Assembly (NCBI GenBank): GCA_903913215.1
Contig: CAIWKE010000003.1
Location: 62,001-126,000, forward strand
Source of the DNA: an uncultured Holophagaceae bacterium
GTDB lineage: Bacteria; Acidobacteriota; Holophagae; Holophagales; Holophagaceae
Length of the DNA stretch: 64,000 bases
Direction of reading: 5' to 3'
Shown here one piece after another: positions 1-64,000 of the stretch. The notes beneath the pieces were generated by a model that was not told where the DNA came from, searched no databases, and worked only from the letters and a program-made list of their open reading frames with translations. How positions within the stretch are numbered: position 1 is the first letter of the stretch; the number at the start of each line of letters is the position of its first letter. The position numbers and the translations under genes were made by a program.

Positions 1-724
1 CCAGGAAGAGCCGCCGCCCGCTGCGGTCCCGCAGGGCCACGGCCTCGCGCATCTGGTCCAGGTCCATGTTGTCCAGCAGGACGCCGTCCACCTCGGGCAG
101 TTCCAGGCAGGCCTTGAGCTGGCCGAGGTTCTCCACTTCAACCTCGATCTTCACCAGGTTTGGGGCCGAGCGCCGGCCGGACTCCACGGCGGCGCGGATG
201 CCCCCGGCGGCGGCTAGGTGGTTCTCCTTGAGGAGGACGCCATCACCCAGGGTGAGGCGGTGGTTCACGCCGCCCCCGCAGCGCACGGCGTACTTCTCCA
301 GCAGCTTGAGACCCGGCGTGGTCTTGCGGGTATCCAGGATGCGGGCGCCGGTGCCCTCGATGGCCTCCACGAATTTGCGGGTGAGGGTCGCCGTGCCCGA
401 GAGGCGCTGCAGCAGGTTCAGCATGACCCGCTCCGCCAGGAGGATGCCGTGGCTGGAGCCCTCGATGCGCAGCACTTCGGTGCCCTTGGCCACCCGCTGG
501 CCGTCCACGGCCGAAAGCACCACAGCCAGCCCAGGATCGGCCAGGTGGAAGACCTCCCGGGCCACGGACAGGCCCGCGAGGACCAGATCCCCCTTGGCCA
601 CCACCCGGGCCACCATGGGCCTATCCGGCACGGCGGCGGTGGTCCAGTCCTGGGTGCCCCAATCCTCGCGCAGGAAGGCGCGCAGCTGGTCGCGGTAGGT
701 CTCGGGGTGCGGCGGATGGAACAT
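1..724 (-). CDS. nadC: Nicotinate-nucleotide pyrophosphorylase (quinolinate phosphoribosyltransferase), C-terminus off the window
   Basis: Cytosolic enzyme of de novo NAD synthesis that converts quinolinate and PRPP to nicotinate mononucleotide, CO2 and PPi. The minus-strand frame is open from ATG at 724 to the window edge (241 codons). It shows the family core: ILDTRKTTPGLK (PRPP/quinolinate-binding loop), the following KYAVRCGGGVNHR, LLKENH, and near the edge the VDGVLLDNMD motif. About 30-45 residues are probably missing beyond position 1. The start fits the usual N-terminus, with no obvious Shine-Dalgarno sequence. It diverges from the enoyl-CoA hydratase gene across a repeat-bearing spacer; no nadA or nadB is visible. 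Identification is firm. Confidence 0.93.
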   Translation of the reverse strand, partial: MFHPPHPETYRDQLRAFLREDWGTQDWTTAAVPDRPMVARVVAKGDLVLAGLSVAREVFHLADPGLAVVLSAVDGQRVAKGTEVLRIEGSSHGILLAERVMLNLLQRLSGTATLTRKFVEAIEGTGARILDTRKTTPGLKLLEKYAVRCGGGVNHRLTLGDGVLLKENHLAAAGGIRAAVESGRRSAPNLVKIEVEVENLGQLKACLELPEVDGVLLDNMDLDQMREAVALRDRSGRRLFL

Positions 725-755
725 GGGTCACTCCGCCCACAGCGTACAACACTGG

Positions 756-785
756 AACCACGAAAGCCGCGAAAGGGCGCGAAAG
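756..785. repeat. One-armed CACGAAAG-type intergenic repeat
   Basis: Starts AACCACGAAAG and continues with two more units of the form CGCGAAAG at roughly 9-11 nt spacing. The motif resembles the arms of the palindrome at 38133-38207, but no opposite arm follows, so this looks like a decayed or half copy. Confidence 0.5.
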
Positions 786-845
786 CAGCGTGGATGGGTC
801 CAACGGGGGCTGCTTCCATGGCGCCGAGGCAACACCCAGCGGTGG

Positions 846-930
846 ATTAACCGCAGAGAACGCTGAGAACGCAGAGGGTGCAGAGGAGGACCGGGCACCC
901 TCTGCGCCCTCTGCGTCCTCTGCGGTTAAT
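846..930. repeat. Palindromic intergenic repeat, CGCAGAG family, copy 1
   Basis: The left arm begins ATTAACCGCAGAG and the right arm ends CTCTGCGGTTAAT. Both arms consist of units like CGCAGAGGA repeated at 9-nt spacing, and together they form a long imperfect hairpin. A second copy with the same outer ends lies at 26639-26715. Confidence 0.8.
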
Positions 931-1017
931 TGCTTGTTCTCAAAGCTCTCCATGACCTTCGTAGTGAGTTTTTGGCTCGACTTGGGCGACAATTCAGAAC
1001 CAAACCCGGAGCCCCCC

Positions 1018-1794
<777 letters not shown>

Positions 1795-1805
1795 GTCCGT
1801 CCAGG

Positions 1806-1840
1806 CTCAAAAAGGGCCGCCTGCGGCCGCCCTTTTGGAG
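1806..1840 (+). terminator. Rho-independent terminator after enoyl-CoA hydratase
   Basis: Hairpin with arms AAAAGGGCCGCC/GGCGGCC-type pairing and a TTTT run ending in TTTTGGAG, 11 nt after the stop. The arm ends CTCAAAA and TTTTGGAG are nearly complementary, so it may work from both strands. Confidence 0.75.
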
Positions 1841-1919
1841 TTAAAAACAACTGATTGGCAGCAGGGGCATCGTCCCACTTCGGCGCATGCTGGCAGCACA
1901 GTTCCTTCGTTTTTATTAA

Positions 1920-1960
1920 CTCAGAAAAGGACGGGCCGCTTTTGCCCGTCCTTTTCTGAG
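1920..1960 (-). terminator. Bidirectional terminator after the propeller protein gene
   Basis: Perfect hairpin: arm CTCAGAAAAGGACGGGC, 7-nt loop, arm GCCCGTCCTTTTCTGAG. It lies 10 nt downstream of the minus-strand stop at 1971. The stretch 1841-1919 holds nothing else I can identify. Confidence 0.85.
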
Positions 1961-1970
1961 CCAGGTACGG

Positions 1971-4094
1971 TTATCGCTTGGAACCCGGCACACCAAGCGC
2001 GACGGAAGCCGTCTGCTCGTTGTGGTGGGTATCCGAGACCCGCACCAGGATGCGATCGCCACGGGTGGCTTCTTTGGGCACCAGCAGGTCGAAGCGCTCT
2101 TCCTTTTGATCGAAGATGCGGTCCTCGGGCACAACCTGAAGCCAGTGCTCGCCATCGGCGCTGATGGCCGCATCCACCAGGAGGGAGGTCTCGTCCCGGG
2201 CCAGGAAGCGCAGGCGCACGCCGTCGCCTTCGGCCACGGCGCTGAGCTCGAGGATGGCCGGGGGCGTGTGGTCCACAGTAAAGGGGGCGGTACGCCAGGT
2301 GCTGCTGAGGGCCGCGTTGAAGGGCACCGAGGGGGAGTCCATGGCGGTGACCTCCAGCCGGTAGCGCCCATCGGGCACAGGCAGGGTATCAAAGGCGAAG
2401 AACTTCTCCTTCCATGCCTTCTCAAGGAGCAGGGCCGAGCCCCGCTCAGGCAGCAGGCGGATCGCATACTGGAGCACGTCGCCGTTTGGATCGTTGACGC
2501 GGAACACGAAGCTCTGGCCCCCACGACGGAAGCTGCGCTTCTCGGCGCCCATGTAGCCGAGGGCAGGAATGAGTTTTTGCGTATCCAGGGGCACCCGCTC
2601 GATGCCAATGTCATCCGGCGGCGCGTTGCGGGTGATGACCAGGCCTGGGGGCATGATGTCCACGCCCTCCCAGACTGGCGGCAGGTTGCGGGGCGCCCAG
2701 TGGATGTTGACTGTCTCCACCGTGGGCGTGGCGCCACCCCTGGTGCTGCTGAGGCGCAGGCGGAACTGGGCGAAGCGGGAGGCGGCCAGCGCGGGCCGTT
2801 CGCCGCTGCGCAACGGCGGCGTCCAGGGGCTCCAAGTGGCATCCGGCGTCTCGGTGCTGCCCGTGCGGAACTGCAGCTCCACATGGGTCCCCGTGGGTGC
2901 GTCAGCCTCCAGGTAGGCCCGGCCCCAGTCGGCGATGGGCGAGCCCTTGAGGATGCGGGACTCCAGCGTGCCCTCCGTGGCCTGGGCCTCGGACAGCAGG
3001 TGCAACTCGGCGGGATTGGAGCCCACGACCAGGAGGTCACCCCCGCTGGGCAGGAAGGCCGTGGCCTGACCGGTGCCCAGTTCCTGGACGATGGCGAAGG
3101 GATCCGCATCCCGGCCCGCGCCCAGGGGAATGGAGAAGAGCCGCGAGCGGTTGCCGGTGCCCACCAGGAGCTGGCCCTTCCAAGCCGTGAGGGCATAGAC
3201 CTGGCTTTGGGCGCTCTGCCAGAGCACCTGGGGCACCCGGTCGCGGTCCAGGCGGATGACCGCGGAGCGGGTGGCGGTGACAGTGTCAGCCTGGAGGTAG
3301 CCTTCACGGCGCTCCAGCAATCCTGTGCTGAACTTGTTGGTGAGGCCGTTATCGGCGCCCACGTAGAGCTGGCCATCGGCCAGGGCCAGCGCGCGCACTT
3401 CCTCAAAGGAGGTGGCCAGGAGGGTCTCCAGGCGGTCGCCCACGCGGTTGTAGCGCAGTACCAGGCCCCGGCCGTGGCTGCCCAGGTACCAGCCCCCCTG
3501 CCCATCCGAAGTCAAGGCTGTGAAGGCTGTCTCATCCCCCAGGTCCGCCAGCCGACGGCTGCTGCCTTCCCTGGCCTGGATCAGGACGGCGCCCTTTTCA
3601 GCGCCACCCGCGGCGATGACCGCATCGCCCTCCACGGCTAGGGCCCAGACAATGCGGGCCTCGATATCAGCGAAGGGTTTTACTTCTCCTGCGGGGTTCA
3701 CGCGCAGGAGCTTGCCCTCGCCTGTGGGCGCCACGATGAGGTCCTGCCCCAGACGGGCCATGGCGAATACGATGCCGCCCTTGACCTGACCGTAGGGCTT
3801 CACCTGGCCCCCCACGAAGTGGAAGAGCTTGCCATCGGTGCCTGCCGAGAGGTAGGCGCCCCCGGAACCATCCGGCAGGGCCGCCCAGATGACGCCCTCC
3901 GGCAGCTGGCCCACACGGCGGAGGTTCGGGGCCAGGCGCAGGCGCCCATCGGCGCCGACGCGCACGCCGCGGGTCTCTGAGCCCAGCCAGTCGTTGAACC
4001 CCGAGAAGGTGGCCGAGGGCTGGTCCGCCATGGCGGAGACCCCCACGAGGGCGGCAAGCAGCAAGGTCTTCCAGCGCATAGTTCCCTTTCGCAT
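1971..4094 (-). CDS. Secreted beta-propeller-like protein of unknown function
   Basis: 707 aa. An N-terminal signal peptide (KTLLLAALVGVSAMA) predicts export. The first ~400 residues are a series of short repeats with DG, GG and W/Y patterns (for example PDGSGGAYLSAGTDGKLFHF) typical of beta-propeller blades. The C-terminal ~300 residues look like two or more Ig/fibronectin-like beta-sandwiches, including a segment VDHTPPAILELSAVAEGDG common in Ig-like modules. No catalytic motif is visible. The ATG at 4094 overlaps the upstream TGA (TGATG), and GGAG sits 8 nt before it; an in-frame ATG at 4079 is the main alternative. Coupling to the upstream S55-like gene suggests that the two exported proteins work together. 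Function not recognised. Confidence 0.75.
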   Translation of the reverse strand: MRKGTMRWKTLLLAALVGVSAMADQPSATFSGFNDWLGSETRGVRVGADGRLRLAPNLRRVGQLPEGVIWAALPDGSGGAYLSAGTDGKLFHFVGGQVKPYGQVKGGIVFAMARLGQDLIVAPTGEGKLLRVNPAGEVKPFADIEARIVWALAVEGDAVIAAGGAEKGAVLIQAREGSSRRLADLGDETAFTALTSDGQGGWYLGSHGRGLVLRYNRVGDRLETLLATSFEEVRALALADGQLYVGADNGLTNKFSTGLLERREGYLQADTVTATRSAVIRLDRDRVPQVLWQSAQSQVYALTAWKGQLLVGTGNRSRLFSIPLGAGRDADPFAIVQELGTGQATAFLPSGGDLLVVGSNPAELHLLSEAQATEGTLESRILKGSPIADWGRAYLEADAPTGTHVELQFRTGSTETPDATWSPWTPPLRSGERPALAASRFAQFRLRLSSTRGGATPTVETVNIHWAPRNLPPVWEGVDIMPPGLVITRNAPPDDIGIERVPLDTQKLIPALGYMGAEKRSFRRGGQSFVFRVNDPNGDVLQYAIRLLPERGSALLLEKAWKEKFFAFDTLPVPDGRYRLEVTAMDSPSVPFNAALSSTWRTAPFTVDHTPPAILELSAVAEGDGVRLRFLARDETSLLVDAAISADGEHWLQVVPEDRIFDQKEERFDLLVPKEATRGDRILVRVSDTHHNEQTASVALGVPGSKR

Positions 4095-5827
4095 CACTCG
4101 ATCTCCACTTCCAGCTGGCTGAGGCCCCGAACTTCCCGCTCCAGCGGTAGCACCGCGCGGCCGATGATGCGGCGCTGCAGGCGGTTGTCACTGCTGGCCC
4201 CATCACCGCCCACCAGGCTGGCCACCGTGGGGGGGATGCCCTCGATGCGCGTGCCCCGCAGGCCGGCACCAGTCTGGGTCTGCACCAGCAGGGCGTAGGC
4301 GTGGTTGTTGCGCAGGGCGCCGTTCAGAATCCGCACCATGTCACCCAGGTTGGCCACTTCCATTACCCGTTCGTCCGGGTCCGCGGCCATGAGGCTGTAG
4401 CCGTCCCCCACCATGAGGGTGGCCTTGCCCTTGGCGGCCGAGTAGGGCACCTGGATGTTGAAGGTGGCCGTCTCGCGCACGCCCTGGATGTTCTGGAGGG
4501 TCACCAGCACGGGCAGCACCTCGCCCCGCTTGGCCCGGGCCTTCAGAAGGCGCACCGCCGCGATGCCCGTCAGATCCAGGCGCTCCTCGGCCTTGATGGT
4601 GAGGGAGATGCCTTCAAAGGCGGGCTTTTCGAAGGGGTTCAGGCAGAGCGCCTGGAGCATGGCACCCACGTACTGCGCCATGCGGCCAGGGTTCAGGTCC
4701 GCCATGACGTAGTCGATCTGGATGGGGGCCTGACCCGTCAGCTTGATGTTCCCCTGCAGGGAAAGGCTCTGGAGGCCGAGGCCCCGGGTGTGGGCGTCGA
4801 GGGTCTGGGCCACGGCGGTGGCGGCCAGCGCCGGGGTGGCCACGGGGTGGTCCATGATCTCGAAGCGGAAGTTCAGGGTGCGCTTGCCACCCAGGTTCAG
4901 GCCGATGCGCATGGGCACCATGCGGGCCTCGGCACCCAGGATGCCCGCCACGCCGGAGTTGCGATCCAGGCGGAGTGCCCCAATGGGTGCCACGGGCATG
5001 GCCAGCTTGAAGGAGCTTTGGTAGTTGGCCACCGTGGTGGCCACGGTGGCGGACCAGAGGGGCAGGTCCACGGGGCCCAGGTTGAAGAGCTGATGGCCGA
5101 ACATCAGCACCCGCTTGCCGGACACGTAGGTGATGGTGCCCGAGGCGGCCAGGTCCAGATCCCCCTGCATGAGCATGATGGCGGCCATGCCTCCGGGTTC
5201 AAGAGGGCTGGCCTCCTCCCGGCCCCCGGAGAGGGTGGGCCCCGCGGCGAAGGTCACGGGCAGGCCAGACCATAGTTTTTGCGCTTCGGCGCCCAGGGGG
5301 CTGCCCACCAGGGCCATGCTCGTGGCCTCGGCGCCTTCCCCCAGGAGGGTCTTGAAGTCCAGCATCTGGCCCAGCAGGGCCGACTTCAGCACCTTGGGCG
5401 GCTCCAGCTTGGGCAGGATGAGGGGGGTGCGGCTGGGGGCCAGATCAGGGATATCACGTAGCTGATCCAGCATCTCGGCGATGGGCGTGATGCCGCCGAT
5501 GGGCTCTTTCTCGAAGGAGATGCCCGTACTGAGGGCCCCGATGAGCTTGCCGTCGATGTAGCAGGGGCTGCCGCTCATGCCCGCCAGCACGCCTGTCTCG
5601 GCCAGGGGTCCCCCAGAGGCCCGGAACATGATGCGGCTCCGGCCAGGCGCGGCGTTTTTCTGCACACCCAGCACCTCGAAGTCGAAGCGCTCGATCTTCC
5701 CCCCTTGGAAGACGGTCTTGCCATAGCCCTTCATGCCAGCACGGATTTCTCCCACCCCCATCGTGGCCGGAGCTTGGGCGAAGAGGGGTGCAATGAAAAC
5801 AAGAGCGAGGATTGGTGCCAGTTTCAT
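4094..5827 (-). CDS. Exported SpoIVB-type (S55 family) peptidase-like protein
   Basis: 577 aa with a signal peptide (LALVFIAPLFAQA). The mature start GVGEIRAGMKGYGKTVF is followed by LAGMSGSPCYIDGKLIGALS (residues ~82-100), the Ser-centred motif of S55 peptidases related to sporulation protease SpoIVB. A second conserved block, GHQLFNLGPVDLPL (244-257), supplies a candidate catalytic His245. The organism shows no sporulation genes here, so the role is probably envelope proteolysis or signalling, as for other non-sporulating bacteria with this family. It is the first gene of a two-gene operon with the propeller protein and diverges from the TonB receptor. Protease activity is inferred, not certain. 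Confidence 0.82.
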   Translation of the reverse strand: MKLAPILALVFIAPLFAQAPATMGVGEIRAGMKGYGKTVFQGGKIERFDFEVLGVQKNAAPGRSRIMFRASGGPLAETGVLAGMSGSPCYIDGKLIGALSTGISFEKEPIGGITPIAEMLDQLRDIPDLAPSRTPLILPKLEPPKVLKSALLGQMLDFKTLLGEGAEATSMALVGSPLGAEAQKLWSGLPVTFAAGPTLSGGREEASPLEPGGMAAIMLMQGDLDLAASGTITYVSGKRVLMFGHQLFNLGPVDLPLWSATVATTVANYQSSFKLAMPVAPIGALRLDRNSGVAGILGAEARMVPMRIGLNLGGKRTLNFRFEIMDHPVATPALAATAVAQTLDAHTRGLGLQSLSLQGNIKLTGQAPIQIDYVMADLNPGRMAQYVGAMLQALCLNPFEKPAFEGISLTIKAEERLDLTGIAAVRLLKARAKRGEVLPVLVTLQNIQGVRETATFNIQVPYSAAKGKATLMVGDGYSLMAADPDERVMEVANLGDMVRILNGALRNNHAYALLVQTQTGAGLRGTRIEGIPPTVASLVGGDGASSDNRLQRRIIGRAVLPLEREVRGLSQLEVEIE

Positions 5828-5985
5828 GGGGATCTCGATGCCTATGGAAGAAGCCTAGCAGACGGCCCTCCACGGACCCCCCTGTGACCATCCTGTGTCG
5901 TGGGCGTCACATTCGTTCCATGACCAGCAGGTCCCCTTCTTTCGGAAGGCTTTGCCAGTTATTCTCAAAAACGGAGGAACTTCAT

Positions 5986-8949
5986 ATGCGTTCAAGGCAC
6001 CTGAGCAGTTCGACCCTTGTAGCCATGCTGGTGGCGGCCGCCCCCATGCTGATGGCCCAGGGTGTGTCCACCCAGCTTTCCGGCAAGGTCACCGATACCA
6101 AGGGCAGCGCCGTCGCCGCCGCCACCGTCGTCATCCGCAATGGTGAGACGGGCCTGACCCGCACCCTGCAGACCAACAGCGAGGGCCGCTACATGGCCAC
6201 GCTGCTGCCCGTGGGCCCCTACACTGTCACCGTCACGAAGGCCGGCTTCCAGACCGCCGCCAACCTGAAGATCAACCTCAACCTGGGTGATGCCGCCCCC
6301 ATGAATGTGCGCCTCGCCAGCGAGAGCGGCGCCACGGTGGAAGTGACCGCCGCTGTCGCCCAGGTGGACTCCGAGCGCGCCAGCGCCGCCGCCATCATCT
6401 CCCCGGACAACCTCACCAACCTGCCCGTGCTGAACCGCTCCTTCACCAGCCTGGCCACCCTGGCCCCCCAGGTGGTGATCGACAGCAGCCGCGGCAACCT
6501 CGCCATCGCTGGCCAGCGCGGCGTCAACACCTCCATCAACATCGATGGTGGCGACAACAACGAGCCCTTCTTCGGCGGCGCCGTGGGCGCGGCCGAGGGC
6601 AAGACGCCCTTCACCATCTCCATCGAAGCCATCCGCGAGTACCAGGTTGTCACCGACGGCGCCAGCGCCGAGTTCGGCCGCATGGGCGGCGGCTACGTGA
6701 ACGCCATCACCAAGAACGGCACCAACGATATCAGCGGCAGCCTCTTCTACTACATGCGTCCCCGCAGCTGGGTGGAAGCCGGCCCCACCATCCACCAGCC
6801 CAACGGTTCCACCACCACCAGCCCCGTGGGCAACTTCCAGCAGGAGCAGTTCGGCTTCAGCGTGGGCGGCCCCATCGTCAAGGACAAGCTGTTCTTCTTC
6901 GTGGCCTATGACGCCCAGCGTCGCAAGGATCCCATCAACATGGTCTGGGGCGGCAATACCCCCGTGGCCCTGGATCCCACCGTTGCCGGCCAGTCCCAGG
7001 ATGCGGTGCTGCTTTCCAAGGCCGGCGGCTACTCCAGCCAGGCCAACTCGGACACCATGTTTGCCCGCTTTGACTGGAATATCACCACGGACCAGACCCT
7101 GCAGCTGCGCGTGAACCACTCCAAGTTCAACGGCGATGTGGGCTCCAGCACCACCGCCTCCCACGAGAACCTGGCCTCGGACGTTGTCACCACCGACGCC
7201 TATGTGCTGCAGTGGAACTGGGTGCTGAACGCCAATTGGCTCAATGAAGTCCGCGTCAACATGACCAAGGACGACATGCCCCGGGTGCCCTACTCCACCA
7301 CCCCCGAGGTGAGCATCTCCAACGTGGGCTACTACGGCGCCTACCCCTTCGACCGCACCTACAACACCAAGCGCACCCAGATCCAGGAAGCCATCAGTTA
7401 CGTGACCCCCACCCTCCAGGTGAAGGCCGGCTTTGACCTCAACAATGTGGATGTCTCCGAGTTCTTCGCCGGCAACTGGCGCGGTGTGTACTCCTTCAGC
7501 AACATCGCCAACTACCGCCTGGGCAACTGGAGCACCTACACCCAGAACTTCGGCCTCAACGGCCCCGTCTCCTCGGCTGGCCTCTTCAGCGCCAAGGAGA
7601 AGCAGGAAGCGGTCTTCATCCAGGCTGACTGGCGTGCCACGGATACCCTCAAGTTCGGTCTGGGCGTCCGCTGGGACAAGCAGGAGAACCCCGACTACCC
7701 GATCGTGGACTTCAGCAACCCCCTGGCGGCCGTCATGCCTCTGACCGCCAAGACTCCCTCGGATAGCCAGATTTCCCCGCGCTTCTCCTTCACATGGACC
7801 CCCGCCTTCGACCAGGGCAAGACCGTGGTCCGCGGCAGCGCTGGCCGCTATGTGAGCACCACCCCGGCCGTGTTCCTCTACCAGCTGTTTGCCGCCAACG
7901 GCATCCGGACCGGTTCCGTGGCCTTCACCGCCGCCCAGGCGCCCACTTTCGGCATCCCCATCGGGGCTGCCTTCAATGCCTCCAACCCCTACTGGTTCCC
8001 AGCCTTCCCCACCGGCGCGGTCACGCCTAAGTTCGATATCTTCTCCATGAGCCCGAACTTCAAGAACCCCTACACGGACCGCGTGAACCTCGGCGCCGAA
8101 CGCCCCTTCTTCCGCGACCTGGTGCTGGGTGTGTCCGCCACCTACGCCAAGAGCAATCAGCTTGAGCGCACCGAGGACATCAACCTGGGCACCCCCGTTG
8201 CCAACGCCTATGGCCGACTGATCTACCCCAGCACGGTCAGCGCGAGCGGCGCTTTCACTCCCGTGCGCCCCAATGCCAACTACGGCCGCATGGTCAACTA
8301 CCTGTCGGACGCCACCGGCCTCTACCACGCCTACACCCTGAGCCTGAAGTACCACAAGGACGACAGCGCCTTCGATGCCCAGGTCTACTACACCTACGCC
8401 ATCAACAAGGACACCGACTCCAACGAGCGCAACTACGCGGGTGTTTCGCTCCAGGACAAGGGCAACATGGGCGGCCAGTGGGGCTACGCCGACACCGACC
8501 GGCGCCAGGTCTTGACCGGCTACGTCAGCTTCCTGGACAAGGACCTCACGGGCATCCTGTCCTCACTGTCCTTCCGCTACCAGAGCGGCGTGCCCTACAC
8601 CCTGACCTATGGCGCGGACGTGAACGGCGATGGCAACACTGGCAACGACCGTTACTTCCAGAATGGTGTGGACACGGGCCGCAACACCCAGCGGGCCGGC
8701 TCCAACTTCTACATGGACCTGGGCCTGCGCCGCGAGTTCAAGCTGGCCCGTCGCGCCAAGATGACTCTCTCCATGGATGTGTTCAACATTCTCAACCGCC
8801 AGGACACCTACTTCAACAACCGGGTCTCCTACACCAGCCCTGTGACCCAGGCCACCGTGGATGCCAACTCCGCGGCCAACCTCGCGCCCCAGATCAGCTC
8901 GGTCGGCGCCCCCCGTCAGATCCAGGTCGGCGTGCGCTTCGCCTTCTAG
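5986..8949 (+). CDS. TonB-dependent receptor with carboxypeptidase-regulatory-like N-terminal domain (Oar-like)
   Basis: 987 aa outer-membrane beta-barrel protein. ATG at 5986 has a strong GGAGG 8 nt upstream. Signal peptide at residues 1-25 (ending MLMAQ), then a carboxypeptidase-regulatory-like beta-sandwich (~28-110, GKVTDTKGSAVAAATVVI), a plug domain (~130-240, with INIDGGDNNEPFF and GGGYVNAITKNGTNDISGS), then a barrel of alternating Asn/Tyr-rich strands ending in GVRFAF, a typical C-terminal aromatic signature. Barrel landmarks include DVFNILNRQDTYFNNR. Such receptors are highly expanded in Acidobacteriota and Bacteroidota and take up polymers, peptides or metal chelates; no SusD partner is present, so the substrate is unknown. 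Confidence 0.93.
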   Translation: MRSRHLSSSTLVAMLVAAAPMLMAQGVSTQLSGKVTDTKGSAVAAATVVIRNGETGLTRTLQTNSEGRYMATLLPVGPYTVTVTKAGFQTAANLKINLNLGDAAPMNVRLASESGATVEVTAAVAQVDSERASAAAIISPDNLTNLPVLNRSFTSLATLAPQVVIDSSRGNLAIAGQRGVNTSINIDGGDNNEPFFGGAVGAAEGKTPFTISIEAIREYQVVTDGASAEFGRMGGGYVNAITKNGTNDISGSLFYYMRPRSWVEAGPTIHQPNGSTTTSPVGNFQQEQFGFSVGGPIVKDKLFFFVAYDAQRRKDPINMVWGGNTPVALDPTVAGQSQDAVLLSKAGGYSSQANSDTMFARFDWNITTDQTLQLRVNHSKFNGDVGSSTTASHENLASDVVTTDAYVLQWNWVLNANWLNEVRVNMTKDDMPRVPYSTTPEVSISNVGYYGAYPFDRTYNTKRTQIQEAISYVTPTLQVKAGFDLNNVDVSEFFAGNWRGVYSFSNIANYRLGNWSTYTQNFGLNGPVSSAGLFSAKEKQEAVFIQADWRATDTLKFGLGVRWDKQENPDYPIVDFSNPLAAVMPLTAKTPSDSQISPRFSFTWTPAFDQGKTVVRGSAGRYVSTTPAVFLYQLFAANGIRTGSVAFTAAQAPTFGIPIGAAFNASNPYWFPAFPTGAVTPKFDIFSMSPNFKNPYTDRVNLGAERPFFRDLVLGVSATYAKSNQLERTEDINLGTPVANAYGRLIYPSTVSASGAFTPVRPNANYGRMVNYLSDATGLYHAYTLSLKYHKDDSAFDAQVYYTYAINKDTDSNERNYAGVSLQDKGNMGGQWGYADTDRRQVLTGYVSFLDKDLTGILSSLSFRYQSGVPYTLTYGADVNGDGNTGNDRYFQNGVDTGRNTQRAGSNFYMDLGLRREFKLARRAKMTLSMDVFNILNRQDTYFNNRVSYTSPVTQATVDANSAANLAPQISSVGAPRQIQVGVRFAF

Positions 8950-8969
8950 ACCAGCACCTGGAACCCCAG

Positions 8970-8997
8970 AAGGGCGGCGCGCAAGCGCCGCCCTTTT
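8970..8997 (+). terminator. Rho-independent terminator after TonB receptor
   Basis: GC-rich hairpin with arms AAGGGCGGCGC and GCGCCGCCCTT closed by a GCAA (GNRA-type) tetraloop and followed by TT, about 20 nt after the stop codon. Confidence 0.85.
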
Positions 8998-9013
8998 GCT
9001 TTAGGCTGGATGG

Positions 9014-9784
9014 ATGCGAATTCTAGTACTGGGCGATGTGGTAGGTGAACCGGGGCGGCGGCTGGTGGAGGCCTACCTGCCTGACCTGCGCCGGGAGACC
9101 GGCGCGGACCTGGTGGTGGTGAACGGCGAGAACGCCGCCCACGGCCACGGCATCACGGACAGCATCGCCCGGGAGTGGTTTGAGAAATACGGCGTGGACG
9201 TCATCACCACCGGCAACCACGCCTTCGATGTGAAGAACATCGAGGCCTACTTCCGCGTGGAGCCACGGCTCATCCGCCCCGCCAACCACCCCCCTGATAC
9301 CCCCGGCAACGGCTGGGTCAAACTACACACGCCCTCGGGGGCTGAGGTGCTCATCATCAACCTCATGGGCCGGGTGCATATGGGGCCCGCAGACTGCCCC
9401 TTCCGCTGCGTGGACGCCATCCTCCAGAAGGAGCGGGCGGACTTGATCATCGTGGACATGCACGCCGAGGCCACCAGCGAGGCCCAGGCCATGGGACATC
9501 ATCTGGACGGCCGCACCGCCGCCGTGCTGGGCACTCACACCCACGTGCCCACCCTGGACGCCAAGGTGCTGCCCGGCGGCACCGCCTATGTCACGGACAT
9601 CGGCATGACCGGCCCCTACGACGGCGTCATCGGCATGAAGAAGGAGGCCAGCCTGGGCCGTTTCCTCCGCGTGCAGCGCCCCCGCTACGAAGTCAGCACC
9701 GGCGACCTGCAGCTCCACGCCGTCCTCGTCACCACCGAAGGCCGCAAAGCCACCAAGATCGAACGGATCTTGCGAACGCTCTAA
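9014..9784 (+). CDS. ymdB: YmdB-family metallophosphoesterase (2',3'-cyclic nucleotide phosphodiesterase)
   Basis: 256 aa, the usual length for the family. Dinuclear-metal ligands are all visible: GDVVG (Asp8), NGENAA (Glu39, Asn40), GNHAFD (67-72), VDMHAEATSE and GTHTHVPT. Bacillus YmdB hydrolyses cyclic mononucleotides and affects biofilm and motility decisions; the same chemistry is likely here, the role unknown. The start ATG at 9014 sits 14 nt after the terminator of the previous gene, with little room for a leader, so transcription probably begins very near the start codon. Monocistronic. Confidence 0.93.
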   Translation: MRILVLGDVVGEPGRRLVEAYLPDLRRETGADLVVVNGENAAHGHGITDSIAREWFEKYGVDVITTGNHAFDVKNIEAYFRVEPRLIRPANHPPDTPGNGWVKLHTPSGAEVLIINLMGRVHMGPADCPFRCVDAILQKERADLIIVDMHAEATSEAQAMGHHLDGRTAAVLGTHTHVPTLDAKVLPGGTAYVTDIGMTGPYDGVIGMKKEASLGRFLRVQRPRYEVSTGDLQLHAVLVTTEGRKATKIERILRTL

Positions 9785-9797
9785 TGTCTTTTCCTAC

Positions 9798-9820
9798 CTG
9801 AAATCGCGCAGCGATTTCAG
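9798..9820. terminator. 23-nt perfect hairpin between convergent ymdB and small unknown gene
   Basis: CTGAAATCGC, loop GCA, GCGATTTCAG: a perfect 10-bp stem. It overlaps the stop codon (9817-9819) of the minus-strand gene and begins 14 nt after ymdB. No U-tract follows on either strand, so termination is uncertain. It belongs to a small set of similar hairpins (14865-14887 and 15764-15786). Confidence 0.5.
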
Positions 9821-10119
9821 CGGCTATATCTCCGCAACATCCGCATGTTCCGCCGATAGGCCGCGCCCCGGGTGAAGTTGATGGCCACTTGGCGCGGGAA
9901 CTTGGTGATGGAGCTGGCGAGGGTGATGAAGGTGCGGACAGTCTGCGCCGCACCCCGACCCTGGCGGCTGGCGTTGTCGTAATAGACCATGAGGGCCTGC
10001 CGCATGGTGGCCCGGGGCAGGTTGAAGAGCCCGTAGCTCTCGATGACATCGTGGTTGATGCGACGGGTGCCGTCCTGCTCGGTGACGATGAGGTCCTCGG
10101 GGCGGATCTCCTGGTTCAT
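9817..10119 (-). CDS. Small protein of unknown function (100 aa)
   Basis: ATG at 10119 is preceded by AGGAG at 6-nt spacing, so the start is well supported; a longer upstream reading would translate a spacer and repeat. The protein begins MNQEIRPEDLIVTEQDG and ends in a strongly basic tail rich in Arg (RGAAYRRNMRMLRRYSR). The middle is predicted mostly helical, without signal peptide or membrane segment. I do not recognise the family. The basic tail could bind nucleic acid or acidic lipid, but this is only a guess. It follows the aquaporin gene on the same strand after a repeat-bearing gap. Confidence 0.65.
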   Translation of the reverse strand: MNQEIRPEDLIVTEQDGTRRINHDVIESYGLFNLPRATMRQALMVYYDNASRQGRGAAQTVRTFITLASSITKFPRQVAINFTRGAAYRRNMRMLRRYSR

Positions 10120-10207
10120 GACGACTCCTGGGGTCAACAGTGTATCGGCCCAGGACCCCAGTTGCTCAAGCCGTGCCAAATTCTGGGCTTCCATGAAAAA
10201 AAGACTT

Positions 10208-10258
10208 ACCGCCAAGACGCCAAGAAAGGACCCTTTCAGTTCTTGGCGTCTTGGCGGT
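10208..10258. repeat. Palindromic intergenic repeat, CGCCAAG family, copy 1
   Basis: Perfect 19-bp inverted repeat: ACCGCCAAGACGCCAAGAA with its reverse complement, separated by 13 nt that include CCCTTTCAG. Each arm contains GCCAAGAC/GCCAAGAA as an 8-nt tandem. A second copy lies at 17502-17573 and shares the internal TTTCAG and the right arm. Confidence 0.85.
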
Positions 10259-10280
10259 GATCAGTTTTATTTGTTCGAAC

Positions 10281-10958
10281 CTACTCCTCGATGGCGGGGA
10301 AGACCTTTCCAGCCAGGGCAGCGCCGATGAGGGGGGCCACCCAGAAGAGCCAGAGCTGGGAGAGGGCGTAGCCACCCACGAAGAGGGCGGGCCCGGTGCT
10401 GCGGGCGGGGTTCACGGAGGTGTTGGTGATGGGGATGCTGATGAGGTGGATGAGGGTGAGGCAGAGGCCGATGGAGATGGGGGCGAAGCCCGCGGCGGCC
10501 TTCTTGGCGGTACTGCCCAGGATGACGAAGAGGAAGAAGAAGGTCATGACCACTTCCGTGAGGAAGGCTGCACCCAGGCCATAGTGGCCGGGGGACTGGG
10601 CTCCGTACCCATTAGTGGCGAAGCCTCCGATGGCCGAACCGTTGCCCGTGGCGATGAGGTAGAGGATGGCCGAGGCCGCCACGGCACCCAGCACCTGGGC
10701 CACCCAGTAGGGCAGGACGTCCTTGTAGGGGAAGCGGCCCCCCACGGCCAGGCCCAGGGTCACAGCCGGGTTGAGGTGGCAGCCGGATATGGGGCCGATG
10801 GCGAAGGCCATGGTCAGCACCGTGAGGCCGAAGGCCAAGCTCACGCCATGGAGACCGATGCCCACGCCGGGAAAGGCCGCCGCCAGCACGGCGCTGCCGC
10901 AACCGCCCAGCACCAGCCAGAGGGTGCCCAGGAATTCAGCACCAAGTCGTTTGTTCAT
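10281..10958 (-). CDS. aqpZ: Aquaporin Z-type water channel
   Basis: 225 aa, six membrane helices and two half-helices carrying the NPA motifs (HLNPAVT, 63-65; SVNPARS, 183-185). The selectivity-filter positions read Phe43, His171, Thr180 and Arg186, the pattern of water-selective AqpZ rather than glycerol channels. The start at 10958 has AGGAGG 5 nt upstream. The gene appears to be transcribed alone, with the exonuclease gene upstream on the same strand. Confidence 0.95.
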
Positions 10959-11044
10959 ATGTCCTCCTAGGGGATGAATGGATAGGCTAAATTGACCCTG
11001 CCGAGTTTAACCTAGTCTCCAACAGCCCCGCTACGGACACTTCC

Positions 11045-11860
11045 TCACAACAGCCGCGACCAGCCCTCGAGGTAGGTCTGGAATTCCGGGTCCAGGGCGG
11101 CCTTCTGCTGAACCAGGGCCCTGACTTGGGCCTCCTCAGTCTCCATCTGCTCAGGGCTCAGGTGGCCCGAGAGGGTCATGGCCCGGAGCCATACCAGGAA
11201 GGTCGTGAGGGCGTCGAACATGTTGTAGCGGACAATGCCCGCCACATCCCCGGCCCGCCAGAGGTCGATGACGCTCTTGCCGTCCGTGCCCAGCTTGCCG
11301 GGGATGCCGCAGGCCGTGGCCAGCTCATGCAGGGTGGACGAGGCCTTGCCCCAGGCCCCGGTGATCTCCCGCAGGTCCACGTGCTGGTTCCCGTAGCGAT
11401 CGAAGAAGTCCCCCATGGCCCACTTCTCGGCACTGCGTCCCAGGCCGGGAATGGAGAGCCGGTGCACCATGGCCCGCTGGACCAGGATGGGCAGGTCCGC
11501 GTCCCGGGAGTTGAAGCCCACCAGCTGGGGCTTGCGGTCCCCCATGCCCACCAGGAAGCGGCGCAGGAGTTCGTCCTCGGGCAGAGCCTCCGGGCCTTCG
11601 GGCAGGGCGTAGAGCTTGTGTGTGACCTCGCCGTGCTTCACGGTGCGGATGACCGCCGCGATGGACACCACGCGGCAGAGGATGGTCTTGAGGTAGGGCC
11701 GCGGCTCGGCCTCGGTGGCGCCGCCATAGGCCCACATGCGGGCGAGCACCTCCTCGTCCGCCATGTCCTTCGGCAGGTCCAGCACCCGCCGCCCCGTGGG
11801 AGGGTCCGGCACCCACTCCGCATCGAAGGCCCAGATTTGGTGTTGAGGCGGACGCAGCAT
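11045..11860 (-). CDS. Predicted 3'-5' exonuclease, PolB-like (DNA_pol_B_exo2 type)
   Basis: 271 aa. An RNase H-fold DEDD exonuclease: FDAEWVPD (Asp13, Glu15) is exo motif I, GFNSRDADLPIL is motif II, and RYNMFDALTTFLVW supplies the motif III acid. Length and order match the PolB-like exonuclease family found without a polymerase domain in many proteobacteria and acidobacteria. Substrate and pathway are unknown; DNA repair or RNA processing are both possible. It sits between the aquaporin and a DoxX-like gene on the minus strand. Confidence 0.82.
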   Translation of the reverse strand: MLRPPQHQIWAFDAEWVPDPPTGRRVLDLPKDMADEEVLARMWAYGGATEAEPRPYLKTILCRVVSIAAVIRTVKHGEVTHKLYALPEGPEALPEDELLRRFLVGMGDRKPQLVGFNSRDADLPILVQRAMVHRLSIPGLGRSAEKWAMGDFFDRYGNQHVDLREITGAWGKASSTLHELATACGIPGKLGTDGKSVIDLWRAGDVAGIVRYNMFDALTTFLVWLRAMTLSGHLSPEQMETEEAQVRALVQQKAALDPEFQTYLEGWSRLL

Positions 11861-11881
11861 GGACTGACTCCTGGAGCTATT

Positions 11882-12238
11882 TTAGCGGCCGAGGGCCCAC
11901 TTGCCGCCGCCACCGATGGCGCAGGCCAGACCCACCAGGAGGCGGAAGAGCCCCGTGACGTTGGCCAGGGGCCCAGCGCCGTGCAACCAGCCGTGGATGA
12001 GGGGCCAGCCCAGGAGGGCCGCCAGCAGGGCCCCGGCCAGGGGCACCCAGAGGCCCAGCAGGAGCAGGGTGCCACAGACAAGTTCGCCCAGGGCAAGGCC
12101 CCAGGTGGACACGTGGGCGAAGGTCACGGCACCATGGGCCCCGCGCAGCACAGCGAAGGCCTGCACCACCGCCATGCCGCCCACGGCCAGGCGCAGCAGG
12201 AACAGGGCCCAGTCGGTGCGGGTCTTCGAGGCGGCCAT
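11882..12238 (-). CDS. DoxX-like small integral membrane protein
   Basis: 118 aa, four hydrophobic helices, with the family pattern FLLRLAVGGMAVVQ near the N-terminus and LALGELVCGTLLLLGLWVPLAG in helices 2-3 (shown here as two short landmarks, LALGELVCG and LLLLGLWVP). DoxX-family proteins are linked to thiosulfate:quinone oxidoreductase subunits and to redox or thiol stress complexes; no partner is nearby. It ends 21 nt upstream of the exonuclease start and is probably in the same transcript. Confidence 0.75.
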   Translation of the reverse strand: MAASKTRTDWALFLLRLAVGGMAVVQAFAVLRGAHGAVTFAHVSTWGLALGELVCGTLLLLGLWVPLAGALLAALLGWPLIHGWLHGAGPLANVTGLFRLLVGLACAIGGGGKWALGR

Positions 12239-12289
12239 CGTGTCTCCGGGAATCCCTCATTGTAGGCTGGATGCTTCCACAGGATTCAC

Positions 12290-12976
12290 ATGCTCCGAAC
12301 CCTCGCCTTCGACGCGGACGACACGCTCTGGCATAACGAGACCTTCTACGCTGAGAGCCAGGAGACGTTCCGAACCCTCCTGCGGCCCTACCACGACGAC
12401 GCCTGGATCGACGCCCGGCTCCAGGCGACGGAGGCCCGCAACCTGCGCCGCTACGGCTATGGCATCAAGGGCTTCACCCTCTCCATGATCGAGACGGCCC
12501 TGGAGCTCACGGAGAACCGCCTGGACGGCGCCGGAGTCCAGGCTCTGCTGGCCCTGGGCCAGGCCATGCTGGAGAAGCCGGTGGAGACCCTGCCCCACGT
12601 GCCTGAGGTCCTGCAGGAGCTGTCCGGCACCTTCAGCCTCATGCTCATCACCAAGGGCGACCTCTTCGACCAGGAGACCAAGCTGGCCAAGTCCCGCCTG
12701 GGGCACCTGTTCTCGAAGGTGGAGATCGTCTCTGAGAAGGACGAGGCCACCTACGCCGCCCTGCTCCAGCGCCACGGCATCCCCCCGGCTGACTTCATCA
12801 TGGTGGGGAACTCGGTGAGGTCGGACATCCTGCCGGTCCTGGCCCTCGGGGGCCGGGCCGTGCACGTCCCCTACGCCATCACCTGGGCCCACGAGGTGGT
12901 TGCCACCCCAGCCGGGGGCACCTTCCCGGTGCTGGCCTCCATTCTCGATCTGCCAGGGCTCCTCACCAACTGGTGA
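12290..12976 (+). CDS. HAD-superfamily hydrolase
   Basis: 228 aa. HAD motifs in order: FDADDTLW with nucleophile Asp8 and Asp10, LMLITKGD (motif II Thr), the Lys in VSEKDE (motif III), and GNSVRSDI (motif IV). A helical cap lies between motifs I and II, as in phosphoglycolate phosphatase/dehalogenase-like members. The substrate is unknown; small phosphorylated metabolites are typical. It lies 50 nt upstream of the hydroxybutyryl-CoA dehydrogenase gene and may be co-transcribed with it. Confidence 0.87.
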   Translation: MLRTLAFDADDTLWHNETFYAESQETFRTLLRPYHDDAWIDARLQATEARNLRRYGYGIKGFTLSMIETALELTENRLDGAGVQALLALGQAMLEKPVETLPHVPEVLQELSGTFSLMLITKGDLFDQETKLAKSRLGHLFSKVEIVSEKDEATYAALLQRHGIPPADFIMVGNSVRSDILPVLALGGRAVHVPYAITWAHEVVATPAGGTFPVLASILDLPGLLTNW

Positions 12977-13026
12977 TGAATGACCTGGGGGCTTGGGGCT
13001 ATATTCGGGGTCTGGAGGCATTCCCC

Positions 13027-13884
13027 ATGACCATCAAGCACATTGGCATCATCGGCGCAGGGCAGATGGGCAACGGCATCGCCCACGTCTTCGCCCAGGC
13101 GGGCTGCGCGGTTCTCCTGCAGGACATCACCGAGGCCTATGCGCAAAAGGGCCTGGCCACCATCCACAAGAACCTGCAGCGTGGCTTGGACAAGGGGAAA
13201 ATGACGGCGGATGAGAAGGCCGCCATCCTGGCTCGTGTGCAGCTCACCACCAACCTTGAAGCCCTGGCGGACTGCGACATTGTCATCGAGGCCGCCCCAG
13301 AGAAATGGGAGATCAAGAAGCAGATCTTCGAGACCCTGGACCGGGTGTGCAAGCCCGGCACCATCCTGGCCTCTAACACGAGCAGCATCTCCATCACCAA
13401 GCTGGCGGCCATCACCAAGCGCCCCGAGGCCTTCATCGGCATGCACTTCATGAACCCTGTGCCGGTCATGCAGCTCATCGAGGTGATTCGCGGCCTCGCC
13501 ACCAACGAGGCCACCTTCGAGGCGGTCATGGCCTTGTCGAAGCAGCTGGGCAAGACCCCCATCCACTGCAATGACTTTCCGGGCTTCGTCAGCAACCGCG
13601 TGCTCCTGCCCATGATCAACGAGGCCATCTACGCGCTCTTCGAGGGCGTCGCCAGCGTGGAGAGCATCGACGGGATCATGAAGCTGGGCATGAACCATCC
13701 CATGGGCCCCCTGACCCTGGCGGACTTCATCGGCCTGGACACCTGCCTCTCCATCCTCAACGTTCTGCATGAAGGCCTGGGCGATCCCAAGTACCGCCCC
13801 TGCCCCCTCCTCATCAAGTACGTCGACGCCGGGTGGCTTGGCAAGAAGAGTGGACGGGGCTTCTACGATTACAACAAGGCATAA
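13027..13884 (+). CDS. hbd: 3-hydroxybutyryl-CoA dehydrogenase
   Basis: 285 aa, the usual length for monofunctional members. NAD-binding Rossmann motif GAGQMG at residues 10-15; catalytic His-containing segment HFMNPVPVMQLIEVIRG and SNTSSISIT; C-terminal helical dimer domain with NHPMGPLTLADFIGLD. Oxidises (S)-3-hydroxybutyryl-CoA to acetoacetyl-CoA, or the reverse in butyrate formation. GGAGG precedes the ATG at 13027 by about 9 nt; a reading extended to 12973 overlaps the HAD gene and lacks support. It could follow the enoyl-CoA hydratase at 1018-1794 in the same pathway. Confidence 0.95.
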   Translation: MTIKHIGIIGAGQMGNGIAHVFAQAGCAVLLQDITEAYAQKGLATIHKNLQRGLDKGKMTADEKAAILARVQLTTNLEALADCDIVIEAAPEKWEIKKQIFETLDRVCKPGTILASNTSSISITKLAAITKRPEAFIGMHFMNPVPVMQLIEVIRGLATNEATFEAVMALSKQLGKTPIHCNDFPGFVSNRVLLPMINEAIYALFEGVASVESIDGIMKLGMNHPMGPLTLADFIGLDTCLSILNVLHEGLGDPKYRPCPLLIKYVDAGWLGKKSGRGFYDYNKA

Positions 13885-13934
13885 TCGACCCTCCAAACCA
13901 GTGCACCCAACCCCCAACTTCGAGGAGCCCTCCC

Positions 13935-14858
13935 ATGGCCACCGCAAGAGTCCGTGAAATCCTCTCCTGGTACACCTCCGAAAACCCCGGCGTAAAGGCC
14001 AACCTCGCCCGCATCATGAACACGGGCCGGCTGGCTGGCACGGGCAAGTTTGTGATCCTGCCCGTTGACCAGGGCTTCGAGCACGGCCCCGCCCGCAGCT
14101 TCGCCCCCAACCCAGCCGGCTACGACCCCCGCTATCACGTGGAGCTGGCCATCGAGGCTGGCTGCAATGCCTACGCGGCCCCCCTGGGCTTCATCGAGCA
14201 CGTGGCCTCTGACTACGCCGGGGAGATCCCCCTCATCCTCAAGCTCAACAACAGCGACGGCCTCGCCAAGGGCATTGAGCCCTGCAGCGCCATCACCGGC
14301 AGCGTGGAGGACGCCCTGCGCCTGGGCTGCGCCGCCATCGGCTACACCATCTACCCGGGCAGCGGCGCCCGCAATGAGCAGTACGAGGCCCTCCGCTAGC
14401 TGATCCTCGAGGCCAAGGCCGTGGGCCTGCCCAGCATCGTGTGGTCCTATCCCCGCGGCACCGGCCTCAGCAAGGAGGGTGAGACCGCCGTGGACGTCGC
14501 CGGCTACGCCGCCCAGATCGCCGCCCAGCTGGGCGCCCACGTCATCAAGGTGAAGCCCCCCACGGCGCACCTGGAGCAGGCCGAGGCCAAGAAGGTCTTC
14601 GAGAAATACGCCATCCCCACCGCCACCCTGGCTGAGCGCGTGGCCGAGGTCGTGAAGAGCGCCTTCAACGGCCGCCGCATCGTCATCTTCAGCGGTGGCG
14701 AAGCCAAGGGCACCGATGCCGTCCTCCAGGAAGTGGCCCAGATCGCCGCTGGCGGCGCCTTCGGCAGCATCATGGGGCGGAATGCCTTCCAGCGGCCGAA
14801 GGCCGAGGCCATCGAGTTGTTGCATGCAGTGATGGATATCTACAAGAACGCGAAGTAG
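13935..14858 (+). pseudogene. fbaB: Class I fructose-bisphosphate aldolase (DhnA/FbaB type) interrupted by one in-frame TAG
   Basis: The reading frame from ATG 13935 (GAGGAG upstream) encodes an archaeal/DhnA-type aldolase and is intact except for TAG at 14397-14399 (codon 155). The frame continues in phase to TAA-free sequence ending at TAG 14856-14858. Around the stop the protein reads QYEALR then LILEAKAVGLP, where relatives have Glu (GAG); one G-to-T change would make TAG. The Schiff-base lysine candidates (Lys205 or Lys207 in VIKVKPPT) and the phosphate-binding GGEAKGTD lie after the stop, so a 154-aa product would be inactive. No other damage is seen. Options: sequencing error, recent nonsense mutation, or suppressed/readthrough codon. 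Confidence 0.85.
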
Positions 14859-14864
14859 CGTTCG

Positions 14865-14887
14865 CTCGAAACGCTGCGCGTTTCGAG
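14865..14887. terminator. 23-nt perfect hairpin after the aldolase gene
   Basis: CTCGAAACGC, loop TGC, GCGTTTCGAG: a perfect 10-bp stem starting 7 nt after the aldolase stop. It is not followed by a U-tract. Same geometry as the hairpins at 9798-9820 and 15764-15786. Confidence 0.5.
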
Positions 14888-14897
14888 GTCGGAAAAG

Positions 14898-14925
14898 GAT
14901 AAGCGGCGCGCAAGCGCCGCTTATC
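14898..14925. terminator. GC-rich hairpin between aldolase and higA
   Basis: GATAAGCGGCGC, GCAA loop, GCGCCGCTTATC: perfect 12-bp stem with a GNRA-type loop. Located between convergent genes; neither side has a strong T-run, though AAAA precedes it, giving a weak U-tract for the minus strand. Confidence 0.6.
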
Positions 14926-14929
14926 GTGT

Positions 14930-14939
14930 GGGGGGGGGG
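14930..14939. repeat. Homopolymer tract of ten G
   Basis: G10 on the plus strand immediately 3' of the higA stop codon and next to the hairpin at 14898-14925. It is outside coding sequence. Such tracts are prone to slippage in replication and in sequencing. Confidence 0.8.
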
Positions 14940-14942
14940 TGG

Positions 14943-15230
14943 CTAGCCGACTTTCGGGAGGGCCCGGGTGGTGTGCTGAGGACGGCTCTTGGCAAGGTCG
15001 TGGGCGGACTGGAGGTTCAGCCAGAACTCGGGGCTGGTGCCGAAGGCCTGCCCCAGCAACCAGGCGGTGTCCGGGGTCACGCCCCGCTTACCGCGGACCA
15101 GCTCATTGATCCGCTGGACGGGCACCTTCACATGGGCCGCCAGCCCCACCTGGGTGAGCCCCATGGGCTCCAGGAACTCGGCCAGCAGGACTTCACCGGG
15201 ATGTGTGGGAATGCGATGGGTGGGGATCAT
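14943..15230 (-). CDS. higA: HigA-family antitoxin (XRE-type helix-turn-helix)
   Basis: 95 aa. The start HRIPTHPGEVLLAEFLEPMG is the hallmark of HigA/VapI antitoxins (short landmark: THPGEVLLAEFL), followed by the helix-turn-helix LTQVGLAAHVKVPVQRINEL and RGKRGVTPDTAWLLGQAFGTSPEFWLNLQ region. It neutralises the HigB mRNA interferase encoded just upstream and represses the operon. The gap to higB is 12 nt, so they are co-transcribed in the usual toxin-first order. A run of ten G lies three bases after the stop codon. Confidence 0.92.
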   Translation of the reverse strand: MIPTHRIPTHPGEVLLAEFLEPMGLTQVGLAAHVKVPVQRINELVRGKRGVTPDTAWLLGQAFGTSPEFWLNLQSAHDLAKSRPQHTTRALPKVG

Positions 15231-15242
15231 GTAGTCACCTGC

Positions 15243-15533
15243 TCAGTGGTAATCAGTGAGGCGAACATCGAAGGCTTCGGATCCCTGCCAGCGGAAGGTG
15301 AGACGCCACTGGTCGTTCACCCGGATGCTGTGGAAGCCCAACAGGTCTCTTCCCAGAGCTTCAAGGTGGTTGTTCGGAGGAGATTTCAGGTCTCTGAGGT
15401 CCATAGCAGCGTTCAGCATGTCCAGCTTCTGCAGGGCTGTCTTGAGGATGGTTGAAGGAAAGCGCCTGATGTCCTTGGCGGGAAAGCCGTGAAACAGGGC
15501 TTCAGTGTTCCGGTCGCCGAAGGATGGGATCAA
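15243..15533 (-). CDS. higB: HigB-family toxin (RelE/ParE superfamily mRNA interferase)
   Basis: 96 aa from TTG 15533. This start matches family N-termini (IPSFGDRNTEALF follows directly) and has GGAGGG 7 nt upstream; the in-frame ATG at 15584 lacks a ribosome site and would add 17 residues. Family landmarks: RRFPSTILKTALQKLDMLNAA, LKSPPNNHLEALG, and the C-terminal SIRVNDQWRLTFRW and VRLTDYH. HigB cleaves mRNA on the ribosome. Toxin precedes antitoxin, as usual for higBA. Confidence 0.9.
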   Translation of the reverse strand: MIPSFGDRNTEALFHGFPAKDIRRFPSTILKTALQKLDMLNAAMDLRDLKSPPNNHLEALGRDLLGFHSIRVNDQWRLTFRWQGSEAFDVRLTDYH

Positions 15534-15573
15534 TTCAAAGCCCTCCAAGAACAGGATAACCTTACACGGTATC

Positions 15574-15585
15574 CATGCAAGCATG
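15574..15585. promoter_or_regulatory. Candidate HigA operator (short inverted repeat)
   Basis: CATGCAAGCATG, an ATGC-AA-GCAT palindrome about 40 nt upstream of the higB TTG. HigA-type repressors bind palindromes near their own promoter. Position is suitable but the motif is short, so support is modest. Confidence 0.3.
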
Positions 15586-15763
15586 TATTACGTTTTTTCC
15601 CTTGTCCTCCGAGACCCGCCCGATTCGATTCAAACGAACCCGCAGCAGGTCAGCCTTACCGAACTGGAACCGGTACAAGAATCGGCTCGATATGGCGGCG
15701 GATTCTGTAGCGCGTGGGTGCACCGGTGTCCAGCAACGCTGCGTCTTTGCAGTCATTTTCTAC

Positions 15764-15786
15764 CTCGGAATGCGCAGCATTCCGAG
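15764..15786 (-). terminator. 23-nt perfect hairpin after prfC
   Basis: CTCGGAATGC, loop GCA, GCATTCCGAG: perfect 10-bp stem, 10 nt beyond the prfC stop on the minus strand. No U-tract. Similar to the hairpins at 9798 and 14865. The rest of 15586-15763 between higB and prfC shows no gene I can support. Confidence 0.5.
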
Positions 15787-15795
15787 CCGCCCCCA

Positions 15796-17364
15796 CTACT
15801 TCGGAGGATGTTCCAGAAACGAAATATCCGGGCTCTTCTCGGCGGTGGTCCGCCGCTGCCAGTCGTTCTCGAAGAGGATGGCGGGGTTGCCCTCCACGTC
15901 CTCCACCAGCTCGCCCCAGTAGCGGCTGGGCTCGGGCCAGCCGCCCACCAGCCAGCGGGCCATCTGGAAGCTGCGGGGCTCCATGAGTACGGGGCAGGCG
16001 TATTCCTCCTTGAGGCGGTGCTGGAGCACTTCGAACTGCAGGCGGCCGATGGCACCCAGGATGGGCAGGGGCGCGCCCCCCTTGGGCCAGAAGACCTGCA
16101 CTACGCCCTCCTCGGCGATCTGGCCCAGGCCCTTCAGGAAGCCCTTGCGGGCACCGGGGTCCGCCAGGCGCACGGAGGCGAACTGCTCGGGACTGAAGCG
16201 CGGCACCGCGTGGAACTCCACGGGTCCGGCGGAGCTCAGCACATCGCCGATGCGGAAGAGGCCGGGGTTGATGAGGCCCAGGATGTCCCCCGGATAGGCC
16301 TCGTCCACAATCTGGCGCTCGCGGCCGAAGAACATGTGGGGGTAGTTCAGCTTGATGGACTTCTTCTCCCGCACGTGGAGGGCGTCCATGCCCCGCTCGA
16401 AGCGGCCGGACACGATGCGGGCGAAGGCCACGCGGTCCCGGTGAGCCTTATTCATGTTGGCCTGCACCTTGAACACGAAGGCCGTGAAGGGCTGCTCGGG
16501 CTCAATCTCGCCGCCATTCATGAGGGGGCGCGGCCCCGGGGAGGGCGCCAGCTCCAGGAACTCCTCAAGGAACTCGGCCACGCCGAAGTTGTTCACGGCG
16601 GAGCCGAAGAACATCGGCGACTGCTCACCCCGCAGGAAGGCCTCCCGGTCGAAGGGGGGCAGCACGTGATCCATGAGGTCCACGTCGTCCTTGAGCTGCT
16701 GCAGTTCCGCGGGGGTGAGCAGGGCGGCAATCTCGGGATCGTCCAGGCCCCCCTGCCCGGCCACCCGCGCCTTGCGGCCGGCCTTGGCCCGCTCGAAGAC
16801 CTGGAGCTGCCCCGTGGCCCGCACGTAGACGCCCTTGAAGTCCGTGCCCGACCCGATGGGCCAGGTCATGGGCACCGCATGGAGGCCGAAGAGCTCCTCC
16901 ACCTCGTCGATGAGCTCCACGGGTTCGCGGCCCGGGCGGTCCAGCTTGTTCACGAAGGTGAAGATGGGCAGCTTGCGCTCCCGGGCCACACGGAACAGCT
17001 TCTTGGTCTGCTCTTCCACGCCCTTGGCGCAGTCCAGGAGCATCACCACGGCGTCCGCCGCCGTGAGGGCCCGGTAGGTGTCTTCGCTGAAGTCCTGGTG
17101 ACCCGGGGTGTCCAGCAGGTTGATGGCCCGGCCCAGGTACTCGAACTGCATGGCCGCCGAGGTGACGCTGATGCCGCGCTCCTGCTCGATGCTCATCCAG
17201 TCCGAATGGGCCGCCGCCCCGCCCTCCCGGGCCTTCACGGAGCCCGCCCGGTCGATGGCGCCGCCGTAAAGCAGCAGCTTCTCCGTCAGCGTGGTCTTGC
17301 CCGCATCCGGGTGGGAGATGATGGCGAAGGTGCGGCGCCGCTGGATTTCTTCGGACAGGGACAT
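15796..17364 (-). CDS. prfC: Peptide chain release factor 3 (RF3 GTPase)
   Basis: 522 aa, typical length. Translational GTPase that recycles RF1/RF2 after termination. G motifs: SHPDAGKTT (17-25), switch region ERGISVTSAAMQFEY, DTPGHQDF, NKLDRPG. The segment DWMSIEQERGISVT is diagnostic for RF3 rather than EF-G. The C-terminal domain reads LPILGAIGRLQFEVLQHRL, also RF3-specific. ATG at 17364 is followed by MSLSEEIQRRRTFAII, matching family starts. Confidence 0.97.
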   Translation of the reverse strand: MSLSEEIQRRRTFAIISHPDAGKTTLTEKLLLYGGAIDRAGSVKAREGGAAAHSDWMSIEQERGISVTSAAMQFEYLGRAINLLDTPGHQDFSEDTYRALTAADAVVMLLDCAKGVEEQTKKLFRVARERKLPIFTFVNKLDRPGREPVELIDEVEELFGLHAVPMTWPIGSGTDFKGVYVRATGQLQVFERAKAGRKARVAGQGGLDDPEIAALLTPAELQQLKDDVDLMDHVLPPFDREAFLRGEQSPMFFGSAVNNFGVAEFLEEFLELAPSPGPRPLMNGGEIEPEQPFTAFVFKVQANMNKAHRDRVAFARIVSGRFERGMDALHVREKKSIKLNYPHMFFGRERQIVDEAYPGDILGLINPGLFRIGDVLSSAGPVEFHAVPRFSPEQFASVRLADPGARKGFLKGLGQIAEEGVVQVFWPKGGAPLPILGAIGRLQFEVLQHRLKEEYACPVLMEPRSFQMARWLVGGWPEPSRYWGELVEDVEGNPAILFENDWQRRTTAEKSPDISFLEHPPK

Positions 17365-17501
17365 GGGGTTCCACAGACAAGAAAGGCTTCAGATGAGACA
17401 ACAACTCCGCAGGCCGTGCGGAGAGAACCTTTCATTGTCGCGGGTGTGGCCCGGAGACTCAACCTTGGACAGAGCGAAACACCCTTGAAAAGAACACTGA
17501 T

Positions 17502-17573
17502 CATCGCCAAGACGCCAATTCGCCAAGAAAAACAGCCAAGATGCCCGTTTCAGTTCTTGGCGTCTTGGCGGTG
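17502..17573. repeat. Palindromic intergenic repeat, CGCCAAG family, copy 2
   Basis: Left arm ATCGCCAAGACGCCAA followed by an extra TTCGCCAAGAA unit; right arm TTCTTGGCGTCTTGGCGGT, identical to copy 1 (10208-10258), including the preceding TTTCAG. Lies between the prfC start and the end of the VOC gene. Confidence 0.85.
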
Positions 17574-17591
17574 GGTTTTGATCTTTTTAAC

Positions 17592-18023
17592 CTATCCCCG
17601 CGCCGCCAAGCGGCGCTGGACTTCTTCGGGGCTCACGTCCTCGATGTGGGTGGCGATCCACCAGTTGTTGCCCCAGGGATCCTGCACGCCGGCGTTGCGA
17701 TCACCATAAAACTGGTCCGCGGGTTCCATGGTGGACAGGCCTCCGGCGGCCATGGCCGCGGCGTAGGTGGCATCCGTATCGGGCACATAGAGGTAGAAGC
17801 CCGCGGGCATGGGCTTCCAAGGCTCCTTAGCCTGGGCCACCATCAGCATGGAGTCCCCGATCCGCAGCTCCGCATTGGCGATGGTGCCATCTGGACGCAG
17901 GGCCCGCTTCACCTCGACAGCCTGAAAGGCCGCCTTGAGAAAGGTCAGCAGCCCTTCCCCGTCCTCCACCACCAGGTAGGGCGTCAGTGTGTGGTACCCA
18001 GCGGGAATCGGTGCAACGGCCAT
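17592..18023 (-). CDS. VOC-superfamily (glyoxalase/PhnB-like) protein
   Basis: 143 aa. Begins PAGYHTLTPYLVVEDGEGLLTFLKAAF (landmark: TPYLVVEDGEGLLTFLKAAF), the PhnB-type first beta-alpha-beta module, and carries ELRIGDSMLMV and the second-module FYGDRNAGVQDPWGNNWWIATH. Such proteins bind a metal and often act in antibiotic resistance or as uncharacterised lyases. The ATG at 18023 is preceded by AGGAG at about 6 nt. It is separated by a terminator from the peptidase gene upstream. Confidence 0.85.
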   Translation of the reverse strand: MAVAPIPAGYHTLTPYLVVEDGEGLLTFLKAAFQAVEVKRALRPDGTIANAELRIGDSMLMVAQAKEPWKPMPAGFYLYVPDTDATYAAAMAAGGLSTMEPADQFYGDRNAGVQDPWGNNWWIATHIEDVSPEEVQRRLAARG

Positions 18024-18045
18024 TTCTTCTCCTTTATTGTTTGTA

Positions 18046-18078
18046 GCTCCAAAAGGCGCGTTTCGCGCCTTTTGGAGC
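18046..18078 (-). terminator. Terminator after oligopeptidase B-like gene
   Basis: GCTCCAAAAGGCGCG, loop TTT, CGCGCCTTTTGGAGC: perfect 15-bp hairpin, 10 nt beyond the minus-strand stop at 18088. The A/T tracts lie inside the stem, so it could serve both strands. Confidence 0.8.
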
Positions 18079-18087
18079 AGGCAACGG

Positions 18088-20217
18088 CTACTTGGTGATC
18101 CCCACCTGCTTCAGCAACCAGGCGTACTCAAAAGCCGAGTCCTTGAGGCGATCGTAGCGGCCCGAGGCGCCGCCGTGGCCGGCTGGCTCCATCTTCATCT
18201 TGAGCAGCAGCGGATTCTGGTCGGTCTTGAGGGTGCGGAGCTTGGCCACATACTTGGCGGGCTCCCAGTACATCACCTGGCTGTCGTTGAAGCTGCTGGT
18301 GACCAGAATGGCGGGATAGGCCTTCTTCTGGAGGTTGTCGTAGGGGCTGTAGGCGCGCATGTAGTCGAAGGCCGCCTTCTCGTTGGGATTGCCCCACTCC
18401 AGGTACTCGCCCACGGTGAGGGGTAGGCTGGCGTCCAGCATGGTGTTCATGACATCTACAAAGGGCACGGCGCTGTGCACGGCCTTGAAGAGGTCCGGGC
18501 GGAGGTTGGTGACAGCGCCCATGAGCAGGCCCCCCGCACTGCCGCCCTCGATGACCAGGCGGTCGGAACTGGTCCAGCGCTCATTCACCAGGAATTCGGC
18601 GGAGTCGATGAAGTCCGTGAAGGTGTTCATCTTCTTCATGAGCATGCCGTCGTCATGCCAGCCTTCCCCCAGCTCGTTGCCGCCGCGGATGTGGGCGATG
18701 ACGTAGATCATGCCCCGGTCCAGGAGGCTCAGGCGGGAGCTGGAGAAGGTCGGGGCACTGCCATACCCGTAGGAACCATAGGCGTAGAGGAAGAGGGGCG
18801 CCTGGCCATCGCGCTTGAGGCCCTTGCGGTAGACCACGGAGAGGGGCACTTTGACGCCGTCCCGGGCCGTGGCCCAGAGGCGCTCGGTGGTGTAGCGGCT
18901 GGCATCGTAGCCGCCCAGCACCTCGGTCTGCTTGAGGAGGAGTTGGCGCCCCGTGGCCAGATCGCAGTCGTAGATACTGGGCGAGGTCACCATGGACTGG
19001 TAGCTCAACCGGAAGGTCCGGGAGGTGTAATCCGGCGTTCCGGCACCGTGAGCGGCATAGACCTGCTCCGGAAAGCTCACATCCTTCCAGGTCTTGGCCT
19101 TCACGTCGTAGATCCGGAACTGATCCAGGCCCAGGCTCTTTTCCGTCACCACCAGGAAGTCCTGGAAGGGCTCAAGGCCCTCCAGCAGGACATTGGCGCG
19201 ATGGGGCAGCAACTCAGTCCAGTGCTTGGGGTCCGGCGTGGCCACGGGAGCTGTCACCAGGCGGAAGTTCTTGGCGTCCTTGTTGGTGCGGATGTAGAAG
19301 AGGCCCTCGCGGTGCTCCACATCGTATTTGTGGCCCTTCTCGCGAGGCAGCAGCACCGAGAAGAGCCCAGTGGGCGTCGCGGCGGCCAGGGTGCGGGCCT
19401 CCCAGGTATCCGTGGACTGGCACTCCACCACCAGGAACTGGCGGTCCTTGGTCCGGCCCACGTCCATGCGGAAGAGCTCGTCCTTCTCCTCGAAGACCAG
19501 CTGGGGCTTGCCGCCCTGGAGGTCCAGGCGCCAAAGCTGGTTGGAGCGCTTGGTGAGGTCGTCCTCAGTGACGAAGAAGACATGGCGGTGATCGGCGGCC
19601 CAGGTGAAGGAGGTCACCCGCTCCGCCAGGGGGCCCGTGACCTTGCCTGTGGCCAGATCCTTGGTGAAGAGCTTGTACTGGCGGAAGCCCGTGGCATCCG
19701 TGCTGTAGAGCAGGGTGCGGTCGTCGTCGCTAACGCTCAGGCCACCCAGGCTGAGGAACTTCAGGCCCTTGGCCAGCTCGTTCTGGTCCAGCAGCACCTG
19801 CTCCGGGGCGTGGTCATCGTAGCCACCGAGGGAAGAGCCCTTCCGGCGGCACTGGATGGGGTATTGCTTCCCTTCCTCCGTGCGGGAGTAGTAGTAATAG
19901 GCCCCGCGGCGCGTGGGCACGCTGAGGTCCGTCTGCTTGATGCGCCCCAGCATCTCTTTGTAGAGGGCCTCGGCGAAGGGCTTGATGTCCGCAGTCTGGG
20001 CCTCGGTGTAGGCATTCTCGGCCTTCAGGTATGCGGCCACTTCGGGGTTGGTCTTCTCCCGCAACCAGAACCAGGGATCGCTGACCGACTCGCCGTGCCA
20101 AGTGGCGACGTGAGGCACCTGCTTGGCCACGGGTGGCTGGGGGGACTGGGCACCCAGACCCAGGGAGGCGCTCATGAGCGCCGCCAGGCCTGCGAGGCGA
20201 AGGGGAGAGTTGGACAT
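18088..20217 (-). CDS. ptrB: Exported oligopeptidase B-like S9 peptidase
   Basis: 709 aa from ATG 20217 (AGGAG 6 nt upstream). The N-terminus is a signal peptide ending SLGLGAQ, unlike cytosolic E. coli PtrB. After it come HVATWHGESVSDPWFWLREK, the start of the seven-bladed propeller, and a C-terminal alpha/beta hydrolase with GGSAGG (Ser560), HSAVPFVDVMNTMLD, the Asp in SSFNDSQVMYWEP, and the His near AGHGGASGR. RGGNELGEGWHDDGMLMKK also matches oligopeptidase B. It would cleave short peptides after basic residues in the periplasm. Confidence 0.92.
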   Translation of the reverse strand: MSNSPLRLAGLAALMSASLGLGAQSPQPPVAKQVPHVATWHGESVSDPWFWLREKTNPEVAAYLKAENAYTEAQTADIKPFAEALYKEMLGRIKQTDLSVPTRRGAYYYYSRTEEGKQYPIQCRRKGSSLGGYDDHAPEQVLLDQNELAKGLKFLSLGGLSVSDDDRTLLYSTDATGFRQYKLFTKDLATGKVTGPLAERVTSFTWAADHRHVFFVTEDDLTKRSNQLWRLDLQGGKPQLVFEEKDELFRMDVGRTKDRQFLVVECQSTDTWEARTLAAATPTGLFSVLLPREKGHKYDVEHREGLFYIRTNKDAKNFRLVTAPVATPDPKHWTELLPHRANVLLEGLEPFQDFLVVTEKSLGLDQFRIYDVKAKTWKDVSFPEQVYAAHGAGTPDYTSRTFRLSYQSMVTSPSIYDCDLATGRQLLLKQTEVLGGYDASRYTTERLWATARDGVKVPLSVVYRKGLKRDGQAPLFLYAYGSYGYGSAPTFSSSRLSLLDRGMIYVIAHIRGGNELGEGWHDDGMLMKKMNTFTDFIDSAEFLVNERWTSSDRLVIEGGSAGGLLMGAVTNLRPDLFKAVHSAVPFVDVMNTMLDASLPLTVGEYLEWGNPNEKAAFDYMRAYSPYDNLQKKAYPAILVTSSFNDSQVMYWEPAKYVAKLRTLKTDQNPLLLKMKMEPAGHGGASGRYDRLKDSAFEYAWLLKQVGITK

Positions 20218-20261
20218 GGGGAACTCCTGCGGCACATGGTGTCCAAAGTACCACGAACAAA

Positions 20262-20285
20262 GAGGCCCCTCGGTTGAGGGGCCTC
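20262..20285 (-). terminator. Terminator after hppA
   Basis: GAGGCCCCTC, loop GGTT, GAGGGGCCTC, with TTTGTT following on the minus strand; 30 nt beyond the hppA stop codon. Confidence 0.85.
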
Positions 20286-20314
20286 AGGGTTTATTCTTTG
20301 TCAGGCGTTGAAGG

Positions 20315-22807
<2,493 letters not shown>

Positions 22808-23147
22808 GGTGTTCCTCCAGATGGATGCGGGAAAAGGTGGACTGCGCGTATGCAGAAAAACCCCAAGACGGGGCTCAACCACCAAAGATCAGGTCTAGAT
22901 CGTTCCCCACATTACCTTGTAAAAGGCCAAATTGGCAAGCGTACAGTGATGCCGGGATGGGCTTGCCCGTTGATCCTGGGCGGAAATGGACCTGAGGTAT
23001 GCCCGAGGTCACAGCTCACCTTAAGGCCTTGGGATTCGGGGGCCAGGCGGAGATACTGGGGTCATATATGGCCTCGTCATTGAAACCGGGCCCGCCACTT
23101 TGGCCGGGCCCATGTTGTAACCCCTCGATTTTTCAAGGAGTCAACCT
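22808..23147. other. Divergent regulatory region between hppA and sdhC
   Basis: About 340 bp without a gene. Contains a candidate sdh promoter (23029-23057) and, 40 nt before the sdhC ATG, a GC-rich hairpin made of two GGGCCC hexamers (23088-23093 and 23106-23111). AAGGAG precedes sdhC. No riboswitch pattern was recognised. Confidence 0.6.
23029..23057 (+). promoter_or_regulatory. Candidate sigma70-type promoter of sdhCAB
   Basis: TTGGGA, a 17-nt spacer, then GATACT: four of six matches to each consensus box and ideal spacing, about 90 nt upstream of the sdhC start. Sequence-only prediction in a high-GC genome, so uncertain. Confidence 0.35.
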
Positions 23148-23843
23148 ATGTCCGTCGCTGAAAAGAGCATTGCGGGCGCGGAAGCACGCGGCCACGGCTT
23201 CCTGGCGTCTTCGGTTGGTCGGAAGGTCGTCATGGCCGCCTCCGGCATCATGCTGTTCGGGTTCGTCACGGTCCACATGCTCGGCAACACCCAGGCCTAC
23301 ATGGGGGCTGAAGCCTTCAACGGCTACGCCAAGTTCCTGCACACCATGGTGCATGGCGATGGCATCTGGGTCTTCCGTGCCGTCCTCCTGGTGGCCGTCG
23401 GCCTCCACATCTGGGCTGCCACCACCCTGACTCTGGACAACAACGCGGCCCGCCCCGTGGGCTACCGCGCCCAGCAGAACGTGGCCTCCACCTGGTCCTC
23501 CCGCACCATGCGCTGGAGCGGCGTGATCCTGGCTGCCTTCATCGTCTACCACCTGCTCCACCTGACGCTCGGCACGGTCCACCCGGCCTTCAACCACGAC
23601 AACCCCTACGCCAACTTTGTGTCCGGCTTCAAGGTGCCCGCCGTCGCCGGCTTCTACATCGTGGCCCAGCTCTGCCTCGGCCTGCACATGTGGCACGGCG
23701 TCTGGAGCTTCACCCAGAGCCTGGGCTGGTCCCACCCCCGCTACGACGGTCTGCGGCGCAACTTCGCCACGGGTCTGACCGTCCTGGTGGTGGGCGTGAA
23801 CATCTCCTACCCCATCGCCGTCCTCACCGGCTTCATCCGCTGA
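23148..23843 (+). CDS. sdhC: Succinate dehydrogenase/fumarate reductase cytochrome b subunit
   Basis: 231 aa, five membrane helices, of the single-subunit di-haem cytochrome b558 type seen in Bacillus, epsilon- and deltaproteobacteria. Haem-ligand candidates are His in [33 protein letters not shown] and [10 protein letters not shown]. It anchors SdhA/SdhB and exchanges electrons with quinone. The ATG follows AAGGAG. First gene of the CAB operon; 16 nt to sdhA. Confidence 0.93.
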
Positions 23844-23859
23844 TCCCCAGGAGCCAACC

Positions 23860-25779
23860 ATGGAACTCAACTCCCGAATCCCAGACGGCCCCATCGAGAA
23901 GAAGTGGGAAAAGCACAAGTTTGACCTCAAGCTCGTGAACCCGGCCAACAAGCGCAAGTACAAGGTCCTCGTGGTGGGCTCCGGCCTCGCCGGTGGTGCC
24001 GCCGCCGCCTCTCTGGCCGAACTGGGCTACGAGGTGGAGTGCTTCTGCTACCAGGACAGCCCCCGCCGCGCCCACTCCATCGCCGCCCAGGGTGGCATCA
24101 ACGCCGCCAAGAATTATCAGAACGACGGCGACAGCGTCTACCGCCTGTTCTATGACACGGTCAAGGGTGGCGACTTCCGCGCCCGTGAGGCCAACGTGCA
24201 CCGCCTGGCCGAGGTCAGCAACAACATCATCGACCAGTGCGTGGGCCAGGGCGTGCCCTTCGCCCGCGAATACGGTGGCCTCCTGGACAACCGCTCCTTC
24301 GGCGGCGCCCAGGTCAGCCGCACCTTCTACGCCCGCGGCCAGACCGGCCAGCAGTTGCTCATCGGCGCCTACCAGGCCCTGGAGCGCCAGATCGGGCTGG
24401 GCAAGGTCAAGATGTTCCCCCGCCACGAGATGCTCGAGCTGATCGTGGTCGATGGCGCGGCCAAGGGCATCATCACCCGCGACATGGTGACCGGCGAGAT
24501 CAAGACCCACTTGGCCGACGCCGTCTGTCTCGCCACCGGCGGCTACGGCAACGTCTTCTACCTCTCGACGAACGCCAAGGGCTGCAACGCCACCGCCATC
24601 TGGCGCGCCTACAAGAAGGGCGCGGCCTTCGCCAACCCCTGCTACACGCAGATCCACCCCACCTGCATCCCCGTCACGGGCGACCACCAGAGCAAGCTCA
24701 CGCTCATGTCCGAGTCGCTCCGCAACGACGGCCGCATCTGGGTTCCCAAGAAGAAGGAAGACTGCGGCAAGCCCGCCAGCCAGATCGCCGAGGAGGACCG
24801 CGACTACTACCTGGAGCGGAAGTATCCCTCCTACGGCAACCTGGCCCCCCGCGACATCGCCAGCCGCGCCGCCAAGCAGGTCTGCGATGACGGCCGCGGT
24901 GTGGGCGCCACCCGCCTAGGTGTCTACCTCGACTTCAGCGACGCCATCAACCGCCTCGGCGCGAACAAGATCGAAGAGAAATACGGCAACCTCTTCGAGA
25001 TGTATGAGCGCATCACCGACGAGAACCCCTACAAGACGCCCATGCGCATCTTCCCGGCCAGCCACTACACCATGGGCGGCCTCTGGGTGGACTACAACCT
25101 CATGAGCACCATCCCCGGCCTCTTCGTGCTCGGCGAAGCCAACTTCTCCGATCACGGCGCCAACCGCCTGGGCGCCTCGGCGCTCATGCAGGGTCTGGCG
25201 GACGGCTACTTCGTGATTCCCTACACCATCGGCGGCTACCTGGCCGGCATCAAGCCCGGCACCCGCGTCAAGGCGGACAACCCCGCCGTGAAGGAGGCCG
25301 AGCAGGCCGTCGCGGACCGCACGGAGAAATTCCTCTCCATCGGCGGCAAGGAGACCCCCACCCACTTCCACCAGAGGCTGGGCAAGGTCATGTGGGAGTT
25401 CTGCGGCATGGCCCGCAACGAAGCCGGCCTCAAGAAGGCCCTGGAAGAAATCCCCAAGATCCGCGAGGAATTCTGGAAGAACCTCTGCATTCCTGGCAGC
25501 GGCGACGACGTGAACCAGTCCCTGGAGTCCGCTGCCCGCGTGGCTGACTTCCTGGAGATCGGCGAACTGATGTGCCTCGACGCCCTCAACCGCCGCGAAT
25601 CCTGCGGGGGCCACTTCCGCGAGGAATGGCAGACGGAGGAGGGTGAAGCCATGCGCGACGACGAGAATTTCTGCCATGTCGCCGCCTGGGAGTACAAAGG
25701 CGAAGGCCAGACTCCCGTCCGCCACGTCGAGGCTCTGTCCTACGACAACGTCCACCTCGCGACCCGCAGCTACAAGTGA
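23860..25779 (+). CDS. sdhA: Succinate dehydrogenase/fumarate reductase flavoprotein subunit
   Basis: 639 aa. FAD-binding [19 protein letters not shown] at ~30; [14 protein letters not shown] carries the His that binds FAD covalently. Substrate-site segments include [15 protein letters not shown], the catalytic-region Arg in [15 protein letters not shown], and [31 protein letters not shown] binds FAD near the C-terminal half. This clade matches enzymes such as Geobacter FrdA that act in both directions, so either succinate oxidation or fumarate reduction is possible. Operon position: second. Confidence 0.96.
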
Positions 25780-25790
25780 GGATCTGAGCC

Positions 25791-26576
25791 ATGACCAAGC
25801 ACCTCAATCTCACCCTTCACGTGTGGCGGCAGAAGAATGCCAAATGCGACGGCAAGTTCGTCGAGTATCCCGCCGCCGATATCAGCCCCGACATGTCCTT
25901 TCTGGAGATGCTGGACGTCGTGAACGAAGGCCTCATCCGCAAGGGCGAGGAACCCATCACCTTCGACCACGACTGCCGCGAAGGCATCTGCGGCACCTGC
26001 AGCATGGTCATCAATGGGCGTCCCCACGGGCCCAAGGAGCGCACCACCACCTGCCAGTTGCACATGCGCAGCTTCAATGACGGCGACAGCATCACGCTGG
26101 AGCCCTGGCGCGCCGAGGCTTTCCCGGTCATCAAGGACCTCATGGTGGATCGCGGAGCCTTCGACCGCATCATCGCCGTGGGCGGCTTCATCAGCGTTCC
26201 CACGGGCTCGCCCCAGGACGCCAACGCCCTGCCCATCCCCAAGCAGAACGCCGAGCTCTCCATGGACGCGGCCGCCTGTATCGGCTGTGGTGCCTGCGTG
26301 GCCGCCTGCCCCAACGCCAGCGCCATGCTCTTCCTGTCCGCCAAGGTCAGCCACCTGGGCCTCCTGCCCCAGGGCCAGCCCGAGCGTTACACCCGTGTCC
26401 GGGACATGGTCGCCCAGATGGATGCCGAGCAGTTCGGCACCTGCACCAACCACGGCGAGTGCGAGATCGCCTGCCCCAAGGGCATCAAGATGGAGAACAT
26501 CGCCCGCATGAACCGCGATTTCATCAAAGCCAGCCTCACCTACCGTGTCGTAAGCGGTGGTGGTGGCGCGGGCTGA
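25791..26576 (+). CDS. sdhB: Succinate dehydrogenase/fumarate reductase iron-sulfur subunit
   Basis: 261 aa. Three clusters are visible: 2Fe-2S ligands in [15 protein letters not shown] plus Cys in TTCQLH; 4Fe-4S in [15 protein letters not shown]; 3Fe-4S/second set in [15 protein letters not shown]. It passes electrons from SdhA to SdhC. It starts 11 nt after sdhA and is followed by a strong terminator, ending the operon. Confidence 0.96.
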
Positions 26577-26590
26577 TCCAGCTTCAACTC

Positions 26591-26623
26591 AAGAAAACGC
26601 CCGGTATTGCCGGGCGTTTTCTT
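26591..26623 (+). terminator. Terminator of sdhCAB
   Basis: AAGAAAACGCCCGG, 5-nt loop, CCGGGCGTTTTCTT: perfect 14-bp stem with a T4 run inside the 3' arm, 14 nt after the sdhB stop codon. Confidence 0.88.
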
Positions 26624-26638
26624 GGGGGTAAAAAAGCG

Positions 26639-26715
26639 ATTAACCGCAGAGGACGCAGAGGGCGCAGAGAAAAGGAGACATCCCCACTGCGCCCTCTGCG
26701 TTCCCTGCGGTTAAA
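26639..26715. repeat. Palindromic intergenic repeat, CGCAGAG family, copy 2
   Basis: Left arm ATTAACCGCAGAGGACGCAG and on to GGCGCAGAG; right arm CTGCGCCCTCTGCG through CCTGCGGTTAAAT. Same outer ends and 9-nt unit as the copy at 846-930. Located between the convergent sdhB and cca genes. Confidence 0.85.
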
Positions 26716-26720
26716 TTTTT

Positions 26721-28070
26721 TTAAATCTTCACCACCAGCCGCACCGCGAGGTCGCTTAGCCGCTCAGCCGTATTTATCTCCGGCTCATCCAGCACGGCCT
26801 CCAGAAGGCGCCGCTGCAGTTCGCCCAGCCAGGGGCCACCGGGCCGGCCCGCCAGCTTCATGAGGGCGGAGCCGTCCAGGGCCAGGGCCTTCACGTTCAG
26901 GGGCGGGGCCTGAGCGACCAGGGCCTCCAGGCGCTGCATGAGCGCGCCGTGGGCCCGCTGATGGCCCTCCCAGTCCATGCCCTTGCCCTGCTGATCTGCC
27001 AGGCTGAAGGCCGACCAGCGCGCCAGACTGAGGCCGTCTCCGGCCAGCTTCGCCAGGAAGCGGCGGCAAGCGGCGTCGCCCCAGGCCTCGGTGGGATAGA
27101 CGCCGTGGTGCTTGACCAGGGACACCACGTCCTTGCGCAGGGCCTGACTGGCCTTGAGGCGCTCCAGGATCGCCTCCGTGAGCTCCAGGGAACGGGCCTC
27201 ATGGCCGTAGAAGTGGGTGTGGCCCTCCACGACGCTGCGAGTACCGGGTTTGCCCACATCGTGCAGCAGGGCCGCCCAGCGCAGGCCCGCATCGGCCGGG
27301 GCCGCCGCCACCACCCGCAGCGTGTGTTCCCAGACATCGTAGGCGTGGTGCCGGTTCTGGGCGCAGCCCAGCATGGGTCGGAGCTCCGGCAGCCAGAGAT
27401 CCAGCAGGCCGCTCTCCGCCAGCAGGGCCAGCCCGCGCTGGGGTTCCGCGGCTCGCAGCAGCTTGTCCAGCTCCGTAAAGACCCGCTCCGCGGCCACCTT
27501 CCGGGCCACCTCCAAGCGCTGGGGGATGGCTGCCAGGGTGGCAGCGTCGACCTCGAAGCCCAGCTGGGCGGCAAAACGGCAGGCCCGCAGAGGGCGTAGG
27601 CCGTCCTCCGCAAAGCGCTGGAGGGGATCGCCGACGGCACGAATCACCTTGGCCACCAAATCAGCTCGCCCGTCAAAGGGATCCACCAGATCACCGCCTT
27701 CCACCGGCAGCGCCATGGCATTGATGGTGAAGTCCCGGCGGGAGAGATCCTCCGCCAGGCTCACACCCAGGCGCACCGACTCGGGGCGCCGTCCGTCCAG
27801 GTAGTCGCCATCACTCCGGAAGGTGGTCACCTCCACAGGCTGTTCGTCAAGCAGTACCGTCACGGTGCCGTGCTGCAGGCCCGTGGGGATCACCCGCAGG
27901 CCCGCGGCCCGGGCCCGCTTCATGACCTCCTCAGGCAGCAGCCGCGAGGCCAGATCCCAGTCCGCGTGGGGCCGCCCCAGCAGCTCGTCGCGCACAGCGC
28001 CGCCCACGAGCACCAGCTCCGCGCCGCCCCCCAAGGCGGACTGCAGGCGGAGCAGCGGCGCCCAGGTCAA
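26721..28070 (-). CDS. cca: CCA-adding tRNA nucleotidyltransferase with HD domain
   Basis: 449 aa from TTG 28070, which overlaps the upstream TGA (ATTGA) and has GGGAG nearby; reading further upstream runs through the GNAT gene. Class II nucleotidyltransferase: GGAVRDELLGR (23-33), metal acids Asp37/Asp39 in ADWDLAS, RRDFTINAMA, and RPLRACRFAAQLGF. A C-terminal HD domain has LLHDVGKP (His270, Asp271) as in E. coli Cca. It builds or repairs tRNA 3' CCA ends; poly(A) polymerase is an alternative with similar catalytic core, but the HD domain favours CCA addition. The nearby tRNA-Thr encodes its own CCA, so repair is the likely role. Confidence 0.9.
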   Translation of the reverse strand: MTWAPLLRLQSALGGGAELVLVGGAVRDELLGRPHADWDLASRLLPEEVMKRARAAGLRVIPTGLQHGTVTVLLDEQPVEVTTFRSDGDYLDGRRPESVRLGVSLAEDLSRRDFTINAMALPVEGGDLVDPFDGRADLVAKVIRAVGDPLQRFAEDGLRPLRACRFAAQLGFEVDAATLAAIPQRLEVARKVAAERVFTELDKLLRAAEPQRGLALLAESGLLDLWLPELRPMLGCAQNRHHAYDVWEHTLRVVAAAPADAGLRWAALLHDVGKPGTRSVVEGHTHFYGHEARSLELTEAILERLKASQALRKDVVSLVKHHGVYPTEAWGDAACRRFLAKLAGDGLSLARWSAFSLADQQGKGMDWEGHQRAHGALMQRLEALVAQAPPLNVKALALDGSALMKLAGRPGGPWLGELQRRLLEAVLDEPEINTAERLSDLAVRLVVKI

Positions 28071-28564
28071 TCCCCAGCTCCCTGGTCGGCGCCCGTGCCG
28101 TAACGCACCAGCGCCTCGCCATCCATGCGGCAGGTGAGCCAGGGCGTCATGATCCGGGCGCCCTGGGCCTCGTAGAACTCGATGGCCGGGGTGTTCCAGT
28201 CCAGTACCTGCCACACGAAGCGGGACCAGCCCTCCTTCACGGCGATGGCGGCCAGGTGCTGCAGCAGGGCCTTGCCGATGCCCTTGCCCCGGAAGGCCGG
28301 ACGCACGAAGAGGTCCTCCAGGTAGATGCCGGGCTTGCCCTCCCAGGTGCTGAAGTTCAGGAACCAGAGGGCGAAGCCCGCGGGCTGGCCGTCCCAGTCG
28401 GCCATGGTCACCTTCACCAGGGGATGCTCCGTGAAGGCGTGCTTCAGGATGTCGGCCTCGGTGGCCACGGCGGCTTCAGGCTCCCGCTCATACTCCGCCA
28501 GGTCGCGGATGAACTGGAGGATCTGGGCGGCGTCGGCGGGAACGGCGGGGCGGAGGGTCAGCAT
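28067..28564 (-). CDS. GNAT-family N-acetyltransferase (diamine acetyltransferase-like)
   Basis: 165 aa. LTLRPAVPADAAQILQFIRDLAEYE at the N-terminus and YLEDLFVRPAFRGKGIGKAL (motif A, acetyl-CoA pyrophosphate loop) resemble spermidine/spermine-type acetyltransferases; also FVWQVLDWNTPAIEFYEAQGA (motif B, landmark LDWNTPAIEFYEAQGA). Substrate is probably an amine, but not certain. Its stop overlaps the start of cca, so the two are translationally coupled. Confidence 0.87.
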   Translation of the reverse strand: MLTLRPAVPADAAQILQFIRDLAEYEREPEAAVATEADILKHAFTEHPLVKVTMADWDGQPAGFALWFLNFSTWEGKPGIYLEDLFVRPAFRGKGIGKALLQHLAAIAVKEGWSRFVWQVLDWNTPAIEFYEAQGARIMTPWLTCRMDGEALVRYGTGADQGAGD

Positions 28565-28581
28565 TCGTCTATGCTAACCGG

Positions 28582-29523
28582 ATGGATCAGCCCACCGCCC
28601 AGCGGCTCTACGAGGCCATGCTGCTCACCCGCCTCACCGAAGAGCGGCTGGTGAAGCTGTTCCGCCAGGGTCAGCTCCACGGCAGCGTCTACCGCAGCCT
28701 GGGCCAGGAGGCCACGGCCTGCGCCACGGCGGCGGCCCTGGGCCCCAAGGATGTCATCGGCCCCCTCATCCGCAACCTGGGCTCCATGTTCGTGCGGGGG
28801 GTCACGCCCCTGGAGGTCTTCCTCCAGTATCTGGGCCGGGCCACCAGCCCCACGGGGGGCCGGGAGCACAACAACCACTTTGGCTCCGTGGGCCGCGGCA
28901 TCATCGCCCCCACCTCCATGCTGGGTGCCCTCATCCCCGTCATGGCGGGGGTGGCCCTCTCCTTCCGCCAGAAGGGTGAGCGGCGGGTGGCCATGACCTG
29001 GATTGGCGATGGCGGCAGTTCCACTGGGGCCTTCTACGAGGGCCTGAACTTCGCGGTGGTCCAAAAGCTGCCCCTCATCGTGGTGGGCGAATTCAACGGC
29101 TACGCCTTCTCCACGACACCGGAACGGCAGATGGCCGGCCCCATGTCCCAGCGGTCCCAGGGTGCCTTCACCCTCACCGTGGACGGCAACGATGCTGTGG
29201 CCGTCTACCAAGCCGCCGCCCAGGCCCGGCAGTGCTGTCTGGACGGCAAGGGCCCGGTCTTCCTGGTCTGCGAGACCTTCCGCATGAAGGGCCACGCGGA
29301 GCACGACGACCAGCGGTACGTGGACCCTGAGCTACTGAAGCTCTGGGCCGCCAAGGACCCTCTGCCCCACCTGGAGTCCTGGATGACCCAGCGGGGCTGG
29401 GCGCCAGAGCCCGACCTCAGGAGCCGGTTGGAGGCCCGCCTCCTGGCCGACGCCGAGGCCGCCCTGGCGGCGCCCCTGCCAACGCCCGAGGGGCTCGGAC
29501 TTGGCGTGTTCTCGGATTCATAG
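28582..29523 (+). CDS. Thiamine-diphosphate dehydrogenase E1 alpha-type subunit (2-oxoacid dehydrogenase)
   Basis: 313 aa. Thiamine diphosphate/Mg motif [17 protein letters not shown] (GDG at 142-144) to Asn172 in [10 protein letters not shown], at normal spacing. [19 protein letters not shown] and [14 protein letters not shown] are also E1-alpha landmarks. Such subunits need an E1 beta, E2 and E3, none of which lies next to it. It could pair with a distant pyruvate, branched-chain or acetoin dehydrogenase. It diverges from the GNAT gene with only 17 nt between, and is followed by the chemotaxis receptor. Confidence 0.85.
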
Positions 29524-29641
29524 GTTTACTCACCCCGGAAAATACAGACAAACAGAACTTGGATTCAAGAATCACCCCCTTCTGGCCGAGGAATGCTGGA
29601 TCAGGGCCCCACCGGGCCCGCGGTTTCGTCTTGGAGTTTTC

Positions 29642-31240
29642 ATGGGTCTGTCCAACCTGCTGGCTTCCTTCCGCCTTCGCGGCAAGTTCACGGCCCTCTT
29701 CGCCATCCAGGCCATCCTGATCCTCGTGGTGACCGGCCTGGGTTGGTTCAGCCTGGAGCAGCTCCAGGGCGGCCAGAGCACCATCCAGGTGGGCCTCGAG
29801 AAGGCCCACATCGTCGCCAAGACGCTCAACGACAGCAATGTCGTCCGCACCATCCATGTCTCCATGGTCGGCGGAGCCAAGGACGCCGCCTTCCTGGAGA
29901 AGCGGGCCAAGCGGCTGGAGGAATACGTGGTGTCCCTCAACGCGGACTTCGAGAAGATGGCCGCCCTGCCCTGGTCCCAGGAAGAGACGGCCTTCATGCA
30001 GGCAGGCATCACCGCCACCAAGGCCTACAACGACAGCTTCAAGGAGACCCTGGCCGCGGCCCAGGCCAGCCCCAGCGCCGCCCCCCTGCCCGTTCACCTG
30101 GAAGGCAAGGTCGAGCACCAGCGCAAGGCCCGGGAAGCCTTTGACAAGCTCATGGCGGCCATCGAGAAGGCCAATGCCACTCGGGTCAAGACGGATATCA
30201 CCCAGAGCGATGCCGTGCAGAAGGCCATCCTGTTGGCGGCCCTGCTTTCCCTGGTCCTGGGCTTCCTGTTCACCCGCACCGTCAGCAGGCAGGTGGGCCG
30301 CTCGGCCCAGGCCATCCAAACGGCTATGGAAGCCCTCAGCCAGGGGGATCTGACCGTGAGCTGCAGCCTAGCGGGCCAGGATGAGTTCGCCCACATCGGC
30401 CGCAACGTGAATGACGTGGCCAGCCACCTGCGCCGGGACGTGAACCAGATCAGCGACATCACGGCCCGCACCGCCTCCGGGGCCACGGAGCTGGCGGCCA
30501 CGGTGGACCAGCTTCGGGATGCCACCGACCACATCAGCAGTGGCTCAGAACAGCAACGCACGGCCATGGGGCACTCCGCCTCGGCCCTGGAGCAGATGGC
30601 CACCTCCATCAGCGGGGTTCGGAACAGCGCTGCCTCCGCCGAGAGCCTCTCGGTGGCCTCCCTCCAGGCCAGCGCCCAGGGCCAAGCCAGTTCCCGCGAC
30701 AGCGCCCAGGCCATGCAGGCCATCCAGGAGAGCTCCGGCAAGGTGGGCCGCATCATCTCCGTCATCACGGACATCGCCCGCCAGACCAACCTGCTGAGCC
30801 TCAACGCCGCCATCGAGGCCGCCAAGGCCGGCACCATGGGCAAGGGCTTCGCGGTGGTGGCCGAGGAGATCCGCAAGCTGGCCGAGCGCTCCGGGGCCGC
30901 CGCCAAAGAGATCACGGCCCTCATCGGCGAGAGCGCCGAGCGGGTCGAGGTGGGCTCCGGCGCCGTAGCCCTGGTCGGTACCAGCCTTGAGGCCATTGAA
31001 CGCAACGTCAGCTCCAATGCCGAGCTGGTCCGGGAGATCGCCCGGGCCATGGAGGAGCAGTCCCGGGCCAGCGCCGACGTGGTGCAGGCCATGGCTGCCA
31101 CCACGGAGTTGACGGACCGGAATGCCTCCGCCGCCACGGAACTGGCCGCCACGGTGCACGAGACGGCCCGGACCACGGACGAGTTGGCCCGCCTGGCCCA
31201 GGATCTGCAGAGCCTGACCTTGCGGTTCAAGCTGACCTAA
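29642..31240 (+). CDS. Methyl-accepting chemotaxis protein
   Basis: 532 aa from ATG 29642 (GGAG 6 nt upstream). TM1 about residues 18-36, periplasmic helical bundle (~40-190) of four-helix type, TM2 195-211, HAMP ~212-265, then a long coiled coil with the conserved hairpin tip [20 protein letters not shown] and [18 protein letters not shown]. Adaptation-type Glu/Gln sites flank the tip. It signals to CheA/CheW, which are not in the window. The ligand is unknown. The gene appears to be monocistronic. Confidence 0.94.
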
Positions 31241-31301
31241 CGACCCAATTATCATCAATGCGCTACCGATCACGTCCCCCGGACGTTAGACTGGTCTTCT
31301 T

Positions 31302-32483
31302 ATGGGGGAAACCGTGTTCGTACTCGTGCTCAATGCCGGCTCATCGAGCCTGAAGTTCAATCTTTTCGATATGGCGAATGAGGATTCCATCGCTGAGGGC
31401 AATGCCGAGCGCATCGGCCTGGAGGACGGGATCCTCGCCTGCACCATCCTGGGCGATAAGCGCAAGGAGACACTGCCCCTGCCCGACCACAAGGTGGCCC
31501 TGGAGTTCATCCTGGAGCGCCTCCAGGCCGCCGTGCTGCACGACACCCCCATTCACGCAGTGGGCCACCGGGTGGTGCACGGGGGCCCCAAGTACGGGGA
31601 CTCGGTCCTGGTGACTGAAGAGGTGATCCGCGACATCGAGCACTTCGCGATGTACGCCCCCCTTCACAACCCCGCCAATGCCCTGGGCATCCGCACGGCC
31701 ATGACCGCCTTCCCGGACGTGCCCCATGTGGCCGTCTTCGACACCGCCTTCCACCACAACATCCCCGATCACGCCCGCATCTACGGCATCCCCTATGACA
31801 TGAGCCAGAAGTACGGCATCCGCCGCTATGGTTTTCACGGTTCGAGCCACTCCTACGTGGCCGCCCGCACGGCCATCCTGCTCTGCCGTCCCTTGCGCGC
31901 CCTCAAGATCGTCACCTGCCACATCGGCAATGGCACCAGCATTTGCGCCGTTGGCCAGGGTAAGAGCATGGACACCAGCATGGGCATGACCCCCCTCCAG
32001 GGCGTCATCATGGGCACCCGCTGCGGCACCATCGATCCCAGCGTGGTGGAAATGCTCATGGAATACGAGCACCTGGACTACAACGGCATCACCAACCTGC
32101 TCAACAAACAGTCCGGCCTGCTGGGCATCTCCGGTGTCTCCTCGGACTTCCGCGAGATCGAAATCGCCGCTGAGAATGGCAACGACCGCGCCCGCCTGGC
32201 CCGGGACCTCCTGACCTACAACGTGCGCCAGTACATCGGCGCCTACGCCACGGTCCTGGACGGCCTGGACGCCATCACCTTCACCGCCGGCATCGGCACC
32301 CACAGCACCTTCGTGCGGGCCAAAGTCTGCAGCAAGCTCAACTTCCTGGGCGTGAAGCTGGACCACGACGCCAACGAGAATGGCACCGGCGAGCGGATCA
32401 TCAGCACCCCGGACTCCCGCGTCGTCGTCACCGTGGTGCCCACCAACGAGGAACTGATGATCGCGCGGGAGACCATCCGCTAA
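31302..32483 (+). CDS. ackA: Acetate kinase
   Basis: 393 aa. LNAGSSSLKF (phosphate-binding), GHRVVHGG, DTAFHHNIPDHARIYGIP and RRYGFHGSSHSYVA (acetate/phosphoryl transfer region), and GIGTHSTFVR near the C-terminus. Interconverts acetyl phosphate + ADP and acetate + ATP. No pta gene is adjacent. Start: ATG 31302 has no Shine-Dalgarno, whereas the in-frame GTG at 31314 has GGGGGA 5 nt upstream; the shorter form (389 aa, MFVLVLNAGSSS) may be correct. Strong bidirectional terminator follows. Confidence 0.95.
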   Translation: MGETVFVLVLNAGSSSLKFNLFDMANEDSIAEGNAERIGLEDGILACTILGDKRKETLPLPDHKVALEFILERLQAAVLHDTPIHAVGHRVVHGGPKYGDSVLVTEEVIRDIEHFAMYAPLHNPANALGIRTAMTAFPDVPHVAVFDTAFHHNIPDHARIYGIPYDMSQKYGIRRYGFHGSSHSYVAARTAILLCRPLRALKIVTCHIGNGTSICAVGQGKSMDTSMGMTPLQGVIMGTRCGTIDPSVVEMLMEYEHLDYNGITNLLNKQSGLLGISGVSSDFREIEIAAENGNDRARLARDLLTYNVRQYIGAYATVLDGLDAITFTAGIGTHSTFVRAKVCSKLNFLGVKLDHDANENGTGERIISTPDSRVVVTVVPTNEELMIARETIR

Positions 32484-32501
32484 GGTCCGTTGTTCCAACT
32501 A

Positions 32502-32539
32502 CTCCAAAAAGGGCCTCCCAGAAGAGGCCCTTTTTGGAG
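32502..32539. terminator. Terminator after ackA
   Basis: CTCCAAAAAGGGCCTC with its complement GAGGCCCTTTTTGGAG and a short loop, 18 nt after the ackA stop. The T-run is inside the 3' arm, as at 18046-18078. The following 32540-32687 contains no recognised gene. Confidence 0.88.
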
Positions 32540-32687
32540 GTAGAAAAGAACTTGGGACGGGGACTCACCGGCTGCCAGGAACCGCTGGCCGATTCGCGGC
32601 ATTTTGGGCCTCTAAACGGGAAGAGACTTGGTCCCGTAACAGAATCAACATTCCGGCTGGCCCGGCTTCTTTGCATGTGGGGGCTTC

Positions 32688-33908
32688 ATGAAGAAACGGT
32701 GGATCATCGCGTCCTTGGTCATTGTGGCCGTGGGAACGGGAATGTTCTTCACCCTCCGGGGCGGCGACGCCAAGGGGAAGAAGCCCGAGGCCAGCACCCC
32801 CTTCCGCCTGGGCAAGGTCCAGGCCGAGGATCTGCAGGTGAGTGTGCGCGAAGTGGGCGTGGTGGATCCGCTCACCAAGGTGGACGTGAAGTCCGCGGTG
32901 TCGGGCCGCATCGTGGGCCTGAAGGTCCGGGAGGGCGCCCTGGTGCGCCTGAACGAGGTCCTGGCCGAGGTGGAGCCGGACGTGAACCAGGCCCAGACCC
33001 TCTCGGATGTGCAGGGCAGCGTCTCCCAGGCCCGGGTCAGCTTCAAGAACGCCGAGCGGGACTTCGACCAGCAGGCGGCCCTCTTCCAGCAAGGGCTCAT
33101 TTCCGAGCAGGCCTACCGCGCCGCCAAGACCACCCGCGACCTGGCCGACGAGCTTCACAAGAGCGCCCAGACCCGCTACCAGATCGTCGAGGATCGGGGC
33201 ATCCCCATCAGCGGCAATGCCTCCACTCAAAAGGCCCGAGTGACCTCCCCCATGAACGGCGTGGTCATCAAGAAGGGTGTGGAACTGGGCGACACCATCA
33301 CGTCCGGCGTCAGCTCCTTTGCCGCAGGCACCGTGGTCTTCACAGTGGCCGACCTGGCCTCCCTCATTGTGAAGGTGAACCTCAACGAAGTGGACATCGC
33401 CAAAGTCAAAGTGGGTCAGCCTGTGCGCATCACCCTGGATGCCTATCCCCAGAAGGCCTTCACGGGCAAGGTGCGCTTCGTGGCCCCGGCCGCGGACCTC
33501 ATCGAGAAGATCAAGGTCTTCAAGGTAGAAGTGGCCCTGGATCAGCTCACAGAAGCCTTCCGCACGGGCATGAGCGCCAATGTGGAGATCCTCGGGGAGA
33601 AGCGCGACAAGGCCGTGAGCATCCCCCTGGAGGCCCTGCAGCGCCGGGACGGCCAGGCGGTGGTCTACCGCCTCAAGGAGACCGTGACGCCCCAGGACCT
33701 GGCCAAGGCCAAGGAGGGCCTCACGGGGCGCGGCAAGTTCATCTGGCTCTCGGACCACTGGAAGGAGTTCTTCGAGGTGGTGCCCGTCCAGGCCGGCATC
33801 GCCACCCTGGAGCGGGTGGAGATCCTCTCGGGTCTCAAGGCCAACGACCAGGTGAGCCTGGAAGATCCGAGCAAGAAGAAGGTCGAGAAAGATGATGAAA
33901 ACAACTAA
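32688..33908 (+). CDS. Periplasmic adaptor (HlyD/MacA-like) of an ABC efflux system
   Basis: 406 aa. One N-terminal membrane anchor (WIIASLVIVAVGTGMFF), then lipoyl half-domains (VKSAVSGRIVGLKVREGALV and ARVTSPMNGVVIKKGVELGD), an intervening coiled coil (~85-150, SQARVSFKNAERDFDQQ), a beta-barrel domain and a membrane-proximal domain. The family bridges an inner-membrane pump to an outer-membrane duct. It leads the operon with an ABC ATPase and two FtsX-like permeases, which points to MacA-type function (export of a macrolide, lipid, peptide or siderophore). No outer-membrane factor is present here, though the NodT-like protein at 42.5-44 kb could serve. Confidence 0.9.
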   Translation: MKKRWIIASLVIVAVGTGMFFTLRGGDAKGKKPEASTPFRLGKVQAEDLQVSVREVGVVDPLTKVDVKSAVSGRIVGLKVREGALVRLNEVLAEVEPDVNQAQTLSDVQGSVSQARVSFKNAERDFDQQAALFQQGLISEQAYRAAKTTRDLADELHKSAQTRYQIVEDRGIPISGNASTQKARVTSPMNGVVIKKGVELGDTITSGVSSFAAGTVVFTVADLASLIVKVNLNEVDIAKVKVGQPVRITLDAYPQKAFTGKVRFVAPAADLIEKIKVFKVEVALDQLTEAFRTGMSANVEILGEKRDKAVSIPLEALQRRDGQAVVYRLKETVTPQDLAKAKEGLTGRGKFIWLSDHWKEFFEVVPVQAGIATLERVEILSGLKANDQVSLEDPSKKKVEKDDENN

Positions 33909-33914
33909 TCCCTC

Positions 33915-33959
33915 TCCGGGGGGACCGCCTGCTCGCTTCGCTCACGATGTCCCCCCGGA
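33915..33959. repeat. Intra-operon inverted repeat
   Basis: TCCGGGGGGAC and its exact complement GTCCCCCCGGA are 23 nt apart, immediately after the adaptor gene stop; a smaller CCGCC/GGCGG hairpin follows. Between two genes of one operon it may stabilise or attenuate the transcript. Confidence 0.65.
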
Positions 33960-34021
33960 CCCCCGCCTCTCGGGCGGGATGAACCCGCCCTCGATGCCGC
34001 AACTCTCCTAAGGAATACCCC

Positions 34022-34708
34022 ATGTCTGGAATCATCGAGACCCAGGCCCTCACCAAGGTGTACGGCGCCAACGGGGCGGCAGTGCACGCGCTGCGGGGCA
34101 TCGACTTCCGGGTGGAAAAGGGCGAATTTGTGGCCCTCATCGGTCCTTCGGGCTCCGGCAAGTCCACCCTCATGGCCATCCTGGGCTGCCTGGACCTGCC
34201 CACCACGGGCACCTACACCCTGGACGGCAGCCAGGTCCAGGGCCTCAGTGGCGGGGAGCTGGCCAAGATCCGCAACGAGAAGATCGGCTTCGTCTTTCAG
34301 AGCTACAACCTGCTGCCCAAGGCCAGCATCTGCCGCAACGTGGAACTGCCCATGCTCTACGCGGGCGTGGGCCGCAAGGAGCGGCGCGAGCGGGCCCTGG
34401 CCCTCCTGGAGAAGGTGGGCATCGCGGACAAGGCCGACAAGCTGCCCGCCACCCTCTCTGGCGGCCAGAAGCAGCGCGTGGCCGTGGCCCGGGCCCTGGC
34501 CAACGAGCCCGCCCTCCTGCTGGCGGACGAGCCCACCGGGGCCCTGGACTCCCGCACGGGCGCCGAGGTGCTGGACCTCTTCCGGTCGCTGCACGAGCAG
34601 GGGCATACCCTGCTGCTGGTGACCCACGATCCCTCCATCGCGAGCCTGGCTCAGCGGCGGGTTGAAATTCGCGATGGCCTCATCGCCCTGCCCGAGGGCG
34701 TGGCCTAA
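34022..34708 (+). CDS. ABC transporter ATPase (MacB/LolD-like)
   Basis: 228 aa. Walker [10 protein letters not shown] (41-49), signature LSGGQ (145-149), Walker [14 protein letters not shown] (~165), Q-loop in [13 protein letters not shown], switch His in LVTHDPSIA. The GALDS and NLLPKAS forms are typical of the MacB/LolD/FtsE-type class that works with FtsX-like permeases. It would power export through the two permeases next to it. Starts 113 nt after the adaptor gene. Confidence 0.95.
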
Positions 34709-35959
34709 ATGTCCGGCTCTGGCGCCTTCCGTGAACGGCTCTTCGGAGCCTGGGTGGAAATCCGGGAGAACCTGGGCCGCTCGGTGCTCCAGGCCCTGGG
34801 CGTGCTCCTGGGTGTGGCGTCGGTGCTGGGTGGCTTTTCCATCTCCGACAGCCAACGCCGCCGGGCCGACCAGATGTTCGTGAAGATGGGCGGGCTGGAC
34901 AAACTGAACGTGCAGCCCAAGGCGGCCATGAAGGACGGTACCCCCTCGGCCCTCCGCCAAGCCAACCTGGGCCTCCGGGACGCGGATGCCACCGGGGGCG
35001 AGGCCCTGAACTCCGATGCCATCCAGGGCGTGAGCCGGCAGAAGAACACCCGCACCCGGGTGGCCTCCTCGGCCGCCGACCAGGACCGCCAGGTAAGTGG
35101 CATCGGCGGCGACTACATCCCCGCCAATGGCTACGGCATCGCCCAGGGCCGGGGATTCTCCAACGCGGAAATGGAGACCGGCGCTGCGGTGGTGGTGCTG
35201 GGCACCGAGGCGGCCAACACCTTCTTCCCCTCGGGCGAGGTCCTGGGCCAGTCCCTCCGCATCGGCGATGTGCCCGTCACCGTCATCGGCACCTTCCAGG
35301 AGCGGGTCTTCCGGTTCCGGGAGGGCCAGGGCAACCAGTTCTGGTGGCGCAACCGCATCATTGCCGTCCCCGCCAACCTGGTGCAGCGACGCATGAATGG
35401 CGATGCCTATCGGCGCGTGGACCGGGTGACCTTCCGCATCCCGGACATGAACGCCATGAGCGGCTTCGCCGCCAAGCTGAAGGGGCTCCTGAAAGCCAAC
35501 CACCGGCTGGAGGAGGACTTCCGCCTGGATGATGTGGCTGCGCGCATCCGCCGCCGCCAGAGCCAGGGCGACGTCTACGACATCATCTTCCTGCTCTCGG
35601 GCGTGCTGGCCCTGGTGGGCGGCGGCATCGTGAACGTGAACATCCAGATGGCGAGCCTCAAGGAGCGGGTGCGCGAGGTGGGCGTGAAAATGGCCATCGG
35701 CGCCTCCGGCCGAGAGATCTTCAAGAGCTTTATGACCGAGGCCCTCCTGCTCACGGCCCTGGGGGGCCTGGCGGGCCTGCTGCTGGGCGTGGGCTTCTCC
35801 TGGGGCATCACCTCCACCCTGGGCATCCCGCTCTACATGACCCCCGCCAGCTTCCTCTGGGCCTACGGCCTGGCGGCCACATTCGGCTTCCTCTTCGCCC
35901 TGGTGCCAGCCTGGAAGGCCTCGCGGTTGTCCCCCATGGAAGCCCTGCGCTATGAGTAA
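34709..35959 (+). CDS. ABC transporter permease (MacB/FtsX type), first of two
   Basis: 416 aa. Begins on the base after the ATPase stop (TAAATG). TM1 near 28-48, a large periplasmic MacB-like domain (~50-290), then three membrane helices in FtsX arrangement, with LKERVREVGVKMAIGASGREI as the coupling helix and a C-terminal SRLSPMEALRYE. Coupling helix and MEALR end are standard for MacB-type exporters. It probably pairs with the next permease as a heterodimer. Confidence 0.92.
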   Translation: MSGSGAFRERLFGAWVEIRENLGRSVLQALGVLLGVASVLGGFSISDSQRRRADQMFVKMGGLDKLNVQPKAAMKDGTPSALRQANLGLRDADATGGEALNSDAIQGVSRQKNTRTRVASSAADQDRQVSGIGGDYIPANGYGIAQGRGFSNAEMETGAAVVVLGTEAANTFFPSGEVLGQSLRIGDVPVTVIGTFQERVFRFREGQGNQFWWRNRIIAVPANLVQRRMNGDAYRRVDRVTFRIPDMNAMSGFAAKLKGLLKANHRLEEDFRLDDVAARIRRRQSQGDVYDIIFLLSGVLALVGGGIVNVNIQMASLKERVREVGVKMAIGASGREIFKSFMTEALLLTALGGLAGLLLGVGFSWGITSTLGIPLYMTPASFLWAYGLAATFGFLFALVPAWKASRLSPMEALRYE

Positions 35960-37211
35960 CGCCACGACGTCCACCTCCCGGGGTTTCACCTTCGGCATGT
36001 TCTGGGAGGTCATCCGCACAGGGATCGTGGAGCTGTGGGCCCACAAGGTGCGCAGCCTCCTCACCCTCACCCTGCTCATGTTGGGTGTCTTCGCCCTGGT
36101 GGTCATGACCTCGGTGCTGGATGGCCTCATGGACAAGATCAGCACCGGATTCGCCGGCATGAGCTGGGACGGCACGGTCCGCATTGCGCAGAAGACCCCC
36201 GAGACCGGCGAGGAGCGCAAGCGTTTCGCCATGAGCCCTGGCCTCCGCTACGAAGACCTGGGCCGCATCGCCTCGCAGAACCCCAAGGTGCTGGCCTTCC
36301 TGCCCCGGGCACAGAAGAACGTGCCCGTGCGGATCACGGGCGACACCGAGCGCATTTTCGTATCGGGCGTGACCGCCGACTACGCCCAGATGATGAACCG
36401 CCCCATCAGCATCGGCCGCGGGCTCACGGAAGACGACCAGCGCCGCCGGTCCACCGTGGCCGTGGTGGGCGCCACCCTGGCTTCCAAGCTTTTCGGTGGC
36501 GCGGACCCGGTGGGCCGGGACCTGGTGGCGGACGGCGTCCCCTTCCGCATCGTGGGGGTCCAGGCTCCCGGCATGATCTTCAGCGATGAAAACTATTTCG
36601 ATGCCAACGGCATCCTCATCCCGTTGGAGACCTACATCGACCGCATGGACCCGGCCCACAAGCTGGCCCAAGTCACCGTGAAGTTGCGGAACCAGGCCGA
36701 CATGGGCGAGATCTCCGCCATGCTGCTGGGACGGGTACGCCAGGCCCACCATGGCATCGAAGACGTGGAGGTGGTGGACCTGGACGCCGAGGCCGCCAAG
36801 TCCTACCAGAACTTCCTGGAGCAGATGCGGGGCTGGAAGGTGGTGCTGCTGAGCCTGGCGGGCACGGTGCTCCTGGTGGGGGGCGTGGGTGTGCTTTCGG
36901 TGATGCTCATCAGCTTCAGCGACCGCCGCTTCGAGATCGGCCTCCGCAAGGCCCTGGGCGCTTCCGACGAGGAGATCTTCATCCAGTTCCTGCTGGAGGC
37001 CGTGGTGCTGGCCGCCATCGGCGCCGCCCTGGGCACGGTGTCCGGCGCCATCCTCTGCCAAGCCCTCTCCGCCAGCTTCCCCTACGGCCTGGTGATCAAC
37101 CCCATGGGCCTCCTCACCGCCTGGCTCGTGGCCCTGGTGCTGGCCGTGGTCTTCGGGCTCTACCCTGCGTTCAGGGCCATGCGGCTCAGTCCCATGGAGG
37201 CGATGAGGTAG
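35952..37211 (+). CDS. ABC transporter permease (MacB/FtsX type), second of two
   Basis: 419 aa; its start overlaps the previous gene by 8 nt (ATGAGTAA). Same topology: TM1 near 28-48 (SLLTLTLLMLGVFALVVMT), periplasmic domain, then GVGVLSVMLISFSDRRFEIG with coupling motif RRFEIGLRKALGASDEEI, and MRLSPMEAMR at the end. Two tandem permeases with one ATPase suggest a heterodimeric exporter. The operon may continue into arfB 9 nt downstream, but the functions differ. Confidence 0.92.
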   Translation: MSNATTSTSRGFTFGMFWEVIRTGIVELWAHKVRSLLTLTLLMLGVFALVVMTSVLDGLMDKISTGFAGMSWDGTVRIAQKTPETGEERKRFAMSPGLRYEDLGRIASQNPKVLAFLPRAQKNVPVRITGDTERIFVSGVTADYAQMMNRPISIGRGLTEDDQRRRSTVAVVGATLASKLFGGADPVGRDLVADGVPFRIVGVQAPGMIFSDENYFDANGILIPLETYIDRMDPAHKLAQVTVKLRNQADMGEISAMLLGRVRQAHHGIEDVEVVDLDAEAAKSYQNFLEQMRGWKVVLLSLAGTVLLVGGVGVLSVMLISFSDRRFEIGLRKALGASDEEIFIQFLLEAVVLAAIGAALGTVSGAILCQALSASFPYGLVINPMGLLTAWLVALVLAVVFGLYPAFRAMRLSPMEAMR

Positions 37212-37220
37212 CATCAACCC

Positions 37221-37646
37221 ATGTCCGACCCGATCCAAGTCTCCGACACTGTCCGCGTTCCCGGCGAAGCGATCCGCTTCAAGGCCGTGCGGGCGGGCGG
37301 CGCGGGGGGACAGAACGTGAACAAGGTCTCCTCCAAGGTGGAGCTGCGCATCGATCTGCTGGCCATCGAGGGACTGCCTGAGGATGCCCTGGCCCGCCTG
37401 CGCACCAGCCAGCGCAACCGCCTGGACGCTGAGGGCCTCTGGATGGTGGTGAGCGACCGCACCCGGGACCAGCTCAAGAACCTGGACGATGCCCGGGACA
37501 AGGTGGTGGAGGCCATCCGCGCGGCCCTGGTGCGGCCCATCATCCGGCGGGCCACCAAGCCCACCAAGGGCTCCAAGGAGCGCCGCCTGGATTCCAAAAA
37601 GCGCACCTCCCAGACCAAGGCTCAGCGCCGCGGCAGCTTTGATTAA
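37221..37646 (+). CDS. arfB: Alternative ribosome-rescue factor ArfB (GGQ-domain peptidyl-tRNA hydrolase)
   Basis: 141 aa, usual length. GGQ catalytic motif in GGAGGQNVNKVSSKVELR (GGQ 29-31) and the basic C-terminal tail (KPTKGSKERRLDSKKRTSQT) that enters the empty mRNA channel. Releases nascent chains from stalled ribosomes. The tail separates it from the release factors RF1/RF2. Follows the ABC operon after 9 nt. Confidence 0.95.
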   Translation: MSDPIQVSDTVRVPGEAIRFKAVRAGGAGGQNVNKVSSKVELRIDLLAIEGLPEDALARLRTSQRNRLDAEGLWMVVSDRTRDQLKNLDDARDKVVEAIRAALVRPIIRRATKPTKGSKERRLDSKKRTSQTKAQRRGSFD

Positions 37647-37681
37647 CTGACGTATCCTACTCCATCCACCCAGGAGGCCCC

Positions 37682-38113
37682 ATGGCCGAACCCCAGTCCT
37701 ACGCCAACCACCGCCGCTTCGAGCCCCTGCAGCACTTCTTCGTGACGCCGGTGCTGATGGTCACCGCGATCGCGGCCCTCGTGCTGGCCTTCAAGCACCC
37801 CAACCTGCACTCCCTCTGGATGGCCCTGTTGGCCATCACGGTATTCCTGCTGGCCATGCAGGTGCGGGTGTACGCCCTCAAGGTCCAGGACCGGGTCATT
37901 CGCCTGGAGGAAACACTCCGCATGCAAAAGTTCCTCCCCGAAGACCTCCTGGCCCGCAGCGCCGAGCTCACCGTCAAGCAGTTCGTGGGCCTGCGCTTCG
38001 CAGCCGACGCCGAACTCCCCCAGCGCGTCCGCGAAGCCCTCGACGAGAAGCTCAGCGGCGAGGAAATCAAGAAGCGCATCCAGACCTGGAGACCCGACAC
38101 TTATCGAGTCTGA
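37682..38113 (+). CDS. DUF6526-like small membrane protein
   Basis: 143 aa. Begins AEPQSYANHRRFEPLQHFF, then two membrane helices (VTPVLMVTAIAALVLAF and LHSLWMALLAITVFLLAM) and a soluble helical tail with RVYALKVQDRVIRLEE and ELTVKQFVGLRFAADAELP. This pattern matches a widespread uncharacterised family in acidobacteria and Bacteroidota. AGGAGG lies 5-6 nt before the ATG. Function unknown. Confidence 0.8.
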   Translation: MAEPQSYANHRRFEPLQHFFVTPVLMVTAIAALVLAFKHPNLHSLWMALLAITVFLLAMQVRVYALKVQDRVIRLEETLRMQKFLPEDLLARSAELTVKQFVGLRFAADAELPQRVREALDEKLSGEEIKKRIQTWRPDTYRV

Positions 38114-38132
38114 AGGATTGGGCTTTTACTGA

Positions 38133-38207
38133 TTCACCAGGAAGTCGGAAAGACCACGAAGCAGAACCTAGTCGTTCTTCGTGGTCTTCCCGACTTCGTG
38201 GTGGTTC
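38133..38207. repeat. Palindromic intergenic repeat, CACGAAG family
   Basis: Left arm CACCAGGAAGTCGGAAAGAC then CACGAAG; right arm CTTCGTGGTCTTCCCGACTT then CGTGGTGG: long imperfect hairpin. Lies between convergent genes 37682-38113 and 38217-39287. A related one-armed copy is at 756-785. Confidence 0.75.
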
Positions 38208-38216
38208 CGTTGATGT

Positions 38217-39287
38217 CTAGTCCCGCACGTAATGACACGTGTACCCACCCGGGTGCTTGATGAGGTAGTCCTGGTGGTATTCCTCGGCTTTCCACCAGGG
38301 ACCAGCCGCGGTGATCTCTGTGACGATGGGCTTCTTCCACTTGCCGCTGGCGTCCACCTCGGCCTTCACGCGCTGGGCGGTCTGCCTCTGCGCCTCGGAG
38401 TGGTAGAAGATGGCGCTGCGGTAGGAGGTGCCCAGGTCATTGCCCTGGCGGTTCAGGGTCGTGGGGTCGTGCAGACGGAAGAAGAAGCGCAGCAGGGCTT
38501 CGAAGCTGGTCTTCGTGGGGTCAAAGCGGATCTGCACAGCCTCGGCGTGGCCCGCGTGGTTCTCATAGGTGGCATTGGCCACACTGCCCCCGGTGTAGCC
38601 CACCTCGATGCCCACCACGCCAGGCTGGGCGCGGAGCAGGTCCTCCATGCCCCAGAAGCAGCCCCCAGCCAGGGTGGCGATCTCTTCCTTGGGCGCGGGG
38701 TTAGCAGCGGTCGCAGCCAGGCCGAAGAGGGGCAGGAACTGGCCGAGGCCCTCCTTCTCCAGGTCAGCTACCGGCACGAAGCGCAGGGCCGCACTGTTGA
38801 TGCAGTAGCGCAGCCCGCCCTGGTCCCGGGGGCCATCATCGAAGACATGGCCCAGGTGGGAATCCGCATCCTTGGAGCGCACTTCGGTGCGGACCATGCC
38901 CAGAGTCATGTCCCGTTTTTCCACCACGTCCTGGGCGGCCACGGGCTTGGTGAAGCTGGGCCAACCGCAGCCGGAATCGAACTTGTCCTTGGATGAGAAC
39001 AGGGGCTTGCCGCTCACGATGTCCACGTAGACGCCATCCCGGTGCTCATTCCAGAACTCGTTCTGGAATGGGGGCTCCGTGGCGGCCTCCTGGGTGACGC
39101 GGTACTGCATGGGTGTGAGCTTCTGCCGCAGGTCGGCGGCGCTGGGCTTGTTCGAGTCGGTCACCGGGGCCTCTTTAGATGGGGGGGCCCCCGCATTGGA
39201 TGGCCCATGGGGATTGCGCAGGGAAAAACTGAAGGCTGCCAAGCCCGCGGTGAGAGCGATGGCGCCCCAGAACAGACGTGGTTGCAT
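38217..39287 (-). CDS. msrAB: Fused methionine sulfoxide reductase MsrB-MsrA, exported or membrane-anchored
   Basis: 356 aa. N-terminal hydrophobic segment ([18 protein letters not shown]) places it in the periplasm. MsrB comes first: CGWPSF at 107-112 and nucleophile Cys162 in RYCINSAAL; the zinc CxxC pairs found in some MsrBs are absent. MsrA follows: [11 protein letters not shown] with nucleophile Cys210, EVGYTGG, and a C-terminal Cys in YTCHYVRD that can resolve the disulfide. Reduces both diastereomers of methionine sulfoxide in envelope proteins. The fusion order B-A differs from the more common A-B. Confidence 0.94.
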
Positions 39288-39341
39288 GCAGAGCCTCCTA
39301 ATAGCGCTTTGGATGCACCTGGATCGCCAAATGGTACAGAC

Positions 39342-39770
39342 TCAGGCGCCTGGTTCCGCCCGGGGCTGCCCAGACTGTTCCCCCACCCAGCGCAGGTAGG
39401 CGAGGTCTTCCTTCTGAAAGTGCCGCAGGAAGAGGCTCCGGGCCTCCTTGCTGAAGATGGAGATGGTCCCGCGACCGGCATGCACCGGCTGCAGGAGGAC
39501 GATGAGGCTCGCCCTCAGAGCGGTGTGATCCACAGCGTGGGCTTCATGTCCGGGATAACGGACCGAGCTCATGACCTGCTCTTCCCGGCTGCAATGTTGG
39601 GTGGTGTATTCGAGCAGTTCCTCCACGTTCCGCTGGAACTCCTCCGGGTCCACATTCCGGTCGGGAGGCTCCAGGGATTCCAGGCGGTTCAATAGCCGGA
39701 AGAGCTCCGCGTGCTCCTCATCCAGGGTCGAATTATTCGACAGGAAGGCCTCGCTCCAGCGCAACGTCAA
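39342..39770 (-). CDS. Bacteriohemerythrin-like di-iron protein
   Basis: 142 aa. All seven iron-ligand positions are present: His20 (LDEEHAELF), His59 and Glu63 (HCSREEQ), His75/His78 (GHEAHAVDH), His117 and Asp122 (HFQKEDLAYL). Binds O2 or NO, for oxygen sensing or delivery. Stands alone, upstream of the msr gene on the same strand, and next to the histidine kinase gene; a role in redox sensing is possible but not shown. Confidence 0.92.
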   Translation of the reverse strand: MTLRWSEAFLSNNSTLDEEHAELFRLLNRLESLEPPDRNVDPEEFQRNVEELLEYTTQHCSREEQVMSSVRYPGHEAHAVDHTALRASLIVLLQPVHAGRGTISIFSKEARSLFLRHFQKEDLAYLRWVGEQSGQPRAEPGA

Positions 39771-39866
39771 GACTAGGTCCTCCGGGTTTGGTGCCCCAAG
39801 GTAACCTCCCCGAAGAGATATTCAAACGACAAAGAGTCATTGTTGAGTTTTTTCGACTCAATGCCC

Positions 39867-42386
39867 CTAGGCCAGCACTTCCCGAAGTCGCTGGCCGATC
39901 TGCTTGCGGGTGAAAGGCTTCTCCAGCAGCAACGCCCCAGGGTGCGCCAGGCCGTGGGCCTCCAGCTCATCCGCGGTGTAGCCCGAGATGTAGAGCACCC
40001 GCAGGCCCGGCCGGGCCTTCACCAGCTCGGCGGCCAGCTTCGGTCCGCTGTCGCCGGGCATGATCACGTCGGTCACCAGCAGGTCCAGGGAACCGGTGTA
40101 ATCCGCCAGGAAGGCCCTGGCCTCGTTCGCATGGGCCGCCACGAAGACCTGATAGCCCAGCGATCTGAGGATCTCCTCAAGGGCCTCGCGCAGCACCTCC
40201 TCATCCTCGACCAGCAGCAGGGTCTCTGTGCCCTGGATGGTCGTGACGGCATGGGGTATCGATGCCTCTTCCACGCCGGCCACCACCTGGGGGAACCAGA
40301 GCCGGAAGGTGGTCCCCTGCCCCGGCTCTGTGCGCACGCCAATGCCCCCGCCCGAGGCCTTCACAATGCCGTAGACACGGGTGAGCTCCAAGCCCGTCCC
40401 AGTGGCCTTGCCCTTGGTGGTGAAGAACGGCTCGAAGAGGTGGGCGAGGACGTGCTCGTCCATGCCCGTCCCCGTGTCGGCGACCTCCACCAGGATGTAG
40501 GGCGCGGGCCCCGGGGCCAGGAAGAGGGTCTGGTCCCCGTCCAGGGTGTCCGCGTTCCGGAAGGAGACACTGACGCTGCCGCCCTCGGGCATGGCGTCCC
40601 GGGCATTGGCCAGCAGGGAGACCAGCACCTGCTCGAGGTCGTCCAGGTTGGCCCGGAAGCTCCCGGTCTCGGGCTCCTCGGAAACCTGCAATTGGATGGC
40701 CTCACCCAGCAGGCCCCGGCTGAGGGGCAGCAGCTCCTCCAACACCTTCCGAGCGCTGAGGCTGGTCTGGGTGCTGGAATTCCGCCGCGTGAAGGAAGCC
40801 AGACGCGCCGTCAGGTTGGCCCCGTGGGTGGCCGTGGCCTGGATGCGCTCCAGGCGGTTGGTCAGCTTGACTCCATCCGAAGGGTTCATGAGGGCCAGCT
40901 CGACATTGCCCAGGATGGCGCTCAGCAGGTTATTGAAGTCATGGGCGATCACCCCCGCCAATCGCCCCAGGGCCTCCATCTTCAGGGCTTGGTGCTGTTG
41001 GTCCTCCAGGAGGCCACGGTCCGTGATGTCCCGGGCGTTCAGGACCAGACCCTCCACGTCGTGGTTGTCCAGGAGGTTGGTGCCCGAGATGTCGAAGGCG
41101 CGCCACTCACCCTGGGCATCCTGCATGCGCCACTGCTGGGTGGTGCGGAATTCCGAGCGGTGGAGCAGCTCCGCCAGGAAGCCGTCCCAGGCCTCCAGAT
41201 CCTCGGCATGAATGAGCCCAGCCAGGGGCAGCCCCTGCAGTTCCGGCTCCGTGCGCCCGAAGAAACGCACCGCGGCGGGGCTGGTGGACAGCAGGCGCCC
41301 CGTGGCGTCCGTGACCATGATGAGATCCCTGGACTGCTCCACCAGAGCTTCGAAGCGGGCCTTCATGGCCAGGGCTGCGGTCTCTGTGGCCAGGTGGAGG
41401 CTGTCCCGGGCAGCCAGGGCTTCGCGGAGGAGGATGACCACCAGGATGGCGATGACGCCCAGCAGGATGTTCTGGAGCGTCCCCTTGGTTACTTCGAAGA
41501 CCTGGAGGTAACGCCCCAGCCACAGCGCCATGATCCCAATGGTGAAGATGGGGATGGGGCTGAAGGCCGAGGGCCGTAGGGGTCTGGCGGAATAGGAATC
41601 CGTCTGGATCCACCAGCCCGCCAGCACAAGCGCCAGGAGGCTCAAGGCATTCAGAATGTTCGCGATATGGCCAATGCTGTGCAGCTGCATGTGCCCCGTC
41701 ACCGACAGGGTGAAGACCAGATCCGCCAGCCAGGACATGGCAATGCCCGCCTGCAACAGGTTGAAGGCCCGCCGACTGGGAATGGGCACGCAGCGGAGGA
41801 TGACGAAGTTGACGACGATGATGCCCAGGAAGGCCAGCAGCGGGAAGGTCAGGGCGATGAAACGCTCCATGGCCTGCAGCTGGCCCAGATTGGGTTTGAG
41901 GGCCAGGGTCCACAGGGGCACGGCCACCCCGCAGATGAAGATGGCGCTGTCCGCCACGATCCGCCCCAGGTTCATGGTGCTGCGGCCCGCCCGGCTGAAT
42001 CTGAACTGGCCCAGCATGATCACGGGGTAGGACAGCATGGCCGTGAGGTCCGGGAACCCCAAGGTTGCATGGTCCACGTTCCGCTTGAGCAGCACATCGT
42101 GGATGAGCACGTAGGTCGTGCCCAGGCCCACCAGGATGCAGCCCACCGCCACCCAGCGCAGGGCGGATCGGAACTCAGGGGGCAACTCGGCCCGCTGGGC
42201 CGCCCGGAGGAGGGACCAGACGGCCACGACCGCCAGGAGCAAGGGGAAACCCACCTCGAGGAGGCCGCCAGACATGGTGCGCTTGGCATCCCCCCAGCTC
42301 AGGGCCCCCCAGGGGAGGAGCACCACGAGCAGTCCCACCAGCCAGGGCGGCAGGGACAGAGAACGATGGGTTGAGCGGAGGGTCAA
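39867..42386 (-). CDS. Hybrid sensor histidine kinase with polytopic sensor, PAS and receiver domains
   Basis: 839 aa if TTG 42386 is used (MTLRSTHRS before the first helix). The start is uncertain: no Shine-Dalgarno is visible, and the frame is open to a TTG at 42470. N-terminal half has about ten membrane helices; then PAS (~365-470, FEALVEQSRDLIMVTDATGR), HisKA with phospho-accepting His482 (GVIAHDFNNLLSAILGN), HATPase (ANARDAMPEGGS, VADTGTGMDEHV, FFTTKGKATGTGLELTRVYG) and C-terminal receiver with Asp773 (LLVTDVIMPG). Hybrid kinases of this HDFNN type usually sense redox or membrane state. No separate response regulator is adjacent. Confidence 0.88.
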   Translation of the reverse strand: MTLRSTHRSLSLPPWLVGLLVVLLPWGALSWGDAKRTMSGGLLEVGFPLLLAVVAVWSLLRAAQRAELPPEFRSALRWVAVGCILVGLGTTYVLIHDVLLKRNVDHATLGFPDLTAMLSYPVIMLGQFRFSRAGRSTMNLGRIVADSAIFICGVAVPLWTLALKPNLGQLQAMERFIALTFPLLAFLGIIVVNFVILRCVPIPSRRAFNLLQAGIAMSWLADLVFTLSVTGHMQLHSIGHIANILNALSLLALVLAGWWIQTDSYSARPLRPSAFSPIPIFTIGIMALWLGRYLQVFEVTKGTLQNILLGVIAILVVILLREALAARDSLHLATETAALAMKARFEALVEQSRDLIMVTDATGRLLSTSPAAVRFFGRTEPELQGLPLAGLIHAEDLEAWDGFLAELLHRSEFRTTQQWRMQDAQGEWRAFDISGTNLLDNHDVEGLVLNARDITDRGLLEDQQHQALKMEALGRLAGVIAHDFNNLLSAILGNVELALMNPSDGVKLTNRLERIQATATHGANLTARLASFTRRNSSTQTSLSARKVLEELLPLSRGLLGEAIQLQVSEEPETGSFRANLDDLEQVLVSLLANARDAMPEGGSVSVSFRNADTLDGDQTLFLAPGPAPYILVEVADTGTGMDEHVLAHLFEPFFTTKGKATGTGLELTRVYGIVKASGGGIGVRTEPGQGTTFRLWFPQVVAGVEEASIPHAVTTIQGTETLLLVEDEEVLREALEEILRSLGYQVFVAAHANEARAFLADYTGSLDLLVTDVIMPGDSGPKLAAELVKARPGLRVLYISGYTADELEAHGLAHPGALLLEKPFTRKQIGQRLREVLA

Positions 42387-42546
42387 GGCTGGTCTCGGGT
42401 TCGTTGGCTGAGCACGGACTTTGGAAAAGAGCCGCCCTGACGGCTCGTGAAGCGCTGGGGAGGTACACAAGGTTGTGCTCTAGGGCGCTCCAGAAGTATC
42501 CCTTGCATCGGCGGCCCCTTGGGCGACTTTATTTCAGACAACCCGC

Positions 42547-43974
42547 TCAGGAAGGAGCCTGGCCAGCAGGTTTTCCGGCCGGGGCCCGCACCTGCAGCTT
42601 CCAGCCGCCACCCAGGGCCTTGTAGAGCTGCACCAGGGTGCTGAGCCGTGACAGGCGGGCCTGTGAGAGGGCGTTTTCCGCCGGGAAGAGCTGCTGCTGG
42701 GCGTCCAGCACCTCCACGTAGCTGGAGAAACCCGTGGTGTAGCGCAGGGTGGCCAGGCGTACCGCTTCCCGGTAGGCGGTCACAGCCCGGGCCTGGCGCT
42801 GCTCCACCTCCGCGAATTTCTGGTAGGCCGTGAGGGCCGTGGCCACCTCACCAAAAGCACTGTTCACCGTGGCCTCATAGCGGCTGCGAGCCTGCTCCCA
42901 CTGGGCCACCCGAACGTCCTTCTGATCCCGCAGGCGCAGGCCCTGGAGGGCCGGGCCCGCCAGGCTGGGGGCCAGGAACCACTCCTTGCCCGGGCCGAAG
43001 AGCTGGGACACCTGGGGAGCCAGGCCACCCAGCAGGCCCGTGAGGCTGAGGGTGGGGAAGTAGCTGGCCTTGGCCACACCGATGGCGGCGTTGGCGGCCA
43101 CCAGGTCCTGCTCGGCCACCCGCACATCCGGCCGCCGCTCCAGCAGGTTGGACGGCAGGCCCGGGGGAATGACCGGCGGCAGGGTCTGATCCGTGAGGCT
43201 GGTGCCCCGCGGGATGGGGCCGGGGCCCCGGCCCACCAGGAAGGAGAGCAGGTTCTCCTGGGCCTGGACCTGGCGCTCAAGGTTGGGAATGGCGGCCGAG
43301 GCCGTGGCCAGGGCCGCTTCGGCCCGGGCGGTTTCGAGCGCCGAGGCGGCGCCCCCCGCCAGGCGGCGGCTGAAGAGATCGTAGGTCTCCTGGAAGGCCG
43401 CCGTGGTGGAGCGGGCGATCTCCAGGCGGGCATCCAGTTCCCGCAGTTCGAAGTAGGCCTGGGCCACTGTGGCCACCGTGGCCAGGTGCACGCCTCGGCG
43501 TTGTTCCTGGGCGCCGAGATACTGAGCCCGGGCCCCCTCGTTCAGGCGCCGCAGGCGGCCCCAGAGATCCAGCTCCCACGACAGAGAGGCATGGACGTCC
43601 CAGATGGCGCCGGTCTGGCCTCCGCCCGTGGTGTAGGCAGACTGTCGCCCCTTCTGCCAGTCCGCGAAGGGCGTCAAAGCGGGCAGGTAGTCGGCCCGCT
43701 CCATGCCCGCCCGGGCCCGGTATTCCTCCACGCGCCAAGCGGCGGTGCGCACGTCGTAGTTGCGCTGCAGGCTCTGGTCCACCAGATCCTTCAGAGCCGG
43801 GTCGCCAAAGACTTCCCACCAGGGCTGATCCGCGAGGGAGGCAGCCTCGGCGGGGCTCTGGCCCCGGAAGGCCTCGGGCACTGTCACCGCCGGGCGGCGA
43901 TAGTCCGGGCCCAGGGCGCAGGCGCTGCACAGCAGCTGCGTGAGGAGGGGCAGGACCAGCGAGTGGCGGCGCAT
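42547..43974 (-). CDS. Outer-membrane efflux lipoprotein (NodT/OprM family)
   Basis: 475 aa. Lipoprotein signal with Cys19 (TQLLCSAC), then GPDYRRPAVTVPEAFRG, the NodT-type start. Helical-barrel repeats: PWWEVFGDPALKDLVDQSLQRNYDVR (short landmark PWWEVFGDPALKDLV) and its duplicate near the C-terminus (SFGEVATALTAYQKFAEV equivalent region). It forms the TolC-like duct of the RND pump. Its ATG overlaps the stop of the pump gene (TGATG), giving tight coupling. Confidence 0.94.
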   Translation of the reverse strand: MRRHSLVLPLLTQLLCSACALGPDYRRPAVTVPEAFRGQSPAEAASLADQPWWEVFGDPALKDLVDQSLQRNYDVRTAAWRVEEYRARAGMERADYLPALTPFADWQKGRQSAYTTGGGQTGAIWDVHASLSWELDLWGRLRRLNEGARAQYLGAQEQRRGVHLATVATVAQAYFELRELDARLEIARSTTAAFQETYDLFSRRLAGGAASALETARAEAALATASAAIPNLERQVQAQENLLSFLVGRGPGPIPRGTSLTDQTLPPVIPPGLPSNLLERRPDVRVAEQDLVAANAAIGVAKASYFPTLSLTGLLGGLAPQVSQLFGPGKEWFLAPSLAGPALQGLRLRDQKDVRVAQWEQARSRYEATVNSAFGEVATALTAYQKFAEVEQRQARAVTAYREAVRLATLRYTTGFSSYVEVLDAQQQLFPAENALSQARLSRLSTLVQLYKALGGGWKLQVRAPAGKPAGQAPS

Positions 43975-46900
43975 CAGAGCTCCCCTTCCACTTCGGGTTC
44001 CGGGAGGTCGCAGGGCAGGTCCGGATCGGGATCCTTGTGCCCCGCCAGCCGCTCGATGACCACGAACAGCACGGGGATGACGAAGATGGCGATGAGGGTG
44101 GCACCCAGCATGCCCACGATGACCACGGTGCCCAGGATGCGGCGGGCCACTGCACCGGAACCGGAAGCGGTCCAGAGCGGGACGCAGCCCAGGATGAAGG
44201 CGAAGCTGGTCATGAGGATGGGCCGGAGGCGGAGCTTGGCGCCCTCCAGGGCAGCCTCAACCAGGCCTCTGCCCTTGCTCAACTCATCCTTGGCGAACTC
44301 CACGATGAGGATGGCGTTCTTGGCCGAAAGGCCGATGAGCATGATGAGGCCGATCTGCGCGAAGACACCGAAGTCGAACTTCCGCATCCAGAGCCCCAGG
44401 AAGGCCCCGAAGATGGCGATGGGCACAGAGAGCAGCACCGAGAAGGGCAGCGACCAGCTCTCATAGAGAGCCGCCAGGATGAGGAACACGAACACGATGG
44501 ACAGCGCGAAGATCAGGCCCGTGGTGCCCTCGGCCTTCTTCTCCTGGTAGCTGAGGTCCGCCCAGTCGTAGCTCATGTCCTGGGGCAGCACTTCCTTGGC
44601 CACCTGTTCCAGGGCCGTCATGGCCTGGCCGGAGCTGTAGCCCGGGGCCGCCGAACCGATGACCTGGGCGGCGCGCATGAGGTTGAAGCGGTTGGTGTAC
44701 TCAGGCCCCTGGATGCTGCGGGGCCGCACCAGCGCCGAGAGCGGCACCATGGTGCCTTCGGCATTGCGCACATGGAAGCGGCCGATGTCGTCCACACTGC
44801 GGCGTTCCTCGCCCTCGGCCTGGAGGTAGACCCGCCACTGGCGGCCGAAGCGGTTGAACTGGTTCAGGTAGAGACCACCCAGATAGGCCTGGAGGGTCTG
44901 GTACACATCACTCACGGCCACGCCCTGCTTGAGGGCCTTGTCCCGGTCCACTTCCGCCAGGATCTGAGGCGTGGCGGTGTTGTAGAGCGAGGTCACCCCG
45001 GCCAGTTCCGGCCGCTTCCGGGCCGCGGCCAGGAAGGCCTTGAGGTTGCGATCCAGATACTCCGGCTCGCCGCCGCTGCGGTCCTGCAGCCACAAGCTGA
45101 AGCCGCTGGAGACGCCCAGGCCTGGAATGGCGCTGGGCAGGAAGCCGAAGACATTGGCCTCGGGGATCTCCCGGGCCAGGCGGGCATTGAGACGCTTGAG
45201 GATCTCCCCAGCCTCCATGTGCGTGCCCTTGCGCTCGTCCCAGGGCTGGAGGGTCACATACATGAAGCCGAAGTAGGGCGCGGCGATGCGGTTGAGGAGG
45301 CTGAAGCCCTCGACATTGGTGACGTAGCGGACGCCCTCGGTCTCCAGGAGGATGGCTTCCATCTTCTTGCCGACCTCATCCGTGCGCTGCAGGCTGGCGG
45401 CGGGGGGGAGCTGCATGTTGAGGAAGAAATAGCCGTAGTCCTCATTCGGCACGAAGCTGCTGGGCAGCGCCTTGCCGAGGCCACCATCCAGGAGGGCGAA
45501 GGCGCCCAGGATGACGAGGGGGATGGCGGCCTTGCGGATGAGCTTGTGGGAGAAGCTCACGTAGCCGTGGGTGGCCTTGTGCAGGTAGTGGTTGAAGCCC
45601 GAGAAGACCTTGTGCATGCGCCCGTACATCTGCTCCCGGGGCCGGAGGATGAGGGCTGCCAGGGCCGGGGAGAGGGTCAGGGCGTTGAAGGCGGAGATCA
45701 GCACAGAGATTGCGATGGTGACCGCGAACTGCTTGTTCAGACGCCCCTGGATGCCGCCCAGGAAGGCCACAGGCAGGAACACCGACGAGAGCACCAGGGC
45801 GATGCCCACCACGGGTCCCGCCACTTCCCGCATGGCCTGGATCGTGGCCTCGCGAGGGGACATGCCCTCCTCGATGTGATGCTCCACCGCCTCCACCACC
45901 ACGATGGCGTCGTCCACCACCAGGCCGATGGCCAGCACCAGGCCGAACAAGGACAGCGTGTTGATGGAGAAGCCCAGCAGGGGGAACACGGCGAATGTGC
46001 CAATGAGTGAGACCGGCACCGCGATCATGGGAATGAGGGTGGCCCGCCAGTTCTGGAGGAACACGTAGACCACGAAGATCACCAGCAGCATGGCCTCGGC
46101 CAGGGTCCAGACAATCTCCTTGATGCCCTCCGTGACCGGCAGGGTGGTGTCCACGGACACGGTGTACTGCAGGTCTGCCGGGAAGCGCTGCTGGAGCCGG
46201 GCCATCTCCTTCTTGACGGCATCTCCCACCGCCAGGGAGTTCGAACCCGGGGTCTGGAAGATGGCCAACATGCAGGCGGGCTGCCGGTTGAAGCGGCTGA
46301 TCTGCTTGTAGCTCATGGCGCCCAGCTCGACCCGGGCCACGTCACCCAAGCGCACCACGGAGCCGTCAGGATTGGCGCGCACCACAATGCGGGCGAAGTC
46401 CTCGGGATTCTGTAGGCGGCCCTGGGCCCGCACGGTCCAGGTCATCTCCTGGCCCTTGGGCAGGGGCTCCGCGCCGATCTGCCCCGAGGGGTTCACGGCG
46501 TTCTGCTGCTGCACGGCCTTGTTGATGTCCGGGACGGTGATGCCCAGCTTGGCCAGCTGGTCCGGCTTCACCCAGATCCGCATGGCGTAGTCGCCAGCAC
46601 CGAAGATGACCACCTGGCCCACCCCGGGCACACGGTAGAGCGGATCCACGATGTTGATGGTGGCGTAGTTGGCCAGGAACAGGGAGTCATAGGTGTTGTT
46701 GGGCGAGTAGACGGAGATGAGTAGCAGCGAGGTGCCCGTGGACTTGCGGATGACCATGCCGTTCTGGTTCACTTCCACAGGCAGGAAGGGCTGGGCTTGG
46801 GCCGCGCGGTTCTGGGCGTTCACCTGGTCCAGGCTCACATCCGTGTTCACGTCGAAGGTGACCGTCTCGCTCATGGTCCCGTCGTTGGCGTTGTTGGACT

Positions 46901-47135
46901 GCATGTAGAGCATGTTGTCGACGCCGTTAAGCTGCTGCTCCAACGGGGCGGCCACGGACTGCTCGATGGTCACGGCATCGGCGCCGGTGTAGCTGGTGGT
47001 GATCTGGATCTGGGGCGGCACGATCTCCGGGAACTGGGCCACGGGCAGGATGCGCATGCAGACCAGGCCCGCGATCAGGGTGATGATCGCGATCACCATG
47101 GCCACGATGGGACGGTTGATGAAGAACTTGACCAT
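43974..47135 (-). CDS. RND multidrug efflux transporter (HAE1/AcrB-type)
   Basis: 1053 aa. N-terminal FFINRPIVAMVIAIITLIAG, two porter/docking repeats, 12 membrane helices. Proton-relay acids appear in GLVVDDAIVVVEAVEHH. Other landmarks: GALVRPRSIQGPEYTNR-type pore segments and the second-half LPFSVLLSVPIAIFGAF and IGLSAKNAILIVEFAKD. HAE1 pumps export hydrophobic drugs, dyes and bile salts, driven by proton motive force. It sits between adaptor and duct genes in the order adaptor-pump-duct on the minus strand. Confidence 0.97.
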   Translation of the reverse strand: MVKFFINRPIVAMVIAIITLIAGLVCMRILPVAQFPEIVPPQIQITTSYTGADAVTIEQSVAAPLEQQLNGVDNMLYMQSNNANDGTMSETVTFDVNTDVSLDQVNAQNRAAQAQPFLPVEVNQNGMVIRKSTGTSLLLISVYSPNNTYDSLFLANYATINIVDPLYRVPGVGQVVIFGAGDYAMRIWVKPDQLAKLGITVPDINKAVQQQNAVNPSGQIGAEPLPKGQEMTWTVRAQGRLQNPEDFARIVVRANPDGSVVRLGDVARVELGAMSYKQISRFNRQPACMLAIFQTPGSNSLAVGDAVKKEMARLQQRFPADLQYTVSVDTTLPVTEGIKEIVWTLAEAMLLVIFVVYVFLQNWRATLIPMIAVPVSLIGTFAVFPLLGFSINTLSLFGLVLAIGLVVDDAIVVVEAVEHHIEEGMSPREATIQAMREVAGPVVGIALVLSSVFLPVAFLGGIQGRLNKQFAVTIAISVLISAFNALTLSPALAALILRPREQMYGRMHKVFSGFNHYLHKATHGYVSFSHKLIRKAAIPLVILGAFALLDGGLGKALPSSFVPNEDYGYFFLNMQLPPAASLQRTDEVGKKMEAILLETEGVRYVTNVEGFSLLNRIAAPYFGFMYVTLQPWDERKGTHMEAGEILKRLNARLAREIPEANVFGFLPSAIPGLGVSSGFSLWLQDRSGGEPEYLDRNLKAFLAAARKRPELAGVTSLYNTATPQILAEVDRDKALKQGVAVSDVYQTLQAYLGGLYLNQFNRFGRQWRVYLQAEGEERRSVDDIGRFHVRNAEGTMVPLSALVRPRSIQGPEYTNRFNLMRAAQVIGSAAPGYSSGQAMTALEQVAKEVLPQDMSYDWADLSYQEKKAEGTTGLIFALSIVFVFLILAALYESWSLPFSVLLSVPIAIFGAFLGLWMRKFDFGVFAQIGLIMLIGLSAKNAILIVEFAKDELSKGRGLVEAALEGAKLRLRPILMTSFAFILGCVPLWTASGSGAVARRILGTVVIVGMLGATLIAIFVIPVLFVVIERLAGHKDPDPDLPCDLPEPEVEGEL

Positions 47136-47138
47136 GGG

Positions 47139-48296
47139 CTACTTGCCTGCGGGAGAGGTGGGCGCCGCGCCCGCGGGCACGGGCTTCACCAGCAGGCCCG
47201 CGCTGACCTTCTGCGTGCCGTCCACCACGACCCGCTCGCCCAGCTTCAGGCCCTGCTCCACCACCTGCAGCAAGCCCACGCGGGCCCCGGCCCGGATGGG
47301 GCGGATCTCGATCTTGTTGTCTGCGCCCACCACGGCCACCTGGGCGCTGCCCTGGAGATCCCAGATGGCGCGCTGGGGGACCAGCAGGGCCCCTTGGACC
47401 TTAGCGACGTCAGCCCGCACCTTGGCGTACTGGCCCGGCCGCAGAAGCAGCTTGGCATTGGGGAAGACGCCGGCCAGCAGGATGGTCCCGGTCTTCAGGT
47501 CCACGTTGCGGTCCGCCATGAACGGATCGCCCCGGAAGGGATAGGTGCTTCCATCCGAGAGCACCAGGCTCAGCGTGCCCTTGCCGCCCCCTTGACCCGC
47601 CCAGTCCCGGGCCCAGCTCATGTATTCCTGCTCACTGGCGTTGAAGTAGACCTTGATGGGATCCACGGTGGAGACCGTGGTCATGACCCGCGTGGGGTTC
47701 ACCAGGTCGCCCACCTGCACCTTGGCGACCCCGGCGATGCCGTTGATGGGGGAAGTGACGTGGGTCCACTGGAGGTTCAGGGTGGCGCGGTCCACAGCGG
47801 CCTGGGAGGCGTCCACGTTGGCCTGGGCCTGGCGCAGCAGCACCCGGGCATTATCCAGCTCCTGCTGGGAGATGGCCTTCTCGGCGGCCAGGGGCGTGAA
47901 GCGGTCCACGTCCTGCTTGGCCTTGTCGAACTGGGCCTGATCGCGAACCAAGGCCGCGCGGGCCTGCTGGGCGGCGGCGGCGAAGGGCCGGCCGTCGATC
48001 TCGAAGAGCACCTGGCCCTGACGGAGGGCCGTGCCCTCCTTGTAGACCTGGCGCAGGAGGTACCCCTCCACCTGGGGGCGGATCTCAGCGTTGACGAAGC
48101 CATCCAGAGTGCCCACCCACTCATGCGTGAGGGGGACGTCCGCCTGCGTCACGGCCAGCACGCCCACCTGGAGCGGGGGCGCAGGCGGGCGGCCCTGGCT
48201 GCCACAGGCCACCAGGAAAACCAGCCCACACGAGGCCAGGAAAGCTGTCGTGTGGGACCGCTGGAACGAAAGGGGACTGATCGGGGCTCGGGGCAT
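47139..48296 (-). CDS. RND efflux periplasmic adaptor (AcrA-type lipoprotein)
   Basis: 385 aa. Lipobox LVFLVAC places lipidated Cys31. The N-terminal lipoyl/coiled-coil arrangement has GTLDGFVNAEIRPQVEGYLL and a hairpin with ARALVRDQAQFDKAKQDVD; the C-terminal half has LQWTHVTSPINGIAG and the beta-barrel/MP domain (NPTRVMTTVSTVDPIKVYF, GRYAKVRADV-type). It links the pump to the duct. The first gene of the operon; the pump ATG follows its stop by 3 nt. No adjacent regulator gene is found, which is unusual for such pumps. Confidence 0.95.
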   Translation of the reverse strand: MPRAPISPLSFQRSHTTAFLASCGLVFLVACGSQGRPPAPPLQVGVLAVTQADVPLTHEWVGTLDGFVNAEIRPQVEGYLLRQVYKEGTALRQGQVLFEIDGRPFAAAAQQARAALVRDQAQFDKAKQDVDRFTPLAAEKAISQQELDNARVLLRQAQANVDASQAAVDRATLNLQWTHVTSPINGIAGVAKVQVGDLVNPTRVMTTVSTVDPIKVYFNASEQEYMSWARDWAGQGGGKGTLSLVLSDGSTYPFRGDPFMADRNVDLKTGTILLAGVFPNAKLLLRPGQYAKVRADVAKVQGALLVPQRAIWDLQGSAQVAVVGADNKIEIRPIRAGARVGLLQVVEQGLKLGERVVVDGTQKVSAGLLVKPVPAGAAPTSPAGK

Positions 48297-48465
48297 AATC
48301 TGTCCATGCTACCGCCACATCCCGAAACCGTTTCAGACCAATTCTGGGCCGTCCCCCAGGCAACGTCCTATTGTGTTTGCCAAGTATTTGCAGGCTTCGC
48401 GGAACTGTCAGTGGGGCGCCGTAAATCCAACCATGCGGGTTAGGGTAGAACCCAGGGAGGCCGCC

Positions 48466-49044
48466 ATGCCGGAACTGAGATTGGATCCCCTCCAGACCGC
48501 CCTGCTGGTCATCGACCTGCAGCAGGGCATCGTGAAGAATCCGACGCATCCCCACTCCGCCACCACGGTGGTGGCCAACACGCAGAAACTCCTGCGCGCA
48601 GCTCGCAGCGCGGGAGCCACCGTGATCCTGGTGCATGTGGGTGGCGCCGAGGATGGCAGGGATCGTCTGGATCCCCTGGCCGACGAGCCCCGGCGCCCGA
48701 TCCCTCCTGGCACTGACTACGCGGAGCTGGTGCCCGAGCTGGAACAGGCCCCCGGCGACCTCGTCATCCTCAAGCGCCAGTGGGGAGCCTTCTATGGCAC
48801 CGACCTGGAGCTGCAACTTCGGCGCCGGGGCCTGCGGACCCTCATCCTGTGTGGCATCGCCACCGAATACGGCGTGGAGAGCACGGCTCGGGATGCCTAC
48901 GAGCGGGGTTTCGATCAGATCCTCGTCGCCGACGCCATGAGCGCCCTGGGACCCCAGGTCCACGAGCACTGCCTCACGCGCATCTTTCCGCGCCTGGGCC
49001 GCGTGCGGGACACCGCGGCGGTACTGGCCGCACTGACAGTCTGA
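48466..49044 (+). CDS. Isochorismatase-family cysteine hydrolase
   Basis: 192 aa from ATG 48466 (GGGAGG 5 nt upstream). The catalytic triad is visible: Asp17 (LLVIDLQQG), Lys103 (ILKRQWGAFYGTDLE) and Cys129 (LILCGIATEYGVE), with the cis-peptide GIATEYGVESTARDA. Members hydrolyse amides such as nicotinamide, N-carbamoyl amino acids or peroxyureidoacrylate; substrate is not clear from sequence. Stands 39 nt before the LD-carboxypeptidase gene. Confidence 0.9.
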   Translation: MPELRLDPLQTALLVIDLQQGIVKNPTHPHSATTVVANTQKLLRAARSAGATVILVHVGGAEDGRDRLDPLADEPRRPIPPGTDYAELVPELEQAPGDLVILKRQWGAFYGTDLELQLRRRGLRTLILCGIATEYGVESTARDAYERGFDQILVADAMSALGPQVHEHCLTRIFPRLGRVRDTAAVLAALTV

Positions 49045-49083
49045 CCCCATCCATCTCGCCCCTCCCGGCACCAAGGAATCCCC

Positions 49084-50142
49084 ATGCACCAGGACCGCCG
49101 CACCTTCCTCCAGACCAGCCTCCTGGCCACCCTGGTCGCCTCCTTTGGCCCCAGCCTGCTGGCGGCGCCCACCAGTGCGTCTTCACCGACGAAGGGCCCT
49201 CTGAAACCCCGACGGCTCAGGGCGGGTGACACCGTGGGACTGGTGAGCCCGGCCAGCGCCACCTGGGCGCCCGACGAGCTGGCCATCCTCCAGGAGACCA
49301 TCCTGGCCCTGGGTCTCAAGCCCCGCCCTGCCCCGCACATCCTCGACCGCTACGGCTATCTGGCCGGTAAGGATGCCGATCGTGCCGCAGACCTCAACGC
49401 CATGTTCGCCGACGACACCGTGGACGCCATCCTCTGCGTGCGCGGCGGCTGGGGCTGCAACCGCCTCCTGCCCCTGCTGGACTACCAGGCCATCGCCAGC
49501 CATCCCAAGATCCTCATGGGCTACAGCGACATTACCTCCCTGCTGAACGCCATCTACGCCAAGACCGGCCTCGTCACCTTCCACGGCCCCGTGGGGGTTT
49601 CGACCTGGAATGCCTACTCGCTGGACTTCGTCCGCCGCATCCTCTTCAACGCCGAGGCGCCGGTCCTGGAGAATCCCAAGGTGCTGGGCGATAACCTCAC
49701 CGTCACCAAGGACCGCATCCAGACCATCACGCCGGGCGACGCCGCCGGGGTCCTGGTGGGGGGCAACCTCACCGTGCTGGCGGCCATGCTGGGCTCCGAG
49801 TACCTGCCGGATTGGAAGGGCAAGCTGCTCTTCCTGGAGGACGTCAACGAGAACATCTACCGCGTGGACCGCATGCTCACCCAATTAAAGCTGGCGGGGG
49901 TGCTGGGCCAGATTGCGGGCGTCGTGTTTGGCAAGTGCACCAAGTGCGGCCCCGGCGATGGCCAGGGCTCCCTCACCCTGGACGAGGTGCTGAACGATCA
50001 CCTCCGGCCCCTGAACATCCCCGCCTTTTCCGGCGCCATGATCGGCCACATCGAGGACAAGTTCACGGTGCCCATCGGCATCCAGGCGCGGATGGATGCA
50101 GGCACCGGCACCCTCACCCTGCTCGAAGCGGCGGTGCGCTAG
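49084..50142 (+). CDS. ldcA: LD-carboxypeptidase (S66 family), exported
   Basis: 352 aa. N-terminal DRRTFLQTSLLATLVASFG resembles a twin-arginine signal. LRAGDTVGLVSPAS, RGGWGCNRLLPLLDY, nucleophile Ser148 in MGYSDIT, a Glu in LFLEDVNENIYRVDRML, and the C-terminal IGHIEDKFTVPIG (catalytic His) all match S66. It trims D-Ala from L,D-linked tetrapeptides in murein recycling, normally cytosolic; an exported form might act on periplasmic muropeptides or peptides. It overlaps the next gene by one base (TAGTG). Confidence 0.92.
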   Translation: MHQDRRTFLQTSLLATLVASFGPSLLAAPTSASSPTKGPLKPRRLRAGDTVGLVSPASATWAPDELAILQETILALGLKPRPAPHILDRYGYLAGKDADRAADLNAMFADDTVDAILCVRGGWGCNRLLPLLDYQAIASHPKILMGYSDITSLLNAIYAKTGLVTFHGPVGVSTWNAYSLDFVRRILFNAEAPVLENPKVLGDNLTVTKDRIQTITPGDAAGVLVGGNLTVLAAMLGSEYLPDWKGKLLFLEDVNENIYRVDRMLTQLKLAGVLGQIAGVVFGKCTKCGPGDGQGSLTLDEVLNDHLRPLNIPAFSGAMIGHIEDKFTVPIGIQARMDAGTGTLTLLEAAVR

Positions 50143-51578
50143 TGCGCCCGGTAGCCATGCTGCTGTTTCTTGCCCTGGCCACCTGCCTCGGGGCCGCCGA
50201 ATCCCCCAGCACCCAGGCCCTCTGGGCCGTCTGGCCCAGCGCCAGGGTTTCCCCCGCAGATCCCTGGGCCCTCAAGCACGCGGGCCTGCGCAAGGTCATC
50301 GCTCAATTGCAGGCGGCCCATCCGGGCCTCTTCAGCATCGAAGCGGAGGGCCTCTCCGCCGAAGGCCGCAAGATCCCCGCCCTGCGCCTGGGCACCGGAC
50401 CCACCAAGGTGCTGCTCTGGTCCCAGATGCACGGCGACGAGCCCACAGCCACCTTGGCCCTGCTGGACCTGCTGAACTGGCTGGGTCAGCATCGCGCGGA
50501 GCCCGAGGCCCAGCGGATTCTCTCGAACCTCACGCTCTGGATCATCCCGATGCTGAACCCGGACGGGGCCGAGCGAACCCAGCGCCGCAATGCCCAGGAG
50601 CTCGACATCAACCGCGACGCCCTGCGCCTGTCCTCGCCTGAAGGCCGCTTCCTGAAGGACCTGCGCGACCGGGTTCAGCCGCTGATCGGCTACAACCTGC
50701 ACAACCAGAACCCAGATCTGCTGGCCGGAAAGGGAGGCCCCCAAGTGGCGATCGCCCTGCTCTCCGTCCCCGGCGACGAGGCACTCTCGGAGACGCCCGG
50801 CACACGCCGCACCAAGCAGTTGGCCCTCGCGGTGAAGCGGCTGGTGGGCGACCTGGCCCCGGGCCGCGTGTCCCGCTACGACATGGATTACACTGCCCGT
50901 GCCTTCGGCGACTCCATGACCCGCTGGGGCACCTCGACCCTGCTCATCGAGACCGGCGGCTGGGCCGGTCCCGGCGAGGCCGCCCGTCTGGTCCGATTGA
51001 ATTTCGTGGCCCTGCTGGGCTCCCTCTCGGCCATCGCCGATGGCTCCTACACGAGCCTGGATGCCAGCGCCTACGCGCAGATCCCCATGAACGTGCGGGA
51101 GTCCCTCAGCAGCCTGGTGCTGCGCAGGGTCCGCCTGGCGAGCGGCCGCGCCCTGCCCCCCTTCTTGGTGGACTTGGCCTTCGTGGTACCCGGCCCCTTT
51201 GCCGGGGATTCCCAGCGGCGCCGGGAGCCCAGCGTGGTGGAGGTGGGCGACCTAGCCCATGCCCGGGGCCTCCTGGAACTGGATGGCGCGGACCTGCTGG
51301 CCCTGCCCTGGCCCCAGCCGGAATTACCCGCCGACTGGGGCGCCCTGCGCACGGCCCTGGCCGCCCAGGATCTGCTCAGCGTCGACGAGCCTAGGCTCCT
51401 CGCCGCGCTGGAGGCCCTCGGCCCCAAGGCCACCGTGCGCCCCGGCTACACCGGCGCCGTGCTGCTCTACCGGAAAGGCAAGGCAGGCAAGCTGGATCTG
51501 GAGGGCGCTGTGCTGCGAGGTCGACTGGTGGGCCACCTGATGCCCACGGCAGCGCCGATCCTGGCGCCGCCGGATTGA
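50142..51578 (+). CDS. Secreted zinc carboxypeptidase (M14 family)
   Basis: 478 aa from GTG 50142 (which overlaps the ldcA stop); ATG 50157 is an alternative. Signal peptide VAMLLFLALATCLGAA. Zinc ligands: His97 and Glu100 (SQMHGDEPTATLALLD), His187 (GYNLHNQNP); catalytic Glu270 (LLIETGGWAG). IPMLNPDGAERTQRRNAQEL is the usual substrate-binding stretch. The C-terminal ~160 residues are an extra domain. Cleaves C-terminal amino acids or amide-linked peptides; translational coupling with ldcA suggests joint peptide/murein degradation. Confidence 0.9.
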   Translation: MRPVAMLLFLALATCLGAAESPSTQALWAVWPSARVSPADPWALKHAGLRKVIAQLQAAHPGLFSIEAEGLSAEGRKIPALRLGTGPTKVLLWSQMHGDEPTATLALLDLLNWLGQHRAEPEAQRILSNLTLWIIPMLNPDGAERTQRRNAQELDINRDALRLSSPEGRFLKDLRDRVQPLIGYNLHNQNPDLLAGKGGPQVAIALLSVPGDEALSETPGTRRTKQLALAVKRLVGDLAPGRVSRYDMDYTARAFGDSMTRWGTSTLLIETGGWAGPGEAARLVRLNFVALLGSLSAIADGSYTSLDASAYAQIPMNVRESLSSLVLRRVRLASGRALPPFLVDLAFVVPGPFAGDSQRRREPSVVEVGDLAHARGLLELDGADLLALPWPQPELPADWGALRTALAAQDLLSVDEPRLLAALEALGPKATVRPGYTGAVLLYRKGKAGKLDLEGAVLRGRLVGHLMPTAAPILAPPD

Positions 51579-51582
51579 GGGT

Positions 51583-52755
51583 TCACTCCCAGCGCGGCGG
51601 GCCGTCCAACTGCTCGCGGCCGATGTCGGCTACGCAGTTCACGCCACTGAGGGCCATGGCCACTTCCAGTTCCTTCCGCAGGGTGCCCAGGAAGGCGGCC
51701 AGTCCCGCCTCGCCGCCCCCGGCCAGGGCCCAGACCCAAGCGCGACCCAGCAGCACGCCGCGGGCGCCCAGGGCCAGGGCCCTGAACACGTCGATGCCAT
51801 TGCGCACACCGCCGTCCAGGTAGACCTCCAGGCGGCCTTCCATGGCCTCCACCATGGCAGGCAGCTTGGAAAGGGTCGAAGCCACGCCGTCCAGCTGGCG
51901 ACCGCCGTGGTTGGAAACCACCAGCCCATCTGCGCCCAGGTCCAGGGCTGGTCGGCCATCTTCGGGTTCCAGCAGTCCCTTGAGCAGCAGGCGCCCGGGC
52001 CAGAGGCCCCGCAACCACTCGATGTCCTTCCAGGTGACGGAAGCATCGAACTGGCCATCCAGCCAAGCGCGGAAACCATTGAGGTCCGAGGGCGCGTCGG
52101 CCAGACCCTGGAGGGTGCCGAAGTGATGGGGCCCGCCCCGCAGGCCCACGTCCCAGATCCAGCGGGGCCGTGCGGCGATCTGGAGGGCCTTGGCCAGTCG
52201 GCCCCGGGGTCCCTGGTCCTGCAGGCCGTTGCGCTGGTCCCGGTGCCTCAGCCCGGTGGTGGCGAGGTCCACCGTGAAGACCAGTGTTTCACAGCCCGCG
52301 GCCTGGGCCCGCTCAAGCACGGCCCGCACCACGCCCCGGTCCCGCAGCATGTAGAGCTGGAACCAGCCGGGGCTCCCGGCGGCAGCGCGCAACTCCTCTG
52401 GAGGACAGGTGCCCAGGGTGGACAACGTGAAGGGGATTCCAGCCGTGCGAGCCGCTTTCAGAGCCTGGACCTCGCCCCGCCGCGCCATGTAGCCCACCAT
52501 GCCCACGGGCCCCAGGGCCACGGGCAGGGCCGCGGCTTCGCCCAGCAAGGTCGTGCGGGTGTCCGCCCGGGAAACATTTCGCAGCACCCGCTGCCGGATC
52601 AGCACCTGCTGGAAGGCCGCCTCATTGGCCGCCAAGGTCTGTTCAGCGTTGGCACCGCCATCGATGTAGTCGAAGAGGAAGCGCGGCAGGCGCCGCCACG
52701 CCAACCCGCGGTAGTCCGCGACCGTGACAGGGAAGGTGCCAGACAAGTTGCTCAT
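51583..52755 (-). CDS. FMN-dependent alpha-hydroxy-acid dehydrogenase/oxidase (LldD-like)
   Basis: 390 aa from ATG 52755 (AAGGAT upstream). FMN beta/alpha barrel: LPRFLFDYIDGGANAEQTL, LPVALGPVGMVGYM, TPEELRAAAGSPGWFQLY-type loop (GSPGWFQLYMLRDR), VSNHGGRQLDG with the catalytic His, YLDGGVRNGIDVFRALALGA and LLGRAWVWA. Converts L-lactate or another 2-hydroxy acid to the oxo acid, passing electrons to a quinone or oxygen. It is convergent with the M14 gene, ending only 5 nt away. Confidence 0.92.
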   Translation of the reverse strand: MSNLSGTFPVTVADYRGLAWRRLPRFLFDYIDGGANAEQTLAANEAAFQQVLIRQRVLRNVSRADTRTTLLGEAAALPVALGPVGMVGYMARRGEVQALKAARTAGIPFTLSTLGTCPPEELRAAAGSPGWFQLYMLRDRGVVRAVLERAQAAGCETLVFTVDLATTGLRHRDQRNGLQDQGPRGRLAKALQIAARPRWIWDVGLRGGPHHFGTLQGLADAPSDLNGFRAWLDGQFDASVTWKDIEWLRGLWPGRLLLKGLLEPEDGRPALDLGADGLVVSNHGGRQLDGVASTLSKLPAMVEAMEGRLEVYLDGGVRNGIDVFRALALGARGVLLGRAWVWALAGGGEAGLAAFLGTLRKELEVAMALSGVNCVADIGREQLDGPPRWE

Positions 52756-52880
52756 GTCGATCCTTGGGGATGCTGCACCGAAGGTAGCGCAACTGGGAGC
52801 AGCGCCCGCCATTGAAGATACGGTCCGCCCCGGGGAGGATGGATTCAGCCCTGCAACCAGACCCCACCCTAGGTGAACCC

Positions 52881-53603
52881 ATGCCCCCTCCCCCAGCTCC
52901 GCTCTGGGCCTTCCATCTGCGCCGCCTCACCACCTGGCTCTCCCAGGACTGCGGCGGCGGGCCACGGCCCTGGAAACTGGCCTGGGTGATCAATGTCCAG
53001 AAGGGGGGCACCTTCTTTTTTCTGGGCCTGCTGATGTGGCTTTACCACAACACGTCCCCCGCCGCCTGGCTCTACCTGGCCCTGCACGGCACCTACGGCC
53101 TGGTTTGGCTGCTGAAGGACCTGGCCTTCCCGGATCCCAGCTGGCAGAAGCGTGTGACGATCCTCGGCGGTCTCATGGCCTTCCTCACGGTGCTGGGACC
53201 CTACTGGATCTTCGGCTGGCTGCTGATCTCCGGCACGGCCAAGCCGGTCTATCCCCTGCCCGCCGGTGCCTGGTTCTGCCTCTGCGTGAGTCTCTGCCTG
53301 TTCGGTTCGGTCCTGATGATCGCTGCGGACGCCCAGAAATTCTTCACGCTGCGGGTCCAGAAGGGGCTCATTACGGACGGCGTCCACCGCTACATCCGCC
53401 ACCCCAACTATCTGGGCGAGATGATGATCTACGGCAGCTTCGCCCTCCTGGTCTGGCACTGGCTGCCACCCCTGGTGCTGGCCTGGGTCTGGCTGCTGGT
53501 CTTCGCCCCCAACATGACCCTCAAGGAGGCCAGCCTATCGCGGTACCCCGGCTGGACCGACTATCGGCGACGGAGTTGGTGGCTGCTGCCCTTCGTGCTC
53601 TAA
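52881..53603 (+). CDS. Polytopic membrane methyltransferase-like protein (isoprenylcysteine methyltransferase/DUF1295-like)
   Basis: 240 aa from ATG 52881 (AGGTGA 6 nt upstream); ATG 52839 would add 14 residues but has its ribosome site too close. Five or six membrane helices; the C-terminal signature GVHRYIRHPNYLGEMMIYGSF and RYPGWTDYRRRSWW is typical of the ICMT/PEMT/steroid-5-alpha-reductase fold that uses S-adenosylmethionine or NADPH. The His/Asn/Tyr triplet in RHPNYLGE is invariant in that fold. Substrate unknown. Divergent from the FMN oxidase gene. Confidence 0.8.
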   Translation: MPPPPAPLWAFHLRRLTTWLSQDCGGGPRPWKLAWVINVQKGGTFFFLGLLMWLYHNTSPAAWLYLALHGTYGLVWLLKDLAFPDPSWQKRVTILGGLMAFLTVLGPYWIFGWLLISGTAKPVYPLPAGAWFCLCVSLCLFGSVLMIAADAQKFFTLRVQKGLITDGVHRYIRHPNYLGEMMIYGSFALLVWHWLPPLVLAWVWLLVFAPNMTLKEASLSRYPGWTDYRRRSWWLLPFVL

Positions 53604-53620
53604 GGGCTAGACTGGAGCCC

Positions 53621-54337
53621 ATGTGCGGCCGCTACACCTTCACCTTTGATGCAAAGTCCTTGGCCGAGGCCTTCGGGCTGGTGCCCCCGGGTTTCCTCAT
53701 CGAGAAGGGCTACAACATCGCACCGGGCCAGCACATCGTCATCGTGCGGCCCGAGCGAGGCCAGCGCGTGGCGGACCTGGCCTTCTGGGGCCTCATCCCC
53801 GGCTGGACCAAGGACCCGAACGTTGCCGCGAAACCCATCAATGCCCGGGCCGAGACCCTGGACGAGAAGCCCAGCTTCCGTACCGCCTTCCGGCGCAAAC
53901 GCTGCATCGTTCCGGCCTCGGGATTCTACGAGTGGAAGGCAGGAGGTAAGACCAAACAGCCCTTCTACATCCACCCCACGGACGGCGATCTGTTCGCCTT
54001 CGCGGGCCTGCTGGAGGACTGGCAGGGTCCCAACGGCGAGGTGATGATCAGCACCTGCATCATCACCACCACACCGAACGAGCTGATGACCCCCATCCAC
54101 AACCGCATGCCCTTGATCCTGCCCAAGTCCGCCTGGGCCCTCTGGCTGGACCCCGCCGCCCAGGCCCGGGAGCTGCTGCCCCTGCTGGTGCCCAGCCCCA
54201 GTGAGCGCATGGTGGCGTATCAGGTGAGCGGGGCCGTTGGGAATGTGAGGAATGATGGGCCTGAGCTGATCCGGGAAGTAGCGGGGGCCGGGTTGGAGGA
54301 TTCGGGGCGGCTGGGTCTGGAGGGGGATGAAGGCTGA
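53621..54337 (+). CDS. SRAP-domain protein (YedK/HMCES-type abasic-site protein)
   Basis: 238 aa. Starts MCGRYTF, where Cys2 becomes the N-terminal nucleophile after Met removal and forms a thiazolidine with an abasic site in single-stranded DNA. Further landmarks: NIAPGQ, WGLIPGWTKDPN, INARAETLDEKPSFRTAF, RRCIVPASGFYEWK-type (CIVPASGFYEWK) with the active-site Glu, and PIHNRMPLIL with the catalytic His. Full-length for the family. The last ~20 residues are a less conserved Gly-rich tail. Role: protection of damaged replication forks. Confidence 0.95.
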   Translation: MCGRYTFTFDAKSLAEAFGLVPPGFLIEKGYNIAPGQHIVIVRPERGQRVADLAFWGLIPGWTKDPNVAAKPINARAETLDEKPSFRTAFRRKRCIVPASGFYEWKAGGKTKQPFYIHPTDGDLFAFAGLLEDWQGPNGEVMISTCIITTTPNELMTPIHNRMPLILPKSAWALWLDPAAQARELLPLLVPSPSERMVAYQVSGAVGNVRNDGPELIREVAGAGLEDSGRLGLEGDEG

Positions 54338-54385
54338 TCCCTTCGTTGGGGTCATTGGCGGCTAACTGAACAAATTAACTATTTT

Positions 54386-54430
54386 GAGGGCTGTATCCGA
54401 GAAGAGGATCAGCCCTCTTATTTGTTTTTT
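54386..54430 (+). terminator. Terminator after SRAP gene
   Basis: GAGGGCTG and CAGCCCTC arms (54386-54393, 54410-54417) with a T-rich tail containing seven T in a row. The flanking 54355-54494 is far more AT-rich than the rest of the window, with no gene recognised. Confidence 0.75.
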
Positions 54431-54494
54431 TCAGATGTAACTCATTCTCCTTATTAATTCTTACAATTGAATCAATCCATTTGGACCTATCCCT

Positions 54495-55568
54495 ATGCGC
54501 TTGGCCCTCTCTCTGATTCTTTTTGCCGCGCCTCATGTCGGGCGCGGCGCCACGTTGGGCTCCCCACCTCCTCCGATCCCAGTCCAGACCGCCGCAGGCC
54601 CCAGCCTTGATACCGCTCGAGCCCTCCATGCCTCGGGAGCCCCCGATGGGGATTCTGAAACGCAGGGACCCGATTTGGCCCCAAGCTCGACCCAGAGTGA
54701 GCTCCTTTACTTTGAGAAGGGGAAGGCCGAATTAAGTAACGCGGGGAAGGAGAAACTCGCAGCCTGGGTCGATGCATGGGGCGCCTCAGGAGTCTGGTTC
54801 GTGCTCACCTCCAAGGAGGATGAGCCCTCGGCGGCCCTGGCCCAGGCTCGATTTGATACGGTGGAATTGATCCTGAGGAGGCTCTCGGTGCTACGGGTGG
54901 AGCATCGGCCTACGCTCAAAGCCATTCCCGGGAAATTCGATGCCATCCGGATTGGCAAAACAGCTGCCCCCCCCCTGGGACCAGGATCCTCCGCAGGAGC
55001 AGAAGCTTCGGATCCAGCTGCATCGTTGAATGGACGGAGCCGTTCATGGGTTGGGATGGGGCTCCAACTCGGCCTGATTTCAGCCACCAACAATGGTTCC
55101 AGTACCACCACGGGCTATCTGCCGAATGGGGCCTTGGGCCTGCATGTCGATTGGGGACTGACGCCCCAGTGGACGTTGCGGCCACGGGCGGAAGCCTGGT
55201 ACTTCTCCAAGGAGCGCCAAGAGGCGGCGACCTTCATCGGAAGCCAGGTGATCGAATCGAGAAAGGTTGCCGGCCTCATCGGCGCGGATCTGCTCTACGC
55301 ACACAATGCAACCACACGATGGAAACTGGGCGCTGGACTGTATTTGGCTCACTGGAAGATGGACAGCAAAAACTCTATCCAGGCTTCGGATGGGTCGACG
55401 ATCGCCTCCGCTGGTTCCACCGTCTGGGACCGTCCGGCCTACAGCTTCATCAGCACCCTGCGCCTCTCCCCTGCCCTCGAGGGAGAACTTCGCTGGGTCA
55501 CCAGCCAGTACGGCTATGAGAATCAACCCGTTCATGTCATGGCCCTGTCCTTGTTCTGGAAGTTCTAG
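54495..55568 (+). CDS. Outer-membrane beta-barrel protein with degenerate OmpA-like segment
   Basis: 357 aa. Signal peptide (LALSLILFAAPHVGRGA), a Pro/Ser-rich linker, then LLYFEKGKAELSNAGKEKLAAW, which resembles the start of an OmpA C-terminal domain but lacks the usual downstream peptidoglycan motif. From about residue 180 there are alternating hydrophobic strands (WVGMGLQLGLISATNN, ALGLHVDWGLTPQWTLRPRAE) ending in ALSLFWKF, consistent with an eight-stranded barrel and terminal Phe. First gene of a three-gene group with a lipoprotein and a collagen-like protein. Family not recognised beyond this fold. Confidence 0.75.
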   Translation: MRLALSLILFAAPHVGRGATLGSPPPPIPVQTAAGPSLDTARALHASGAPDGDSETQGPDLAPSSTQSELLYFEKGKAELSNAGKEKLAAWVDAWGASGVWFVLTSKEDEPSAALAQARFDTVELILRRLSVLRVEHRPTLKAIPGKFDAIRIGKTAAPPLGPGSSAGAEASDPAASLNGRSRSWVGMGLQLGLISATNNGSSTTTGYLPNGALGLHVDWGLTPQWTLRPRAEAWYFSKERQEAATFIGSQVIESRKVAGLIGADLLYAHNATTRWKLGAGLYLAHWKMDSKNSIQASDGSTIASAGSTVWDRPAYSFISTLRLSPALEGELRWVTSQYGYENQPVHVMALSLFWKF

Positions 55569-55576
55569 GAATTCCC

Positions 55577-56110
55577 ATGCCCCTTCCTCCCTTCAAAAGC
55601 TGGTTGCAGTTCCTGGCATGGCCACTGCTCCTGGTTCCTCTGCTCGTCTGTGGCGGCTCGACGCAAAAAAGTGGGGACCAGCCAGGCAATCTCAACAGCG
55701 CCTTAACCATCAGCCCCCAGAACCCCGTGCTCTATGTCGGGAAGACACAAAAATTCACGGCAATCAGCCCATGGGGCAGCGGCGCCACCTGGGCGGTCGT
55801 GCCAGCCTCGGGCGGCACCTTTTCCGACGATGGGAGCTTCACGGCCACCGGCGTCAATGGAACCTACCAGGTGGTGGCCATGTGGAAAAACGATGTCCGC
55901 TACACGGCGACGACCAGCCTCAGCCTGGTGGACCCGCCCAAGCCTCTCACCACGGATCCTACGATTCTGCAGGCCTCCGGTGGCATCCAGGCGGCGGCGG
56001 GCATCCAGACCTCGGCCGTCGTGGGCGAGGTCACCTCGGCAAAGACCTCCAGGGACTCCTCGGGCTCCATCGAGGTCCGACACGGGTTTGCCCCACCCAT
56101 CGCGCCCTAA
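55577..56110 (+). CDS. Predicted lipoprotein with Ig-like domain
   Basis: 177 aa. Signal sequence with lipobox LLVCGGS gives a lipidated Cys near residue 25. Residues ~45-120 form a bacterial Ig-like (Big2-type) module: LTISPQNPVLYVGKTQKFTA, GATWAVVPASGGTFSDDGSF, then a NGTYQVVAMW strand. The C-terminal ~55 residues are low-complexity with Ala/Ser/Thr. It begins 8 nt after the barrel gene and 41 nt before the next gene. Probably a surface or periplasmic adhesive or structural protein; function not identified. Confidence 0.75.
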   Translation: MPLPPFKSWLQFLAWPLLLVPLLVCGGSTQKSGDQPGNLNSALTISPQNPVLYVGKTQKFTAISPWGSGATWAVVPASGGTFSDDGSFTATGVNGTYQVVAMWKNDVRYTATTSLSLVDPPKPLTTDPTILQASGGIQAAAGIQTSAVVGEVTSAKTSRDSSGSIEVRHGFAPPIAP

Positions 56111-56151
56111 TCCAACCCTGCCTGCCCTTCCTATCCGGCTCTGAGGCTCCC

Positions 56152-57924
56152 ATGCGTCCACGCTTCCTCTCCCCTGCCCTTTCTGCCGTCCTGTCCCTCA
56201 CCTGGCCCCTGCTGGGGGTGACGGCACCGCTCGGAGCCGCAAGTTCCTCCAGCGCCTCACAACCTCCGCATCTGGCCTACCAGGGACGCCTCCTAGAAAA
56301 GGGCCTGCCTGTCAATGACACCCGATCCTTCACCTTTGTGATCCTCTCTGGATCAGGGGCAGAGGTATGGAATTCCGGACCTCAGACACTGAATGTCAAT
56401 GGAGGGCTCTACTCTGTTGTCCTTGGATCGTCCGGCATGCCCGAGATCCCGGCCAGCCTTCTCGCCGATCAGGATTTGAAGCTCCGCGTCTCCATAGGCG
56501 GGGTCCTGCTCAGTCCGGACATGGACCTGCTCCCGAGCCTCCAGGCCCAGTCTGCAGCCACCGTCACCGGCGAATTCGATGGGGAGATCAAGGGCAATCA
56601 AAACCACATGCAGGTTGTGGGACTCATGGGCTACGAACTGGATTTCACCCAGGTGCCTGGGAATGGCTATGGGCTTCTCTTCAACGGCAAAAAGTGGATG
56701 GCCGGCCTGATTCCAGGCACACCTGGGGCAACGGGTCCTGCCGGTCCTGCGGGGGCGGTGGGTCCTGCCGGTCCTACAGGGGCGGTGGGTCCTGCCGGTT
56801 CTGCGGGGGCAACGGGTCCTGCGGGTGGCGTGGGGGCCACGGGTCCCGCAGGACCGGCAAGCCAAAGCCCCTTCACGATGAACGGAACCAACGCGGTGAT
56901 CACCACCGGATCGGTGGGGATTGGAGTGAGCCCCCCGGATGCCTCGGCAGCCCTGGAGGTCAGTTCCACGACCAAGGGCTTCCTGTGCCCCCGTATGACT
57001 CTGGCCCAGCGAAGCAGCCTCTCCTCCCCTGCGGAGGGCCTTCTCGTCATCCAGACGGACGGGCTTGCCGGCATCTACCTGTATCTGGGGGGCAGCTGGA
57101 ATTTGCTCAACGTCTCCCCGGAGGTCCCCCACTCGACCACCTTCACCTACGTGGGAACTCCCCAGACTTTCACGGTACCCGCCGGGGTCACTCAGCTTCA
57201 AATCGATTGCTGGGGCGCCCAGGGTGGAAACAACCCGAGCTCGCCTCCCAGCAACGGCAACTACGACTCCTGGGGCGGCCTTGGGGGCTATGCGAAAGGC
57301 TCCCTACCCGTCACTCCGGGGCAGATCCTCAACGTCTATGTCGGGGGCCAACCCACCACGGATAACACGCCGCAGGCCTACCACGCAGCGGGATGGAACG
57401 GCGGGGGCCAGGGTTGGAGTGTCATCACCGGAGGCGGCGGCCAGGGTGGTGGTGGCGCCTCAGATGTTCGACAGGGGGGCACCACCCTGGCCCAGCGCGT
57501 CATCGTCGCCGGTGGCGGGGGCGGATGCACGATTCCCTGGTATCTCGGCAACTCGACGGGCGGCGCTGGCGGTGGTTGGGTTGGCCTCAACGGGTCAGAT
57601 CCGGGAACCAGTACCTACCAGATCGCCACCTGTGGATCCGGGGGAAGCCAGCTGGCGGGCGGGTCCACCGGAGTCGGCGGCAGTGTGGGAATCCATCCTG
57701 CTACGACCGCGGCGTTTGGCGTGGGCGGCGATGCCGTGAGCACTGCCACCGGGTCCGGCACCTACGGAGGTGGTGGCGGTGGCGGCGGATACTATGGCGG
57801 CGGTGGCGGCGACAGCACCGGCGGCGGGGGTGGAGGAGGCTCAGGGTACGTCGGCGGAGTCAAAGGCGGAGTCCTCGGCGTCGGCGTTCAAACCGGCCAC
57901 GGCAAGGTGGTCATCAGCTGGTGA
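56152..57924 (+). CDS. Secreted collagen-like protein with tail-fibre-like N-domain and poly-glycine C-domain
   Basis: 590 aa from ATG 56152 (GAGG upstream). Signal peptide, then a domain HLAYQGRLLEKGLPVNDTRS with GGLYSVVLGS typical of tail-fibre-type surface proteins (~38-185). Residues 189-236 are 16 uninterrupted Gly-X-Y triplets, mostly GPA, GAT, GPT. About residue 262, ALEVSSTTKGFLCPRMTLAQ matches a module found before trimerised fibre ends. From ~331 comes a glycine-rich domain (VYVGGQ, GGGASDVRQGG, VIVAGGGGG, then runs of seven or eight Gly) resembling the poly-glycine-II domains of Gly-rich proteins and ALK-type receptors. Likely a surface fibre or adhesin. Confidence 0.85.
   Translation: MRPRFLSPALSAVLSLTWPLLGVTAPLGAASSSSASQPPHLAYQGRLLEKGLPVNDTRSFTFVILSGSGAEVWNSGPQTLNVNGGLYSVVLGSSGMPEIPASLLADQDLKLRVSIGGVLLSPDMDLLPSLQAQSAATVTGEFDGEIKGNQNHMQVVGLMGYELDFTQVPGNGYGLLFNGKKWMAGLIPGTPGATGPAGPAGAVGPAGPTGAVGPAGSAGATGPAGGVGATGPAGPASQSPFTMNGTNAVITTGSVGIGVSPPDASAALEVSSTTKGFLCPRMTLAQRSSLSSPAEGLLVIQTDGLAGIYLYLGGSWNLLNVSPEVPHSTTFTYVGTPQTFTVPAGVTQLQIDCWGAQGGNNPSSPPSNGNYDSWGGLGGYAKGSLPVTPGQILNVYVGGQPTTDNTPQAYHAAGWNGGGQGWSVITGGGGQGGGGASDVRQGGTTLAQRVIVAGGGGGCTIPWYLGNSTGGAGGGWVGLNGSDPGTSTYQIATCGSGGSQLAGGSTGVGGSVGIHPATTAAFGVGGDAVSTATGSGTYGGGGGGGGYYGGGGGDSTGGGGGGGSGYVGGVKGGVLGVGVQTGHGKVVISW
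56716..56859 (+). repeat. In-gene tandem repeat encoding collagen-like triplets
   Basis: 144 bp in the previous gene encode 16 Gly-X-Y triplets. At DNA level there is a 27-bp unit beginning GGTCCTGCCGGTCCT that recurs at least three times with few changes, suggesting unit duplication and possible length variation between strains. Confidence 0.85.
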
Positions 57925-58153
57925 GGAGGCGGAAAAGACACCCGTTGTTGAACCGCAGGCTGACCCGTCCCGCTGAGGCGAGGAAGCTGCAACAACCTGG
58001 GAACCCGGGCGGCGTGGGACCGCCTGACGCCGCTCCCGCTTCAGGCCCTGGGGGTGGCCAGCCGGCTAGCGTCGGTTGGGGAGTTGGGCTGCGGGAGGGG
58101 GCGACTTCCAGCCGGCTAGCGCCGGGCTGGGGAGGTTGGCAGGGCGCCGGGCG
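57925..58153. other. Non-coding spacer with a 50-bp-spaced direct repeat
   Basis: Between the collagen-like gene and the tRNA region there is no supported gene. A sequence beginning CCAGCCGGCTAGCG occurs at 58058 and again at 58108, and similarity continues for about 30 nt each time (GGGGAG, TTGG). The remainder shows no recognised signal. Confidence 0.5.
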
Positions 58154-58248
58154 GGATTCGAACTGCGCCTGGCTTCGCCAGTCGCTGGTCCCGCTTCGGC
58201 GTGCCATCTAGGCACGCCTCGGGCGGTCCCACTCGCAGGTGCGAATCC
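58154..58248. repeat. Branched inverted-repeat element with tRNA T-arm-like ends
   Basis: 95 bp. Outer arms GGATTCG/CGAATCC and CTGCG/CGCAG; inside are a hairpin CTGGC-TTC-GCCAG (58169-58181) and a second hairpin GCGTGCC-ATCTA-GGCACGC (58199-58217) bounded by CCCG/CGGG. The right outer arm (CGCAGGTGCGAATCC, plus strand) differs by one base from the T-arm of the adjacent minus-strand tRNA-Thr (CGCAGGTTCGAATCC). It could be a structured RNA, or a mobile/recombination remnant derived from tRNA. Confidence 0.6.
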
Positions 58249-58256
58249 TCGATTTT

Positions 58257-58297
58257 TCCAGTCAAAAAGGCCCCGCAAGCGGGGCCTTTTTGACTGG
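58257..58297 (-). terminator. Terminator after tRNA-Thr
   Basis: CCAGTCAAAAAGGCCCCGC and its complement GCGGGGCCTTTTTGACTGG form a perfect long hairpin directly after the tRNA on the minus strand; the TTTTT lies in the 3' arm. The stem overlaps the tRNA's CCA end. Confidence 0.82.
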
Positions 58298-58370
58298 AGC
58301 CAACTACAGGATTCGAACCTGCGACCTGCTGATTACGAATCAGCTGCTCTACCAGCTGAGCTAAGTTGGC
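58295..58370 (-). tRNA. tRNA-Thr (anticodon CGT)
   Basis: Read on the minus strand from 58370: acceptor GCCAACT, D-arm with AGCTCAGCTGGTAGAGC, anticodon arm CTGAT-TCGTA-ATCAG with anticodon CGT (reads ACG), T-arm GCAGG-TTCGAAT-CCTGT, acceptor AGTTGGC, discriminator T and encoded CCA. All stems pair. 76 nt including CCA. Immediately followed by a terminator; no other tRNA is linked. Confidence 0.97.
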
Positions 58371-58410
58371 GCTGGCCTCTTAGTTTGACCTGGGAAGGCC
58401 TGGGAATCAA

Positions 58411-60546
<2,136 letters not shown>

Positions 60547-60773
60547 GAACAACCTCCAGGAATGCGGGATGGGTGGGGCCATCATACCTCGTAACACAAT
60601 GTCATTATCAAGGGACTGTTCGGCTGGGCATTAAAGGGGAAGTTGACCGAAATGCGCGGAACAAGGCAGACCTCCCGCTCAACTCCTCCGGCTGGTCTGC
60701 AACCCCGAGTGCTTCCCCAACCGTGCATCTCCGGTCGCTTGGTGGTAGGGTGCGGGCAGCCCTGGAGGATTCA

Positions 60774-62102
60774 TTGGTCCCACCATCCAGTAAGAAAATT
60801 TTCGTCCTTGATACGAATGTCCTACTGCACGATCCGAACTCCATCCTGCACTTCCAAGAACATGACGTGGTCCTGCCCATCGTGGTGATTGAAGAAGTGG
60901 ACCACTTCAAGAAGGATCAGACCGAGGTGGGCCGCAATGCCCGCACCGTGTCCCGCCTGCTGGACAGGCTGCGGACCACGGGCAGCCTCAGCCGGGGCGT
61001 GCCTCTGGAAGGGGGCGGCACCCTCAAGGTGGATGTGGCCGCCCACAACCTGGACATCGGCATCCTGTCTGCGGACAAGCACAAGGCCGACAACCAGATC
61101 CTGGCCTGCGCCCGGGAGCTGCTCCATACCGCCAAGAACCAGGTGGTCCTGGTCACCAAAGACACGAACCTGCGCATCAAGGCCGACGCCATTGGCGTCC
61201 AGGCTGAGGACTACACCACGGACCGCGTGGAGATGGACGAGCTCTACACGGGCCACAAGAGCTGGGAGGTCGAACCCGCCAAGATCGACCTGCTCTACGA
61301 TGGCGGCCTCACGCCGGACCCCGAACTGCACCTCTATCCCAACCAGTTCCTCACCCTGGTGGACCAGACCAACGCCAGCCACACGGCCCTGGGCCGGTTC
61401 ATGGTGGGCGAGGGGCTCCTGCGCCCTCTGAAGCGCATGGACGCATACCCCTGGGGCATCAAGCCCCGCAACCGGGAACAGCAGTTCGCCTTGGAGCTGC
61501 TGCTGGATCCCGCCGTCCAGGTGGTCACCCTCCTGGGCAAGGCGGGCACGGGCAAGACCCTCCTGGCCATTGCTGCTGGCCTGCAGCAGGTGGTGGACGA
61601 CGAGGCCTACGATAAGATCCTCGTGAGCCGCCCTGTGATGCCCATGGGCCGCGACCTGGGCTACCTGCCCGGCGACATCAGCGAGAAGCTGCGGCCCTAC
61701 ATGCAGCCCATCTACGACAACCTGGAGTTCATCGTCGGGGCCAACACCGAAGCCCGGCGCCGCACCACCATGACCGCCAGCCAGCTGGAAGAGGCGGGCT
61801 ACCTCAGCGTGGAGCCCCTCACCTACATCCGTGGTCGCAGCATCCCCAAGCAGTACCTGGTGGTGGACGAGGCCCAGAACCTGACGCCCCACGAGGTGAA
61901 GACCATCCTCACCCGGGCTGGGGAGGGCACCAAGGTGATCTTCACGGGGGATCCCCACCAGATCGACAACCCCTACGTGGACGCCAGCACCAACGGCCTC
62001 AGCTTCCTGGCGGAACACTTCAAGCACCTGGACATCTCCGGCCATGTCACTCTCCAGAAGGGTGAGCGCAGCAAGCTGGCGGAGCTGGCCAGCAACCTCT
62101 AG
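60774..62102 (+). CDS. phoH: PIN-PhoH fusion protein (PhoH-like ATPase/RNA helicase)
   Basis: 442 aa. TTG 60774 is preferred: GGAGG lies 6 nt upstream and the protein then begins MVPPSSKKIFVLDTNVLLHDP, the standard start of this family; the frame stays open to 60573 but that part has no conserved content. N-terminal PIN ribonuclease domain with acids in DTNVLLHDP (Asp13) and later VTKDTNLRIKA. C-terminal PhoH ATPase: Walker A GKAGTGKT (255-262), Walker B VVDEAQN (~365). The pair works in RNA unwinding and cleavage in actinobacteria; here inferred. The spacer 60547-60773 is a divergent promoter region. Confidence 0.9.
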   Translation: MVPPSSKKIFVLDTNVLLHDPNSILHFQEHDVVLPIVVIEEVDHFKKDQTEVGRNARTVSRLLDRLRTTGSLSRGVPLEGGGTLKVDVAAHNLDIGILSADKHKADNQILACARELLHTAKNQVVLVTKDTNLRIKADAIGVQAEDYTTDRVEMDELYTGHKSWEVEPAKIDLLYDGGLTPDPELHLYPNQFLTLVDQTNASHTALGRFMVGEGLLRPLKRMDAYPWGIKPRNREQQFALELLLDPAVQVVTLLGKAGTGKTLLAIAAGLQQVVDDEAYDKILVSRPVMPMGRDLGYLPGDISEKLRPYMQPIYDNLEFIVGANTEARRRTTMTASQLEEAGYLSVEPLTYIRGRSIPKQYLVVDEAQNLTPHEVKTILTRAGEGTKVIFTGDPHQIDNPYVDASTNGLSFLAEHFKHLDISGHVTLQKGERSKLAELASNL

Positions 62103-62111
62103 GAGGCCCCA

Positions 62112-62642
62112 ATGGCCGATTCATCCTGGGACAACGGCGGCCAGGGCCTGCCCGCCAAGACGGGCCTGCCCACCTGGGGCAAGGTGCTCCTGGGCTGCGG
62201 TGTGGTGTCCCTGCTGGTCCTGGGAACCTGCGTAGGCGGCATCGCCTACCTGGCCAAGGGGGGCGGCAAGAAGGTCATGGGCTTCGCCCTCAACAAGCTT
62301 GGGCCCGAGTGGGAGGACCTGCAGGCGGTGGTGGATCAGCTCCGCAGCCCAGCGGGAAGCCGAGCTCTGTACGCCGCCAACCCCGACCTGGCCAAGACCT
62401 GGCCCACGGAGGAGGCCTTCCTGGAGGCCGCCGCCACCTGGCGCAAAGACCTCCCAGCCCACACCGAGCTCAGTCCAGACCTGATGCAGAACCAGGGACT
62501 CCAGATCAACCGGGCCATGGGTGGTCGGGTGAGCATCGGCTGGAGCCCGAGCAAGGGCCGGGCCGTCTATGTCACCTTCGACCGCCCCCGGAAGGCCGGG
62601 GACAAGGGCCCCCGAAAGGTGGTCGAGCTGGAGGTCCGCTGA
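62112..62642 (+). CDS. Small membrane protein of unknown function
   Basis: 176 aa. Short cytosolic start, one membrane helix about residues 24-48 (GKVLLGCGVVSLLVLGTCVGGIAY as a broad region; core VLLGCGVVSLLVLGTCVGG), then a soluble domain with WEDLQAVVDQLRSPAG and GGRVSIGWSPSKGRAVYVTF. AGGAGG occurs 6 nt before the ATG, right after the phoH stop, so it is in the same transcript. No homology recognised. Looks like a single-pass anchored periplasmic protein. Confidence 0.75.
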   Translation: MADSSWDNGGQGLPAKTGLPTWGKVLLGCGVVSLLVLGTCVGGIAYLAKGGGKKVMGFALNKLGPEWEDLQAVVDQLRSPAGSRALYAANPDLAKTWPTEEAFLEAAATWRKDLPAHTELSPDLMQNQGLQINRAMGGRVSIGWSPSKGRAVYVTFDRPRKAGDKGPRKVVELEVR

Positions 62643-62687
62643 CCAATCCCAATTGAGCCAGCGGGCTTTTTCCGCCAAGATGCAGAC

Positions 62688-63887
62688 ATGACTGCCGCTT
62701 CCGGTTCCACAACTGATGCCCTGGCCCTCCTCACGAAGGGCACAGTGACGTGCCACAAGCTGGAGCAGCTCGAGGCCAAACTCAAGGAAGGGCGGCCTTT
62801 GCGAATCAAGGCCGGCTTCGATCCCACAGCCCCCGATCTGCACCTGGGCCACGGCGTGCTCATCAAGAAGATGGCCCAGTTCCAGAAATTGGGGCACGAG
62901 GTCACGTTTCTCATAGGTGATTTCACGGGCCTCATCGGCGACCCCACCGGCAAGAAGGCCACCCGTCCCCCCCTCACCCGGGAGGAGGTGCTGGTCAACG
63001 CCGAGACCTACAAGACCCAAGTCTTCAAGATCCTGGACCCAGAGCAGACGAAGGTCCGCTTCAACAGCGAGTGGCTGGGCGGCATGGCTGGCGAGGCCTG
63101 GATCCGCCTGGCCTCCCGCTTCACCGTGGCCCAGATGCTGGAGCGCAACGATTTCGCCAAGCGCATGGAGGCCCGGGAGCCCATCGCCCTCCACGAGCTG
63201 CTCTACCCCCTGACCCAGGCCTACGACTCCGTGGCCCTGCAGGCGGACGTGGAACTGGGCGGCAATGACCAGCTCTTCAACCTCATGCAGGGCCGCATTC
63301 TCCAGGAAGCCTCGGGCCAGAAGCCCCAGGTGGTGCTCACCGTGCCCCTGCTGCTGGGCCTGGACGGCGTGGAGAAGATGTCCAAGTCCCTGGGCAACTA
63401 CATCGGCTTCATGGAGGACCCGGACACCCAGTTCGGCAAGGCCATGAGCGTCAGCGATGCCCTCATGTGGGACTGGTACCTGCTCCTCACGGACAAGCTG
63501 CCCGCCGAGATCGAGGCCCTCAAGCAGGGCCATCCCATGGATGCCAAGAAGGGCCTGGCCCGCCAGATCGTGGCCGACTTCCACGGCGCCGCCGCCGGGG
63601 CCGAGGCCCAGGAGCGCTGGATCCGCCGCTTCTCCGAGCGCAGCCAGGAGGAGGCCCCCGAGGTCGCCGTCTCCGCCACCGAAGGTGAGGTGCCCCTGGC
63701 CCGCCTCCTGGTGGACCGGAGTCTCGCCGCCAGCCGCAAGGAGGCCGAGCGCCTCCTTGGTCAGGGCGCCGTGAGCCTGGATGGCCAGAAGGTGCTGGAG
63801 CCCAGCCTTCGGGTGACCCTCCTGCCAGGTCAGTCCCTGTTGGTGAAGGTGGGCAAACTCAAGCTGGAACGATGGGTGATCACATGA
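62688..63887 (+). CDS. tyrS: Tyrosyl-tRNA synthetase
   Basis: 399 aa, the short TyrZ-type. Class I motifs: HLGHG (around 52, HIGH equivalent) and KMSKS (230-234). Tyrosine/AMP site: [47 protein letters not shown]-terminal S4-like domain (~335-399, [20 protein letters not shown]) binds tRNA. Its stop overlaps the next start (ATGA), so both are co-translated. Confidence 0.97.
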
Positions 63888-64000
63888 CGCTTCCGGCCCT
63901 CAAGGACCTCTTTGCCCGCAACCGGGCCAAGGCCACGGGCCTCTGGCGCCTGGGGCTGGAACCGAACCGCACGGTCTTCCTGGAATCCGGGGACATCGTC
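63884..64000 (+). CDS. N-terminal fragment, possibly DUF4388-like
   Basis: ATG at 63884 overlaps the tyrS stop. The 39 residues visible before the window edge, [20 protein letters not shown] and a later FLESGDIV, resemble the start of a PATAN/DUF4388-type domain (which has a TGxL...F..G.I pattern). Family call is tentative. Confidence 0.4.

Follow-up and report, generated by a model that had tools for sequence, protein, structure and literature searches.

The locus considered here, in which genes for an outer-membrane barrel, a lipoprotein and a long fibre lie side by side, raises the question of what holds such a fibre on the cell, a question that the authors of the work on the mosaic adhesive trimer (MAT) fibres of Bdellovibrio bacteriovorus left open for their own system (PMC10769870). 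The locus belongs to a 64,000-nucleotide stretch of DNA from an uncultured Holophagaceae bacterium, and this whole stretch is called the window throughout. The answer that we favour, with moderate confidence, is that the fibre is a trimeric adhesin of the MAT type, stalked with collagen repeats, which would be held on the outer membrane by the lipoprotein encoded next to it, the barrel being an optional helper. The three genes are the following:

54495..55568, forward strand: barrel gene, 357 residues, with a signal peptide, an OmpA-C-like N-terminal half and a C-terminal barrel
55577..56110, forward strand: lipoprotein gene, 177 residues, with a weak-lipobox signal (LLVC), an Ig-like domain and a conserved C-terminal tail
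56152..57924, forward strand: fibre gene, 590 residues, with a Sec signal peptide followed by a mosaic fibre

All three reading frames are open and lie on one strand, separated by gaps of 8-41 bp. The fibre starts at the ATG at 56152, the frame that begins with the TTG at 55267 being a mere in-frame extension of it. The initial annotation had described three consecutive genes of a surface locus and had made their co-occurrence in other genomes the test of this description, which stands: the frames are intact and the order of barrel, lipoprotein and fibre recurs in 30 loci of the window's family, one of them another complete trio in the window's own genome (on contig C34), so that the arrangement is not due to chance. 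The same genome also holds a lipoprotein-fibre pair (on C7) and a further fibre locus (on C13).

Within the family, the N-terminal domain of the fibre (N-domain) is present in 44 of the 77 genomes. Among the 83 N-domain matches in the fetched family loci, 67 have a lipoprotein gene directly upstream (on the same strand and within 600 bp), most of the remaining 16 being fragments, fibres that lie at the end of a contig, or copies that come later in a tandem array. The barrel gene precedes the lipoprotein gene in 30 of these 67 units and is absent from the other 37; it is the sole upstream gene that the trios have in common, and no upstream gene is common to the pairs. The recurring gene order thus directly supports a unit of lipoprotein and fibre, which can be regarded, with good support, as the constant core of the locus.

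What the barrel contributes to this unit has to be judged from two parts of its protein:

55056..55565 (about residues 188-357), forward strand: barrel domain, with the C-terminus ..LSLFWKF
about residues 66-152 of the same protein, forward strand: OmpA-C-like half, recognised by eye and from the strand/helix order of a poor AlphaFold2 model

The Pfam match of the barrel (OMP_b-brl, E 0.065) is below threshold, its comparison with PDB sequences returned no match and a single-sequence AlphaFold2 model, built with no alignment, reached a pLDDT of 35. The identification as an outer-membrane barrel is supported by the family, since 40 of 42 homologues end in phenylalanine, with a last strand of the ..LLWRF type, the terminal aromatic beta-signal typical of such barrels. 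The domain spans about 168 columns in the 42 family barrels, with roughly 8 alternating stretches, which would fit a small closed barrel of OmpA size, too small for a classic secretion pore; a role in secretion is unlikely. Moreover, trios and pairs are mixed with each other on the N-domain tree, along which the barrel has been repeatedly gained or lost. It is quite improbable, in our judgement, that the fibre is really anchored or exported by the barrel, with the lipoprotein as an assembly helper (as in two-partner or trimeric-autotransporter secretion): such an arrangement would agree with the fixed order of the 30 loci, with the barrel being the one gene common upstream of all trios and with the lipoprotein-like N-termini with Pro/Ala linkers found on some family barrels, but it is opposed by the units that have neither a barrel nor any other common upstream gene, by the OmpA-like size and by the interleaving on the tree. 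Because 37 of the 67 units lack the barrel, we regard it as accessory, and the earlier proposal that it anchors or secretes the fibre is revised in this sense.

In E. coli, OmpA and OmpC bring RcsF to the outer face of the cell. The barrel could similarly bring the lipoprotein to the outer face, where the fibre would dock on it, with the pair-only loci using a shared barrel in trans. We consider this unlikely: the barrel does nearly always adjoin the lipoprotein, and it also accompanies Ig-lipoproteins fused to an FGE-type domain at loci with no fibre (L156 and L158), so that it follows the lipoprotein and not the fibre, but the extra OmpA-C-like half of the window barrel is absent from most other family barrels. 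The reading in which the lipoprotein itself holds the fibre depends on the architecture of the fibre, which is composed of four parts after the signal peptide:

56260..56706, forward strand: N-domain, a distant homologue of Bdello_MAT_N (by hhalign)
56716..56859, forward strand: collagen-like stalk
56860..57105, forward strand: neck module (GIGVSPPDASAALEVSSTTKGFLCPRMT..), read from the sequence and carried by the paralogues too
57130..57921, forward strand: glycine-rich tip, with a predicted ALK/LTK GRD fold (by Pfam and an AlphaFold2 model)

The published MAT superfamily has a conserved beta-rich domain of ~130 residues directly after the signal peptide (PMC10769870), and the window N-domain (~150 residues) occupies this same position. 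Against the NCBI profile of the Bdellovibrio domain (NF053851, Bdello_MAT_N) the window fibre scores 13.4 bits (E 0.049), below the curated 60-bit cut-off, and among 297 sampled genomes of the phylum the best match (E 1.7e-8) belongs to fibres of other families, none being above the cut-off. For this reason the window fibre is best classed as a relative within the MAT superfamily that lies outside the Bdello_MAT_N subfamily. A profile seeded with a fibre from another family of the phylum and grown over the window's family matches the N-domains of all six MAT genes found in B. bacteriovorus kdesi, with E from 1e-8 to 8e-16. Furthermore, when the four N-domains of the window's own genome were aligned by hhalign with 22 N-domains from Bdellovibrionota (22 of 22 rows of that alignment match NF053851), the probability was 94.5% (E 8.2e-8), compared with at most 2.6% for column-shuffled controls and 0.1% for unrelated alignments. 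The NF053851 matches in the phylum, the grown profile and the profile-profile comparison together argue solidly for a homology, although a distant one, between the fibre N-domain and the Bdellovibrio MAT N-domain.

The stalk contains exactly the 16 Gly-X-Y triplets that had been counted in the initial annotation. A Gly-X-Y run follows the N-domain in 80 of 80 fibres examined (with three triplets in the shortest, a single case), and these collagen repeats, together with the signal peptide, suggest a trimeric surface fibre. At the other end, the tip matches PF12810 (ALK_LTK_GRD) with E 3.7e-25 and 89.8 bits, compared with a gathering cut-off of 24.5, and a search of the PDB with a tip profile made from the window and nine viral relatives recovers chains of ALK, LTK and scd-2, the best at E 7e-9. 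An AlphaFold2 model of the tip, calculated with the alignment of the viral relatives, has a pLDDT of 73.6 and a pTM of 0.77. When it was compared with known structures by VIA (structure alignment), it matched LTK in the LTK/ALK ectodomain (7nx0_B) with Z 15.9 and rmsd 3.2 over 194 aligned residues, and, with Z 10.3, the fibre of cyanophage Pam3 and the tail tip of Bxb1. The model directly supports an ALK-type glycine-rich fold for the window tip, which is also present at the ends of phage fibres. The proposed assignment of this domain to the poly-glycine-helix class therefore agrees with the Pfam match and with the structure prediction that had been suggested for it, the link to poly-glycine-II packing being drawn from structures already published for the class (PMC12892980 for phage gp38). 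The gp38 of S16/PP01, compared here as a representative of the poly-glycine class, is not present among the structural matches of the tip model.

Other fibres of the family carry other tips. In a Pfam search with 52 tips of the family, the S74 chaperone was found in 18, NHL in five, GRD in four and Collar, BclA_C and CBM5/12 in three each, besides fn3 and others. These variable tips indicate a mosaic set on a constant base, as in the MAT fibres, which combine a constant base with exchangeable tips (PMC10769870). Since GRD, S74 and Collar are domains of phage fibres, and the tip model aligns with the structures from Pam3 and Bxb1, the locus might be taken for the relic of a phage tail or of a phage-like one, with the fibre as a captured tail fibre. 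We hold this to be very improbable: the fibres have signal peptides, phage genes are absent beside the fibre, and searches of 2.9 million viral contigs, 50,697 phages and 72,556 plasmids, at a sensitivity suited to close relatives, gave no match to the N-domain. A phage origin of the whole fibre was rejected on this last result, because of which the base of the fibre is probably cellular. The first description as a "tail-fibre-like module" is revised in this sense: the tip resembles phage fibre tips, and the base, which belongs with the Bdellovibrio MAT fibres, is probably not derived from a phage.

Within the lipoprotein, the following element is the best candidate for the contact with the fibre:

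55955..56098, forward strand: conserved tail of the lipoprotein, candidate fibre-docking element (TILQASGG..VVGE..IEVRHGFAPP, from an alignment of 79 lipoproteins)

The lipobox of the window lipoprotein is weak (PLLV-C in place of L-[AG]-C), most lipoprotein rows of the family having L-[AG]-C or a similar motif. Pfam gave no Big_2 match in the window lipoprotein; in the C34 paralogue Big_2 is just under the cut-off (E 1.1e-4, 22.6 bits vs 22.8). The label of Ig-like lipoprotein fits the family, the weak lipobox being a correction for the window copy. Across the 79 lipoprotein matches the N-terminal domain varies, with at least three Ig-like types distinguished by eye, while the tail, which makes up the last ~50 residues, is constant (consensus LVQASG.QQ.GG...N..VVGE.VPA.......VRHGF.PP). 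The tail is absent in six lipoprotein relatives, none of which has a fibre after it, and the tail-less forms include Ig-lipoproteins fused to the FGE-type domain (E 5e-44). A table of tail and fibre over all loci is biased, the loci having been chosen on the fibre; in the subset selected on the barrel, which is small and free of this bias, a fibre follows 30 of 31 tail-bearing lipoproteins and none of the four tail-less ones (Fisher p 1e-4). Because the tail tracks the fibre while the N-terminal domain swaps, it is the best candidate for the fibre contact, and we hypothesise that it docks on the N-domain. In the literature searched, no publication tying MAT-type fibres to a lipoprotein was found.

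Partner genes also occur outside the window's family. Elsewhere in the phylum, a small exported protein beside the fibre carries a 54-residue motif (SASYxL..GG..SxSFxL..iGea..SxSFxL..GF), which was found with an iterated HMM, a generic regular expression being too strict; it is present in 16 of 40 other-family loci, on the strand of the fibre in 16 of 16 and just upstream of it in 10. When the loci of Bdellovibrionota were read by eye, a small lipoprotein was seen just upstream of 14 of 34 MAT genes (L281, L282, L283, L289, L294, L297, L303, L305, L308, L310, L311, L314, L315 and L316). An automatic lipobox count likewise gave 14/34, compared with 6/37 in its own background (p 5e-4), with spurious calls at L290 and L313 and misses at L281 and L314. 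This count is unreliable in high-GC loci, where long antisense ORFs displace the real genes, and HMM counts were therefore used there. Only one of the six kdesi MAT genes, itself among the 14 read by eye, adjoins a lipoprotein, so a neighbouring anchor is not universal. Compared by hhalign, the family tail and the 54-residue motif gave E 0.007 (probability 5.5%) and the Bdellovibrio tails and the same motif E 0.029, each above 100 of 100 shuffles; the Bdellovibrio tails did not beat the shuffles against the family tail, and an HMM of the family tail had no significant match in the other groups. The first match of the motif profile among 1409 ORFs of Bdellovibrionota is the 107-residue lipoprotein of L289 (E 0.008). 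These comparisons hint weakly at a homology of the family tail with the motif proteins of other groups. We propose, tentatively, that a small lipoprotein or exported motif protein beside MAT-type fibres is a widespread anchor, in which, for at least two phyla, a short beta-rich motif would dock the N-domain at the outer membrane. This anchor could be the surface element missing from the published description.

In the window locus, according to the reading that we favour, the fibre would be exported via its own signal peptide and trimerised by the collagen stalk, with the ALK-GRD-type glycine-rich tip facing outside, presumably towards a target. The N-domain, as the homologue of the MAT base, would remain at the outer membrane, where the upstream-encoded lipoprotein would hold it, most likely via the conserved C-terminal tail, the Ig-like part serving as a spacer. 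In about half of the units a small barrel is present as well; it may help to place or stabilise the lipoprotein-fibre complex, and would not be the export pore.

The MAT fibres of Bdellovibrio are the prey-recognition fibres of a predatory bacterium. The window fibre resembles those of B. bacteriovorus (PMC10769870) in the homologous N-domain after the signal peptide, the long fibre, the exchangeable C-terminal tips (S74 included) and the several paralogues per genome, and differs from them in its collagen stalk, in an N-domain far below the NCBI Bdello_MAT_N cut-off, and in being encoded with a lipoprotein and, in many family units, a barrel. Its tip shares sequence and predicted fold with the ALK/LTK glycine-rich (TG) domain, which in ALK and LTK is part of an animal receptor ectodomain and here forms the end of a bacterial fibre; the phage fibre tips (Pam3 fibre, Bxb1 tail tip) have a similar fold and the same receptor-binding position, but a different base domain. 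Bacterial collagen-like proteins such as BclA have a Gly-X-Y stalk as well, and three paralogues carry BclA_C, whereas the outer-membrane setting of a Gram-negative cell and the MAT-type base domain set the window fibre apart. The main point is that a constant partner gene suggests, in a form open to testing, how fibres of the MAT type are attached: the fibre-lipoprotein pair, seen again and again across dozens of genomes, is a named candidate for holding them on the cell. If this is true, MAT-type exchangeable adhesins would not be limited to Bdellovibrio-like predators, and their tips could bear a fold like that of an animal receptor (ALK).

Regarding the origin of the trio, the AT-rich upstream DNA had been taken as a hint of acquisition. 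This DNA is a 157-bp intergenic stretch with 39% GC, which contains a hairpin and is in itself no evidence of acquisition:

54402..54419, forward strand: terminator-like hairpin of the upstream gene, within the AT-rich gap

No copy of the tRNA end, as could be expected from integration at the nearby tRNA-Thr, was seen flanking the trio. In one relative, a different small gene lies between the same upstream SRAP-like gene and the same tRNA-Thr, so that there is no clean empty site. The GC3 of the trio is 0.68-0.80, compared with 0.85-0.90 in three neighbouring genes, and this lower GC3, together with the different gene in the slot of the relative, leaves a lateral acquisition of the trio no more than a possibility.

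The barrel and the Ig module are not confined to loci with a fibre gene: at the following fetched loci, a barrel gene is followed by a gene in which an Ig-lipoprotein is fused to an FGE-sulfatase (SUMF1-like) domain, a Pfam check of the fusions having covered L156 and L158.

L156, 3832-5757: barrel, then Ig-lipoprotein-FGE-sulfatase fusion (Pfam)
L158, 2504-4450: barrel, then Ig-lipoprotein-FGE-sulfatase fusion (Pfam)
L159, 4455-6299: barrel, then Ig-lipoprotein-FGE-sulfatase fusion

Both the fibre and the VRHGF tail (the conserved lipoprotein C-terminal end) are absent at these three loci, where the same barrel and Ig module is reused by another surface protein.

Some family barrels (L150, L151, L132, L129, L130) carry a long N-terminal extension rich in Pro/Ala and, since this is in places preceded by a lipoprotein-like signal (e.g. 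LLLLGCPSSSGG), barrels of this kind are possibly lipid-anchored. A stand-alone gene, present across many genomes of the genus, encodes a homologue of the window barrel's N-terminal half.

L020, 3057-3719 (-), on C37, a contig from the window's own genome: 220-aa homologue of the barrel's N-terminal half

Draft genomes of the window's group probably under-count fibre copies, because two window-genome contigs, C7 (L018) and C13 (L019), break off within collagen-type fibre genes. The glycine-rich domain (GRD) of the fibre tip also recurs in a viral contig, some of whose proteins hold two copies each.

L321, 160-4748: viral contig, several proteins with repeated GRD domains

Downstream of the trio lies a tRNA gene, and in one relative (L333) a different small gene occupies the SRAP-like gene/tRNA-Thr slot.

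Window, 58295-58370: tRNA-Thr (CGT), 370 bp downstream of the fibre gene, 3' end toward the trio
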